Shown piece after piece: positions 1 through 64,000 of a stretch of 64,000 nt of DNA (within the stretch, counting starts at the first letter, position 1; every line of letters begins with the position of its first letter). The position numbers were made by a program, and so were the translations under genes. The notes under the pieces were generated by a model. It was not told where the DNA came from, made no database searches, and worked only from the letters and a program-made list of their open reading frames with translations. This DNA is from Eunapius fragilis (lineage: Eukaryota; Porifera; Demospongiae; Spongillida; Spongillidae), in contig OY811993.1 of the NCBI GenBank assembly GCA_963681505.1, positions 2,975,387 through 3,039,386 on the forward strand, in the 5' to 3' direction.

Positions 1-431
1 TGAAGTAAATTTGGTGTCATGGCAACCAAGTGCGTGCGCGCGCTGCAACGCTTTTTAAGTTGCCCATTTTTTTAACGCATTTTTGCGTTATGCGGATGCT
101 TAAACGCATCGTACTACGACTCTTTTTCACATAGGTGGATAGCTACTGACGAGTGGTATAAGAATCCGTTTGATGTGGTGGTCCTACCACTATGTTTGTC
201 TTAGAACACCGAAAAAGGTCTCCTTTTTGGATGTGACAGTAGTATTTAATTGCTGTACGAACGTCGTAGTTATTGCATATTGTATCTAAATCTTGTATTC
301 CACTCAAATCTCTAATATTCAAGGTACCTTGAATGATAGGATGTTTGTATTTCACACTTTTGTAAGCGTTGATGTGTCCGCAAAATGAATTACGGTTCGT
401 TTCGTGCGGCCATTTATGAGGCTGTAACTAG
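1..431. other. No firm gene
   Basis: I see no complete gene here. A minus-strand open stretch at 143-355 has ordinary amino-acid composition and might be an exon of something that continues beyond the window edge, but I recognise no family and no clear splice sites, so I do not call it. Confidence 0.3.
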
Positions 432-1505
432 GGGGTGTGGCTTTGCTTCCGTAAGTGTGTAGGGTGTGTGTGGAGATGTATGTGTGTATGGAGAGGGATG
501 TGTAGGGTGTGGAGAGGGGCTTGTGGAGACGTGTGTGTGGAGAGGGATGGTGGAGTGTGAGGTGTAGTGTGTGGGAAGGGGAGTTGTGTAGGTGGGTGTG
601 CAGAGTGTACAGTGTGTGTGTGGAGGGGGTGGGTGTGTAGGGTGCATGCGGTGAGGGGTGTGTGGAGGAGTGTGTACACAAAGTGGTTGGAGAGTAGTGG
701 TGTGCAGGTGCGTGTGGAGAGGGAGTGTAGGGTGTGTGCGCGGAGGGGTGTGTGTGGTGTATGGAGAGAAAGTGAGTGGGGATTAGTGGTGTGCAAGTGT
801 GTGTGTGGTGTATGAATAAGGGATGTGTAGTGTATGAGGGGGAGTGTGTAGGGTGTGTGGAGGGAGTGTGTAGGGTGTGTGGAGGGGTATGTGCAGAGTG
901 TGTACACGGAGTGTGTGGAAAGAACAGAGGAGTGTATAGAGGGGATGTGTGGAGTGTGCGTGGAGAGGGGTGTGGGGAGTGGAGCAAGGAATGTAGGGTG
1001 TGTGCAGAGAGTGTGTGGAGGGGAGTGAGTGTGTAGGGTGTGCAGAGACGTGTGTCTATGTGGGGAGGGGAGTGTATAGGGTGTGTGTGGAGAAGTGAGT
1101 GTGTAGGGGGTATGGAGTGTAGGATGTGTGTAGAGAGGGGTGGTGTGTAGGTGAGTGTGCAAAGGGAGTCTGTAGGGTGTGTGGATGGGAGTGTAGGGTG
1201 TGTGTGGATGGGAGTGTGGGGTGTGTGGAGGTGAGTGTGTAGGGGTATGGAGTATAGGGTGTGTGTGGAGAGGGAGTTGTGTAGGGGGGTGTGCAAAGGG
1301 AGTCTGTAGGGTGTGTGGATGGGAGTGTAGGGTGTGTGGATGGGAGTGTGGGGTGTGTGGAGAGGGGTGGTGTGTAGGTGAGTGTGCAAAGGGAGTCTGT
1401 AGGGTGTGTGGATGGGAGTGTAGGGTGTGTGTGGATGGGTGTGGAGGGGTGCGTGTAGAGGGGAGTGTGGGGTGTGTAGGGTGCGTGTGGTGAGGGGTGT
1501 TTGTG
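432..1505. repeat. GT/GA-rich degenerate minisatellite, about 1.07 kb
   Basis: The plus strand is nearly free of C and is built from variants of GGGTGTGTGGA, GGGAGTGTA and GTGTGGAGAGG. Long open frames occur on both strands, but their products are only His/Thr/Pro or Cys/Gly/Val repeats, which is what a skewed tandem repeat gives. I read it as non-coding repeat DNA. Confidence 0.9.
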
Positions 1506-1851
1506 TGCTAAGTTATTTGTGGCACCAAACCACCAAACCAAATGACTAGAAGAAAAAAGTTTGGCCATTACTTTCATGCATTAACAACCCACTCACCACT
1601 GCTGTACCGAATCATTTGTCTAAGATCCCTAAACACGGAGATTCAGGTGAGAATGTTCAGTCAAGTCAAATAAATCAGCAATTCAACATGAAATCAAAAC
1701 ACAGAGAACATTATCACCAATGCCATCAAACGCCTGCATTATGAGCAACATTCTAAACATGAGGACACGGTAGCAGTGCAAAAGTTGTGAGGTAGAAAAG
1801 TTTGGAAAAGTTACAGGAAAAATCTCAAACACCCACTTTACAAGGGAGATT

Positions 1852-2136
1852 ATGAAATCTGCATCATACCAAGCACACATCGAGAGGATTAGTGATTACC
1901 TTATTTGTGGACCTGGTGTGTGGTGGAAGACCACTGATGACGGAGTTGAGTTCTTTGATGGAGACTCAGAAGAGGACTACAAGGCTGTAGGTCCTTCCTT
2001 GCGTCACTTCCATTCAGTTTCACTGGAGGACATTGATGCGCTTTTATTAGAACAGTGGGAACAGTGCATTGCACAGAACACTGAACTTCTAGCACTAATA
2101 ATGTACAGGACTGGTGCCGGTGTTGTACTGGGCTGA
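1852..2136 (+). other. Open frame of unknown nature, 94 codons
   Basis: An ATG-initiated frame with unbiased composition (many acidic and aromatic residues, a GPGVWWKTTDDGVEFFDGD stretch) runs into the 22-bp tandem repeat just after it, where it stops. I recognise no family. It may be an exon of a decayed gene or a chance frame. The final residues come from repeat-like sequence, so the 3' end is not trustworthy. Confidence 0.2.
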
Positions 2137-2145
2137 TGTATTGAA

Positions 2146-2289
2146 TGTACTGGACTGGTGTGATGTATGTACTGGACTGGTGTGATGTATGTACTGGACT
2201 GGTGTGATGTATGTACTGGACTGGTGTGATGTATGTACTGGACTGGTGTGATGTATGTACTGGACTGGTGTGATGTATGTACTGGACCA
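2146..2289. repeat. 22-bp tandem repeat, about 6.5 copies
   Basis: The unit TGTACTGGACTGGTGTGATGTA is repeated head to tail with practically no divergence. The minus-strand translation gives a Thr/Ser/His repeat, which is an artefact of the unit. Confidence 0.95.
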
Positions 2290-2761
2290 CCTCACATAAA
2301 CTCCATGGACTTAAATAGCAGACTTTGCATTTGGTGATATCAAACACCCTCTGTGTGTGTGTGTTTGTGTTTGTATTTACATGTAAATGGTCTCACTGGA
2401 TGGAGCCTTGATAATGGCAGTGAAATTATTTCTACCCTATCTCAATAGATTTGGCCACTGGATATGCTGAGCTATTCACACACATGACTTCATATTTACC
2501 CATGGCTTCAGAACTTCAAATGTAAAAATCTGAGGATGGTACACCGGTGTCTAGTACTTCCCACCAACACCCTCCCTCTTTAATAAATGTGCAGGGGCAA
2601 TGCCACACCCCCTTCCCTCCTCCATCATACAACATACCAGTCCACTACATACATCACAGCAATCCAATACACCAGTCCTGTTCATACAACATGTGGTGGA
2701 AGTTGCAAATACATAATGCCTCTGTACTGTATATAGGACTCGGGAACTAGTGAGACACACC

Positions 2762-2870
2762 CAGTGGTGGATCCAGGCATATTTTAGGCTCATTAAAACC
2801 GGGCAATTATGGGCACGGGCCCATAATTGCCCGGTTTTAATGAACCTAAAATATGCTGGATCCGCCACTG
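2762..2870. repeat. 109-bp foldback (MITE-like) element
   Basis: Two arms of about 52 bp (2762-2814 and 2819-2870) are inverted copies with a 4-nt loop. They differ by two substitutions and one single-base indel. The outer ends read CAGTGG...CCACTG. Such near-complete hairpins are typical of small foldback MITEs; no target duplication was obvious. Confidence 0.85.
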
Positions 2871-3079
2871 CACACCCACCCAAGATCTGAGCACTTGGTG
2901 TCATTTGAAGTAGGTTTCTGGATCGTAGTGGCCTGGGCAGTGCCACTTTCAAAAGACAATCCAGTATGTATAAGTCCAGCACATGCAACAACTGGTGTGT
3001 TGTATGTATTGAACCAACTAACATACATGTACATTCCATGGTGTTAAATGGGAGACTTTGCGTTTGGTCATAGCAAACA

Positions 3080-3513
3080 TCCTGTGTGTGTGTGTGTGTG
3101 TGTGTGTTGTGTATATGTGTGCATGTGTGATATGTATAGTGATATACATGTGTGCATGTGTTTATATGCATGAGCAAATAATTAACTAACACACATGAAG
3201 CCAGCTGCTGCTCACCTAACAGTACAGAAGCAGCCCATTAGCAGAAGAGCGATAACATGCACAATGCACACACATCTAATGCACACAAACACATGCACAT
3301 ATTCTCAACAGACATATATGATATATTCTCAACAGACATATGCACACCCACACACAATGCGTATGATCTAGCTAGCTCCCCTTGTGTATGATCTAGCTCC
3401 CCTTGCTTGAGAGGTCCAGCTAGTTGATACTTGGGCTATATTGAGCCCCACTTATAACATGCAGAAATGTTATAAAAACACAGAAATGCACAAATACATA
3501 CTCCAGACATATA

Positions 3514-3572
<59 letters not shown>

Positions 3573-3800
3573 AAACAACGTACATGTACATGTACATGAA
3601 CAAACACCTCTAGCTTGAGAGGTCCAGTTCCAATCCAGCTTGCCCAAATACTAGACTACTGAGACTTATGTGAGTGTATGAATGAAGTGACCCAAATGAA
3701 CACACAAGTACAATATCCACATGCACACACACACACACACACACACACACGCATTCACATGCATATACACATGCACACAAGCATACACATGCATGCACAC
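3080..3800. repeat. Cluster of (CA)n/(TG)n microsatellites
   Basis: Runs of TG/CA lie at about 3083-3106, 3514-3566 and 3722-3750, embedded in ACAC/CATG-rich sequence. The Cys-Val or His-Thr frames that cross them are artefacts. Between the runs I see no gene. Confidence 0.9.
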
Positions 3801-3979
3801 AAGCACACACATACATATGGCACCAACACTTTTGTGATGGAAACTGATCCAACAACTAGACAATATCACACTGTTAGGCCTATACAGTTGTATAGGCAGG
3901 CTGGTTGTAGGCTATTTCAAATGTTGTTTAGTTCTTAGTTTGGCGGGGTCTGGTAAATATACAAGATATTATTGAGTCC

Positions 3980-4680
3980 AGTCTGAAGCGTACGGCACCC
4001 CCCCCCCCCCCCCCCCCCCCGCTTTTCGTATCGGGCCTGAAGCGGACAGCACCACCACCCCCACCACCCCACCCCCGCTTTTCGTATCGCGGCAGTGACG
4101 TAGTGTGAGTGTTGAGCGCCCGGGGGGGGTGGGGGGGCTGTCGGCTTCTGGCCCGATGGGGGGGGGGGGGGGGGGGGGGGTACCTAGCGGAAAAGAGGGA
4201 AGGGGAGGAGCCTTATATTATATGAACGCGTTTACAACTGCCCCCTGTATCTGCCGATGCGTTCGTGAGTTCTCGTTGACGCGATAATTAATTATCTCTC
4301 GTCTACTTCGACGCCCCCTCAACCCTGCGCCCGGGGACATATGCCCCCCCCCCCCCCCCCCCCCCCCTCTCTCTACACCACTGTATCGCGGGTCTAAACC
4401 TCCCTTTTGGAAATTTCTGTATCCGCCCCTGGAGAGGGTGCTCCAGGTGCTTTTGAGCACCCCCCTCGGTCAAAATTGTAACCGTTAGTTATTAAATATA
4501 ACGACAACGTGTGCCAAAGGCCTCCACTTTTCGTATCGGACTTGAAGCGGACTGCATCCCCCCCCCCCTCCCACACACACACACTCACTTTTCATATCAG
4601 ACCAGAAGCGGGCCCTCCCCTTCCCCCCCCCCCCCCCCCCCCCAGTATTCCTGACCTTAAGCACCCCCTCGCTGAAATTC
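3980..4680. repeat. Repeat units with TTTTCGTATC core and poly-C/poly-G runs
   Basis: A unit with the core CTTTTCGTATCGGRCYTGAAGCGGAC recurs at about 3981-4030, 4030-4092, 4526-4560 and, more diverged, 4588-4612. Between units lie homopolymers: C23 at 3998-4020, G23 at 4158-4180, C24 at 4344-4367 and C21 at 4623-4643. Frames in this stretch are Gly- or Pro-rich artefacts. Confidence 0.75.
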
Positions 4681-5984
4681 TGGATACGCCACTGTATATA
4701 TACTACGTATACGTATGTGGGTCAAGCTATGGTTGTTACGCACATGTAGAACGCCTATAAGCACCTCAGATGTAACATACCTGAGTGAGTCACACAGTGG
4801 CTGAGCCCGTATAAAAACGTCCATTACGTCATACAAGTGGAAGGATTAATAATGGGGACATTCAGTACCTAACACCACTGAAGTGACTCTGGAACCTAGA
4901 AAAGTAGGGGAAAGAGTGTTTTATGGTATCTGGCCCCTTCCTCGATGATCTGGCTAACATTTGAATCACTGATTCTTACTGCAACTATCACAGATCCTGA
5001 GAAAAATGCACAAACATCTTGACAAAACCCAAATTTCTACACAATTTCTACATGTGTCTATGGACGTGTTGTTTTAGGGCCATGGAACCTACAGATAGAC
5101 CCTGAATTTTTTTGTTTCATCAATTAAGCATAGTGAAAGATGTTCTTAACTATATTTTTGACCGCCTTCCTTTTTTCTGACGATTCCTGATTTATACTGA
5201 ACAGAAATGCACTTTGTTCCATACATGTCAATGGACGCGTGCGCGGAAAATTAACGGACGTTTGCATTGACGCGTCAGGAATACGTAATGAGCGTCCGAA
5301 ATTTCTGGTAATGGCATACAATTATTGCTATCCTATATCGGCGGGCTTCTTCATTAATAAGCGTTGAAACAGACAAGCCCTTTGACAGTAATGCAACGCC
5401 AGGAGTGTTACAAAGAACATTGGGCATATACCACGAGAGATATACAAATCACTTCTGATGGAACAACTCCAGCTTAATAACTGGTAATAGGAGACGAGGA
5501 AAAGTTATCGAGGTTCCCTGCATCAACTGAGCTATATGCACGTTCAAAGAAGCTGGCGTAACAAAGCGTTGAATTACATTGCACAGACACTGACTCACAG
5601 CCATAACAGATATATATTGTGTGCATATGATTTCGTAAAATAATCAGTGACACGTTATCAATTATAGAGGAGTTTATTAACGAAGCGAATTTATATGTTA
5701 TTGAAGTGTTGAAATTGTAATTACACGCGATGATAATTTATGTTTTGTCTTGATTTTTGTATAGCATTGCTGTATTGTAACGGAGTGAAAAATGCAATTC
5801 CAATTCAGACTGTTTTGATTCAATGTGAAATAAAATGCAAAATGACCGCTGATGAATAGCGATTTCTCCATATGGTTACTGATGAGATTAAATGGCAATT
5901 CATCCATGCTGGTTTCTATTTGTTTGGAATGTACTCTCGCAGGTAACGGGTTACGGAATTCAAATTAATGTTTCATGTCCACAA
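4681..5984. other. No gene recognised
   Basis: AT-rich sequence with only short, unconvincing frames on either strand. I find no splice-bounded coding exon or repeat of note. Confidence 0.4.
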
Positions 5985-6055
5985 TTGCTGGCCATGAGCT
6001 GCGCAGTCATCCTGATAGAGACCACCCAGTACGGACTGCCCACCATGATACTGTA
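5985..6055 (+). pseudogene. Shard of a ClC exon (exon 16 type)
   Basis: About 70 bp match the 3' half of exon 16 of the ClC-6-like gene at 30778-30958. The shared peptide reads VILIETTQ...YGLP.MI, but 12 bp between Gln and Tyr are missing and a stop follows soon after. No neighbouring ClC exons are present. I infer a stray partial duplication of the downstream gene or of a paralogue; it cannot encode a channel. Confidence 0.7.
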
Positions 6056-6360
6056 ATGGCAAGTTCATTACTGTTTTGGCAAATACATTACCAATGTGAA
6101 CCAAAATAATATTTTTTTGTAATTCAAAATAGCATGCCTTGCAGGTTTATATCATGAACAACATGTTGTACACTCTATAGATGCACAACTGTGGAAGTTT
6201 AGCACACCATATTGTTGGGGACTTGCAAGCATATTAATGCCAAAGTTATCTGCACAGCAGAAGAGAGAGATCCTTGCCTAAATAAGGGCATTCTACACAT
6301 CTGAGTTTAATACTAAGATGTATGGCATTGTATGCCAGTACTATAAATCATCTTTTGTAG
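6056..6360. other. No gene recognised
   Basis: AT-rich spacer between the ClC shard and the decayed mobile-element gene. Nothing supportable is seen. Confidence 0.4.
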
Positions 6361-7555
6361 GTCGGGACTTCAAAGGCTGGCCCAGATGTCTTTATTCATA
6401 CTGGGTCCATATCTGAATGAAGGAGAGACTGTGAAGTACTGCTTGCATTTACAAAGGTTAGTGTCCATTTGAAAATGTACGTTGAGCTTTACAAATTTTC
6501 AATGCAAGTTTTTTCAGATTTCCTACTGCGAAATCTTTAAACCTTCATTGGCTGATTCATGCAGAAATATTTGTCATGCATTTGTTGATTCAGCCAAGCG
6601 TCACATGCCAACTCTACTTGAAAAGCAAAAAACCCACCTTCTTCTCCATCTTGTGGATTGCATGATTCAGTTTGGACCATCCGTCGGCTTTCAGTGCAGA
6701 AAGGTATATTTAAAGTGTCATTAAATCTGTTTTGAAGTTACTGTTTTCACAGATTTGAGTCGTTTAATGCCAATGTTCAGACGTATAACGTATTTGGCAA
6801 AGGCTGGCTCCTAGTAGGGACATAGCTCAACAGTTCTCCACATTGCAACATTTGCGCTACGTTTGTTCTGATGAGATGTGGGTGCCAATGAAAGGTATGC
6901 AGTTGATTTTATATTTTTAAGTTCCATGTTCAATATTTCTAACTGTAGGTGTGGCATTGCCCTAAAGCATGTCTACTCAATGCCACTTGTGCAACACTTG
7001 GTATGTGGCACTTCTATGCAGGAAATATATGAGCAGAGAGTGATTTACCAACAAGGAGCACCTCAAAAGGTAAACAGCAAGTACTTCCCTTGGATGGCAT
7101 TATTATACTGTATTCCCTACTTAGATATCAAAATGTTTACGTACCTTGTCCGCCTTGCATCTGGTTTGTGCTGGAAGGCAAAATACCATTCTTGACATAT
7201 TGATGCAGTGTGGAATACCCTATAATCCTGTGCTGGGATCTGTTACGCTAGTCACAGAATGTGGTGCAATTATGTCACAGGAACACAAACTTGTGAATTC
7301 TGGGGACTTCATAGAATTTGTCACATCACAGTTTGAGGTAAGACGTGAATAAACACTTCCAACATACATTTTCACTAATACATGTAATTTCAGATGCAGT
7401 ATGGTATCTTGCTAGCCACGTTCAAGCATACTGATGGCAGTGTTCACTGCCTTGTTCAAGGCTTTCATAAGCTGGAGACTGCTGATGGGCAGGCCTTTCT
7501 GAATCCACATGACTACCCCCTTCATGAACTCAGCCGAACATGCAATCTTCTGTAC
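6361..7555 (+). pseudogene. Decayed multi-exon gene of mobile-element type, cut by element 1
   Basis: Several short exons with GT-AG borders can be read: about 6361-6459, 6521-6703, 6754-6893, 6949-7069, 7186-7338 and 7394-7555. The translated text includes a HLLLHLVDCMIQFGPSVGF block, then FESFNANV and SRDIAQQF. I recall the combination of an FGP block, FESFNA and SRDIA from large uncharacterised proteins of mobile elements in fungi and animals; this is recollection, not a search. The third exon is frameshifted between the FESFNA and SRDIA blocks, so the gene is broken. The last exon runs directly into the left end of transposon 1 at 7556. A possible continuation lies beyond both transposons, at about 19230-19450. 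Confidence 0.5.
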
Positions 7556-7640
7556 CACAGGGAAAAAAATCGTGTTCCGGACCTTGGGTTTTACCCTAGA
7601 AAAAATTCTCACCACGGTTTGTCAAGACTTACCAAGTCTT
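7556..7640 (+). repeat. Left terminal inverted repeat of transposon 1
   Basis: Begins CACAGGGAAAAAAATCGTG, continues through TTCCGGACCTTGGG and CCCTAGAAAAAA to GGTTTGTCAAGAC. It matches the reverse complement of the right end apart from the right-hand hairpin insertion and scattered substitutions. Confidence 0.88.
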
Positions 7641-7810
7641 ACCAAGATTTATCAGACACAACTTGCCAAGACTTAGCAAGAATCAACCAAGTTTTAGCAA
7701 GTCTTATCAAGACTTGACCAGAATTTGGAACAGAAATTTTAAGACTTAACAAGACCTAGCATGGTTTGCCAAGAATAAAGCAGGTGTGACTTATCAAGTC
7801 TTATCAAGGC
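7612..7810. repeat. Left subterminal repeat array of transposon 1
   Basis: About ten variants of CAAGACTTACCAAG / AAGTCTTATCAAG lie within 200 bp. The same motif family, in both orientations, recurs inside the right end at about 12163-12260. In plant CACTA elements such arrays are the binding sites of an element-encoded accessory protein; here the binding protein is unknown. Confidence 0.85.
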
Positions 7811-7889
7811 GTTCCTAGAATAAATAACATTATACTTGTCAATTCTTATTATAGCATGATAATAAGGTACAATTACACACATGTAGAAA

Positions 7890-9899
7890 GTTAACTGTCA
7901 CATTCTGAGTCACGGCACTTCTGATTGGCTTTTGAAACAAATGTTACCATGTTCCATTCGGTTTGGTTGTACCTCTTGTTCATGATATCTGAAAACCAAA
8001 AGATTTTTTTACACAATACATTTTATGTGCATTAAATTAACTTACCAATTATTCTTGAAACTTTAGTTGGATCAAGCACACCTCTTTCACTCTTCGTACT
8101 TTTAAACAGCAGGGAAGAAGACAATTCTGCTCTAGTAAAAAGCATGTCCAACAATTGCAATCCAAACAAGTATGGTGTTTTAGCTGGCAGATGAAGAACG
8201 TTAACTCCATTTACCTATAAGAGTGCAAGTTTATACCCTTTTTGTATGAAATAACCATGTACATGCTTGTATCTTCTTGTTTTATTGCAGAGCTGCATGG
8301 TATGCTATTGTCTGCTCTTCCTGAATTGGAAAATGCTGATTGTGTTGGGGGCGCTGGACTCAAGGCATGCCCATCCAATAGCTCTTTGAATCTGCTCATC
8401 ATCTCTATCTGGGACAGGCAAATCTCATTCTGTGTGTCACAAATCTGCTGCATGTCAGTCTAAGGCATCATTATGTAACTAGACTTTGCAAACAATTTGT
8501 AATGCACTGCACCTTCATCTCTCTCAACAAAGTTGCTATTTCTTCTTGATTCTGAGTATATATAAGAAAGTTTTGGTCAAATATTACTAACATTAATGCA
8601 TGCAACACACAAGGTTGCTACTTGTACCCACACATTCCAGCTCTTTACCTTAAGGAATAAAACAAAATAATATAACCATGCACAGTATGAAATGAACCTG
8701 CCTGATTTCACAGCTTTAGATAAAATATCCTTTCTGGATGTGTGAGGATCAACTACCGAATCCTTCAAATTGTAAAGACTTATAATAATAGATAGCTATA
8801 CAAAATAGCATGTAGCAGACCTTGGATTCCTCTCTGCTTGATGTTGATTGACGAAGCATTTGTTCACATATCATTAAGAAAATACTCAAAAACATTTGCT
8901 GCATACCAGTTTTGCTGATTTGGACTGAGTTTTCTTGAATTTCTATGTCATTTATTGAAATCCAGACATACAATACATTGTCACAGTTACAATTTGAGGA
9001 TTCATCTGTTAAAGCAAGAGAGTGAGCATTTAAGTTATGCAAAATAATTGTAACCTTTTAAGGATACAAATTGCGCTGGGTACACTTTTCCATGAGACTC
9101 GTAAAGAAGCTCTGCCCCTTTTGAGAGATCCATAACAGATTCCGTATCCTCTCTGTACAGGTCTCTGATTTTGGCAACCACTATCTTCCCAGTTTGAGAA
9201 CATTTCAGCACAACTGATCCTATTGTACGGATGCTTAATTATAAGTGATTGATCTATATTTATTCTTGCATCAGTGTTACTGATATTATAATTCCTAAAA
9301 CTGTCAAAGTAATCCGCTTTTATAGTCTGATTGGCCTTATTGCTAACTTACGCATATGAATGTATCGATCAGCCATGCACATATAACCTGCGCGTTTCTT
9401 TCTCTGCAAGATCAGCCAATTTTATCGGGTTGCGGTTAACACGCTACGTAACACCTCACGACCTAGCTGCATTTTGGCGCCAAAATGCAAACTTGATGTT
9501 TCAAGGTTCTTCCCTAGCACTATACATGTATATACATGCGCTAAAAGGATTCATGCTCGTAGCAGTGACTCAAAACATTCAAGCATCCCGCGTAGCGATT
9601 ACAATATTAATTGTATTTATTCCTCGCGGTCACACTAGCTAAAAACCACATACAGGTACCACATAATTAAGCCAAGGTGTCTTTCGTACGCGCCGCAGCT
9701 CAACTGATCTGCATTACCGTACGTGCTAGAATTGAGTAATTAGCGGCATGCTTCTGCATGTGCTAATTGTGTAGACAATGTGCACCTGCGCTTTTAACTT
9801 ACTGTTCTGGTCCAGTGTAGCTTCTTCCAGTTCTCCTTCGGATGCTTTCAGCGTGGGCTTCCTTTTTCTTTTCCCATTCGCTTCTTGATCAGTAGACAT
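7890..9899 (-). CDS. BEN-domain protein of transposon 1
   Basis: The BEN domain is a DNA- and chromatin-binding fold found mostly in animals. Supported exons on the minus strand: 9803-9899 (ATG start, Lys/Arg-rich N terminus), 9055-9219 (a block ending LLYESHGKVYPAQFVSL, resembling the corresponding block of the element 2 protein), 8907-9005, about 8287-8459 (predicted coiled coil, LSQIEMMSRFKELLDG), 8046-8214 and 7890-7989. The last two form the BEN domain: LQLLDMLFTRAEL, LDPTKVSRII, then KRYNQTEWN and a terminal KANQKCRD. Phases of the exons I could join agree; the exons between 8460 and 8906 are not resolved, so the exact protein is uncertain. The gene starts 97 bp from the divergent transposase ATG. 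The domain call is fairly secure; a role in transposition is inference. Confidence 0.7.
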
Positions 9900-9996
9900 T
9901 GTACTATACAGCTTAATATTGAACACGTGCATATGATATGGGATATGTTTTAATAAAAAATTATAATCTCTACTATTTGGCACGTGCGGCTGAAAA
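9900..9996. promoter_or_regulatory. Compact divergent promoter region of transposon 1
   Basis: Only 97 bp separate the ATG of the minus-strand BEN gene from the ATG of the plus-strand transposase gene, so the two must share upstream DNA. Two ACGTG-containing sites are present: ACACGTGC near 9923 and GGCACGTGCG near 9979. The latter has the E-box core CACGTG. No TATA box is clear. Confidence 0.45.
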
Positions 9997-11002
9997 ATGG
10001 AGAGACCAGAACAATTGCGTAGAGGCTATCGACAGTACTTAAGAGACCCTTTAGTACCAGCGCCTAGAACTACAATGTGGAATCATCAGAAAACAAAAAG
10101 GTATTGGATGGCTCATTGACCTTGTAGCTATAATTAATTTAATAAATTCGATTCATTAATTGTTACACGGTCGTACATATCCCACAAGTGCAAGTATGAA
10201 GCAATTACCCCCGGTGCAGACCTAAAGTACACCACTCAGTTGACAATGAAGATTTAACATCAGCTAGTCATCATGATAGTAGCGAATGCAGTACCAGTGA
10301 TCAAAGACCAGCAGATGCAGATCTGCCTGTAGCAATAGGTAAGTGTCTATAAATCAGTGTAGTTTTGGTTGTGATAACTGCATGTTACTACATTAAATAC
10401 TGGAATAATGGACAGCAATGAAGGGAATCAAGAGGCAATTGATGATGCATGTGTTCGAAGCTGAAAGAGGTGATGACATGTACACAAGTGGTGCAAGTGA
10501 TGGTGCAAGTGAATTGTCGAGGCCTGTGTCAGAAAATGACAGTGATTCTGAGGAAGAATATTCACATTCTTCATCAAGCGAACAAGAGGAAGAACCAATG
10601 AGCTGTACATTGAACATGGAAAGTATTCCAGAGTCTTCATTTGAGCCACTCTATAATAGTTCAACCGTGACAGTTTGTGGTGCTTATTTTTGCATCATGA
10701 AGTATGCAAAAATAGCTAAGCTGCCATACAAAGCTATTGAAGAATTGTTAAATCTGCTGCAAGTGATTTGCCCTTCATCAAACAAATTGCCCAAGAGTTT
10801 ACACCAACTAAAGAAATTTTTTCACAAATTCACCGCACCTTACACATGCTCTAAAGTTTGCAGTGAGTGTTCATCGCCTTGCCATGGAACAGCAAACTGT
10901 GAAAATTGCAGTTCAGAATATGGCAATATGATTCATATTTCCATTGCAAAATCAGTGCAAACCATAGTATCACGTGAGTCAACTTAGAAGATGCATATGT
11001 AT

Positions 11003-11028
11003 GGGGGGGGGGGGGGGGGGGGGGGGGG
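11003..11028. repeat. Poly-G run, 26 nt
   Basis: An uninterrupted G26 lies just after the N-terminal transposase exon, at the place where the transposase core is missing. Confidence 0.95.
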
Positions 11029-11092
11029 AAATGTGCATTTTTTTAAGTAAGAAAAGCTTTTAAATATCTCTTAAAAAATCAAAATCCCACCA

Positions 11093-11144
11093 CCATACAG
11101 GTAATTGGACTGAATTGGCCAATTCAGTCCAATTACCTGTATGG
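11093..11144. repeat. Perfect 52-bp palindrome
   Basis: Two 26-bp arms (CCATACAGGTAATTGGACTG... and its exact complement) meet at 11118/11119 with no spacer. It lies at one edge of an inverted piece of the transposase gene and probably marks a rearrangement breakpoint. Confidence 0.95.
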
Positions 11145-12162
11145 CCCAGCAATCTAACATAATTTGCAACATGGTTAAGTTGATGCATAATATAAGTACA
11201 GGTTTTATCGCCATAAAGATCTGGTACCATTTCATAAAACTCATTCCATTGTGGACTCATTCTGCATTTTGCACTGAGAGTAAAAACGGTCTATTGAAGC
11301 ATATGTACCATGGAAAAGGCAATGTATTAGAGCAATTAGTTTTCAACATTGACATCACACAGACACTGCAATTTTTTACATTCATCTTTGGCACAGCATG
11401 AAAATATGACAGTGATGCATTATTTGAGCTTGCACTTTCTACCATTTCACTCACATGCTTACATATGTGTTGGAGAGCATGCATATCTCTGTGGACCTGG
11501 GTATTCAAGTCCTACAACAGAAGAAGAAAGAAATCTCTTGAATTGTGGTGATAGTACTCAAAATATCTAAAGAATAACGTTCTCTACTGCTCAGACATTA
11601 TTACAGAAAAGGGAAAGCGCAACAGCTCAGTATGTGTATACATCAGTGATGAAGATATACTTATGTTTGGTTGCATTCAGTTTTTCATCAACACACCTTC
11701 ACCCAAAGCAGTAGTACAACCTTTATTAGTGTGCACCTCATGGTACAGCGATGGAGGCCCATGTTGCAGAGACAATCTAAAAGCATACAAGGAACTAGAC
11801 CTTTTTACAGCACTTGACATATTTATCAAAGTCCAACATTCTGCCACTTCCAGACTTAATTGTATTTTTCTTGATAAAATAGTTTCAAAAGCAGTCTTAG
11901 TTGAAGGCCATGATAATAATTTGTATGCAATCAGACAGCCCAATAAATATGATCATAACTAATATGTGACTACTTTCTTGTTCATGTATTATACTGCTTT
12001 CGTTTCTTATTGTTTGCTATATATTCTATGGTGTATGTCTGTTGTAAGTGTATGTGTATATAATCGATTAACAAGTATAAATCTGAGGACCAGTGACTCG
12101 TTATTTATTACGCTATGACGCGTCAAGGATACTAATGAGATTCATACATGGCCACAATTGTC

Positions 12163-12367
12163 TTAGCAAGACGTGATAAGACTTAATAAGTCTTGTCAAG
12201 ACCTTACAAAATCTTGACACGACTTCTAAGACTTGGTATGTCTTGGCAAACCGTTGCAAGATTTTTTTCTAGGGATTCCATCAAACGTATTCAAAGTGCC
12301 TAAGACAACATTGAATACATTTGATGGAACAGATCCCAAGGTCCGGAACACGATTTTTTTTCCTGTG
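12163..12367 (-). repeat. Right end of transposon 1: subterminal array and TIR
   Basis: An array of AAGACTTG-type motifs (12163-12260) is followed by the inverted repeat ending CACGATTTTTTTTCCTGTG at 12367. A hairpin at about 12280-12322 (CCATCAAACGTATTCAA and its near-complement) interrupts the repeat and is absent from the left arm. Confidence 0.85.
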
Positions 12368-12377
12368 TATACTACTG

Positions 12378-12490
12378 CCCAGCCAAAAATTCTTACTCGG
12401 ATCTTATAAGATCTTGTAAGATCATTATAAGATTTTAATAATGCGTAAGAATCCTGTAAGAAAAGAATAAGATCTTGTAAGACATGGAAG
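12378..12490 (+). repeat. Left TIR and subterminal array of transposon 2
   Basis: CCCAGCCAAAAATTCTTA is followed by variants of GATCTTATAAGATCTTGTAAG. The core AAGATCTT is itself a palindrome, so sites read the same on both strands. Confidence 0.85.
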
Positions 12491-12581
12491 TGTTCAATAA
12501 GACGATATGAATTGCATGTGTACAGAACATAGTGCATACATGAAATACATTAATGATAAGGCACAGGTAAAATAGCATTGG

Positions 12582-15500
12582 TCAATGGTGTTCATATTCG
12601 TTGGGCTGCATAATAACTAAATCTATCGGAGAATATTTCAAAGCAATATGAACGCAAACTCTTTTAATGTTGTCAACTGGAACAGCTATTGTCTTCTTTG
12701 TAACAGACACCTTCTTTACTTTGTGCATAAAGTTCTCAATATGGCGATGAGCACACAGAATACGATCATCACAGTCCAGTATTTTCTCATTTGTTTTATC
12801 CAAAACATCGCCGATTGCATACCAAACTTTGTTCACTATGCATAGACGACGAACAGATATAAAGAAAAGTTCATAACTGGTTTCATTTTCACTGTACCTT
12901 ACTTGACACACAGAGCTATTTCGTTTAGCTTTAATGTTTCGGATGTGTAACATTTGAGGCCCAACCTTCAGTCTGTTGATAGTTGGTACAGAATCAGATG
13001 GTACAATGTGAATGCTTCGAAGAGCCTTTATGTCATCAGCATCTAAATTTGCATATCGAACTTTCATCGGCTTGGAATAATTGGACTGTGAGAATGTGAT
13101 GTCATAGTTGTGCAAATAAATCTGTAAACGATCACTCTGGACATTAGTAGCATTCTGACGAAGATTTTGCCGAATAATAAGGGATCGACAAATTTGAGGC
13201 AGCACATTGCCAGTGCCATGACACTGCCTCAACAGAAATCCATTTAAGTTTTCGTATCCAAACGTTGAGTAGCACCACAGTGGGCCCCAATCCTTTACAA
13301 ATTGACATAAATGAATCACGCTGTGCAAATTTGCTGTGCAAATAATATTGGGATACAACTCAGGGGCTTGTTCATAAAATATTTTTAGATAGTCTGAAGC
13401 TAATTCAAGATCGTTGGTTGATATTGATGAATTAAGTAAAATGTGCATTGCACAAACCAGTAGACACCAGTGATTTATATACGCTTGTGGCAAAAAATCC
13501 TTCATAGCTGGTATTGAGTAATAAAGCAGCCATGCTCTAAATTCAGCTGCCTTCCAAAAACTTGAACATTCAATGCTCCTTGGGCTCCGTCGAAAAGCAT
13601 GTGGTGGCTTCATTCTAAGCAACCGTTTGTCAATCTCTTTCAAAAACTTTCTAATGTTGAATACATAAGTGCTGAACTCTGATCGAAACCAATACTTCAT
13701 AAATTGCTTTGCCAAACCTTCCAGTATTGCATGCATGTAGTCTGCAGGAATGCATAAAATGATATCAATGAAGTCAGATAAAATTGATGGTCCAAAAACT
13801 CCATACACCGGCTCCTCCATTTCAATTGCCATTGCTGCCCATAAAATAACATCACTGAAGATGCGTGGTTCATGCAAATCATTAGGCAGATAAATAGTCC
13901 TGTGCTGTACATATGTTCCTATGTCCAAGCAACAAGGACATCCATATTTTCCATTGAATTGTGTAAAATTCATTGCCATAGCCTTAGCAATGAGGTCGAA
14001 TGTTGCGAGTATTAATTTGGCTCTTAGTTTTTTATTTCCAACTTTTGTTCTAATTATTCTATCAGAATTTTCAAGTGCCTTAATTTTAGTCAGAATAGAT
14101 TTCAGTATCCTATTCATGTCAGGCTTGACTGAACCAAGCCACAATCCACAAACCAAAAGATATTGCACATTGTACCGTATTTCCGGTGGAAGGTTTGCAA
14201 TGCACAATTCTATAGGCCAGAGTTGAAGTCCTATTGGAAATAAACTCAACTTGTTTAATTTATGCAACAAGCTAAGAAAGATAATGTATACCTGATGATT
14301 TAAACACTGGGATTCCATCACTGCATAACATAAGCCCAATGTGTTCCGGTACAGATAGAAACTCGCCTGGCTGCATTAAGGCTCTGTACTTACTGCCGTC
14401 CTGAAGGTCATGCAGAATATCTGTATCCTGACGTCTAGTAAATGGGTACTGCAGTTGATCCCAGTTATCTACAAAATATTGTTAAAATACTTAATAAAAA
14501 ACATCACATAATATACCTTCACATATCTGTATTAGATGGTCTTCAAATGGAAGGATCGCAAAGTTACAGACACTTGAACCATTACATTGTTGCCTGCAAC
14601 ATTTCTTTTTATCCATGGGAATTTCTTCTAGGCAAACAGAACAGTATTGATAATGTTCTATTCCTTCTGTTATACCAAGGTCTTTTCTGAGTTTGTGGAT
14701 CGTTCTTGGGCAACAGTTATCAGGCAAGCAATGCAATTCAACAAGATCTAAAAGTTGCATTATGCTGCTTTCTGTTAAACGATGTGCAACAGCATATTGA
14801 TTGATTGCAAGGCAACTCTCGTTTCTGGTCAGAGCTGCTCCTGCATACAATGGCTCTATAGGATATAAACATAGCACTTTACTCATTGCATCTCAGTGCA
14901 TCAACTTACTCTGAGGCTGTGTAATTTGCTCTTCATCCTGAGAAGAATCTTCATCACCATCATTGACATCATCAACTACACTACCCCCACCAATGCCACC
15001 ACAATCTCCACCACAATCACCACCCTCATCATCACCCACATCACCTCCCCCAATACTACCATAATCACTACCACCATCACTACCACCATCATTACTACTA
15101 GAATCATCATCACTCCCCCTACTACCACCATCCCCACCACTACAATGCTCAATACTATGAGTCCCACTACAACTCCCTTCAGCAGTACCACCACCACCAC
15201 CACCACCATCTTCATCATCCCCATCATCTTCAATAGATTCAACACTAGTACTACTCCTCTCTGAGTGCAAGATCAACAGAATGGTTTTGTTTGTTAATGA
15301 AACATATTCAAATACGTAATCTTTAAACGAGCATACCTTCAAAACCCTCTCCTTCCAGGCCATCATGTACAAAATGCTCCTTTGTTTCTGTCATGTCACT
15401 TTGCTGTTGATCCACTATGGTAATTGTTTGCATGACATAATTAATCAATCAATATTACTTAAAACACAAATACAAAAGGCCAATGGAGAAATCAATAAGT

Positions 15501-15806
15501 TCTTTTATATTTATAGACAAGATAACAAATGCTTTTCAGTAATTCATACCATCTAAAGGGGCAATCTCAAAAACCTATACCATGTCTTGTACAGATGCAG
15601 ATGTTTCTGTATTGAGGGTAGGGTCTTATGAATTGAAGAATCAAACAAGGAAAAGAGCAGCACTACCAAATTTCATCTATAAGGTATGCTACAAAACATT
15701 TCTCGCCATATATAATTCATACCTGTTTCGGCAGCTCTCCAGTTATGCAACGTTTGGCGTGGAACAGGCATGAAAGGGTCACGACAGTACTGTTTTCTTC
15801 CCTTTG
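12582..15806 (-). CDS. Tnp2/CACTA-type transposase of transposon 2
   Basis: Cuts and joins the ends of the element. Minus-strand exons joined by GT-AG introns with agreeing phases: 15723-15806 (5' part, true start not found), 15581-15624, 15337-15403, 14910-15260 (Gly/Ser/Asp-rich), 14517-14855 (Cys-rich block), 14292-14468 and 12582-14230. Family signatures: LMLCSDGIPVFKSSG, then LWPIELCIANLPPEIRYN, LWLGSVKPDMN, a D-x-I-A-K-A segment before FNGKYGCPCC, ADYMHAILEG, FWKAAEFRAWLLYYS, NLHSVIHL and WGPLWCYSTFGYENLNG. These are the conserved blocks I know from Tnp2-like proteins, where two acidic residues in the SDG and D..A blocks plus a later Glu are the likely catalytic set. No stop or frameshift was seen in the joined exons. 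The 5' end and activity are the uncertain points. Confidence 0.82.
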
Positions 15807-16464
15807 CTGTGATTTAATATACATATATTCTTAAAACATCTTAAAGTTACATTTAAAAATGCACAGTACGGAATTAATTTATTCAGTGATTATTGATATG
15901 ACGAAGTAATAAATGTCAATGCTTATTCATTGTTTTGCATAGCGTAAGTATAAATTCATGTTTTTTACGTCAATCGCTGTAGCCTAATGCTATTAGATAA
16001 GTCGTTATGATCAAACGACATGTTTATGATCAAACGACATGTACGTGACAATTAATGTGAGGGAACTAATTAATGTAAATTTATCGGTGAAGTTTTCACC
16101 GCATACCGAATCTGTGGTTGATTTACTTACAGCAGATTTCGAAAAGCAACAAAATAACAGTCCACCGCGCATATAGCGCACGATTACTCGATCGATTGCA
16201 TATATTATATGACTATAAATGTACCTTTGAGAGATCCGCCGCTGAGTTGTTTTCTGTATCCAGACCTCCAAAGCGTAGTTCTAGGGATGGGTACCTTTGT
16301 CCTGAGATACTGCTTTCGTGAACTAGAACTAGATGTTTCTTCCGAGGTATCAATTTCTGCCATCGCCGTCAAATTGCATTCAATTTTGTGCACCGGAAAT
16401 CCGAAATTTTTATCTACAATTGCGTACTCTCACTCACACGTGTACTATTATATGTACGAACAAG
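15807..16464. promoter_or_regulatory. Divergent upstream region of transposon 2
   Basis: About 650 bp separate the first recognisable transposase exon (minus) from the BEN start codon (plus). It is AT-rich, contains a 20-bp direct repeat (GATCAAACGACATGT..., 16008-16042) and an ACACGTGT site just upstream of the BEN ATG. An unfound 5' exon of the transposase may lie here. No TATA box is assigned. Confidence 0.35.
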
Positions 16465-18772
16465 ATGAGCAAACGTGCAAGGAAATTACCGCCGCGCTAT
16501 AAGGACAATGCCTTGCCTCTAGATAATTGGACTGCGGAGACCAGTAAGTTATGCATATATGAATTCGTATCGATTGCCATGCATGCGGTGTATTCTTGCA
16601 TGCATGTGCGCGCGCATCATACGACCAGCAGTGATGTCAAGTTACATGTTGCGATGTTATATGTTGCGTGTGCCATGCGTTGCATGTACATGCATGAATA
16701 CGTGTTCTGCGCGGCCCCCACTAGCTTTCATGCGCGTCAAGTGACAATTGCGTGGACACAAGCAAACACAATTTTGACCGCGGCTATATGATTGTATTCT
16801 CAGTGAGTGTTTGTAACCACATGTACATCGATTGCCATGGCCATGGCTTGCCTCGCTATAGCATGCAGGCGCGACACATAATTAACACCGTTACTTTGTG
16901 ACAGTGTGATAATTAAAGTAAAGGTGCTAATTATGTGCCGTACACTTGTGTCAAGCACAGCAAACTTTAACTCCTAAACCATGCTAGTCCATTGCACTAC
17001 TTACTCTTTTAATGTGTAGCAATGTGGGATACGTACTCTTAAAATTTTTGTATTTTTTCGTCAAAAGAATGGTGTACAGTTGTTTGTGAACAAAGCAACA
17101 GGCAGTTCCTTTGCAAGTCTTCTGACTTGGAAGACAAAGAAATTGGACCAATGGCAGTACCTGACCTGGATGTAGGGAATGAGTATGTATGGAAGTCTTC
17201 CAAAGGGACATCTTATGATGTCAAACTGCTACGAGTCCATGGTAAATTCATCATGAGCATAAATTTTAATTTTATTGTCATACATAAATTGCAGACAAAA
17301 AACCAACCGATGGTGGGATGGTAAAGGAAAGTAGAGTGAGGCAAGAGGAGGATAGTCCTCCTTCATCGCCAGAGGATGGTTGTCATCAAGATTCTATTGT
17401 GAGGAAGAGGGTATGATGACAATTTGAATACCTACATTAAATCAAGTTCATTGCTTATAGACCACCACTGACAAACCTGACCAGGCTCAGAAGGTAATGT
17501 ACTGATGTAAACAAACTCAGTAGCCTTAATATTCTTGCTATTATTTATTCAAAATCTCAGGGTGTAAGATCTCTAGAGGCTAGCAGCAATCACGATTCAA
17601 CTGTGAGAAAGAAGGTATTATGGTACTTTAATGTCTACACTTAATTAAGTTCATTGCTTATAGACTACAACTGACCAACCTTACCAGGCTCAGAAGGTGT
17701 TGCACTTTTTTTATTGATGAATAAATATCACTTTATTCTTTCTACTGTTCAGCCTTCTTTTGGTTCAGAAGATGAATCACCTGTGAGGAAGAAGGTATGA
17801 TTATTTATAATGAAGTCAATTATCCACTGACAAAATGAGTACAAATGAGTATGGCACTTTTCCCTGACAGATTATGCCCTTACAAATTTATAGGCACTCA
17901 CTGTGGGCACTAAGTTAGCATTGCAATGATGCATGGGTCTATTGCATGCATACTAAATTTTGCCAATCAATGACTATCATGTCTAGCTAACAGTTAGCCA
18001 ATGCTTTTGAAAGAGTAATGTTGAAATAGCAATTTCATGCACATATGCAGAGAGGAGATGTGCATAATTCAGAAACAGAATTATCCACAGCTTTACAAAA
18101 CTTGGTAAGAGGAATACATATGCACCTTTATATTTATAATATCAAAATGCTCTTTTTTCCAATTCAGAAGTACTTGAGCACTATCAGCAATACACTGATA
18201 GATATACGAGACATGATGAAGGCGTATCTGGACGGCCAATCCAATAGTTCTGAAGTATTTATTTCAAGTTATAATAACTTGGGTTCATATTTTTTCACCT
18301 TTACTGCAGAGCCAACACCCCAGAAAGGCAGCAGGTTCTGAAGCAGATGAGCAATTCTTAACAGTAAGATTAAAATATATTTATACAATAATGTATTATT
18401 TATTAATCATTTACAGGAGGATGGGATGGATTTGCTCTCAATAAAAGCTGCAGATCCAGGAAAATATGCACTGAACCTAATGAACGCATTATTTACAGAT
18501 GAAGAAATGGGTTCCTCTTGTTACAAGAAGGGGCTAGGAAGCAAGTCAGAAAAACCACAGCTCTCACCAAAAAGGGTTAAACTAATGGAAGGTAAGGAAG
18601 ATTTGCACAGCTTATTAACTTAGTGTACAAAAATATTTTACAACACACAGAATGCATAGACAAGAAGTTCGGAAAGGGGACAGCTAACAAGCAACAACGT
18701 CAGATTCAACACTCGTGCAACCAGAAGTGTCTGGACATAAGATCAAAAAAACTGAAAATTCTCCAAAGCTAG
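16465..18772 (+). CDS. BEN-domain protein of transposon 2
   Basis: Twelve exons join in phase to 1011 nt (336 residues): 16465-16543, 17080-17241, 17295-17410, 17461-17493, 17561-17614, 17664-17696, 17753-17794, 18051-18104, 18168-18254, 18310-18363, 18417-18591 and 18651-18772. The N-terminal third has a block VGNEYVWKSSKGTSYDVKLL, comparable to one in the element 1 protein. The middle is built from duplicated mini-exons ending VRK(K/R) and TTTD.P.QAQK. A short predicted coiled coil follows (exon 9). Exons 11-12 form the BEN domain: YALNLMNALFTDEEM, SPKRVKLMEE and a terminal CNQKCLDIRSKKLK. BEN domains bind DNA. A role in binding the element's subterminal repeats is my inference. The complete phase agreement argues for a recently functional gene. 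Confidence 0.8.
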
Positions 18773-18834
18773 ATGTGTTATTATGGAAGTTTCCAATTAC
18801 AATCAAGCAAGATGCTATTATTCTTAAAAAGAGC

Positions 18835-19071
18835 TTATCCAAGATTTCATTATGATCCTACAAGATCTTGTGTAAGATCTTTTTATGATCGCACAGGATC
18901 TTGTGCAAGATCTTATTATGATCATACAAGATCTTGTGTAAGATCTTACAAGATTATGAAACAATCTTGTCCCATAATCTTGTAAGATCTTAGAAGATCT
19001 TGTTATAAGATCATATTATAATCTTAAATAAGATCTTAACTAAGATCTTAAATAAGAATTTTTGCCTGGGT
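18835..19071 (-). repeat. Right subterminal array and TIR of transposon 2
   Basis: Ten or so variants of ACAAGATCTTGTGTAAGATC and TAAGATCTTA lie head to tail, followed by TAAGAATTTTTGCCTGGG, the inverted copy of the left end. Confidence 0.85.
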
Positions 19072-19089
19072 GGGGGGGGGGGGGGGGGG
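19072..19089. repeat. Poly-G run, 18 nt
   Basis: Directly abuts the right end of transposon 2 and obscures its exact terminus. Confidence 0.9.
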
Positions 19090-20847
19090 AGGGGTAAGCA
19101 GGGTAAGTTACCCCGGGCCTCAGGGTTTAAAGGGACCTCCGGGTCTATTCCTACAATTGGGGGGTTGGGGGAATCTTCGTCAAAAAATGTGATGCTTGGC
19201 ATGGGTGAGGGGTCTCATTAACTTAAATACCCCGGGCCTCCGTGCCGCTCTCAACGGGCCTGCCCATGCACATGACATGCAAAACATCTCATTTATCAAA
19301 GCTGCAAATCACCAAAATAATCATACCATGGAGCTGGCACCTATTCGTTCCCATTGTATGCTGTGCTTGCTATCCACTGCCATCGACCGGTGCCCAGATT
19401 ATCATACAACACAGCCAAATTGCAATTCCTGACTCAAAATGTATACCAACATAGTATGGTACATAGTATGATGTCATCATGTACCATAGTAACAATATGC
19501 GCAAACATCCTGTTACTGATTGTTGTATCATATATGCTACATAATTACTTACATACCGTATCAAAGATAGCAGTTCCTATTAAGGCATGGTTTATATAGC
19601 AGGTGCTCTTAATAAGGTAATGTTTTTGTAGTCAAATGGTATTCTAATTAGAGCGCGCAATAAACATTGTAACAATACAGATAGTTTTGCCAATCATGCT
19701 TGAACAACAGTTTGGATTGGATTGAGACCTCTTCTCTTTCTACATTGTCCATAGCTGTGGTCTCCAGAAACGTACAGTCAGTGCATTCGTGAACAAGTGA
19801 CACTGCACGTCTGACGTTGTTGCCATGCACCCCTCCCTCTCTACGTACGGCACTGCAAGTGGGGTCCTTATCGTACAATAAGAGGATAAATAAAATATAG
19901 GTCCATGTACGTGTGTAGAAGGTAGGTCTTTAAATTATAAGGCACCATACTCGACTTCTTGGCACACACATGTTATGCCTATTTAGCTGATGGCGATCAT
20001 CAGCGCACACTGGATACGTTTGTTCCCTACCTAATATTCAATGGATGCGCGGTTTGCAGATGACTAATTTACCTGTGGACCTTATGTGTGATCTTTGGCC
20101 CATGCACCATAGCATTATGCTCTGCAAGGTCATCGCGTGGGCATGGCTTATGAATCGCTTATAGTTACCGCCAAGATGTGGAGGAGGTGCATGTCGCATC
20201 GCGAATATAGTTGTTTCTGCCATGTCTTCATTTCGTTGGTATAAAACAAGCACGTTGCAGACCTCTAGCACGTACGTAAGTTAGTAGAAATTCCGGGTAA
20301 CCGAAAGACTCTAGCATTGTCCAATGTAATGTCAATTTCTATACTTACGTTTTGGGATCACAGCATATTCCCCTGTGCATCAAAAATGCTAGGTAATATT
20401 AAAGCTGCATTAGCAACAGGGAACTTGAGATTGGGGAGGACTAAGAAAGGTAGGTAGGTAGGTTGGTACTGTAGTAGGTAGTGTTGATAAATAGGATGGG
20501 AATAGAGTTACTATGCACACCTGTATCAAGTTTCAGATAGAATTTTAATCAGCTATGTTTCGATGAACTTACACTTGTAACATTTAAATGTCATGCCTTT
20601 TAATTAAGGAAGTACAGCTGCTACACATGCAACTAACCGTGGGTCAATACATTTTACGCATTATTGAGATTGTTTCAATATGCAAAAAAATCTAGTCTGA
20701 CATGATATTTTTGCTCTACATAATCCTCAATGACTTAGCATACTACAAACCATTCTAGTGCTGATGATACTACGCTTTGTTTTTAGATGCCTCTTTTCAA
20801 TTGCACTATGCGATTGCATGTGCATATGATATTGTAATGAACCTTTC
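19090..20847. other. Spacer with possible resumption of the interrupted gene
   Basis: 19100-19260 contains short repeats of ACCCCGGGCCTC and looks like remnant repeat DNA. At 19264-19450 an open stretch (frame with IIQHSQIAIPDSKC) might be the continuation of the decayed gene cut at 7555, but this is weak. 19450-20847 is AT-rich; a 4-bp GTAG repeat lies at about 20447-20465. No confident gene, although an upstream non-coding exon of the ClC gene could be here. Confidence 0.3.
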
Positions 20848-23800
20848 ATGCAGGCTGCCTTAGCTAGCAATGAAGGCAATGAAGACTTGTGGAGCAGACC
20901 AGATCCTTATTTGCTTCCACCCCTTCCTGGCCAGACTGAGAAGACGGAATTTGATGTGAGGAGTTTAACATCAAGCTAAGTGTGCAGCCAGAAGTTTAAA
21001 TATCTCATTAGAAATTTAATATAGAATAGTGTGAAGTAGAATTAGAATTGTGCATGTTTTGCTATTAAAATAATTTGTGTTAAGGATACAATCTGGATAG
21101 CAGTTCATTTTTTTTGCAAACATATTCACATGGTACTTAAAGGGCAATAATCCTTATGCTGACTTGCTTTTGATATGTGTTATTGCATCAGTGTTGGTGT
21201 GTGCATATGGATGTGTGTTTTGATTTTTAGTGCGCATGTTGGTGTATGTGCAGGTGTTGTGTGTATGTGTAGTGTTGTGTGCATATGTGTTGTTGTGTGC
21301 ATATGTGTTGGTTTATACATGTGCAGTGATGTATTTGTGATGCCTTTTCCTTTTCTATTGTCCCTCTCCTTCTGCAGAGCCTGGATTATGACATCTGCTA
21401 CAATGTCCCATACAAGAAACAGCTTAAGTCCTACACCAAATTTGTACGTTTCTGTTAGCTAAAATCAACGGAAGAGGTTAGCAACATGTTTTTTAAATGT
21501 TGCATAACCAATAAATACATATGTCAACTTGCATGTATGACTAAAAAGCATCATACTAATTTCGATAACAAACAAAAAAAAACTTTCATGTTCATGTATC
21601 TTGTACACAGACGTACTTGCACATCAATGTGATGAGGTGGGTACTGGTGGCCATCATTGGTATCCTCACTGGGGTAGTTGCCTCCATCATAAGTGCTTCA
21701 ATGGAAAAGCTGGTGGATCTGAAGTACAGCCAGTTTGATAAAGGTATACACTACATTTGGCAGGCATGCCTATATTCAGTCAAAACCAGACATGCTGTCA
21801 TATGAACACACACTCATGTGCAAAACACATGCAAAAAGTGGTTTGAGTTCACAAAGCAAATAAGTACACCAATTTTTTGTTGCTAAAAAATATAGGTCTA
21901 TTTTAAATTCCTCTCTATTGACACCTGTAGTATATCATGCCATCCTTCCCAGCGGAGCTGTTAGTGCTGGTCTATTTGTGCTCTTGGGGTTCAATATCCT
22001 CTATGCTCTTGTGTCAGCAGTGGTATCTATATTTGAGGTCAGTTCATTGCTGCATAGTTATGTTCAAGTATACGTTTTGTGTGATGCAAATGGTTACTTT
22101 GCCTGCCTCGGTTTCTCCAATTTCAATATCATCTGGTTCTAGTTTACTCAGTCACCCTTTCTTTAAAATTAAACTTCACCTTTAGTCATGCATTCAACCA
22201 TACAGTCTTATGAGATCTTGTTCAAATATTATACTCGGTAATTGTGTGATTCTTGAATTAACATTGTAGCAATACTTACAGTTTCAAGTGGTAAACTTGA
22301 TTTTAAAGAAAGCAATGTACAATGGAATATCTTATTTATCTAGCATGAAACATTTACACTATTAACCATTAAACAGGCTTTCTCATGGTTTCACTGCATT
22401 TAGTTGCTGAGTTACACATGTTCTACATGTATATAAAACTGTTTAATATGCTGGACATTGCCAATATGCACAAACCATTGACTCCTTGCTGTCTGAAGTG
22501 TCAAATTTATGTGCAGCATATTTCTGATGCAAAAACATTATATACATTTGAAGCTGAAAGGAAAGAACAAGTTAAAAGTATTACCTTGTCCATTCCAAAT
22601 TAAGCTTCTCATTACTGCGTTCTGCGATAGTTTGCCTTCGGGATTCTTGATCTTCATACTATTGTCCATTTCAATTTTTTTTTGATAGGTCAATTGCCTC
22701 ATGTGTTTGGCTGGCTCCAAAACCTCCGTTTTTGTCAATTCCCTTCTTTTATGTCCTTTGTCAGTTTGCTTGTATTATTAAATTAAAAAAAACTATACAG
22801 GGTGAACTGAAACACAAATGAAAGCATCAAATAATTACATGCAAGCTAAAATTTAACATCTAGAGATGCGTTTGTGATGCCTCTTAGTATGATCAGGGTA
22901 CAAACATTATCTTTGCATCACCATTAAATGGATGAATACTGTGTAATGTCTCCAAATAATAATCAATTAACCCCCGTCATTATTACACATAACCCGATAT
23001 ATATAATACTGTTCAAGTGCTACTACTACACCTCCCTTTCTAATATCGATCGGGAGGTCTTGATATTCGTCCACTTCGAGTGCGTACTACTCCAGATTCT
23101 TGATCAACATCTCTTTCGCTCAGAGTGTCACTGGCTTCCTGTTCAACATCTGTGAACTGGAGCTTCTGGCTGTATTGTGACATCCAGTTTTTCGGGTGTG
23201 TCATGAGATACCTCACTCTGTAATGCTCCATTGCCAGAAGATCCCTCAGGTTGTGGTGTAAGGTCCTGTACATCATTGCCAGGATACCGAACTAAGTGTC
23301 GTCTGTTACGTCTCATTGTTCCACCTTGAACGGCAATTTCATATGATCGTGGCGCTAACTCCTTCACTACCACGCCAGTCGACCTATGGTCCGTAACCCG
23401 CACAGTATCTCCTGTATGTAATGGACTCAATAAGCGTGATCCATGATGGGAATCAAAATTCACTTTCAACTGCTGTCTGTGATACTCCTCCTTTTGCTTG
23501 AGCTCTTCCACATTTGGAACTTTCTGAGAAAGCAGGGAAGGATGGATAGGAAGTGTAGAACGGAGCTTCCTACACATTAAGAGTTCTGAAGGGCTATATC
23601 CATTCTTCAAAGGGCTTGTCCTATACGCAAGCAATGCCAAATAAGGATCCACTGACTTCTTTAGCAAGTTCTTCACTGTAGATACTGCCCGCTCAGCTTC
23701 ACCATTAGCTTGAGGAAACCTTGGACTACTTGTTACATGTGAAAATCCATATTCCTTAGAAAATGATGAGAATGAAGCTGCTGAAAACTGGGGTCCATTG

Positions 23801-26800
23801 TCTGAGACCACTGTCTCCGGGATGCCATGTCTGGCAAATATGGACTTCATGTGTAAAATAACACTGTCTATCTGCTGTAGTTGCTGAAAGCTTAGCAACT
23901 TCAATATATCTCGAGTAGTAGTCAACAACCAGAAGATATGATGATCCCTTCCATTCAAAAAGGTCTGTGCCAACTCTCTGCCATGGAAGATCGGGAAATG
24001 GTGTAGGAATGAGCGGCTCTGCCCTCTGAGTTCGTTCCTTACAACACACTGAACAGGACAGTACAAAATCTTCCAACTGTTTACTCATACCTGGCCACCA
24101 CACAGACTGCCGAGCCCTCTCTCTGCATTTCGTAACTCCCAGGTGCCCTTCAGGTAACTTGTGTAGAATGCCTGCTCGCAGAGTAGCTGGGATTACAAGT
24201 CGGCTTCCTCGCATTAGAAGATCTCCTTGAATAGTGAGCTCTCCAGAAACACACCAATAATGTTTAACAGGTCCTTTAAGTGTGTTCTTTGCAGGCCATC
24301 CATCTTTGCAATAGGCTTTAAGCTGTGTGCAAATAGGATCTCTTGTTTGGTGCTGTTGTATTTCCTCTAAACGTTTCTCACTAATTGGGAGGTTCTGCAT
24401 CACTATATTGACAAATGCATCAGTGACATCCTGCAATTCCTTGTCCATGGTCAAGGGCTGAGAAACTGGTGCGCGTGAGAGTGTATCGGCTGTAAATAAA
24501 CTCCTACCAGGTGAATGTATAATCACGTAGGTGTACCTCATGAGCCTCAGACGAAAGCGCAGAATCCTTGGTGGAAGGTCGTCCAAGCTTTTGCTTCCAA
24601 GAAGTGGTACTAAAGGTTTATGGTCAGTCTCTACGAGAAAGGGTATACCCAGCAAGTAGTCCTCAAAGCGCTCACATGCCCAGGTGACCGCAAGAGCCTC
24701 TTTTTCGATCTGTGCATACCGCTGTTCTGTCTCTGTCAGTGCTCTGGAAACAAATGCAACTGGTTTCCACTCTTCACTATGTTTCTGTAAAAGTACAGCA
24801 CCTAGGCCATATGAGGAGGCATCAGCTGAAATCATTGTGTCTAATGATGGACTGTACAAGGCTAACACTGGACTCTTACTAAGCTCCTTCTTCACTTGGT
24901 CAAAAGCATCTTTTTGTTTTTGCCCCCACACCCATTGCTTCTTCTTGCTCAGTAGGTCCCGCAGTGGCTTTGTCAGTTCTGCAAGTTTAGGTGAGAACTT
25001 GCTATGCTGGTTGACCATGCCCAGGAAACGTCGAATCTCACTAACATTGGTCGGCTCTGCCATGCAAGCAATGGCATTCACTTTCTCTGGATCTGGCTTA
25101 ATGCCATTCTGGTCAACTATTTGACCAAGAAACTTGACTGAGTTCTGTGAGAACACACATTTTTCATAGTTCAATGTAACCCTTGAATTCTGAATTCTTT
25201 CTAGGGTGTACTGCAAACGATTATCATGCTCACTTTGAGACCGTCCAAACACCAATATATCATCGATTAGGCACACAACTCCATCCAACCCCGCCAAAAT
25301 AGATGACATACGCTTCTGAAAATGCTCTGGAGCTGAAGTTATATCAAATGGCAGACGGTTAAAACAGAATCTGCCAAATGGTGAAATGAATGTTGTCAGT
25401 TTTGCTGACTCATGGTGCAAGCTCTATTTGCCAAAACCCTGAGTTGGCATCCAGCTTAGAGAACACCTTGGCACCCTCCAACTGTGCCAGTATTTGTTCA
25501 ACGCTACGAAGCAAGTGCCTTTCTCGACAAACACTCTCATTCAATTTAGTAAGATCTACACAAATACGAACCTGACCATTGCTCTTAGGAACTACTACTA
25601 AACCCGCACACCAATCAGTTGGCTCATCGACCTTACTAATCACCCCCATTGCTTCCATGCGCTCAAGTTCCTCTTTCACCTTTGGTAACAAAGGTATAGC
25701 TACCCTTCGTGGCACTGTCAGGGCAAATGGCTGTGCATTATCTTTTAGCTTGATGTGATACTGGCCCTGTAACTTCCCCAATCCTTGAAACAACTGAGGG
25801 AACAACTGAGTGAAATGGCTTTTTGCCTCCGCATCAATTACATCCACTTTCACCAAAAGACCCAATGCTTCAATTGCAGGACGACCTATCAATGGCATGT
25901 GCAGGTCTCGAACTACATACACTTCCTGCTTCACTTCTACTCCCCCATCTGTTCTTAAGGTTCCAATAAACTGACCAACAACATTCAGGCAATGTTGAGT
26001 TGGACCTCTCAATATCCTGGATGGCTTCACAAGTTGACCCTTAAAGTATCTTGTGTAATCCTGTGCAGGAATTACAGTAACATCAGCCCCTGTGTCTAGT
26101 TTAAATTCTATTAGCACTCCATTGAGAAAAAGGGAACTACACCATGTCTTACTACCTAACTTCTGTTGCCGGATCATTCCCACAAAGTAATCTCTCTTAA
26201 ATGTGCTAATTGCCAACACCTCTCCAGGTTTGGTCGTAGTCCTACAAACACTCTCAAAATGACCCTTTTTGGAACACTTGAAGCAGGTTGCATTACAAGC
26301 AGGGCATTGCTGACGTGAACTACATGAAGTTCTACCACACCAACTACATCTCCCCTTACCAGCACCTCCTCCACTATCTACTTGTGGCATATCCCTCCTA
26401 GCTTCCCTTCTAACCAGTGAGCTGCTTTGCCGTGCAATGCTATCAACCAGTGCTAGTCCCTCACCTTCCTTAGATCCTCTAACCACTTCTTGTTGTTGTT
26501 TGACCGTTTCTCGTTGCCTGGCAGTAGTTACCGCTTTATCCAACGTTAAATCTGGGTCCAACTGAAGTGTTTCTGACACCTTGCTGTCCAGCAGACCTAC
26601 AACTAGACGATCTCGAATCATTTCGTCGTGTAACGACCCATAACTGCAATGTTCTGCCAGACTATAAAGAGCTAACACGAAGGACTCAACCGATTCACCA
26701 TCTTGCTGGCTTCTCTTATTAAAGCGCGCCCTTTCAAATATTACATTTCGCCGCTTCACAAAGTGGTTCTCAAAATGCGTCTTAACCAGCTGATAGTCTT

Positions 26801-29800
26801 CGTATTCCTTTTTCGTCTCATCCAGTTTGAATGAGCGGAAAATGTCCTCTGCCGCATCTCCCATACAGTATAATAGAGCATTTACTTGGTTAGATTGAGG
26901 CTTGTCGGAGAGTCCAGATGTCTCTCGAAAGCGTTCGAATCTTCTAACCCATTTAGGCCATTCATCCGGCCGGCAAAAATTGAACTGTTCGGGTGGCGTA
27001 ACTTGAAAACTAGCCATCCCGCTTTACCGCTGCCACCATGTGTAATGTCTCCAAATAATAATCAATCAACCCCCGTCACGTGCCCACATTATTACACATA
27101 GCCCGATATATATAATACTGTTCAAGTGCTACTACTACAAGTACTATTATACAACATGCTCATTAACAGCTTACAATATTTTAGGTGCAACTTTCATACT
27201 ATTATAATTTTATTAGGGGTGATGCCTTACTATGCATACACAATGGATACATTTCATTACCAAAACTCTTTAAACCTCAGAAAAGCAACTGATGTGAAAG
27301 CAGCTTTCTATTTTATGAAACTTTATATGGAATCTAATACGATATTATTCCTAAATGTTCATAATTTGTAAACTTAGCAAAAGGATATCACAAAAAACGC
27401 CTCCAGCTATCATCAATGTAGCTCGCACTCATATGGCCAGTATGAATTCCATTAAATCAATGTGCCTTTGTTTTAAAAACTAGCCAGCTGGTGGACATGT
27501 TAGACGTTCTGACTTTCCAGTTTCAGAGCCCATAGTATGTCATAATACCACGTTTCACGGTACTTTGAAATTTGTCGCTATTTGAAATCACAAATATTAG
27601 GCAACGTTATGGTAGTTAAATGATGAGATAGTGATAATAAATTCATGTATGTGAGAATTTAATACACCTACACTAAGCTTCCCTGTCTCAGCTATTGCCA
27701 ATGCTCATCACCAATTTTTAAAGGCAAGTTCCATGATTTAAGTTAATTACGGCAGCCCTGCTATTGCAGACAATTATAGCAAGTCTTATTTAACACCAAT
27801 CTAACAAGCATAAAGCCACTCTCACCAAATGTTATGACAATTTGAGGCAATTTAATTCGGTATGCATTTTCCAATTGGGCTCAGCCCAGAAGTGGAGAGA
27901 GATACCATTGATTCTAACCCTTCTATTTATAGCCATTAGCTGGTGGCAGTGGAGTACCAGAACTTATGTGTTATTTGAATGGCGTTAAGGTAAAATGGTG
28001 GTGTCTGTGGTGTAATCATAATTGAAACAGTTTTATTTCTGTCAGATTCCTCGTATCATTCAGATTCAACCAGTGTTGGCTAAAGGGTTTGGCCTGGTGT
28101 TCAGTACAGCTGCTGGTATGATGTATATACAAGTGTTACCAATATTCTGCATCAAAATTTATTTTGGGCTGTGGGAAGCAGTTTAAGATTGGAATGGAAG
28201 TTGGAAGATTGTCTTTTGGAAAAAGGCCTAGCCTTTGAACAGAAGAGTTTTTGGTAGGGGGGGGGGGGGGGGGGGGGGCAATTATAAATGGGTTATGAGA
28301 AGTGTAATAGGAGACAGCAAGTGTGAGATGGAAAAGAATGGGAAGAGAGGAAGAGAGAACTGGAAAATGCAGGATTACATAGTTATTCTGCTGATGGCAA
28401 TGGTGCTGATAATTTTCCTTCAGGCTTCTTTGTAGGACCCGAGGGTCCATTACTGTACATGGGAGCTGTCATTGGATCAGGCGTATCTCAGGTTAGATGA
28501 TGGTTTGCTTTACATTGTATTATGTACCTTGAAGGGCTTCCTTCTGTGGCATATATTCTCAAGGTCTATTCTATGTTTTGTTAAATGCCATAAGATAAAT
28601 TCTCATGACCCTATCCATATCATGGACATATATGCAACCACGTGCTGTAGGTAGACACAAGGATATATGAGTTATTCCATTTACAGGGCATGTACATAGT
28701 CAGTAAGATCAATTCTTACTTTGTGTATGTGTGTTGTTATCAAGGAATTTCAGGTTAAAAGGTGTACTTTAAATTGAATTACTTCTGCTTCTAAAGCTTC
28801 AAAGTTTTCTGCCATTTTTGGTCAAACACCCTATCCCCTATCCCTACTTCCGATCTGACCGGTGAGTGGAGGATGGTGAGTAATACATTTGATAAGAATA
28901 ATATGCCTTCAACCTCCAGTGAGAAGAGGGACTTTGTATCCAGTGGGGCTGCAGCTGGTGTAGCTGGTGAGTTGGCAGATTGTTAAAGGGACAATAGGAA
29001 AGTCAAGATTCATGTTGAAAGAAAATGTATTTCTTGCATTTGCAGCTGCCTTTGGTGCTCCAATTGGAGGGACTCTCTTCAGTTTGGAGGAAGGGTCCTC
29101 ATTCTGGAACCAGAGTTTAACCTGGAGGACGGTATAATGACATGCTTCTATTCATGCATACTTGGTTCACTTGTGTATATCATATCTACATTTTCAACTG
29201 CTTGGGATCCACTTCTTCCAGTTATTCTGTTCACTCTGTGCTACATTCACCTTTAACTTTGGCACATCAATATACAAAAACATACCTGGTCAACTTGGGC
29301 AGTCTGGTCTTGTGAATTTTGGTACTGATGTAGCCGTAAGTGGCAGCAGTGTTACAAATGGGGCCATTGCATTATTATGGTACTTCATATGCTGTAGGTG
29401 CAATTAAATGAGAAATGGAAGGCACAACACCTGATAATATTCATTGTGATGGGAGTGATCGGTGGAATGATGGGAGCACTGTTCAATAGTCTAAACACCC
29501 ACATTGCAAATTACCGTTTAAAGTTTCTAGCAAAAAAGAAGCACTACAAATGGTGGAGGTAAGCACAAAACAGCTTGTTCTGTTGATGAAAATGAGGAAA
29601 AACAAATTTGTCTGCTTTCTCTAAACCATGGGAAAATCCTTCGCATCTTTGGAAGATTGACAGCATTTCATAGCTTAGTATAGCACTGAGGATATGTGCA
29701 ATGTCAATTTCTAAATGTCTGAAGCAACTGACCTACCCAAAACACAGGACACTGACAACATTAGAGGGTGTAGCATGAAATCCTCCACTACTTCAGCAGC

Positions 29801-32800
29801 TCCTCAACTCTTATGTCATATGTAGTTACTATATGTTACAATCTTTACATCTTTGGTTGAAGTTGCATTTAAACAGCCAGAGAGGTGTGAATAGTCAAAC
29901 TTCAGTGGTAGTAACCAAATACGCTTTATATGTATACAGATACATTAGTGGTTATGTAATACGTACACTGTGTGCTTTCAGCCCATAGTCACAACTGAAG
30001 TGTCTTTAAAAGTACTAGGCTGTCACTGGCCTCATACACAAGTCAGGGTATTTCTTACAGTGCATGGTTCAATTTTTGCTGCATTTGCTTCCAGAGCGAT
30101 AGAAGCAATGATAATAATTGCAACCACAACATTAGTGGCCTACATCTGCTGCATGTTTGCAAGCACATGTGTGCCTCGTGTGCTGGAAAGTGATATACCG
30201 GTCAGTCAGCTGTTTCATTGCTGTGTCTGTACTCTTCAATTGATTCCCTGCTCATTTTTTCACAGACTGACTATGAAAACGAAACATTAAAGTACTTCTG
30301 TCCTGAAACAAATGATGTAAAATCTATACACTATCACAATGACTTTGCAACTCTAATACTCAATCGCGGGGAATTATCTATCACGCAGATATTCCATTTA
30401 TCAAGTGAGATGAATTCATTTTAAGGCAGCATGCACATGATTGCAATGCCATTATCAACAGATGCGTACTCTGCTACAACTCTTGGCACTGCCCTGGTAG
30501 TCTACTTTCTGATAGCATGTTGGACACTAGGAGTTGCTGTTCCGAGTGGACTGTTTGTACCATGTATCCTCATTGGAGCCATGTATGGACACTTATTTCC
30601 AACTTTGCTTCGGTATGTGGATTTTTAAAAAAGAAAAGTGTTGGCTCGTTTGTAGTAGTGCATCTGTTACAATGTTATATCATTTATTTTTGTATGTTGG
30701 AGTTGATTGCATTGTATGCAGTGTACATAGCACTTATCTCCATTCCATATTCCATATTCATCTAAAAATGGCCACAGGGAGTTCTATGTACCTAAACTAA
30801 GCGAGTTTGTGCTCCAGGTCTACCCTGGAACCTATGCCATAATTGGAGCTGCTGCCTTTATGGGAGGTGTGATGAGGATGACCATCAGTTTGACTGTCAT
30901 CCTGATAGAGACTACCCAGCAGATATCCTACGGACTGCCTATCATGATCACACTCATGGTAAACTCATATTTAACATTTCTTATGCTCAATTCAATCAAA
31001 ACAAGACTCACTTCTTGTAACAATGGTTATTCTGAGGGCTTTCACATATTCTGACAGCTTTGGTGCATTACAGTGTACATGTGTCAAATATCATAGTGGT
31101 CCCAACAATTGTGGTATTCAAAATACGGATTAATTATATATAATTAGCTGGTGCATCATTAATAGTTCACCTTCATTGTCAATAATGAAAGTCATAGTTT
31201 GTGATTAGATGTCAAGGGTTTAAAAATTACATTTAAAATCCATTTCAGAAAGTAGCTCTATAATGCCTACAGTCATTATTGCATACTGTGAGATACAACA
31301 ATTGATTTTGCAGGTAGCAAAATGGGTTGGTGACCTATTCAATGATGGTGTATACCACACAAACATTCATTTGAAGAAAATTCCGTTCTTAGATGAGAAA
31401 CCTCCAGATCAGCTAGACAGGTCAGACCAGTGTGAATAACCACAGCCCTTGCTTACATACCTTTGCCCTGTGCATTCACAGTTTATTGGCACAGGATGTT
31501 ATGAGTGAAAATGTCAGTTTCTTGTACCCCATCACACGGGTTGGATCTCTGTACCATCTACTGCGCTCCACGACGCACAGTGCCTTCCCTGTGGTCACTC
31601 CCCTCACCTCACAGGGAAAGCCACTTCAGAATGTATCAAGCATGCATGTGCCAGCCTTGTATAGGGATGATTTTACACTATCTGGGCCTTATGGTGCAAC
31701 CAACGCTAAAGTGTCCCCTGTAGATGAAGCCATTTCACCAAAACAGCCTGGTCGATACAAGAGGACAACATTTACAAATCCTCCAGCAGTATCTAATAAT
31801 AAGCGTTCAATTAAGAAGCGCAATGAAGCAGTGGATGCTTGTTCTGCCCAACTCAATGATGGAGATGGCTTAGAATACAACTATTCAATTCCAGCTACTA
31901 CAGCACTCATGTCAGAGGAATTTCATACACAATCAATGAAAGATAGTGAACCACTCGTTCTTCATGGTATGATACTTCGCACACAACTGATTCAATTACT
32001 CAAGAATAAGGTTTTCTTCAGTGACAGCGAACAGGTATTGCTTGGCTTTTTTGAGACCTTACTGCTTATAATGAAGCATAGAGAATATTATCCCTGAATG
32101 AAACCATTCCAGACTTGGGATGATAAAAATGGATATAATAATATTATAAGACTTTTTGGAATGTTATTAATGTTTGATATCATTTTGTTCATGGCTCCAT
32201 TTCATCCATTTACTCTTTTAACCATCAGCCTGAGAGCCAACCTGAGCTTAGCCATGAACAAATGATGGATGGATACCCACGATTTAGCTCCCTAGATGAT
32301 ATTGGCAAATTATCTACTGGCGATGAGAATAAGCTAATGGTAATGTTAATCAAATGTTTGTGCCATGTGGGGTTTTATTAATTTTAAATTGCTTTTTAAT
32401 TTTATTACCTTTTGTATCAATGATAATAAGATTTTATTACACTGACAAAGGCTAATAAAATCACATGAAACATCTGGTTAAAATGTTCAGAGTTAAAAGA
32501 ATAAACGGGGAGTGAGAAAAAACAGTATTTTCCATATTTTACAACCAACTGAGAGAAGAAATTAAATCTGCTGAAATAACATGTAGCATGAAAAGAAGTG
32601 TGATATCTAAACTAATATAGTAGAGTCCCTGATGAAATGAATACAATTGTGACAAAGTGGTGCAGGCCATCAGAATGTGTAGAGAAATGGCGGCTAGTAA
32701 CACCCTAGCTGTTGCGTAAGTGTGTAGGCAGTTATATATGCATAATATCTATATACAAGTACATCTGCATTATATTAGGGTTACACCGTTGTATTGCATT

Positions 32801-35539
32801 AGTACAGTGACCTGAAGTAATAACCATTTATCAGAGACCTACCTAAGACTACATTGCACTAATGCCAGAGCTTTGGTATTGTGCTCAGGCCCTTATGCAC
32901 TCTGAGGGCAGAGGTTAGCTTTGCTTGAATGCATGCTTGTTTTTTTCAATTAGTAAATTAAATAAATACATGTAACAGATTTCTTGTAATTATTGTCTTG
33001 TGAAGAGCTTTTTAGTGCAAGAAACATACTAAAACTTCAGTGCACTTGGAACACATTTAGCACTGATAGAAACTGGGGGTCAATTGTGTGCATGGTGAGA
33101 GTGTCATCTTATGAATGCCTAGCATTATTGGAGGCTGCTGGCAACAATATCCACCATTAGACATCCATTGGTGTTTCTTATCACATTGTTTCAAAACATA
33201 TTACGAGTACAGAAACATTTGAAGCATTTGAGCTTTTCTGCATGCATTATAATGGTCAAGACTCACATCTGCTCTCCTTTGATTTAGGATATGACTCTCT
33301 ACATGAACCCTGGACCCTACACCATATCAAACCAAGCTTCCCTTCCACAAGTGTTCACTCTCTTCCGTACAATGGGGCTTCGTCACCTGCCTGTATTAAA
33401 AGCCTCTGGAGTGGTGAGTCATATTATTCATGTTTCATACTCCTTGCAGGCAGTGAAGAGACAATTAAGTCCTTTATTAAAATGGAAACAGTCAACTGAT
33501 ATCATAATATCCATTTTTAAAAACAATTCATTGTATCGGCTTAATAAATAATCGCTTCTGCACACTCTTATGGGAGTTAGCACAAAATAATTACAGAAAT
33601 CTCATTATTATATACAGAAACTCACACAAGATAAATTCACTTTGGAACAATACTTGAAGTTTACATGTTGTCTAGGTGATCAATGTGCAACTGGAACGGA
33701 TACATTAATTGTATTTCTGAAATTATTAAGCAGTTCACTAATACACACTGGGGACACAGTCTGCATGCTTTGTAAGTGATTTAGTGCAACTCCAGGCGGT
33801 AACATTTGCCCATACCAAGTGCTACTCATTTATGATAGAATATATGTAAAAATCTATGGCTGTGTGTTATTACCTACTTACAAGTCTGGCTCCTATTGCA
33901 AATCTGCACATGCATGCAAAATATGCATGCATACATGACTGACCTGTTATACTAGTACTAAATGTATTAAAACATAGAAAGATGTGAGAATTTTCAATGA
34001 AAGTCCATCTGTTTTAGCTAGTCTCATTTTTTATAATGACTCCCACCAGATGAAGGCAAAATAGAACTATTGCCATGAACATTTCCATCAACTGTACTTT
34101 TGATATTAAAATGTGTATTGTTTTTATAACTATTACTCCGAATCTTAAAATACATTTATCAGGAGAAAAAATAATGCACAATGCAACATAACTATGTTAT
34201 TTGACATTGATATATCATCAATGCAGGGAATCACACATGTGAAAGATGAATTGTTTTAAGTTACAATCCTTTATTATTTGGGGTGCATGTAACCCTGTGG
34301 ATATTATATTATATAAGAATATGGGACAGTTCACGAAAAAATTGCGCCTCGTTTATATATAAAAGTTATCAAAATGCCTTAAGTTTGAAACTACAACTTC
34401 CATATACCGTATTTTCTATTAACCTCCTGTTTTCAGCACTTCATACTACACCATTTCTCTAAGCTAAATGGGATTTTTATATCTTAGACCAGCTCCATGT
34501 TGCCATTACAAGGTCCAATACCCAATGTGATTCAAAACTGCTGCCATATCTTCTGGTTGAAGCATTCAAATCGCCTCAAATTGGGTATGTATGTAGAAGG
34601 GTCCTGTCACTATTAATTTGTTCTGTTTGTTAACTTTTACCTCATCCGTTATGAAAACACTGCTGTGCAAAGTTAATGTACAGTTTCCTGGTTGTTTTGC
34701 ATCAATGATTTTGGCAATGCTTCCAATAAAATGTATGTGGGGAAATTATAATTGTTCATTGACTTTGCCCAACAGTATCTCCATAATGATAAATTAATGA
34801 ACAGAAAAAGACCCCTCTACATACTCATCGAATTTGAAGCGATTTGAACACTCCTACTGGAAGAAGTGACGGTTTTGAAACCTTGTAACGTCAATGTGGA
34901 GCTTGTCTTGGAAATAGAACTTCTCATAGCAAAAGTTTGTAGTATAAAGTGATGGCAATAGGAGATCAATAGCACTTACCAACATAGTGCTGTGATTCAA
35001 GCATAAGGCATGAACTACTGCCCCATATAGGTTAGTGTCCAGCAAAATCGACCTCTGGAGTTAATTTTATCACTATAAAAATTTTATGTTACATAAATCA
35101 GTATATTGTCGCAATGCCTTTCTTTGAAATCCGTATACTTGTTCCCAAAACATTGTTCTCCACGCAAACCGATTTCAGTGCTGTATATCTTTTCTTAGTA
35201 CAAAGTTCACTAACCCATGCATCCGGTTAGAATTCCATGTAACTTGATGGTTTTGTTAGAGCAAATGGTGTGGGAACACGTGTATGAGATTTGAACGGAA
35301 AGCATTATACGGTTGTGGAAAATATATGGATTTACACATATAAGTAATAAAATTATAATCCCTGGTCACTCTCCTGTATACAGATAGTACCCACCACTGC
35401 ATTCTCTGTACATGTGTCCATACCCTTCCAGCTTGTAGGAGTGATCACCCGACATGACTTGGCTCACCACAAGCTTCAGGAAATTTTGGATGAGAAGAAC
35501 CATCATGAAAGTACTCGACTGCTTTATCGCCACATTTAA
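20848..35539 (+). CDS. CLCN6: ClC-6-like chloride/proton exchanger, 21 exons
   Basis: An intracellular-type ClC antiporter (ClC-6/7 branch), expected in endosomal/lysosomal membranes. Exons: 20848-20955, 21378-21443, 21611-21743, 21931-22037, 27933-27989, 28046-28115, 28424-28491, 28797-28861, 28920-28966, 29046-29131, 29222-29335, 29398-29558, 30095-30200, 30266-30404, 30462-30612, 30778-30958, 31314-31420, 31482-32034, 32229-32339, 33288-33413 and 35432-35539. They sum to 887 codons with every phase compatible. The ATG at 20848 is the only in-frame start seen. Marks: GGSGVPE (142-148), GPEGP with gating Glu about 187, [40 protein letters not shown] with proton Glu about 256, SGLFVP (471-476), then two CBS regions split by a long Ser/Lys linker. 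FRSDR and SSFWNQ point to ClC-6. The residue before the gating Glu is Pro rather than the usual Lys/Arg. Confidence 0.92.
22940..23030 (-). repeat. 3' LTR of the Ty3/gypsy element (91 bp)
   Basis: In plus orientation begins TGTGTAATGTCTCCAAAT and ends GTGCTACTACTACA. It lacks the 10-bp CGTGCCCACA segment present in the other LTR. The polypurine tract is at 23031-23041 (minus strand AGAAAGGGAGG). Confidence 0.93.
23143..25420 (-). pseudogene. Pol region: RT remainder, RNase H and integrase, frameshifted
   Basis: From 25420 the frame carries the reverse transcriptase palm (catalytic block [10 protein letters not shown], here Leu-Ile-Asp-Asp), RNase H ([16 protein letters not shown]) and the integrase zinc finger (H, H then CSVCC) up to the first catalytic Asp (VGTDLFEW). 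Near 23880 the frame is lost; the rest of the integrase, with VVSDNG and NGEAERAV holding the second Asp and the Glu, continues in another frame to 23143, followed by a short chromodomain-free tail. Each break looks like a small indel. All catalytic residues are otherwise present, so loss of function appears recent. The order PR-RT-RH-IN is that of Ty3/gypsy. Confidence 0.9.
25410..27017 (-). CDS. Gag, protease and N-terminal RT of the Ty3/gypsy element
   Basis: A 535-codon frame starting with ATG 22 bp after the 5' LTR. It holds a retrotransposon gag domain (about residues 1-190), Cys-rich segments with one canonical CCHC knuckle ([14 protein letters not shown], about 245-260), an aspartic protease ([12 protein letters not shown], about 300-312) and the fingers of the reverse transcriptase ([33 protein letters not shown]). 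It ends prematurely where the RT should continue; the continuation is in another frame. Gag and pol appear fused in one frame in this family. Confidence 0.9.
   Translation of the reverse strand: MASFQVTPPEQFNFCRPDEWPKWVRRFERFRETSGLSDKPQSNQVNALLYCMGDAAEDIFRSFKLDETKKEYEDYQLVKTHFENHFVKRRNVIFERARFNKRSQQDGESVESFVLALYSLAEHCSYGSLHDEMIRDRLVVGLLDSKVSETLQLDPDLTLDKAVTTARQRETVKQQQEVVRGSKEGEGLALVDSIARQSSSLVRREARRDMPQVDSGGGAGKGRCSWCGRTSCSSRQQCPACNATCFKCSKKGHFESVCRTTTKPGEVLAISTFKRDYFVGMIRQQKLGSKTWCSSLFLNGVLIEFKLDTGADVTVIPAQDYTRYFKGQLVKPSRILRGPTQHCLNVVGQFIGTLRTDGGVEVKQEVYVVRDLHMPLIGRPAIEALGLLVKVDVIDAEAKSHFTQLFPQLFQGLGKLQGQYHIKLKDNAQPFALTVPRRVAIPLLPKVKEELERMEAMGVISKVDEPTDWCAGLVVVPKSNGQVRICVDLTKLNESVCRERHLLRSVEQILAQLEGAKVFSKLDANSGFWQIELAP
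27018..27038 (-). promoter_or_regulatory. Primer-binding site of the Ty3/gypsy element
   Basis: Reading on the minus strand, TGGTGGCAGCGG follows the LTR directly. It is similar in form to PBS sequences complementary to the 3' end of a tRNA; I do not assign the tRNA. Confidence 0.6.
27039..27139 (-). repeat. 5' LTR of the Ty3/gypsy element (101 bp)
   Basis: Plus orientation TGTGTAATGTCTCC...CTACTACTACA. It matches the 3' LTR except for a 10-bp extra segment and a few substitutions. LTRs of about 100 bp are short for the superfamily. Confidence 0.93.
28257..28278. repeat. Poly-G run, 22 nt, in a ClC intron
   Basis: An uninterrupted G22 lies inside intron 6 of the ClC gene, between exons at 28046-28115 and 28424-28491. 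Confidence 0.95.
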
Positions 35540-36440
35540 ATGTTATAGATGTTATATCTACAATGATTGTTTACTGAGACTTGTTTTTGATTGTGTGCTT
35601 GTTAAGTAATTATTTCTTTAATTGTAACTATTTTGTATTACAATGTGCAAGTAATAGTACTTTTGTAATATCTACGATAGTTCATGGTTAACCATATGTA
35701 CATCACAAAAATTCTCCATGCATAAACGTTTATACGATTATGCGATATAAGATTTCAAGGCAAAGATGTGTTTATTTTTTCAATTTTACTTTTTTGCTCA
35801 TAATTTCAGCCCTTTTGAATGAGCCTTCCTATTCTGATTATCATATTGCGTCATGTGTTTTCTTTATACATCTCCGTATTAAGATAAAGAGCCATCTACC
35901 GATAATTAGACATTGAAGGTGAGATGTACATTACGATTGTATGTGAGGCGTAAAGCTATGTTCTCCTACTCCTCCACCCCAAGTCCTTCTTGTGCTGCAT
36001 CTGATCCCTATTTATACCTGTTACAAAAATAAGTTTCTATTGCAATGCATGCTGTTAAAATAGATCAAACAACAAAAATAATGTCATTGCTAGGGAGTGA
36101 CATATTTATAACCATAGCAATTTATTTATAACCATAGCATTTTTTTGCTATCTACCTTGAACAGCTGTATATAACCAGGCAGGCTAGGGTGCCACAATAT
36201 TAAGCTGTCCAGTTACAGGAATGAGATTCTTACATTATAGCAGTGAATATTTTTTCCATAAATAAATAGTTTTCCCATCTCAAAATCCAGGAGTGAGGGG
36301 GAAAGTGAGTGAGAGAGGGAGGGAAAAGAGAGACTCCATTCCATTGAGACTCCATTCCATTGTTAGGTCTCCAAAAATGGTTCACAACACAAAAATCTGA
36401 GTGGCAGTTGGTCTCCATCTACATGGGAATAGATTTGTGC
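35198..36440 (+). repeat. Segmental duplication, original copy (ClC 3' end)
   Basis: Includes the end of ClC intron 20, the last exon and about 900 bp of 3' flank. It recurs at 44908-47660 with a few percent divergence and two large insertions in the second copy. It is the original because it is joined to the complete gene. The 3' flank from 35540 to 36440 has no gene. Confidence 0.9.
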
Positions 36441-36554
36441 TAATGGACGGATTTGGACCTGTTCTCTAGTCTGTGATCTCAGGAAAAGTCCGGAGGCCAG
36501 TTTCTGTAATGGCAAAAGTAGAAAATTTAACCAGTTAGTACAACAGTGCATGGG

Positions 36555-38030
36555 AACAGTTGTTGGTGAAGAATGGAGTTCTTTATAGGCATCGCGAAGA
36601 CGCAGGATGTGTTAGTCAGCAAATTGTGGTTCCAAAGGCAGCCAGATCTCAGATATTGAAGCATTTGCACGAAGGTGCGTTCAATGGTCATCTGGGAGAA
36701 GCAAAAACCCTGGGTCGTCTATGTGAGAGGTTCTACTGCCCGGATTTTCAGAAGATGCGGTGGAATGGTGTAAGACTTGTCCTACTTGTCAGATTGACAA
36801 GACGCGCACTACACCCTATACCATTGCATCCCAATCGGATGGACTGGTTGAGAGTTTTAATCGGACGATGTTGGTCATGCTTGCTAGCACCGTGGAGGAA
36901 GACCCGAGTAATTGGGAACAGCATATCTCAGGAAGGTACCTTCCGTTCACCCGTCAACGGGTTATGCGCTCTACTTAATGTTTGGTCGCCTTGCTAGACT
37001 CCGGTGGACATTATAATATGTACGGTTAATTCTTGTCCGACAGAACCTGTGTCGCCTCATCAGTATGTGAAAAAATTAAAAGCTACCATGGAGGGCGCTT
37101 ATGAGAAGGCCCGAGAACACCTGAAGGCTATACAGCTGTCAGATCAGAAGAATTGTACAACAAAAGGGTGCATGGGCGGGAGTTTCAGGTTGGGGAATTG
37201 GTGTGGCTGAACAACCCGGTGGTGCCGAGGGGGAGATCAAGAAAGCTGCCACAGCGAAAAAACGCGTCAAATCAATTATTGATTCACAATCGATTTGACA
37301 GTAGAATCAAGCGCAAATCAAACGCACTTGATTTTACAGTGAAATCACGTGTTGATTTAACAATTGATTTCAAATCCGTCGTGAAATCTGACGCGTTTTA
37401 TTGCTGTGTGCACTGCCCATGGATTGGGTCCTTCAAGGTTATCAAAAAAAATATCGCCCGTTGTGTACAGGATCCAGGATAAACGCCCTGGCTTACGAAA
37501 ATGAGTTATAGTGCACTTCGATTGGTTGAAACCCTGTCCGGACAAATGTACGGATAAAACCATGCAGTAGGAGATGTCTGAAGTGCAAAATTCTGATGCG
37601 AGCAGTGATCATCGTGTGCACGCACAGCCCCCTGGGAGTCAGCTTCAGTTTTTTGAAGAAGACGATCAAGACGTCGTGTTGGATCCCGGGACTCGGAATG
37701 GGGAACAAGAGCCGGATACGTCTGGCCTTGCTGAACGTCCGCCGACCCCTATTAAGAGAACGTTCACACACCGCACCAGAATAGGCTCCTGGTATCAACT
37801 CTGAAGGCGCAGCTCTCGAGTCAGAAACAGCAGTAAGCCCGGCGTCGAGATCTGACGAATCTGGTAAGTCCAGATATCAGAAACGAGTACGTCAATCGCC
37901 ACCCGAACAATCGGCATCCCGCTATCCCAAACGTACACGTAACGCCCCCTCCCGTTATGGCTGGAATCCTGTTTGGTGACATCAATACTCCGTCCGGGTC
38001 GTGGGAGTGCCTCTTTGAAAAGGGGAGTAG
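36555..38030 (+). pseudogene. 5'-truncated Ty3/gypsy integrase remnant, second family
   Basis: Fragments of an integrase and pol tail are read in several frames: the zinc-finger part (HLHEGAFNGHLGEAKT, then CKTCPTCQ), a jump with the middle of the core deleted, DGLVESFNRTMLVML, a GPY/F-like stretch after 37410, and an Arg/Pro-rich C terminus (YPKRTRNAPSRYGWNP). Frameshifts, a deletion of the catalytic core and a 159-bp MITE at 37250 break it. It ends at a purine tract (AAAGGGGAG) and a putative 3' LTR. The family differs from the element in the ClC intron. Confidence 0.8.
37250..37408. mobile_element. 159-bp MITE with CACAG ends and TGC duplication
   Basis: Ends CACAGCGAAAAAACGCGTCA and, inverted, CACAGCAATAAAACGCGTCA. 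It is flanked on both sides by TGC (37247-37249 and 37409-37411). The interior repeats variants of AAATCAATTGATTT. It interrupts the gypsy remnant. A 3-bp duplication and CAC termini suit the CACTA group. A relative lies at 59925. Confidence 0.88.
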
Positions 38031-38152
38031 TGTAGCAATGCTATTCTTATATGCGTAGTGTTAATTTGACCAGCTCCACGCATGCCCTGGTGGATGTATT
38101 TAAACCCTGTATGGTCCTTTTTGGGGCAGTCTGCTTGTAATTTTATATTACA
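38031..38152 (+). repeat. Putative 3' LTR of the second gypsy remnant (122 bp)
   Basis: Starts TGTAGCAATGC after a purine tract and ends ATATTACA, with a GTATTTAAACC box inside. The matching 5' LTR is not in the window, so the ends are inferred from TG...CA and the position after pol. Confidence 0.6.
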
Positions 38153-38224
38153 GTGATTTGCTATAGACTCTCGGCAATAGCACTACTCAAACATATTTGC
38201 ATGGTACTAAAAGAGCTAAAAGTA

Positions 38225-38575
38225 ATTTATCCCGACGCTGACTTACTTTTGATATGTGCTATTGTGTGTTGGTGGGTGCATATGGATGTGTGTTTTGAGT
38301 TTAAGTGTGCGTGTTGGTGTATGTGCAAGTGTTGTGTGCATGTGTTTTGTGTGCATGTGTACATGGGTTGGTTTGTGCATATGCAGTGATGTATTTGTGA
38401 TGCCTTTTCTATTGTCCCTCCCCCTCTGCAGATTGTGTCAATATGAAATCTTGTCTGACATATATGCACGATATTTTTGCTCTACGAAATCCTCAATGAT
38501 TTAGCATACCACGAACCATTCTAGTGCCGATAATACTATACTTTGTTTTTAGATGCTTCTTTTCAATTGCACAAG
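38225..38575 (+). pseudogene. Scrambled duplicate of ClC introns 1 and 5' flank
   Basis: 38225-38432 matches the end of ClC intron 1 up to the exon 2 acceptor (21140-21377), including TTGATATGTG, a TG-rich run and the CTCTGCAG acceptor. 38449-38572 matches 20690-20815, which lies upstream of exon 1. Thus the order is reversed relative to the gene. No ClC coding sequence follows. Confidence 0.8.
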
Positions 38576-39610
38576 TGATAAAAACATTCTCTATGCGAGA
38601 AGGTTGGTGGTATATAGGAATCAAAGGCGGTGGTGGTGTAAAAAGCAAGGGAACAAGGATTGTGATTGAAAAGGAAAAAAGAAATAGACCTATATTAGCA
38701 GCATGTCGTCATGTTTAACTGTGTGTGAGAGTTTGTGAGAGTCTGTGACGTTAAGAAAAAAATTTTTGTCCGCAAGTATTGTTTTATAATACGGAACATC
38801 TAGCGTTGACTCCAGTGGCAGCAGTTACGTCTATTCAGACTACACTGCACATTGAGTAATGTTTCATGCTACTAATCTAACAAAAACGCTATGACGCTTG
38901 GGGGGGGGGGGGGGGGGGGGGTTAATATGTTAACGTCACAATGACGCTAATTTTTCCAAACATAGTTTGGACAAGCCCCCTAAGTGTATCAGGGATAATA
39001 TATAGCGGGACGCATCACGTGCGCCAGAAAGTTTTTACCGTACGTGCCGCCATTCGACCTTGTGTGAATCGCACGTGTTGAAAGTGTGAAACGGGGCTCT
39101 AAAAACCGTTTATTTGCTCAAACTAAGAAGAAGAACTTCTAATTGCATGTGATGGTATGCCAGGCACTACGGCGGTTCCTTTATAAAACGCTTGAACTGT
39201 TTTGTCGATCTGTTTTGAATCGTTATTTGGTAAAAATGGCGAATGTCCGTGGTGCCTTATTTTGTGGGACAGTATCTCAGGAATCGTTGGTCTTTTTCCC
39301 GAAAATCGCTATAAAACATGCTAGGCGGTTGAAATGTTGTATGGTGTTATCAACAGTGCTCGGAACAGATTCAGTAGAATGTGGGGTATAGTAGTTTTGT
39401 GGGACAGTGTACTCTCATCGTGCATGTTAGGTCTCTAGTACCGATATTGTCTTGTAGCTCTTGCTTCATATTTTTGAATGCAGGTATTTTTTTATATATT
39501 GCTCATTAATATTTCACGCCATGCGCTTCTTCCATTCTTATTCTTTGAACCAACAAAAAAGCCAACACCATAGTATAATAAATGTAGATATGCTTGTGGG
39601 TTTGATGTAC
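38576..39610. other. No gene recognised
   Basis: AT-rich sequence with a G22 run at 38900-38921. A frame at 39143-39391 has no recognisable features and no supporting splice sites. Confidence 0.35.
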
Positions 39611-39838
39611 CTGTAAGGATTCAAGTACGGATGGCACGCGTTAATATGTGATAAGTGGGCTCATTTCCTATCCCGTTATATATTGTATGATAGTCTGTAA
39701 TGTTCTTATGTGTATAAAAGGGGCGGAAAAACACTTAGCGTTAATTTCCCATGACTTTATTCCCAGACCCTGATGTCACACTGTAAGCGGTTACGTACAG
39801 TTGGGTCCGGGTACGAGACTAGCTTGTTACTAACTACA
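39611..39838 (+). repeat. Possible LTR followed by a primer-binding-like site
   Basis: Starts TGTAAGGATT, contains GTATAAAAGGGGCGG (a good TATA box, about 39712-39726) and ends AACTACA, followed at once by TGGTGGTCATTGCGACC, which resembles the PBS of gypsy elements. No matching second LTR or gag is seen, so this is tentative. Confidence 0.4.
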
Positions 39839-40689
39839 TGGTGGTCATTGCGACCAGATCTGACATCCATTTATGATTTCCTTGCCCTTTTGTATGTAAG
39901 TATTGTTTAGGAGCCAAGATGATGTGCTTACCGGCTTTGCTTTTCACAACATGCCCCATTAGGAATGTTTCACCTGTCATCATGTCAGTTGATTAGCACT
40001 TTTGGTCGTGGTGGATTCGTTTCCCCTCTGCTTGCACGAAGTGTTTGTGTACAAAGATGGAGAATCAACAACAAACTGGCTCAAATGGCAAGAGGCCATT
40101 TTGGAGGTAAGCAGAATTTTGTGCCAATGATTACATGCATATTATTGATTTAGTGTCGATTGGCAATCTGCTGAAGTGATTATAGTTGTTGTAACTGGTT
40201 TGGGCTCACTGGTATTACAAAGCAGAGCAATCAAAGTATTCAGTTGACACAAAATATGAAGTTGTGAAGAAGGTCAATGTTACAGCCTATTCTTGTCCAA
40301 CACTCGAAATATCCTGAGCTTTGCGCAAAGGCTCAAAATGACCTGATAAATTCTTTAGTGTTCTCAAAGGAGAGCCGCTTGGTCCTGGTTGAAGGTGCAT
40401 TAAAGTTTAGAGAGACAAACTCATGTACTAATTTTACACAGGGAGTGGCAGAACGACCCTCCCAATACTCCTTGCAACCAGCACGTCAGACACAAGAAAG
40501 CACAAGTTGCTTCCAAATCCAGACACAAAGAAGTCTGCTAACTTTTCACTCATCGGTTGATAGTTGGAAGCGTTTAAGTATTCGTTGACAGGGCCCATAA
40601 GATAGCCTTTCATCTCATCTGGTACTGGTGGCATTGATATGATATTGCAATCTTGCAGGATATCCTGACACTCTGAGAGTGCAACATAA
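39839..40689 (+). other. Unrecognised open stretches
   Basis: Plus-strand stretches at 39965-40109 (GGFVSPLLARSVCVQRW...) and 40277-40450 (ELCAKAQNDLINSLVFSKE) have normal composition and GT-AG-like borders, so they may be exons of an unknown gene. They overlap the minus-strand reading at 40434-40634 and I cannot join them. No family is recognised. Confidence 0.25.
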
Positions 40690-41240
40690 AACGGCTAACA
40701 ACTACAAAAAGTGTTTCAACTTAAATTTTAGAATTTCGTCAAGAGCAGATCCATCTGAACCAATGAAAATCACTGTCATAAAGCCTTCATTCCGGCACAC
40801 TTGTAGAAAGAGAGCTAAACGAGAACCCTGCTCACTCTTGAACAAATGCTAAATGAGATGCAACTTGTTGTGGATGGACTGTGTAATGGTGTTCATCATT
40901 CAAATAGCATACCTGGGCGTCACCCAAAACAAGCACACAGGGTGCACCAGTCTCTTCGTTCAGTCTTCTGAATACAGTTCTGAGTGTGCCAACGTTGGCA
41001 CAGCCCTCTGCTAATATGCCACTTGCAATGGCATCACCAATGCCAAAACTTCTGTAAAAATTGTCAGGCTCTTCAACCTTGAAGGACCAATAATAGCATG
41101 GAACCATGTCTTTGGTAATACGTTCATTGAGCACCTTTTGTACAAGGAGGAAGAATTTTTTGCCAAGAAAAGGTCATTGTATGACGTTAGGTTTAAGCAC
41201 ATTTGTACGTGGTCCGCAGCGAAAGCCATTGATTTCTGGA
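40690..41240 (-). pseudogene. Unrecognised gene fragment, possibly a P-loop ATPase
   Basis: Minus-strand exons at about 40830-41134 and 40730-40830 encode a soluble-looking protein. VLVLGDAQVCYLN and, further on, VIFIGSDGSALDEI resemble the Walker B and sensor-1 region of P-loop ATPases. No Walker A motif is visible and a stop breaks the frame near 41175. It may continue to 40434 (DEMKGYLMGPVNEYLN). The fold assignment is a guess. Confidence 0.35.
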
Positions 41241-43438
41241 TGTTCTGAAGCAACAAGATAGCATTGGGTCTCATAACCCTTGAGGCATTGGCTTACATGT
41301 ACTTGGTCAAAAATAATATCATTTCACTACATCGGAACAAGTATATGTGGAATGAGCATTATGTGCACGTTGCTTATGAAAAGTTTACAACCCCACCCAC
41401 AGAAAATAGCTGATTTACGGACATTTTGTTTGTAAACAATTACCACAATTGCATTAAAGCTGATGTTTTCATTGCACATGTATGGTACATGTACAACAGT
41501 GTGGATGAGCATGAAATTAATGTGTTCATCACAATCCGAAAAAACATGTATTGTTAGCCATTAACCAGTAGTATAATGTATTTGAGTTATGAGATTTAAC
41601 ATTAATATAATGTTCTTGAGTTATGAGATTTAACAAAATGTACTTGAGTTATGAGATTTGGTACAGTTCACGATAAAATGGCTCTTTGCGTATGTATTTA
41701 TACCAGGTGGATATTCGTAATATACACTACCATTGGTATATTGATGGTATACGCAAAATACGCAAAAATATACGCTATCGTATACTACGTTTTTTGCACA
41801 GTGTTAGTTGATATGTTGCTTGATGTGCACCAAAACATAATCAGTTCAATCCCTTCAACTACACTGCACGTCCAGGGATGAGAAAAGGTATGAGGAGAGT
41901 TAGTTTTTTTGAACTTGTTAAACTCATCGTGGAGGTCATCATTGATGATCACAAAATCACCTCCACACACTTACCTTTTTATAGGTGATTCTCCAAAGTA
42001 CATTCGGTAATCTATCCAAAGAGACATAGTTAGATCTTTACTCAGGGCAAATTCATCTTTCCGCAAATGCAAAGTTTTTTCCCTGTGCACATAATGAAGA
42101 AGGTTCCATTAAAATTTAAAAGTGAAATTAGTGTGAACTTACATCTGATTCTTCATCATCTTCTTCAGCTTTGTAAAACAGCTCACATGCACCAGTTCAC
42201 CATAAACACAACAGGTGTGGGGAATAAAGCTGTTCATGAAGTGCTTTGTGATAGTTCACTTCTTTTTTCTTCATTGCCTTTGTCCACAACCTCAGGTGGT
42301 GTGGACTGATGAGAAGATGCTGGTGGTGTAGTCTGATGAGGGGATGCAGGTAGGGTGTGTAACCTTCCCTGCATAATGAAAATCGATTTTTCCGAATACT
42401 TTTAAAACACTAATCGATTTTTCAGGTTATTGTGGACTGAAAATTGATTTTTCCGACTAGTTTAAAAAACAAAATCAATTTAATAGGTTTTGCCAAATTT
42501 TCTACTGAATATCTATGTTATTCAGGTTATGGTGCTTGTGGAGTGCCCACTGAGAAGATAAATTATTTTTTTTATGTCTGCACAGAAATCCACCTGATCT
42601 CACACCCAAACTAGAGCTATTCATATCACTTGAAAACACAGGCACACAATGGTCTAGAGTAGCACATGTTTGCCAAATAAAGTGTATGTCTTTACTGTGC
42701 ACATGTACAAATCAATAGTAATGTAAACCTAACCATCCAACACTAACCATTGAGACCAGACATCACCATTAAAAACTCAACCCACATCACCTTCAATTTG
42801 AATGTACTCCACTTACAATCATCCAACAACCCATTCATGTTCTCGCTAAATGCATATGAATTTAAAAGAAATTTCCCATTAGTACATGCTCTCTCACATA
42901 CTCAGACAGAACGCGCATACTTACTTGAAGTGGGGAGAAGTCTGTCATTCTATTTACCTCGCTAGCACAATACTCATATTTTCACTTCGTACCACTGTAC
43001 AATAAAACAATGCGATGCTAGTACTGGCACATAAATTTATTGCTACTATATATAAGCACAGCTCGTGGCATATACCAATGAACTTAGTTACTTACTTGAA
43101 CACGACGATAAAAGCATTGAGCTAGTACACGTTGTACATTTGGCATCCTCAATTGATGAACTACATTTTAGCCACCGGTTATTAATTGCTTTCAATCACA
43201 TTCCCACATTGTAAATAGTAAATAGTAAAAATAATAGTGACGTATGTTTTATATATATAACTCTAATTATGAATTACCCAATTGAAAATCACATCCGGAT
43301 ATCGGTCTAAAAAGATATTTGAATAATGGGTGAATTGTCGATGCTGGCGACGAATACCGACAAGCATGACAAGGAATGAGTGGTTGTGTGTGTCTGTATG
43401 TACAGATTTGCATATGCAAATGTATTATGAAGGGGTGG

Positions 43439-43440
<2 letters not shown>
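41241..43440. other. No gene recognised; minor repeats
   Basis: A unit of about 33 bp containing TTGAGTTATGAGATTTAACA occurs three times at 41580-41660. ATCGATTTTTC-type short repeats lie at 42380-42480. The remaining frames are short and unsupported. Confidence 0.4.

Positions 43441-43441
<1 letters not shown>

Positions 43442-43474
<33 letters not shown>
43442..43474. repeat. (TG)n microsatellite
   Basis: About 16 uninterrupted TG units. Confidence 0.95.
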
Positions 43475-43476
<2 letters not shown>

Positions 43477-43484
43477 CTATGTTT

Positions 43485-43779
43485 ATGCAAGTGTGCTCTG
43501 GAGTATTTGATATGGCTCACCTTTGTACTGTGGCCACATCCTCTCAACTATGCTGCTCACATTATGCTGCCAGCATGCTTGAAATAAATAATGGTATGAA
43601 GAAGTCATCAGATAATCTGGCTATGATAAGCAGTTGGGCACATACATGTACGTGCCAATGCTCTGCAAGGCAATTTCTTTGGCTGACTGACTTAAACTCA
43701 AGCACATTGAACACTTCAGCTCATCCAGGATGGTTAGGTTGTTATAATCTGATGCTGTGGGTGCCAGACAGTCACGTAA
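43485..43779 (+). other. Possible exon of an unknown gene
   Basis: An open stretch ending VPDSH at a GTAAGT donor (43780) has a Cys/Ser-rich composition. The next acceptor (CTTTCTCAG, 43932-43940) leads only to a short frame with a stop. I recognise no domain. The donor and acceptor make an exon plausible but not certain. Confidence 0.3.
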
Positions 43780-43843
43780 GTAGAAAAAGGGTGCTGTATT
43801 GACGTATTTGGTATTGCCAGGTGGTTCATGGCCCTCCACCCCC

Positions 43844-44040
43844 TCCTTTGTTAGTTTTAGGTTTGCTTTCAAAGTGATCAGTGATGTGTAATATTTAGAG
43901 CTGTGATTTGCATTGTCTAACACATATTCTCTTTCTCAGTCAGATCCACCAACAGAAATTCTTCCAGAGTGCTCCTAAATGACACTGTGCACAGATAAAA
44001 TGTGTGAGATTGAGCAGGCATCATTCACTCCTATTGTGTG
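43844..44040 (+). repeat. Inverted duplication, arm 1
   Basis: About 190 bp that recur in inverted orientation at 44665-44855 with roughly 10 percent divergence. The arm includes a splice acceptor (CTTTCTCAG) and the start of an exon (PTEILPE). Confidence 0.85.
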
Positions 44041-44562
44041 ATGAGGCCTATTTCAATGTTCCAGTCAAATTTCTGTCACTCTTGTTTCCGTGCTTTTTAC
44101 ACCACCATTGATCAATCCTATATACCAACAACTTTTGTGTTAGAGAATGTTTCTATTACTTTTATAAATGTGTGTAACACTGGTTTGGAAGTAGACTACA
44201 CACACTACTTCCACAGTCCAGCGTTACAAGGTACACAAGCACACACATATGTACAACACCACACACAATACACAGTCTAGGCTGCTCATGCACATCTGTT
44301 GGGTGAGTTCATAGTGCAACTACATGTAGATATGAGATCTCTACATGTAGATTAATAATTACACACACAAAAATGGGAAATGTTGGATGCCTTTAAAAGG
44401 TGTTCATATGGACAGGGCTATCTTCGAATCTCCGACTGTCAGTTCAATTGAGGGAGGGAGGTGTATATTGTCCTCTTTATATGATTGTACCCTTCTAACC
44501 ATACTCAGTAACCATATATGGACAATTGTATAAGCAAAAAGGATAGACAGCGGCGAAACCAA

Positions 44563-44590
44563 CCCCCCCCCCCCCCCCTCCCCCCCCCCT
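44563..44590. repeat. Poly-C runs C16 and C10
   Basis: Two adjacent C runs separated by T lie inside the stretch between the arms of the inverted duplication. Confidence 0.9.
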
Positions 44591-44664
44591 CCCAATGGTC
44601 TGATTGTGCGCAAAATGTTTTTAGGTAGTACATATAGTGGCATGCAGCCTCCAGTTGTTGAGAA

Positions 44665-44855
44665 CACAGCAGGAGTGAATGATGGCCTGTTCAATCTCAC
44701 ACATTTTATCTGTACATAGTGCCACTCTGGAAGAATTTCTGTTGGTAGAGTTGGCTGAGAAAGACGATATGTGTTAGTTGTGCAATGCAAATCACAGCTT
44801 TAAATATTACATATCACTGATCACTTTGAAAGCAAACTAACAAAGGCGGGTGAGG
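44665..44855 (-). repeat. Inverted duplication, arm 2, with open exon
   Basis: The minus-strand copy of arm 1. After the acceptor the exon stays open longer than in arm 1: PTLPTEILPEWHYVQIKCVR and on through TTGGCMPLYVLPKN. The protein is not recognised. Confidence 0.8.
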
Positions 44856-45143
44856 ATTGGGGGGGCCATGCGAACCGATTTGGTGCTGTGCATTTTTTCA
44901 TGAGTACAAAGTTCACTAACCCCATGCATCCGGTTAGAATTCCACGTAACTTGACGGTTTTGTTAGAGCAAATGGTGTGGGAACACGTGTATGAGATTTG
45001 AACGGAAAGCATTATACAGTTGCGGAAAATATATGGATTTATGTATCATATATAAGTGATAAAGTTATAATCCCTGGTCAGTGTCCCATATACAGATAGT
45101 ACCCACCACTGCATTCTCTGTACATGTGTCCATACCCTTCCAG

Positions 45144-45251
45144 CTTGTAGGAGTGATCACCCGACATGACTTGGCTCACCACAAGCTTCAGGAAATTTTG
45201 GATGAGAAGAACCATCATGAAAGTACTCGACTGCTTTATCGCCACATTTAA
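45144..45251 (+). pseudogene. Orphan copy of the last ClC exon
   Basis: All 108 bp of ClC exon 21, with its CTTCCAG acceptor and stop codon, are duplicated and still open. The nearest upstream ClC exon is the terminal exon of the real gene 9.6 kb away. It could act as an alternative 3' exon only if transcription ran through; I regard it as a pseudogene. Confidence 0.85.
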
Positions 45252-45318
45252 ACATTATAGATGTTATATCTACAATCATTGTTTACTGGCTTGTTTTATG
45301 ATTGCGTGCTTATAAAGT

Positions 45319-45997
45319 TGCATTGTACTTGAATCCATTAATACATATTAAATTGCACATATAGAACCATACAGCACACCAACATATTATTATTATTTAA
45401 TTAAAGTCAGAAGGGATCACAGTCCTAGCCAGTATGGCCCTTGCTATGGCTCTCACCAGGGTGATATTCAACCTTCCAAACATGTCACTGATCACCCTGG
45501 CTTTACGAAATGAGGAAGAGCCAAAGGCCAAGCGTGTGGCCAGTAGAGAAAAGATTAATTCCTCTTGCTTCCTCACCCCAATTGCAGTAAGTTTCTACTG
45601 CTAGAGGCACACACCTCCAGCCTAGTTCAGCACATTTAGGGTCATTGGCTGTGTGCTTTCTGTTTTCTGCAGCTTCAGCAGCAGCACCCACCCTCCTACT
45701 TGCCTCAGCCAAAATAGCAGGGGTAAGAGGAGATGTGACCGTGATGTCAAAGGCCGCCGGCTTGCCTTGAGCCCAGTCCCTCACTAGCACATCAGCTGGG
45801 CGAGCGCGATCCAGTCCTGGAGTGAGGCCACTTCCAGCTTCTAACCTTGCTGCAATGTGGGCTTGGTGGCAAAAGCTCAGAAAGACATCACGCAACCTAT
45901 TGTGACGTATAACTACATCGCCACCACGCCGGCAGGTAGCTGCATGATGGCCCAGAGGGTCCAATGCCACATCAGGGCAGAGACCACATGAAGAGCC
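45319..45997 (-). mobile_element. 5'-truncated LINE with 8-bp target duplication
   Basis: Inserted in the duplicated ClC 3' flank. TATAAAGT stands on both sides (45311-45318 and 45998-46005), and the original locus near 35597-35612 has the uninterrupted site. The 3' end is at 45319 (minus orientation), with an AT-rich tail instead of a clean poly-A. Only the last part of the ORF remains. Confidence 0.85.
45503..45970 (-). CDS. C-terminal part of a non-LTR retrotransposon polyprotein
   Basis: Contains DPLGHHAATCRRGGDVVIRHN, then RPADVLVRDWAQGKPAAFDITV and TANDPKCAELGWRCVPLAVE. I know this His/Cys-rich block followed by an RPAD...FDITV block from the C terminus of animal retroelement proteins; the second block resembles a restriction-like endonuclease (Asp...Asp) but that is inference. 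The 5' part, including the reverse transcriptase, is absent, so this is a fragment without its own promoter or natural start. Confidence 0.7.
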   Translation of the reverse strand: MALDPLGHHAATCRRGGDVVIRHNRLRDVFLSFCHQAHIAARLEAGSGLTPGLDRARPADVLVRDWAQGKPAAFDITVTSPLTPAILAEASRRVGAAAEAAENRKHTANDPKCAELGWRCVPLAVETYCNWGEEARGINLFSTGHTLGLWLFLIS

Positions 45998-46644
45998 TAT
46001 AAAGTAATTATCTCTTTAATTGTAACTATTTTGTATTACAATGTGCAAGTAATAGTACTTTTGTAATATCTATGATAGTTCATGGTTAACCATATATGTA
46101 CATCACAAAAATTCTCCAGGCAAAGATGTGTTTGTTTTTTTTTTTCAACTGACTTTTTTTTTCTATTTTTGCTCATAATTTCAGCCCTTTTGAATGAGCC
46201 TTCATACTCTGATTATCATATTGCGTCATGTATTTTCTTTATACATCTCCGTATTAAGATAAAGAGCCATCTACCGATAATTAGACATTGAAGGTGAGAG
46301 GTACATTATAATTGTATGTGGGCGTAAAGTTATGTTCTCCTACTCCTCCACCCCAAGTCCTTGTGCTGCATCTGATCCATATTTATACCTGTTAGTTTCT
46401 ATTGCAATGCATGCTGTTGAAATAGGTCAAGCAACAAAAAATAATGTCATTGCTAGGCAGTGACATATTTATAACCATATATAGCATTTTATTTATAACC
46501 ATAGCATTTTGTTACTATCTATCTTGAACAGCTGGATATAACCAGGCAGGGCGCCACAATATTAAGCTACTGATCCAGTTATAGGAATGAGATTCTTATC
46601 ATTATAGCAGTGAATATTTTTCCATAAACAAAAATTGTTTTTCC

Positions 46645-47512
46645 CATAGATATTAGACTGGAAGGGATTGGAAACCAGACCAATTAACACCAATCAACAA
46701 GTACAGTCCTGGCAGTTCAAGTCCCCAGGCCTTTACAGATAAAATGGCGGGTACCAAGTTTGCGCAGGAGCGAGCGTAAAAGAACGTATCCGTGGATTGT
46801 GGTAAAGGGAACACTTTTCATAAAGTTCATGGTTTTGTAGGTTGTTTTATTTCATATTCAGATGATTTTCAGGGTGCAATCGACCACATTAATAATCCAT
46901 ACATTATTATCTCTAGGGCAAAAATTGCGCGCGAAATAAAGGCTTAGCTTTTAGATTTTTTTTTGGTCGTAGAGAACGTACAGACGGCAAACTAACTATC
47001 CGTTGGCACATAGTTTTCATCTGGCTATCTGGTAGTCAAGATTTCAGAATTTTTACGACAAAGCTACGGTCGCTATACCGGTGAGTATCACACCTAGTCA
47101 ATAGTAAGTTTTTTTAATTTTTATATCGAGTACGACGCATTCATGTCACAAAAACTATACTGTGGTACGTAAAACACAGTGCTCAATCTGCCTATCGTAA
47201 CGCCGTACCTTTACGTCGCTTTGTTCGGGCGTAGTACCGGTGAGTTTGATTCTAGACATGGAGCGCTTTAAGTCTAATATCTTCTCTTAGGAATGGAGTA
47301 TTTAAAAAATAATTACTTCTTCGTGATCCACAGTTCGTGCGCTACCTTTTACTACTCTTCTTATTTGCCTCTTGCGTACTTGACCAAAAACTTTTGAGGG
47401 GCGAGGTGCCAGACTAACCAATTAGCAACTGCCAGGAGTGTCCCCGCTACGTTCTATTGAAATGTATGGCGCACGTGCGCGGTTTCCAATCCCTTCCAGT
47501 ATAATATCTATG
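46645..47512. mobile_element. 868-bp TIR transposon with 8-bp target duplication
   Basis: Ends read CATAGATATTA(G/T)ACTGG and continue as an inverted repeat of about 32 bp to GGAAACC. GTTTTTCC flanks both sides (46637-46644 and 47513-47520), and the unoccupied site is seen at about 36268-36276. An 8-bp duplication fits hAT- or P-like transposases; the CATAG end does not decide between them. The interior shows no coding sequence, so it is non-autonomous. Confidence 0.9.
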
Positions 47513-47922
47513 GTTTTTCCCATCTCAAAATCCAGGAGTGAGGGGGAAAGTGAGTGAGAGAGGGAGGGAAAAGAGAGACTCCATTCCATTATTAGGTCTC
47601 CAAAATGGTTCACAACACAAAAATCTGAGTGGTAGTTAGTCTCCATCTGGGAATAGCTTTGTGCTAATGTCATGTCATCACTCAAGTGCTGCCTTTACAG
47701 TGCAAGTCAGCATCCCATGGCATGCGGTTTCAACAATATCACTTGCAGATCATTAGCTACAATCTTGCCTTGAGCCCCAGCTAGTCCTCTCAGTTCTGAT
47801 GGGATGGAGCTATAGTAGGGACTTAGTGTGGGATGCCACATTGACACAGCCTGTTTCTCTCTGTTTCTCCCTTCTCCCTCCCTCCTCTCTCCTCTTACCT
47901 TCCTCTCTCCTCTCTCCCTGAG

Positions 47923-48265
47923 TCCCTCCTCTCTCCTCTCTCCCTCCTCCCTCCTCTCTCCCTCCTCCCTCCTCTCTCCCTCCTCCCTCCTCTCTCCCTC
48001 CTCCCTCCTCTCTCCCTCCTCCCTCCTCTCTCCCTCCTCCCTCCTCTCTCCCTCTCTCTCCTCTCTCCCTCCTCCCCTCCTCTCCTCTCTCCCTCCTCTC
48101 TCCTCTCTCCTTCCTCTCTCCTCTCTCCCTCCTCTCCTCTCTCCCTCCTCTCTCCTCTCTCCCTCCTCTCTCCTCTCTCCTTCCTCTCTCCTCTCTCCCT
48201 CCTCTCCTCTCTCCCTCCTCTCTCCTCTCTCCCTCCTCTCTCCTCTCTCCCTCCTTCCTCTCTCC
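47923..48265. repeat. 343-bp pure pyrimidine tract (CTCTCTCCCTCCTCC)n
   Basis: Not one purine occurs on the plus strand over 343 bp; with a few interruptions the tract spans about 47870-48345. Units of 15 and 22 bp are repeated. Glu/Arg- or Ser/Leu/Pro-rich frames on both strands are artefacts. Confidence 0.97.
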
Positions 48266-48345
48266 ATCTCTCCTCTCTCACTCCTCTCTCCCTCCCTCCA
48301 TATACATCTCTCTTGCTCTTACTCTCTCCCTCCGTCTCTTCCCCT

Positions 48346-49027
48346 CCCATGGAAGTGCATTAAGCCATTTACTCCAGTTTATTGACAATACAGAAAGCTG
48401 ATGAGCCCTTGTCATTTGGTTCTGGTAAGGCCTCAAAGGTGCCTTCTGCTCAAATCCTTGGACTCCTTGTGATATGAGGAGGAGGCTATTCATGGCGCTG
48501 AGACCAGGCAACCAGTGCAAATCTACTGATGGTAAAGGTAGACCACATAAGCCAAAAACATAGCAGCCATTATGATTAGGGAAGCAACCAGCAGAAGCTG
48601 CAAAAAGGCAGAATTCCTAGACCAAAAGGCAGAATTCCTAGACCATCTAACGTTACTGGCAGTCCCGCGGCAGAAATTTTTTTGCATATATCCATGTCTC
48701 TGTACTTGCTGCAGGCATGGTTGGTGTGATATATAGGGAGTTGTGCGCCCTAGGCGAACTCAAATGATTCATGCGCCCTTTCTTGACTTTGTGTAAAAAT
48801 CATTTCATAAGAGGGAAGTGGCCGGGGGTGAAAGGGGTGGAAGGGCGGGGAGTGGGGGGGGGGGGGGGGGGGGGGGGCAAAGAAAAATAAGATATTCATT
48901 GCATATTTGTGGTCCTGGACCTGTAAAAAGTTTCGCGAGGACGCGCAAACTATATTACCACATAAATTTACCTCCTACGGACGTAAGCATTATATCGCAT
49001 AATGTAATTGCTACGTAATAGTTATCT

Positions 49028-49028
<1 letters not shown>
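48346..49028. other. No gene; short repeats and a G24 run
   Basis: A 21-bp direct repeat (AAAAGGCAGAATTCCTAGACC) occurs twice at 48602-48643. G24 lies at 48854-48877. No coding exon is supported. Confidence 0.5.

Positions 49029-49093
<65 letters not shown>
49029..49093. repeat. (CA)n microsatellite, about 32 units
   Basis: Uninterrupted CA repeat. Confidence 0.97.
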
Positions 49094-49094
<1 letters not shown>

Positions 49095-49359
49095 ACTCCC
49101 TTTTTTTCCCCAAAGTGTTGGGGCTGACTCCACACTTGTATTTTGAGTATGGCGTTGATGTGGTACTTGCCTAAGCTAAGGTGAGCCAAGAATTACGGTC
49201 TCTGTTTTAAGTTCTTATGGTCTCTCTCACGGATGCACTCAATTATTTTAACAGGTGTCTGGCAACCGCAAGTATATACACTGTTTGATACATAATTTAT
49301 TGATACATCTCATGGTATTCGTACACCAGAATCTGTTCTTGAATCAGGAGCTCAATAGT

Positions 49360-49614
49360 TGGGCGTGGCCTGACTACCGCGGGTAGTCGGTGGCAAGCCT
49401 ATACCAAGGTTTGTTCTGGATTGCAGTCCAATCGGATTGCAGCGTCAGATGGGTTCATTGTTACCCACTTAGCAGCTGATGTGAGATAATGATAGGCAGA
49501 TGCGTGCCATGAAACCTGACAATCAATATTCACCTAGCTAATAATGAAATAACGATATTACATAACACTCCAGAACAAATCATAGGACTACCCGCGGTAG
49601 TCGGGCCACGCCCA
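49360..49614. mobile_element. 255-bp MITE with TGGGCGTGGCC ends
   Basis: Ends TGGGCGTGGCCTGACTACCG and, inverted, TGGGCGTGGCCCGACTACCG; the repeat of about 29 bp contains the palindrome ACTACCGCGGGTAGT. Further inverted matches (GTTTGTTCTGGA) lie inside. No clear target duplication. Confidence 0.85.
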
Positions 49615-50588
49615 GTAAGAGGATACTCAAACTTGCGGTTAGGAACGTAGACTGAGGTATCTAAAGTTACACCTTTAGTAAATTCCAGGGCGAAATGGAG
49701 GAGTGACCCGGGTTTTGAGGATGGGGCTCCTCTTTATGAGACCATGAATTCACTCTCTGGGTTGATTATTTACTTGTTTTTTTATTTTGGTTTTTGTTTT
49801 TTTAATAATACTTTTCCACTCAACCAAGTCCCCAGTCCCTCATAATGTAGCAACAGATGTTAGCGCCAAGATCTGGTAGGCCCAACAGCCCTGGATTATG
49901 TACACATTAAATCAAGGCTGCCAAATATCAGTAGTGGAAGCCTTAAGTTTTTCTCACGCTATAATGGGTCAGTTGGGCCTACAAATGGATTGACGGATGT
50001 AGTGGAGTGAGGAGATTAATACCATATGGCTGCCATTCTCATTGGAAGTGTATATAAACAACTGCAATTCCTATGTGGCAACACTTAATCAGAAGCACGG
50101 AGCTACTACCGAGTTTTCTTGGACGCGAAGAGCAAAAGCAGCAGTTTCCAACGAAATTGTGCAACGAGCAACGAGAAGTAATGAATTTGCAAGGTATTAA
50201 CCTGTCTGTATTTATTCAAGAAGCCAATTTTTTAACCTATTATACTACTTATATGACATAACATGGCATTTATACAGCAAAACAAAACAAAAAAAAAAAA
50301 CTGGTTAACGTTAATCCATATTTGCACATTTTGTATACTATATTACAGGATGTGCATTTCGACATTTTTATTTTGCTGTGCTAAACTGAGAAGTAGTAAT
50401 TGTAGCGTCGACGTCGGTCATAAACTTTGTTAGTTTTGGGTGTGGTTGTATGTGTTGTTTTTTTTTGTTATTAGTTACTTGTGTGCATATTGCCTAACCC
50501 CGCGATTGAAAAAATAATAACAAAATAGTGAATAAAATATCTACATTGGATGAAGCTGATGTACGAAACTAGAAACATCAGTATCATG
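49615..50588. other. No gene recognised
   Basis: A frame at 50073-50261 has neither family resemblance nor splice support. The remainder is AT-rich. Confidence 0.35.
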
Positions 50589-50589
50589 T

Positions 50590-51443
50590 GTCACGAAAAT
50601 TTTGGTCCGCCGAAAATTATGGTCCCGGACCAAAATTTTTGGAAAAAATTGGTCCGGACGGACCAATATTATCAGGAAATTTTGGTCCGGGTAAGTAAAA
50701 ATTGGTCCGGGCCCTCCATTTACATGTAAAACAGACGAATCATCTCAAACACAACTCTAAACCCTGAACTCAGCTAGTGGGTGAACAGTAGGGTAGCTGC
50801 TTTTCTAAGCTACGAAGGCTATGGAATAGTAGGCCGGGTTCTGCGCGACCCAGGTTAGCGTATTAGCCTTCCGGTCGCGATCGGACCAGTTCCCACTTGT
50901 TTTTACAATTCATGTACACGTCATAAGCAGTGATATTCACGGCTGCAGACCTGCCTGGCCGGATCCCAGCTGCGCAGTTTGTCAGACCGGACCTAATTCC
51001 TGATGGATTTCAAAAAATAATTAATTCCTCAGCTGACATCTTGTTCAGAACTCTGCTTCGTCACAGGGGGAAACTATAGGCGCTCGATGCAACGCAAACG
51101 GGCCGCAAACCTCGTTACAAATATCTATGAATCGATCACTCGCAACAACTCGATAACACAGCTAGAGCCGGAGTATATGTACAAACTGGTTTATCCTTTT
51201 GGCGCTTCGCCCGGCCATCATGCCCTCGTGCATACAGCTAGCATACACTACGATATCAAACTACTGTGTTTGGCTACGTGAAGCCTCTATAATTAAACCG
51301 GCTGTAAGGCTACTTCCAACATCCGGACCAAAATTTTCAGCCCGGACCATAATTTCTGGTAAGTTTGGTCCGGGCGGACCAAAATTTTCAGCGATAATTT
51401 TGGTCCCGGACCAAAATTACCGCGGACCAATTTTCCAGTGACA
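50590..51443. mobile_element. Non-autonomous element with GGTCCGGACC arrays at both ends
   Basis: Ends share TGTCAC...AAAATT(TT)GGTCCGC in inverted orientation (50590-50612 and 51421-51443). Within about 120 bp of each end, GGTCCGG / CCGGACCAAAATTTT occurs seven or more times in both orientations. Internal sequence has no convincing gene. CAC ends plus palindromic subterminal arrays recall the two CACTA-like elements at 7556-19071, but no target duplication is visible. Confidence 0.75.
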
Positions 51444-52552
51444 GTGCAATGTCATTATCATTAACGCTGTAGTACCGAATCAAATAATTAAAAAAACGTA
51501 TAACTGTCATGATCGCCTTCTAAACTTGATTTCAATCGCCACTATCGATCAGTTCTACTTTGGGTTAAATAAAATTAACAAATTCACAAAAAAAAGATTG
51601 CAGTTGGGAAACTTAGCATCTTGCTTCAAACCCGCGATCATTTCACTCAAGGAAATTATGTCCGCGCCGGCCTGCTCGATCCACGCCACATGCTGTCGAG
51701 ACGTTAGTCGAATTCGTTAGTATGGAGCAGAGTGGATATGAGATATTGCTGTTGTGAATTTATACACGAACCTTCCAGTATATATGCCCGAATTACGAAG
51801 ATAACATACAATTAAAGAAAGCCAAGAAGTTTGTAAGGAATTACGATATAATTGTGTCAATTTATCGGGCCAAGAATTGCAGCTTAAAACGTTATTTCCG
51901 TTTGTAAGGACCCTTCAAGTTCAACTGGCCGCAGAACTAGAGCGTTTGGAGTGTAGACTGAATTAGGTGATGGTCATTTTGGCAGTGCAATTATTAGTAG
52001 CAAAAATGATTATACAGCTGCATGCTTATACAGCTGCATGCTTTCCCCATAGTTTTCATTCAATCCTAAACTAAGTGCCACATAATGCTTGCATTGCATG
52101 TATACATAACTCAACCACAAGGGCTCTATTGTTTTAAACCGCATCTCAGTATGCTAAATAATTAGCAGTGCATTAGGAGTGTGTACTGTTGAGTATTAAG
52201 CTTACGTTGAGAGGCATCGCCTCTCTCTCCAGCGCGGAGTCAGGAGGCGTGGTATGAAGCCCAGGACAGAGCTGTGATTAACAAAGGAGTTAAGATTTGT
52301 GTACTTATTATATTGTACTATGATTACAATTTTTTAATAACACTTGTTGATGCATTTAGTTATGCCACATATGATTTAACCATCCGCTTGCATGGAGCTT
52401 AAACATAACTTGTACACAGGCTCAGCAGTGAATCAGATCTAAATTTTGAATAATTTACGCTAATATATCATTCCTTACAAAATCCATAGCTCAAATATGA
52501 ATGATAGATTCTTGATTTTGTACCCATGCAACTGGGTTTCAAGGGGAAATAG
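51444..52552. other. Upstream region of the large gene; leader exon not identified
   Basis: AT-rich with no clear coding exon. A leader exon of the gene at 52553 is expected here or further upstream, because that frame follows a strong splice acceptor, but I cannot assign it. Confidence 0.35.
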
Positions 52553-55500
52553 ATGCTCCGTCTTCAGTATAAAATAAACATGTACATACAGCATTTCTTT
52601 ATTGCAGGCAAGGCTGGGCCACATGCTAGGGCATATCGGATTAAACATCTTTCAAACCAACGTGAGGGTCATCATCCAGAAGCCTGGGTATGCAAAGGGC
52701 ACACCATCACCATTATCTCGCCAGAACATGACAACCCTTCTAAGGATCAACTGTATGTAGACCATCACAACATTCATAAAGATAACTGGAAATGGATATA
52801 TCCCCGGAGCCATCTAGTGTTACAACAGGGAAGTGGTGAGGACAGTCTTGCAGGTCACATAGCGTTCCGTGCAGATGGATTGGAGGCAGCAGGCTCAATG
52901 CAGTTTGGAAATAGCAGAGAAACAGTGGCTTTAAGTTACAGTCATCCCACATACTCCTGTGACATGTCGAAAAATACTGGTGCATACGTAGCAAAAGATG
53001 GTGCAAGTTTGACATTGAAGTGGGACAACACATCTTCAAACTGGCAGAAGGCTACTTGGGTCAATGATGCTCTTCAGTTCACCTACTGGATAGAAAAAGC
53101 AGGCAAGGTAGGAGATCAGCAGCTTTATCAGACAGCAATACAGTTCAAAGACAACAAAACAGGAACCATGTGGGATGTACTTCCACGTGGTCCGGGAGGT
53201 AGTGGTGCATTTACATCGCTCCTAGGTAGCGAGGGCCTTTTCACATTTGATATCAATCCTGGTTATACTATACCCAAGGATGATAGGTCTTCACAAAGTG
53301 ATGGCATGAAAACAGTATTTCCACTCAAGGCTGCCTTTAAATTTGATCAACTGGCAAGCAATATTACCGGTGGTGCAATGTTGTGTGTCAGCAATGACGA
53401 GCATGGTGAAGTATATGCCTTTAAGGGAAAGTGCCAAAACATGAGCGCCGTGGGCACATACTCACTTTTCCAAGATGGAAACAAGCACATCGCTACTTTG
53501 AGCACACATGGTCAAAAGTTAAGTGTGGGGAAACAATTCATTAATGCATCAGGGATTTCTGGAAATAAGCTTTGGTGGCATGGCTTGAGCTCAGATGAAT
53601 GCAAGGCGACTGGTCTTCCAGCTAATGGCTTTGTTACAATGTCTCCATGTGGCACTGCAGTGGAAAGCTCATCATTTGGTGCCAGAGGAATTCGCACTCA
53701 TCCAACAGCAACACTGATGGCAGCAGGAGTTAGTGGCCAAACCTTACAATTTCAGGATTTATTGGGGATGAACCCATATACAACTGTTAATGGCAATACT
53801 GTGGATGATGTCCAGCAGAAATCAATGGAGGACTTTTACAAAATCCTCCAATATTACATGGATCCAAAATACTTACATAATTTCATTGCACCCAATACCC
53901 CAGACCTTGGCGGACTAGCAGGGATAGCCAAGGATAATGAAGAGGCCAACAGAAAGTGGTATTCCACACTCTCAGTCCCTTACCTCGTTCAAGCTTTATC
54001 AACAAGCAGTAGCCCAGCTGCTGTAAAGCTGAATGCCAGGAGGGCTCAGAGCTATATGAAAAATGCTACAGCCGTGTCTACTGTATTCAAAGATCAGTCA
54101 GCCAAGCTGTATTCCCGCCAGTGGCAGACTAAGTTTCCGTTAATGAGCCAGTTCCTTGTTGACCAAAAAGTAAATGCTCAACAGCACAGTGCTGCTATTG
54201 ACGATGACGGGAAAAAATGGATAGCTGACATAGAGAAGGATTTGGTAAATTCTACAGATCCAGATGACAAAGCTCAACTGGAAAAAATGAAGTCTATTGC
54301 AGTGGATGCATGCACTAATGGAAAGCAGGGGAAATATTGGGCATACATTCTATTTAGATATCTCACGTCACCAAACTATCTCACAATGCTTCGCATGCAA
54401 CTGATTGATGGCAACACATCTCAGACACTCACACAAGACATCCAGCGTTATTCAGCCATTTTGAGCATCCTTGATGACACATCATACTTCACTCAACAAT
54501 TTGCTGATGTCATTAGAGTGTACCAACTCTCAAGCCTTCTTCCATCACTTTTAGACATTCCAGCAAACCTGGCAGACTTCACATTTTTCATGAGGACAAT
54601 ACTTAATGCATTTGTTGATAAATATGTCAATAGCACAGACCCGCAGATGGCTGAAGAAGCTAAAGTTGTACAAGAGGAATTAAAAGTGAATTCCTTGCAA
54701 AACTACTTGGACATATTTGCTTCTGTAGCAGCTACACTTGGAAGTGATGCGTGGGCTAATTTGGCAGAGGCATTTGAAAGTAAGGCACTGGAAAAATTTG
54801 GGAAATTTGCATCAAAAGTATCAAATATGCTGCTTCTTGGTGCAGTCAGTTTTGGCATAATGTTTCTTGCCACTGGAACCATTACATGGAGTGAATTAAA
54901 TGCAATTCAGCAAGCTCAATTTATTTCACAGTGCGTGAGCATTTTTGTATTACTTGTCAGGAAAGGCATCCAAGCTAGAGTGGCATATGAGAGTACACAG
55001 AGTCTGTGGGAAGCAATGAAGGTATTCTTTGGGAAGGAGTTGTCAGTATCAGTGGACACAGTCACATCCTCATTCAGCAAATGGATTGCCCACAATGGAA
55101 ACTATGCATCCTCATTAGAAGGAATGGCAGCACTGGAAGAATTTCAACATATTGAGCAGTTTGAACTTCGAAACAGTACAATGGTTAGGTATTTTGGAAG
55201 AAATCTTGAAGAGTTTATGGCAACACGCTTTGCTGCTGCTATGGCGATTGTTGGAATAGTTCTGAGTGCCTTGGCTTTGGCAGATTCAACATCACCACTA
55301 GATACAGCTATGAATAGCTTGTTTCTTGCTTCTGCCTCACTTGACCTGGTTGCAGCTGCAGCTGGGTGGGCGGTGTCTCTTGGTGTTGAGTCCGTTGGAG
55401 TGCTCTCTGTGTCTCTAATTGCAAGCCTTGCAAGTGGCCTTGCCATTGCAGCTGCTGTGGCCGGTATTATAATAATGATAATCTGTTTAACACAGCACCA

Positions 55501-56353
55501 TGACCCTCCTGATCTAGTTAAGGACTTTACTGAAAGTCAGGAAGTCAAAAATGGAGGATACTACATGGACCTCGGCACGGAAATAGATTACTTCGGTATC
55601 ATTTACGATGAAAATGGAAAAAATCGAGAGATTGGTTTCTCCATGCAGCCAAAAGATCTAGCACAGACATACTACTTGAACGTCAATAGTGATGGTTCCC
55701 TTTCTCTGGGTGCTCTTACCTATGGCTATAGCTCTGTACTCAGTGCTAGTACTGATTATATGGGTAACTCACAAATGGCTACTAAGGTGTGGGATGCAAG
55801 TAACAACACCCAGGTTTTGTTGCTTACCCTTGATGATCAAAGGGTACTGAAAATGGCCAGTCAAATTAGTGATGACCAAAAGAAAAGTCAACAGCAATGG
55901 AAAACCACGTGTGAAGGAGATGTTAAGAAGGATGATAAGGGCATCCTCCTGTCTGCATCATTTAGCATCTACAATGTTCAAGGAGGAACCAATTACTACC
56001 TGACTGCAAGTGGCAGAAGTATATCTACTGGTACCACTCCATATAAGTGGACACTGCAGATGCAGCCCATGAAACCAGAAGTTCTCACCTTTCCAGACAT
56101 TACCCTCTCAACATACGACAAAGATCGTCGTTTCTATCCATACCTTCTTCAACCTGGAAGCCAGAGTGGTCGGACGTGGAGTGTGAACCCCTCCCTTCCA
56201 GATTGGCTCCAGTTGGATGTAGATAAGGGTACTATCTCCCAGAAGAGTGGTGTAGCACCTCCTGAATATGCCGTGCATGAATTTACCATAAAGGTAACTA
56301 ACGACTATGGAGAGGCTGAAACCAAGTTCAAAGTTCAAGCCATTTCAACCTGA
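52553..56353 (+). CDS. Very large single-exon gene, membrane segments and Ig-like C terminus
   Basis: A 1266-codon frame without introns. A pyrimidine-rich acceptor (TTTCTTTATTGCAG) ends at 52607, so the true exon probably begins at 52608 in phase 1 and the ATG at 52553 may be intronic. The first ~400 residues look like soluble beta-rich sequence; about 400-740 is helical; about 755-805 and 895-985 are strongly hydrophobic, with several possible membrane helices (LLLGAVSFGIMFLATG; ASGLAIAAAVAGIIIMIICL). The C terminus (about 1185-1264) resembles a putative Ig domain of the He_PIG type (LPDWLQLDVDKGTISQ...EFTIKVTNDYGEAETKF). I do not recognise the whole protein. The arrangement is unlike typical animal genes here. 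It is followed 493 bp downstream by a Hint-domain gene on the same strand. Function unknown. Confidence 0.75.
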   Translation: MLRLQYKINMYIQHFFIAGKAGPHARAYRIKHLSNQREGHHPEAWVCKGHTITIISPEHDNPSKDQLYVDHHNIHKDNWKWIYPRSHLVLQQGSGEDSLAGHIAFRADGLEAAGSMQFGNSRETVALSYSHPTYSCDMSKNTGAYVAKDGASLTLKWDNTSSNWQKATWVNDALQFTYWIEKAGKVGDQQLYQTAIQFKDNKTGTMWDVLPRGPGGSGAFTSLLGSEGLFTFDINPGYTIPKDDRSSQSDGMKTVFPLKAAFKFDQLASNITGGAMLCVSNDEHGEVYAFKGKCQNMSAVGTYSLFQDGNKHIATLSTHGQKLSVGKQFINASGISGNKLWWHGLSSDECKATGLPANGFVTMSPCGTAVESSSFGARGIRTHPTATLMAAGVSGQTLQFQDLLGMNPYTTVNGNTVDDVQQKSMEDFYKILQYYMDPKYLHNFIAPNTPDLGGLAGIAKDNEEANRKWYSTLSVPYLVQALSTSSSPAAVKLNARRAQSYMKNATAVSTVFKDQSAKLYSRQWQTKFPLMSQFLVDQKVNAQQHSAAIDDDGKKWIADIEKDLVNSTDPDDKAQLEKMKSIAVDACTNGKQGKYWAYILFRYLTSPNYLTMLRMQLIDGNTSQTLTQDIQRYSAILSILDDTSYFTQQFADVIRVYQLSSLLPSLLDIPANLADFTFFMRTILNAFVDKYVNSTDPQMAEEAKVVQEELKVNSLQNYLDIFASVAATLGSDAWANLAEAFESKALEKFGKFASKVSNMLLLGAVSFGIMFLATGTITWSELNAIQQAQFISQCVSIFVLLVRKGIQARVAYESTQSLWEAMKVFFGKELSVSVDTVTSSFSKWIAHNGNYASSLEGMAALEEFQHIEQFELRNSTMVRYFGRNLEEFMATRFAAAMAIVGIVLSALALADSTSPLDTAMNSLFLASASLDLVAAAAGWAVSLGVESVGVLSVSLIASLASGLAIAAAVAGIIIMIICLTQHHDPPDLVKDFTESQEVKNGGYYMDLGTEIDYFGIIYDENGKNREIGFSMQPKDLAQTYYLNVNSDGSLSLGALTYGYSSVLSASTDYMGNSQMATKVWDASNNTQVLLLTLDDQRVLKMASQISDDQKKSQQQWKTTCEGDVKKDDKGILLSASFSIYNVQGGTNYYLTASGRSISTGTTPYKWTLQMQPMKPEVLTFPDITLSTYDKDRRFYPYLLQPGSQSGRTWSVNPSLPDWLQLDVDKGTISQKSGVAPPEYAVHEFTIKVTNDYGEAETKFKVQAIST

Positions 56354-56818
56354 ACTCTTACTATAATTTTTATGGTTTGAAATAGGCTTCACTGGAATTT
56401 AATTAGTTAGAGGTTTTCAGAATAGGGACAATAATAGCCCACTTTATTGAGACTGTGAAAATATTAATTTTTTCTACGTGAGTTCTATTGTCCATTGAAA
56501 TAATTTTATGGTTGTGACTGCTCCAATACAGACAAAGATTCTATTTAAAAAATTAGCGCTACCCACACTATCCATATATTGAGCAAGTGCATGGTTTGAC
56601 CAAGGTTAACAACACACCAGAAGGTTGTTGAGAAATAACTCAATGTGCAGTAGTTGGTGATAATTTTTCTATTGATTATCAACTTACACCCCAACCTTTG
56701 TTTGTTACTGATAGAGCCATGATGATGGGCCAGCATTTATCCTTCTAAATAATAGTACTGCCTCCAGTTATTTTCTACCACCTCACTGCTTGTTGCTGAT
56801 GATGCAGTTTTATTATTA
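56354..56818. other. Spacer between the two long frames
   Basis: AT-rich, no frame of note. It may be an intergenic region or an intron; no phase-1 donor at the end of the first frame was found, so I favour two genes. Confidence 0.4.
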
Positions 56819-59095
56819 ATGCTATTTCACTTATTTTTTCTTACAGGTTTAACCCTGAATATATCCGATCCACTGTTCAACCTAATTACAAACACTCCTA
56901 GTATCAGTACTAATCCAGTTGGGTCCGTTTCTCGCGATGCATTAGTTAGCAAATTGAAAGGAGCAACTCCTGGTAGACACTCTGAAGCATTCTACATGCC
57001 TTCTGGGAAGTTGTTCAAAACTATTTTTTTCCCAAATCACTCACCAGCATCATATGAAGGAGATGTAGTTGGTGTGACTTCTCTTGATGATAACTGGTGG
57101 TCAAATTTTTCAATAGCCGTTCTATGCCAGTCCATGTACTATCAGACCAGTGACCTGCGTCCACAGCTGCTCATTGACAACATTAAAACTGCTGTGGATA
57201 CCTTCAATGGGGCTTTGCGAGATAAGGCTGTACAGTGGTACACTCATGTGCTAAGGAAAGATTACGTAAAATATACTGGAGACTTTCAAGAAGCAAAAAA
57301 TATCTATATCAGTCAAATATGCACTAGTAGCTGGGTCACCTACAAGATGAAGCAATACAATGATGGTACATGGTTAAATCCATCATGGGAAGAGTTTCAT
57401 CACTGGGTCAAACTTTCTGCGCTTGGAGCATCTGATGCTGAAATTAATAAAGTTATAAATGATCTAAAGGCTTTGGGTCTCAGAATCTTTTCAGATGTTG
57501 ACATTGGAACATGGTGTACTTATCTTGTTTGGTACAATCCTAGTGCATTAGATCATGGAGATGTGGACAGTGATGCCAGGCAAGGGGAGCTAGAAGAGGT
57601 ATACATGCCCTCTATGCAGGGAATGGGAAGCTACATGAAAGAAGAAAACAGTTTTGAATTTACAGCAAATTCTCAACCAGGGTCACAATATCGTAGCGTT
57701 CCTAGTTCAAGCTGTTTTATAGCAGGAACCAAAGTGTTAATGGCAGATGGAGTGCTAACTGAAATACAGCACATAATGATGGGAGACATGGTTGCATCTC
57801 CTCGTGGCCCACGTAAAGTGATGTTTACATCATCACCAATGAGGAATGGTCGCACACTCTTTAGCATCAACAACCATCATGATTTTTGGTTCACTGCCAC
57901 CCATCCATTTATCAACGCCCATTGCAGCAGCTCTAAGCAGCCTTACTACTTGGCCAAATCACCACTTCAACTTGCTCATGCCGTTCCAACATTAAGTGGC
58001 AAAGGCATTGGACATCTTGGGGTTGGCTCACATTTGAATTACTCCAAGGGCGAGGTGGAGGTCTATTCCATTCAAAAACAGCACTCTGATGTGGAGGAGC
58101 CACTGTACGATCTCATTCTTGAACCAGATTGTACTGGCCAGTTTGAGTATTTCGTTGGAGATGGAGACGTGCAATTTTGTGTAGCATCGGAACTTCCGTC
58201 ATTTTCAATGGCAACCACTACTGAAAAGTTGGCATGTGTAACTATATTTGATGCAATCCAAGCATCACTAAAGCCACTTCAATCCATGCACATCTCCATG
58301 AGTTCACAGTTATTCAGGCAGAAACTTGATTTCATCGCTAATCAACTATCTGCAAGCCTCTTTTGTGATTGCATTAATAACTCTACTTTGAAAGCATCTG
58401 CAGCTCAGAAATTTAAAACAGCCAATGTAGATTTTGCTGAATATTTGAAAGAAGCAGCTGCCATGTTTATTTCTGCAGATGGAAAATACAGTTATGTTGC
58501 AGGAGAAGCATTTGCACATCTTTCCTCCAGCAAGCTGTTCTGTCAGCTGTCTTCCATGTTAGATTTAGGATTCAGAAATTCGTCAGTTGGAGCTAAGAAG
58601 GGCTGGATGGCAGTGTCACTATTGAGTATCCACACCCACTCTACTAACATCACAGATGAGTATTTGCAGCCTGAGATCACAATATTTCTGAATGAATTTC
58701 CACCCACGAAGCAAGCTGCAAAGGGAATGGTGGCACCATACACATGGAATGTGAACAACATATTCTATGTTTGCTATGGTAATGAAGATGGAGTAAAGGA
58801 ATTTGTCTTGAACATCTCCATAGGAACAGCTGCTCAGCAATCAAAGTCCCTGCATGCATGCACTTATGTTGTTCTTCCACTCAATCATGGTTATCGTCAC
58901 TACTGCATTCCTGTCTTCTGTGATAAAGAAGAGATTGGGTTCTTGGTCATGGATGTGCGTACGCTTTCTGACACGGAGGTCGAAGAAGAAAAGATGGCTG
59001 TTTCAAGATGGGAGGATTCTAGCATTCTACCATTGGCTCAGAGGCTTTTAGAGTGCACAAGCAATAAGCTGTCAATCCTTTGCACTAATAATTGA
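56819..59095 (+). CDS. Hint-domain (hedgehog/intein-type) protein, single long exon
   Basis: A 758-codon frame. A strong acceptor (TTTTTTCTTACAG) ends at 56846, again in phase 1, so a leader exon is likely and the ATG at 56819 may not be used. Residues about 10-290 are of unknown type, rich in Trp and Tyr. From Cys299 a Hint domain is clear: SSCFIAGTKVLMADG, IQHIMMGDMVASPRG, then FTATHPFIN with the T-x-x-H motif (Thr359, His362), ending near residue 465. Hint domains self-cleave at their N-terminal Cys; the typical terminal His-Asn of splicing inteins is not seen, so cleavage without splicing is more likely. Residues 470-758 are unrecognised. Same strand as, and close to, the large gene upstream, suggesting a shared origin. 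Confidence 0.8.
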   Translation: MLFHLFFLTGLTLNISDPLFNLITNTPSISTNPVGSVSRDALVSKLKGATPGRHSEAFYMPSGKLFKTIFFPNHSPASYEGDVVGVTSLDDNWWSNFSIAVLCQSMYYQTSDLRPQLLIDNIKTAVDTFNGALRDKAVQWYTHVLRKDYVKYTGDFQEAKNIYISQICTSSWVTYKMKQYNDGTWLNPSWEEFHHWVKLSALGASDAEINKVINDLKALGLRIFSDVDIGTWCTYLVWYNPSALDHGDVDSDARQGELEEVYMPSMQGMGSYMKEENSFEFTANSQPGSQYRSVPSSSCFIAGTKVLMADGVLTEIQHIMMGDMVASPRGPRKVMFTSSPMRNGRTLFSINNHHDFWFTATHPFINAHCSSSKQPYYLAKSPLQLAHAVPTLSGKGIGHLGVGSHLNYSKGEVEVYSIQKQHSDVEEPLYDLILEPDCTGQFEYFVGDGDVQFCVASELPSFSMATTTEKLACVTIFDAIQASLKPLQSMHISMSSQLFRQKLDFIANQLSASLFCDCINNSTLKASAAQKFKTANVDFAEYLKEAAAMFISADGKYSYVAGEAFAHLSSSKLFCQLSSMLDLGFRNSSVGAKKGWMAVSLLSIHTHSTNITDEYLQPEITIFLNEFPPTKQAAKGMVAPYTWNVNNIFYVCYGNEDGVKEFVLNISIGTAAQQSKSLHACTYVVLPLNHGYRHYCIPVFCDKEEIGFLVMDVRTLSDTEVEEEKMAVSRWEDSSILPLAQRLLECTSNKLSILCTNN

Positions 59096-59924
59096 CGCTA
59101 TTTAAGTAGTATTGGATAATCTAGTGGTAGTACCTGACGTTTAGCGGAGTTACATTATTCAAGTGTTGTAACAATTGCGTCCTTTGATTTATTTCGGTGC
59201 ATCACATGTTTGATAGCATTTTGAATTAGAATTTGGCAGATCTCTTCCATGAGCAAGCCGAATTATCACTGGCCTGGGAACTAGCATGCATGAAGAGATA
59301 ATGTTAATACGTGGAGGGCGATAAAGTAGTTTCAATCAAAATTCTGATGGGTTCAAACTGACAAGATTATAGTTAGAAACCTGCGTATATTTATCATCAG
59401 CCGGTTCCCTACCAACTGCATTAACCACATTGGCAATACCGTCGTTGGGTAATCGAAACTCCTCATGCATTACATGTACCTGCCCATGCAAGGTACCTAC
59501 TACATGCGAACTAAATGCCCGCTGATAGCATGAACGGGAGAAAGTTTGTTCTATAGGAAAGTTACATAACGTGAGTGCGATTTTCAGTATATGTTACCAA
59601 AGGCGCCCAACAAAAGAAACAAAATGTTGCAAGAGCATTTTTTTTTTTAAACCCCAGCAGCTAAATCAGATAGTGGGTGAAAGTGGTTTAAGCCTAGGGT
59701 CCCATAAGCCTAAATGCTCCTAATTTCACCACACCTGAAGATGGCGTAACATTAACATTTGTTTTGCGGCATGATTGTGGCAACCTGTTTATGTAAAGCC
59801 TACAAGGACTGGCCTTAACCGAATTCATCTAGCTAACTTCGAGTGAATATGCCCGAAGCTACAGGAATTGCTTTTATCTCTGTAGCATGTAAAATGCCCA
59901 TCCAAGGTATACACTTACCTGGGC
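59096..59924. other. No gene recognised
   Basis: AT-rich 3' flank of the Hint gene; no further coding exon or repeat supported. Confidence 0.4.
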
Positions 59925-60051
59925 CACAGGGGAAAAACGCGTCAAATCAATTTTTGATTTTACCGATGCTTGAGCACACCTGCCTGTTCAATCATGCGAT
60001 GATTTTACAAGTGATTTAAATCAAATTGATTCGCGGTCTTTTTTTGCTGTG
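59925..60051. mobile_element. 127-bp MITE, relative of the one at 37250
   Basis: Left end CACAGGGGAAAAACGCGTCA, right end inverted CACAGCAAAAAAAGACCGCG. The interior holds AATCAATTTTTGATTT-like palindromic motifs. Flanks are GGC and GGG, a possible 3-bp duplication with one change. Confidence 0.78.
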
Positions 60052-60555
60052 GGGAGACTGGACATAATCCTTTGATCACCCTAACTTTTCACATTAGGTA
60101 AAGGGCTTAATAAATTAATTATTTTAAAGACATTTTTCATTGCATTGATTATGAGTTACTGCTATAAATTGTTAGCAAAACATATTGAACACAAGTTCAG
60201 TTCTACACTCTTCGGAGGATGGCTCTGGCATTCGCTCTTATTAAGCAAATGCTCAAGTTTGAGAACAGTTCAAACGATGCCTGTGTCTTTGGCAGTGACT
60301 TGTGTATTGCAAGCCTAGCTGTGACTGTGCCAGAAAGTTTGATGCTTCTCTACCCCCAAGCCCCATAAGAGTCAACTGCCAGAGGGGTTGAGAGCTAAGC
60401 ATTTTCATCATTGGCCTGGCGTTTCCTGTTGTAGGACGATCACATAGATGTTTGTACCTTTAATTAACGCTGTTCCATGCTTCGATTTCTTCAATTTCTT
60501 ATACAAACTTCACAGAACTAATTCATATTGAATCGTGCATCTGTAGGGGTTTTTC
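60052..60555. other. No gene recognised
   Basis: Ordinary AT-rich sequence up to the assembly gap. Confidence 0.4.
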
Positions 60556-60755
60556 NNNNNNNNNNNNNNNNNNNNNNNNNNNNNNNNNNNNNNNNNNNNN
60601 NNNNNNNNNNNNNNNNNNNNNNNNNNNNNNNNNNNNNNNNNNNNNNNNNNNNNNNNNNNNNNNNNNNNNNNNNNNNNNNNNNNNNNNNNNNNNNNNNNNN
60701 NNNNNNNNNNNNNNNNNNNNNNNNNNNNNNNNNNNNNNNNNNNNNNNNNNNNNNN
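60556..60755. other. Assembly gap of exactly 200 N
   Basis: Two hundred N residues; the round number suggests a scaffold gap of estimated or default length. Any frame across it is meaningless. Confidence 1.
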
Positions 60756-61560
60756 TGTGTTGATGGTACAGACACGGGTTTTGCTATTTGTGAATGCATT
60801 TAACGTGCTCACTGTTTTTTGTTCTTGTATACCCCATTTTGTCTATAGGACAAATATAAGCAATTCTCAGTAATTATGCATGTGTATATATGTTATCCTT
60901 TAATTTGCATGGTAATCTTATTTTTCTGTCCTTGCCACTTCTTATAAACATGTAGAAGTGATAATAATAACCTACCTCATGCTAAAGCTGAAAAATTGAG
61001 GAGAAGAAAAATTATAATTTTGGCTTTGAGTTCATATTTATTACCCCTATGTATATATGAATTGCATACAAAAACTAGTGGCTGGATGGGGGGGGGGGGG
61101 GGGGGGGGGTGGAAGGAGGAGCTGAGGGGTGTTATAAACAGCTGCAGTGCTCCTTCCTGTCTTTTGTGCATGGTTATGCATCTAAATGGTCTGTTTGCAA
61201 AACACTGTAATTTGAAAAGACAATAGCCTGGTTAATATGTCTTTTTTCAATGGTTAAGATGATCTGCATTGCAATAACCTGATGACGACAAAGAAGCATT
61301 AAATGCTGCACAGGAAGGGTGAGTAAGAGAGAGCAAACCATGATCCCCAAAACCTAAGCTAGTATCATGCAGGGTCTGTTATGTTGATGGCAAAGCTGGA
61401 TGTGAAGCACTTTCTAACTTCTTCAGCTTCAATGAATCAGCCAGACGTGAAAGGAGTGACCCTCACCAGGTGGACCAATCTGTGACGTGAGAGGAGTAAC
61501 CCTAACCAGGTGGACCAATCTGTTAAAGCTGCCACACAATGAATCGCAAGAGAAACGATG
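60756..61560. other. No gene; G22 run and a short direct repeat
   Basis: G22 at 61088-61109. A unit of about 36 bp containing CCAGGTGGACCAATCTGT occurs twice at 61447-61521. Confidence 0.5.
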
Positions 61561-62119
61561 TCACTTGTAGGTCGATTGCAGCATCATGTGCCAAGTAGGG
61601 AAAAGTGCCTTGGCCTCAGCACACTTTCCAGCAATGAACTTTGAGCAATGTAAGTAATCCCCTATTGGGACACCAAGGATGTTAAGATTAGGATGGCTTG
61701 ATTGTAGTTGGTAACATTGAATTACCATAGTAACTAAAGACCTCACATTTTGACAAGTTGACGTGGACACCCAAATGAAGGGCCTAACTCCTCAATGAGG
61801 GAGAATGCCAGTAACACTGCTGAGTGACTGCCCATGAGACCCCATTGTCCAGATACCCCATGCCTAAGCAGTCATCATTAGCATCTATGCCTTTAGAATA
61901 CCAAAGAGAACAACAGTCTCAGACAAAACATGTCCATGCAAGTTGGTGCCACAAGAGAGGGTGTGTACCAAAGCAATAGTTACGTAAGCATTCGTCAAGA
62001 ACTGCTTGCCCCGAGACAAGATTATTGAATGTGTTTCTCTTATCTATCTTGTAAACTACAAATTCTTCTTCAATGCTCTTTCTCAGGCCATGAGCAATCA
62101 GAACTACAGGCCACCCCAT
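61561..62119 (-). pseudogene. Decayed LINE reverse transcriptase
   Basis: Read on the minus strand in shifting frames: KIDKRNTFNNLVSGQAVLDE and GTHPLLWH from the RT fingers/palm, GYLDNGVSWAV at the position of the catalytic Tyr-x-Asp-Asp (second Asp is Asn here), then LNILGVPIGDYLHCSKFI. I recognise the order from animal non-LTR elements with an ILGVPIGD block. At least two frameshifts and the Asp-to-Asn change make it inactive. It may belong to the same broad group as the LINE end at 45319. Confidence 0.6.
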
Positions 62120-63574
62120 TTGCAGAGGCTGACAGAGGTTGAAGCTTTGTGCTTAACCAAACGACAAAAGCATTTTCCAATGAGTCTACTTAGAGACTTC
62201 AGAAAGTCAACACCTGCAACGATGCAATAAATATGTTCAATAATTGGGTTTCTCCATTAGATGCAATCTCTGTAGAGGGAGCCTCAACAACACCTGTCTC
62301 TCAGTGATTGGAATCCCACCCAGTTCATGAGCTATATTACAGATTTTCTTTCTCAGTCTTAGTTGGTACGCCCCTGCCACAATTTAATTCTTTGTTAGGG
62401 ACTTCCTCTGTGGCTGACAAAGCTTGCCTACTATTATGCAGCTGCAAGGTTGTCTGTTGGTTCCATTATCTGGCTGGGGTGAACCGCTGAACTTCAGGTG
62501 GTGGATGCCTCAAGGCGGATCCATGTGCTTGAAGAAAGGCTGTACCCCCACCATTAGGTCATCATGCTATTCCATATAGACATGGAGGTGATGTAGTCAC
62601 TCAGCACAACCTCTTGAGGGATACTGTGGCTCATCTTTTTCGTCAGGCTTGCATGGGAGTAATGGGTAGTGGTGTTGCAGCTGATCATAGTCACTCACGT
62701 CCAATGGATGTCATGGTATAAAGATGGTGGGAACATGGTTTGTCTTTTGCTTTCGACATAACAGTCAGGTGTGACAGAGATATTTTTTGAGGGGGGGGGG
62801 GGGGGGAGGGGAGGGTGGGGTGCAAACAAATCTATCAAATTTAAATTTATACAGATTTCCATTATATCTGATTCGCTCGTCATTTGCAGAATGAATTGAT
62901 ATATTCTACAGCATTGACCGATCACCACCCCATTCTTTTGCAAAGTATAGACGATGTCGTCCACACCACACACACACACACACACACACACCCTCGTCCC
63001 CAAAAAAAATTCACATTTGGGTGGCCCTCTCCTCCACTTCCGCCACCGTGTTATATCTCCAATTTGATTAGACTTGCCTGACGTCAGCAGGGCAGTTTGC
63101 AGAGCCTGCAAACATGCAACCAATAAGTATTCCATTAGTAGTTGAGACTATGCATGGTGATTGGGTGTATATGGAGCTAGGCCAAAAGAGACACATTCCC
63201 GGGTAGCCTCTCTCCAATGTGTGTCACAGCAGCAGCTTTATAATTACATTTAAACCTGATCAGTGGTCAGGCCGCCTGGAGTATAATTATACTGATGTAC
63301 ACGTATCATAATACGCGATTCATTCACTCAAGCGTATAAATCCGTCAATGCGCGCGTTCAACCAAGGAAATAGCTTCTGTGATAATGCATTTACGTTACA
63401 CCGCACGAGCATGCCGAGATATAGATAATCTATACGTATATTGTCAGCACGACCAGAACAGAGATATAAATAACGATTCAACCCCCGGCGCGCACCGATC
63501 GGTATTGGCTGCGGCCAGAGATAATCTAAATATTATCTCTGCTGTGACGCTCACCGGGGGATCGGGGGGATGGA
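62120..63574. other. No firm gene; simple repeats
   Basis: 62130-62650 may hold more decayed LINE sequence on the minus strand but I cannot read it reliably. A G16 run is at 62791-62806 and a CA run at 62966-62991. A small hairpin AGAGATAAT...ATTATCTCT lies at 63514-63540. Confidence 0.4.
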
Positions 63575-63598
63575 GGGGGGGGGGGGGGGGGGGGGGGG
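63575..63598. repeat. Poly-G run, 24 nt
   Basis: An uninterrupted G24 followed by more G-rich sequence. Confidence 0.95.
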
Positions 63599-64000
63599 CG
63601 GGGGGGGCGGAAGGGAAAAGCCCGCATTTTATATTTTACTAGCGTGTCCCCGTGAAAAATCACGGGATTATTCGTCTCGCCGTCATTCGTCTCGCTATTC
63701 ATTTGCCAGATGAACAGTTGGTCTACCTCCTAGCTCCTCTTTTTTTACCGGCTGTTTTACCAAATGTTGCATATATAATCTATCACCTGTTCTAACATAC
63801 GGTTACTACGCAACCTCTATAACATGCCCGCGCAATTTCAGGTAGTAACTACATGTTCTCGGCCTGTACGATGCGACTTGAGAGTGAACCACAATAGCGT
63901 TGCATTTATTCTTTCGACACTTATGCAGTTCCCCCCTCCCCCCACTTTGAATTCAAGAAAAAATTTAGATATTAAATGTGAAGTGGAAACCAGCTGTCAT
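63599..64000. other. No gene; hairpin CCCCGTGAAAAATCACGGG
   Basis: A short hairpin at 63646-63665 follows ACTAGCGTGT. It looks like a piece of a dispersed repeat. The rest shows nothing supportable. Confidence 0.4.

Follow-up and report, generated by a model that had tools for sequence, protein, structure and literature searches.

Results and Discussion

Two elements with divergent BEN and Tnp2 genes

The window, i.e. the whole 64-kb stretch of DNA that we analysed, contains two transposable elements in which a Tnp2 transposase gene and a BEN-domain gene are transcribed divergently from a short shared region (Table 1). Both pairs proposed in the earlier note are present, but the genes of element 1 are damaged. 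All gene models are our own and were predicted from the sequence alone.

Table 1: Features of the two elements in the window.
Feature	Position	Strand	Remarks
Separate MITE, host of the element-1 insertion	left part 7556–7593; right part 12275–12367
Element 1 (family 1), copy with an internal deletion	7594–12274		ends set by family copies
Left subterminal array, element 1	7624–7802		7 AAGWCTT palindromes
BEN gene, element 1	7891–9899	-	broken here; open 304-aa model in family-1 copies C13 and C6
Divergent intergenic region, element 1	9900–9996		97 bp between start codons; CACGTG at 9924 and 9981
Transposase gene remnant, element 1	9997–11962	+	catalytic core deleted
Target duplication TG, 2 bp, element 2	left 12376–12377; right 19071–19072		compared across copies
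Element 2 (family 2)	12378–19070		complete TRC/CACTA-like transposon, 6693 bp; 18-nt terminal repeats; further copies
Left terminal inverted repeat CCCAGCCAAAAATTCTTA	12378–12395	+	18 nt, CCC start; 94% complementary to 19053–19070
Tnp2 transposase gene, element 2	12582–16363	-	7 exons, 913 aa; PF02992 match
Tnp2 exons, element 2	16363–16295, 15801–15723, 15414–15337, 15260–14910, 14855–14517, 14468–14292, 14230–12582	-
Divergent intergenic region, element 2	16364–16464		101 bp between start codons; CACGTG at 16437
BEN gene, element 2	16465–18772	+	12 exons, 1023 nt, 340 aa
Exon 2, element-2 BEN gene	17068–17241	+	conserved N-terminal domain, predicted beta-rich
BEN domain, first part (exon 11)	18417–18591	+	with exon 12 residues 259–327 of the spliced protein
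BEN domain, last part (exon 12)	18651–18772	+	NQKC.D stretch common to both families
Right subterminal array, element 2	18862–19049		9 AAGATCTT palindromes; 2 more at 12408 and 12469
Right terminal inverted repeat, element 2	19053–19070	+	pairs with 12378–12395

Element 2 is intact, with both terminal repeats, 2-bp target duplications, an open transposase gene and an open BEN gene. Its spliced transposase has a long N-terminal region and matches PF02992 with 29.5 bits (cut-off 28.6), and the DDE, C2C and H3H motifs, named as in PMC12730594, can be read in it by eye. C(2)C and H(3-4)H lie between the second D and the E as in the CMCT clade, an assignment that compares by-eye readings of predicted proteins with the motif description of the clade alone. 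The BEN gene had been described as twelve exons joining to 1011 nt without frame conflict; exon number and frame stand, but the length is 1023 nt, and the BEN domain predicted at 18417–18772 was recovered with the spliced protein (PF10523, 30.0 bits, cut-off 23.2). Frame and splice sites are retained in four of the six family-2 copies. The claim that the BEN gene has been kept intact is correct for element 2, but it does not hold for element 1, which carries deletions and no long open frame. For BEN, dN/dS is 0.24 between the window copy and C10 (17 synonymous changes in 209 sites, 16 non-synonymous in 787 sites) and 0.35 against C20, but 0.47–0.87 in comparisons involving the decayed family-2 copy C6; values for the transposase range from 0.22 to 1.39.

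The BEN and transposase genes of family 2 have moved together recently. Besides the window copy there are three full copies (98% identity to element 2) and two decayed ones, and the three full copies, located at separate sites on three contigs, are mutually identical in the coding sequence of both genes and flanked by different duplications (TA, TC and CT). AA was found as a further target duplication among the other family-2 copies, and none was seen at the sixth copy, C6.

For element 1 an outer 33-nt repeat had been taken as the element end, which we reject: the repeat is also found where the element is absent, there as a short MITE (about 145–172 bp where both ends are listed). Family-1 copies listed with a left end begin at query position 35–39 and right ends lie at 4719–4722; because the family copies stop there and the outer repeat recurs alone, the ends were set to 7594 and 12274. 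The BEN gene of element 1 shows deletions of 14 and 8 nt compared to the nine of ten other copies that span this region, leaving 92 aa as the longest open frame under the family model. Its last two BEN exons reach 24.5 bits against PF10523 (cut-off 23.2), while the spliced family-1 protein from copy C13 scores just below the cut-off with 22.2 bits. About 1.09 kb including the catalytic core is absent from the transposase gene and present in the family-1 copies C13, C6 and C1:17355115, the transposase of family-1 copy C6 matching PF02992 with 58.9 bits. Open copies of family 1 were found elsewhere in the genome, and frameshifted, transposase-less derivatives have multiplied, as would be expected if the products act in trans.

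Relation to known CACTA-like transposons

The elements are animal TRC-type relatives of CACTA transposons, i.e. cut-and-paste elements with two divergently transcribed genes, and not plant-type CACTA. The left end is CCC in all 17 copies, 2-bp duplications were seen by eye in 14 of the 17 (the misses being E2_C6, E1_win and E1_C1b) and the Transposase_21 domain (PF02992) is present, element 1 itself being without the core. Given the CCC start and the 2-bp duplications, the CACTA/En-Spm label of the earlier note holds only in its broad sense. Plant-type CACTA elements make 3-bp target duplications, and assignment to this type (En/Spm) was rejected as our elements have CCC termini with 2-bp instead of CACTA termini with 3-bp duplications. 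For fungal EnSpm a 3-bp duplication is also given (PMC12730594). Plavaka was rejected as well, the family-1 transposase scoring 20.5 bits against PF18759 (cut-off 26.3).

A Transposase_21 domain as found here is described for SmTRC1, and CCC-starting repeats with 2-bp duplications are shared with SmTRC1 and its relatives and with Spongebob/EnSpm-4N1_HM, the TRC termini being CCCTAG.. in Tribolium, CCCAGTCAAC in Aedes and CCCAGCCAAC.. in Hydra (PMC1636069, PMC4298943). In contrast to our elements, no BEN gene is mentioned in the passages on animal TRC elements in these two papers, where the further proteins of SmTRC1 (PrA and others) arise via alternative splicing and are not described as a divergent gene. 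The two-protein logic resembles that of TnpA and TnpD in maize En/Spm, with the binder of the subterminal repeats being a candidate in our case; plant En/Spm elements begin with CACTA and derive TnpA from alternative splicing, whereas the second protein here is encoded by a divergent gene, and plant TnpA-like proteins have little sequence in common, whereas a recognised DNA-binding domain is present here (PMC2613891). Fungal Plavaka/EnSpm elements with TET/JBP genes are comparable in combining a CMCT-clade transposase with an additional chromatin-related gene, but differ in the accessory gene and in their termini (TGT.., CATCA.., CAC..) (PMC12730594). Our literature search found no published description of CACTA-like elements with a BEN gene.

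Distribution of the BEN–Tnp2 pair in the genome

BEN marks some Tnp2 lineages, not all. Among the BEN matches listed, a BEN locus lies within 7.5 kb of 20 of the 150 scored Tnp2 matches (best 150 of 305), and for 17 of these 20 the nearest BEN is divergent, compared to a mean of 0.43 and a maximum of 4 divergent pairs in 1000 runs with randomly placed BEN loci, a null model that ignores the kinship of family copies and uses approximate lengths for a few contigs. For this count BEN matches at most 1.5 kb apart on one strand were merged and second-exon rows of listed loci omitted; the BEN profile matches comprised the best 150 of 194 and the best 150 of 175 candidates, with weak matches retained (E-value limits of 10 and 1). 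No BEN locus was found within 7.5 kb of the other 130 scored matches among those listed, so that BEN is limited to some Tnp2 lineages and Tnp2 elements can exist without it. The pairing, which the earlier note regarded as a property of the lineage and not a chance capture, is therefore such a property in some lineages, far above random, but constant co-occurrence of the two genes does not hold.

Divergent pairs were seen in families 1, 2 and 3, in groups X and Y and at further loci: in three of four near-full copies of family 3, at seven of the eight Tnp2 matches listed for group X (Tnp2 profile range 45/46–159) and at all four listed for group Y (19–178). Within the BEN families three Tnp2-bearing copies are without a listed BEN, namely C1:21386991 (family 3), C3:7202565 (group X) and C1:14544615 (family 1), the matches of the last omitting the BEN half of the query. 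The BEN proteins of these elements are of a conserved two-domain type, a same-strand BEN exon lying 1.2–2.5 kb downstream of 41 of the 50 N-terminal-domain loci listed (null mean 0.06, maximum 2).

Subterminal arrays and the role of the BEN protein

AAGATCTT occurs eleven times in the ends of element 2 and not internally (about 0.04 expected by shuffle), and no copy was found elsewhere in the 64-kb window. Element 1 has further AAGWCTT copies at 12178, 12188 and 12228 in its right end and one internal copy at 8775, and the family-1 copies C13 and C6 have 13 in their ends and two inside. Neither of the two families carries the palindrome form of the other in its ends, and neither form occurs in the divergent regions 9900–9996 and 16364–16464. 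These two forms are candidate sites for BEN binding.

The subterminal repeats of three BEN families are arrays of one inverted half-site, AAG/CTT, repeated about once per DNA turn. Family 1 shows AAG-1-CTT-3 with a period of 10, the same in two copies of 71% identity, family 2 AAG-2-CTT with 4 or 2 nucleotides between (period 12 or 10) and family 3 CTT-2-AAG-3, mostly 11, the same in a copy with an 82% identical transposase region. As read from these three families, with the family-3 arrays covered short of the very terminus, each family keeps a half-site spacing of its own that sets it apart from the other two. A BEN-type DNA-binding protein could hold on to inverted repeats spaced this regularly, and this hints at the way in which the elements recognise their ends.

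We consider the BEN protein to be probably the end-binding partner, a counterpart of maize TnpA, which recognises subterminal repeats and is needed together with TnpD (PMC2613891). The case for this role is strengthened by the phased palindromic arrays, taken with published work in which BEN domains bind palindromes as dimers: a dimer of the Insv BEN domain binds an 8-bp palindrome (PMC6317261), the NAC1 BEN selects the palindrome ACATGT, unlike NAC2, which is reported on a non-palindromic site (PMC7764960), and the major groove is read by the BEN alpha-5 helix (PMC11472053). With its C-terminal helix the BEN protein would bind the AAG/CTT palindromes as a dimer, coat the array on one face of the DNA helix, bring the two element ends together and recruit the Tnp2 protein, which would then make its cuts at the CCC termini. 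By binding at the ends, or at the short promoter that both genes share, the BEN protein may in addition regulate transcription; such regulation is reported for maize TnpA. That the BEN proteins of families 1 and 2 recognise the same half-site is an assumption, because their BEN domains are only 30% identical.

More tentatively, and with slightly less than even confidence, we propose a branch of animal CACTA-like transposons in which BEN is the end-binding partner and each family's BEN protein recognises a single inverted half-site, AAG/CTT, spaced in a family-specific way within helically phased arrays. Protein and array would evolve together, and the resulting spacing code would keep related families apart. 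For plants, the rate at which subterminal binders and repeats co-evolve was put forward as a topic for future study (PMC2613891). Here specificity and co-evolution are directly testable, because DNA complexes have been solved for the domain family of the candidate binder, its putative sites are short palindromes and one genome contains several sister lineages that differ in spacing. If our proposal is true, transposons would also be a further source of animal BEN genes.

Animal BEN proteins act as repressors, insulators or anti-silencing factors, and BEN might mainly control transcription or chromatin of the element outside the transposition complex, which we regard as unlikely. The two genes share one region, with about 100 bp between their starts, CACGTG is present in both divergent regions (two of the three element-1 copies and the single element-2 copy fall there), Insensitive and other BEN proteins serve as boundary factors (PMC6317261) and the TET/JBP genes of fungal elements from the same clade are thought to counter silencing (PMC12730594); however, AAG/CTT arrays at both ends and their absence from the shared promoter fit end recognition better. 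Instead of BEN, the arrays could be bound by the transposase or by a protein of the host. That Tnp2 alone does so, with BEN aiding another step such as target choice, seems rather improbable to us: the transposase has a long N-terminal region and our data do not separate an array binder from BEN, but inverted palindromic sites agree with the way in which BEN domains are known to bind, and in plant elements the array binder is the second protein (PMC2613891). Least probable is that BEN does nothing for the element and is carried along as a passenger or captured host gene, as might be argued from the 130 of 150 scored Tnp2 matches without a listed BEN nearby, from the many BEN loci without a scored Tnp2 match nearby and from the other BEN genes of the genome, since the same divergent layout recurs across several lineages, dN/dS is 0.24–0.35 when the window copy is compared with C10 or C20, and three recent copies do not differ from one another in either gene.

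Structure and recent movement of the elements

The genome searched comprised 219 Mb in 24 contigs. Element 2 (family 2) is flanked by TG target duplications and carries divergent BEN and transposase genes whose start codons are separated by 101 bp (see table). Its copies on contigs C20, C19 and C1 share 98% identity with it, have mutually identical coding sequences and adjoin differing duplications (TA, TC and CT). In 4 of the 6 family-2 copies compared, neither frame is broken and the modelled splice sites are preserved, those on C10 and C6 being decayed. We therefore conclude that one two-gene unit has moved recently. The BEN gene is under constraint, its dN/dS being 0.24 (33 changes) between the window copy and C10, 0.35 (7 changes) against C20 and 0.47–0.87 in comparisons with C6; for the transposase we obtained 0.22 against C20 and 0.56–1.39 with decayed copies.

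Features of the window
Feature	Position	Description
Element 1 (family 1)	7594–12274	starts CCCTAG, stops CTAGGG
Element 2	12378–19070	18-nt terminal repeats, left CCCAGCCAAAAATTCTTA, 94% complementary
Element 2 BEN gene		12 exons, 340 aa; PF10523, 30.0 bits (profile search)
Element 2 transposase gene		7 exons, 913 aa; PF02992, 29.5 bits (profile search)
CACGTG	9924, 9981	element 1 divergent region
CACGTG	16437	element 2 divergent region
CACGTG	10971	sole further occurrence within the two elements; 14 in window
MITE	7556–7593, 12275–12367	short, CACAGG..CCTGTG ends; also at locus L069
G run	~11008–11028	long; near element 1 internal deletion site
Inverted repeat	11093–11144	perfect, 26 nt, no spacer; near the same site
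Open frames	23143–27023 (-)	presumably gag-pol retrotransposon: protease, reverse transcriptase and integrase parts

All 17 copies inspected have CCC at the left end and 14/17 have 2-bp duplications; together with Transposase_21 these characters assign the elements to the animal TRC branch, described in PMC1636069 and PMC4298943. The label CACTA-like in the earlier note thus holds in a broad sense; with CCC termini and 2-bp duplications these are not strict plant CACTA elements. A divergent BEN gene in such elements was not found described in the literature searched.

The boundaries first proposed for element 1 were wrong. The 33-nt repeat at 7556–7588/12335–12367 does not mark its ends: it forms part of a short MITE that also occurs where the element is absent, one such element-free copy having been read; the L069 copy has GTG at both flanks, that is, CAC ends plus a 3-bp duplication. 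Element 1 is without about 1.09 kb including the catalytic core, a segment present in C13, C6 and C1:17355115. From its BEN gene 14 and 8 nt have been deleted relative to the other copies covering that part of BEN (9/10). The BEN gene of C13 and C6 gives an open model of 10 exons and 304 aa, with one 13-nt exon uncertain. Seven 3-kb family-1 derivatives have lost the transposase, exon 1 of BEN carrying the same +4-nt frameshift in six of them, and have probably multiplied in trans.

BEN as a feature of certain Tnp2 lineages

Using the Pfam Transposase_21 profile we scored 150 Tnp2 matches of 305 candidates in the genome, and BEN loci were searched with the BEN domains of both families as queries. 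Among the matches listed, 20 of the 150 lie no more than 7.5 kb from a BEN locus; the closest such locus is divergent for 17 and convergent for 3 (C9:2776015/2774823, C1:10618349/10612470 and C5:6726385, the last having also a divergent partner, C5:6731613, at 5.2 kb). Random placement of 177 BEN loci (1000 trials) gave a mean of 1.7 pairs (maximum 7) versus 20 observed, and 0.43 divergent pairs (maximum 4) versus 17.

Sorted by Tnp2 profile range, not by a tree, BEN stands beside 7/8 matches with range 45/46–159 (C5 counted) and 4/4 with range 19–178; for the eighth of the former, C3:7202565, no BEN was found nearby among the matches listed. Family 1 contributes C13, C6 and C1:17356796 (BEN partly deleted), and further pairs are C6:5948429, C2:6841266, C4:6907488 and C18:2554616. 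At the family-1 Tnp2 match C1:14544615 the BEN half of the query is unmatched and BEN is absent nearby among the matches listed. Family 3, the sister of family 2, has BEN in the same layout in 3 of 4 near-full transposase copies (C4, C12, C18), with none at C1:21386991 among the matches listed. The other 130 of the 150 matches, including the best-scoring, have no BEN within 7.5 kb among the matches listed. Recurrent divergent pairing beyond random expectation is thus borne out, but co-occurrence is not constant among the matches listed; BEN is therefore a feature of certain Tnp2 lineages.

BEN protein and subterminal arrays

The element BEN protein has two conserved parts: at 41 of 50 loci with the N-terminal domain, against a null mean of 0.06, a BEN exon in the same orientation follows 1.2–2.5 kb downstream. 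NQKC.D is common to the last exon of both BEN genes though the domains are 30% identical, and its C-terminal position suggests that it lies in the recognition helix. The last helix of the BEN domain sits in the major groove (PMC11472053), Insensitive BEN binds the 8-bp palindrome CCAATTGG as a dimer (PMC6317261), and NAC1 BEN binds the palindrome ACATGT, the NAC2 site being reported as non-palindromic (PMC7764960).

Maize En/Spm requires, besides its transposase, a second protein recognising subterminal repeats (PMC2613891). In the simplest reading, BEN would be the counterpart of that protein, binding subterminal repeats at the element ends and allowing their synapsis and the recruitment of the transposase. 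BEN may also act at the shared promoter of the two genes, a region that holds CACGTG in either element.

Arrays of AAG/CTT half-sites, the candidate targets of a repeat-recognising BEN protein, occupy the ends. AAGATCTT occurs 11 times in the two 320-bp ends of element 2 and nowhere in the rest of the 64-kb window; AAGWCTT occurs 13 times in family-1 ends (C13, C6) and twice internally (10 and 1 in the window copy). The form of either family is absent from the ends of the other, and shuffles give 0.01–0.17. With numbers giving the nucleotides between half-sites, the spacing is AAG-1-CTT-3 (period 10 bp) in family 1, AAG-2-CTT with 4 or 2 (12 or 10 bp) in family 2 and CTT-2-AAG-3 (mostly 11 bp) in family 3, for which a tandem array was read next to the transposase, short of the very terminus. 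Family 1 preserves its spacing in two copies sharing just 71% identity, and family 3 in a copy with a transposase region 82% identical. Genome-wide there are 449 AAGATCTT pairs 2–30 bp apart versus 11 for the reversed pattern; such arrays are therefore widespread, many probably in BEN-less derivatives.

At locus L020 (3217–3545) and its copies the tandem array adjoins the family-3 transposase. This array type also lies beside many BEN loci unmatched to that transposase, several with stops in the BEN exon, which are probably transposase-less derivatives. Seven stop-free BEN-type matches on one strand span ~133 kb (C20:4700113–4832934) with 46–56% identity to the family-1 BEN domain, possibly a cluster of host genes that arose from the transposon gene. 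BEN domains unlike the transposon type, in single open frames of 145–151 aa at C11:7578973, C1:13449352 and C1:23923413 (L070–L072), are probably host genes or belong to other elements.
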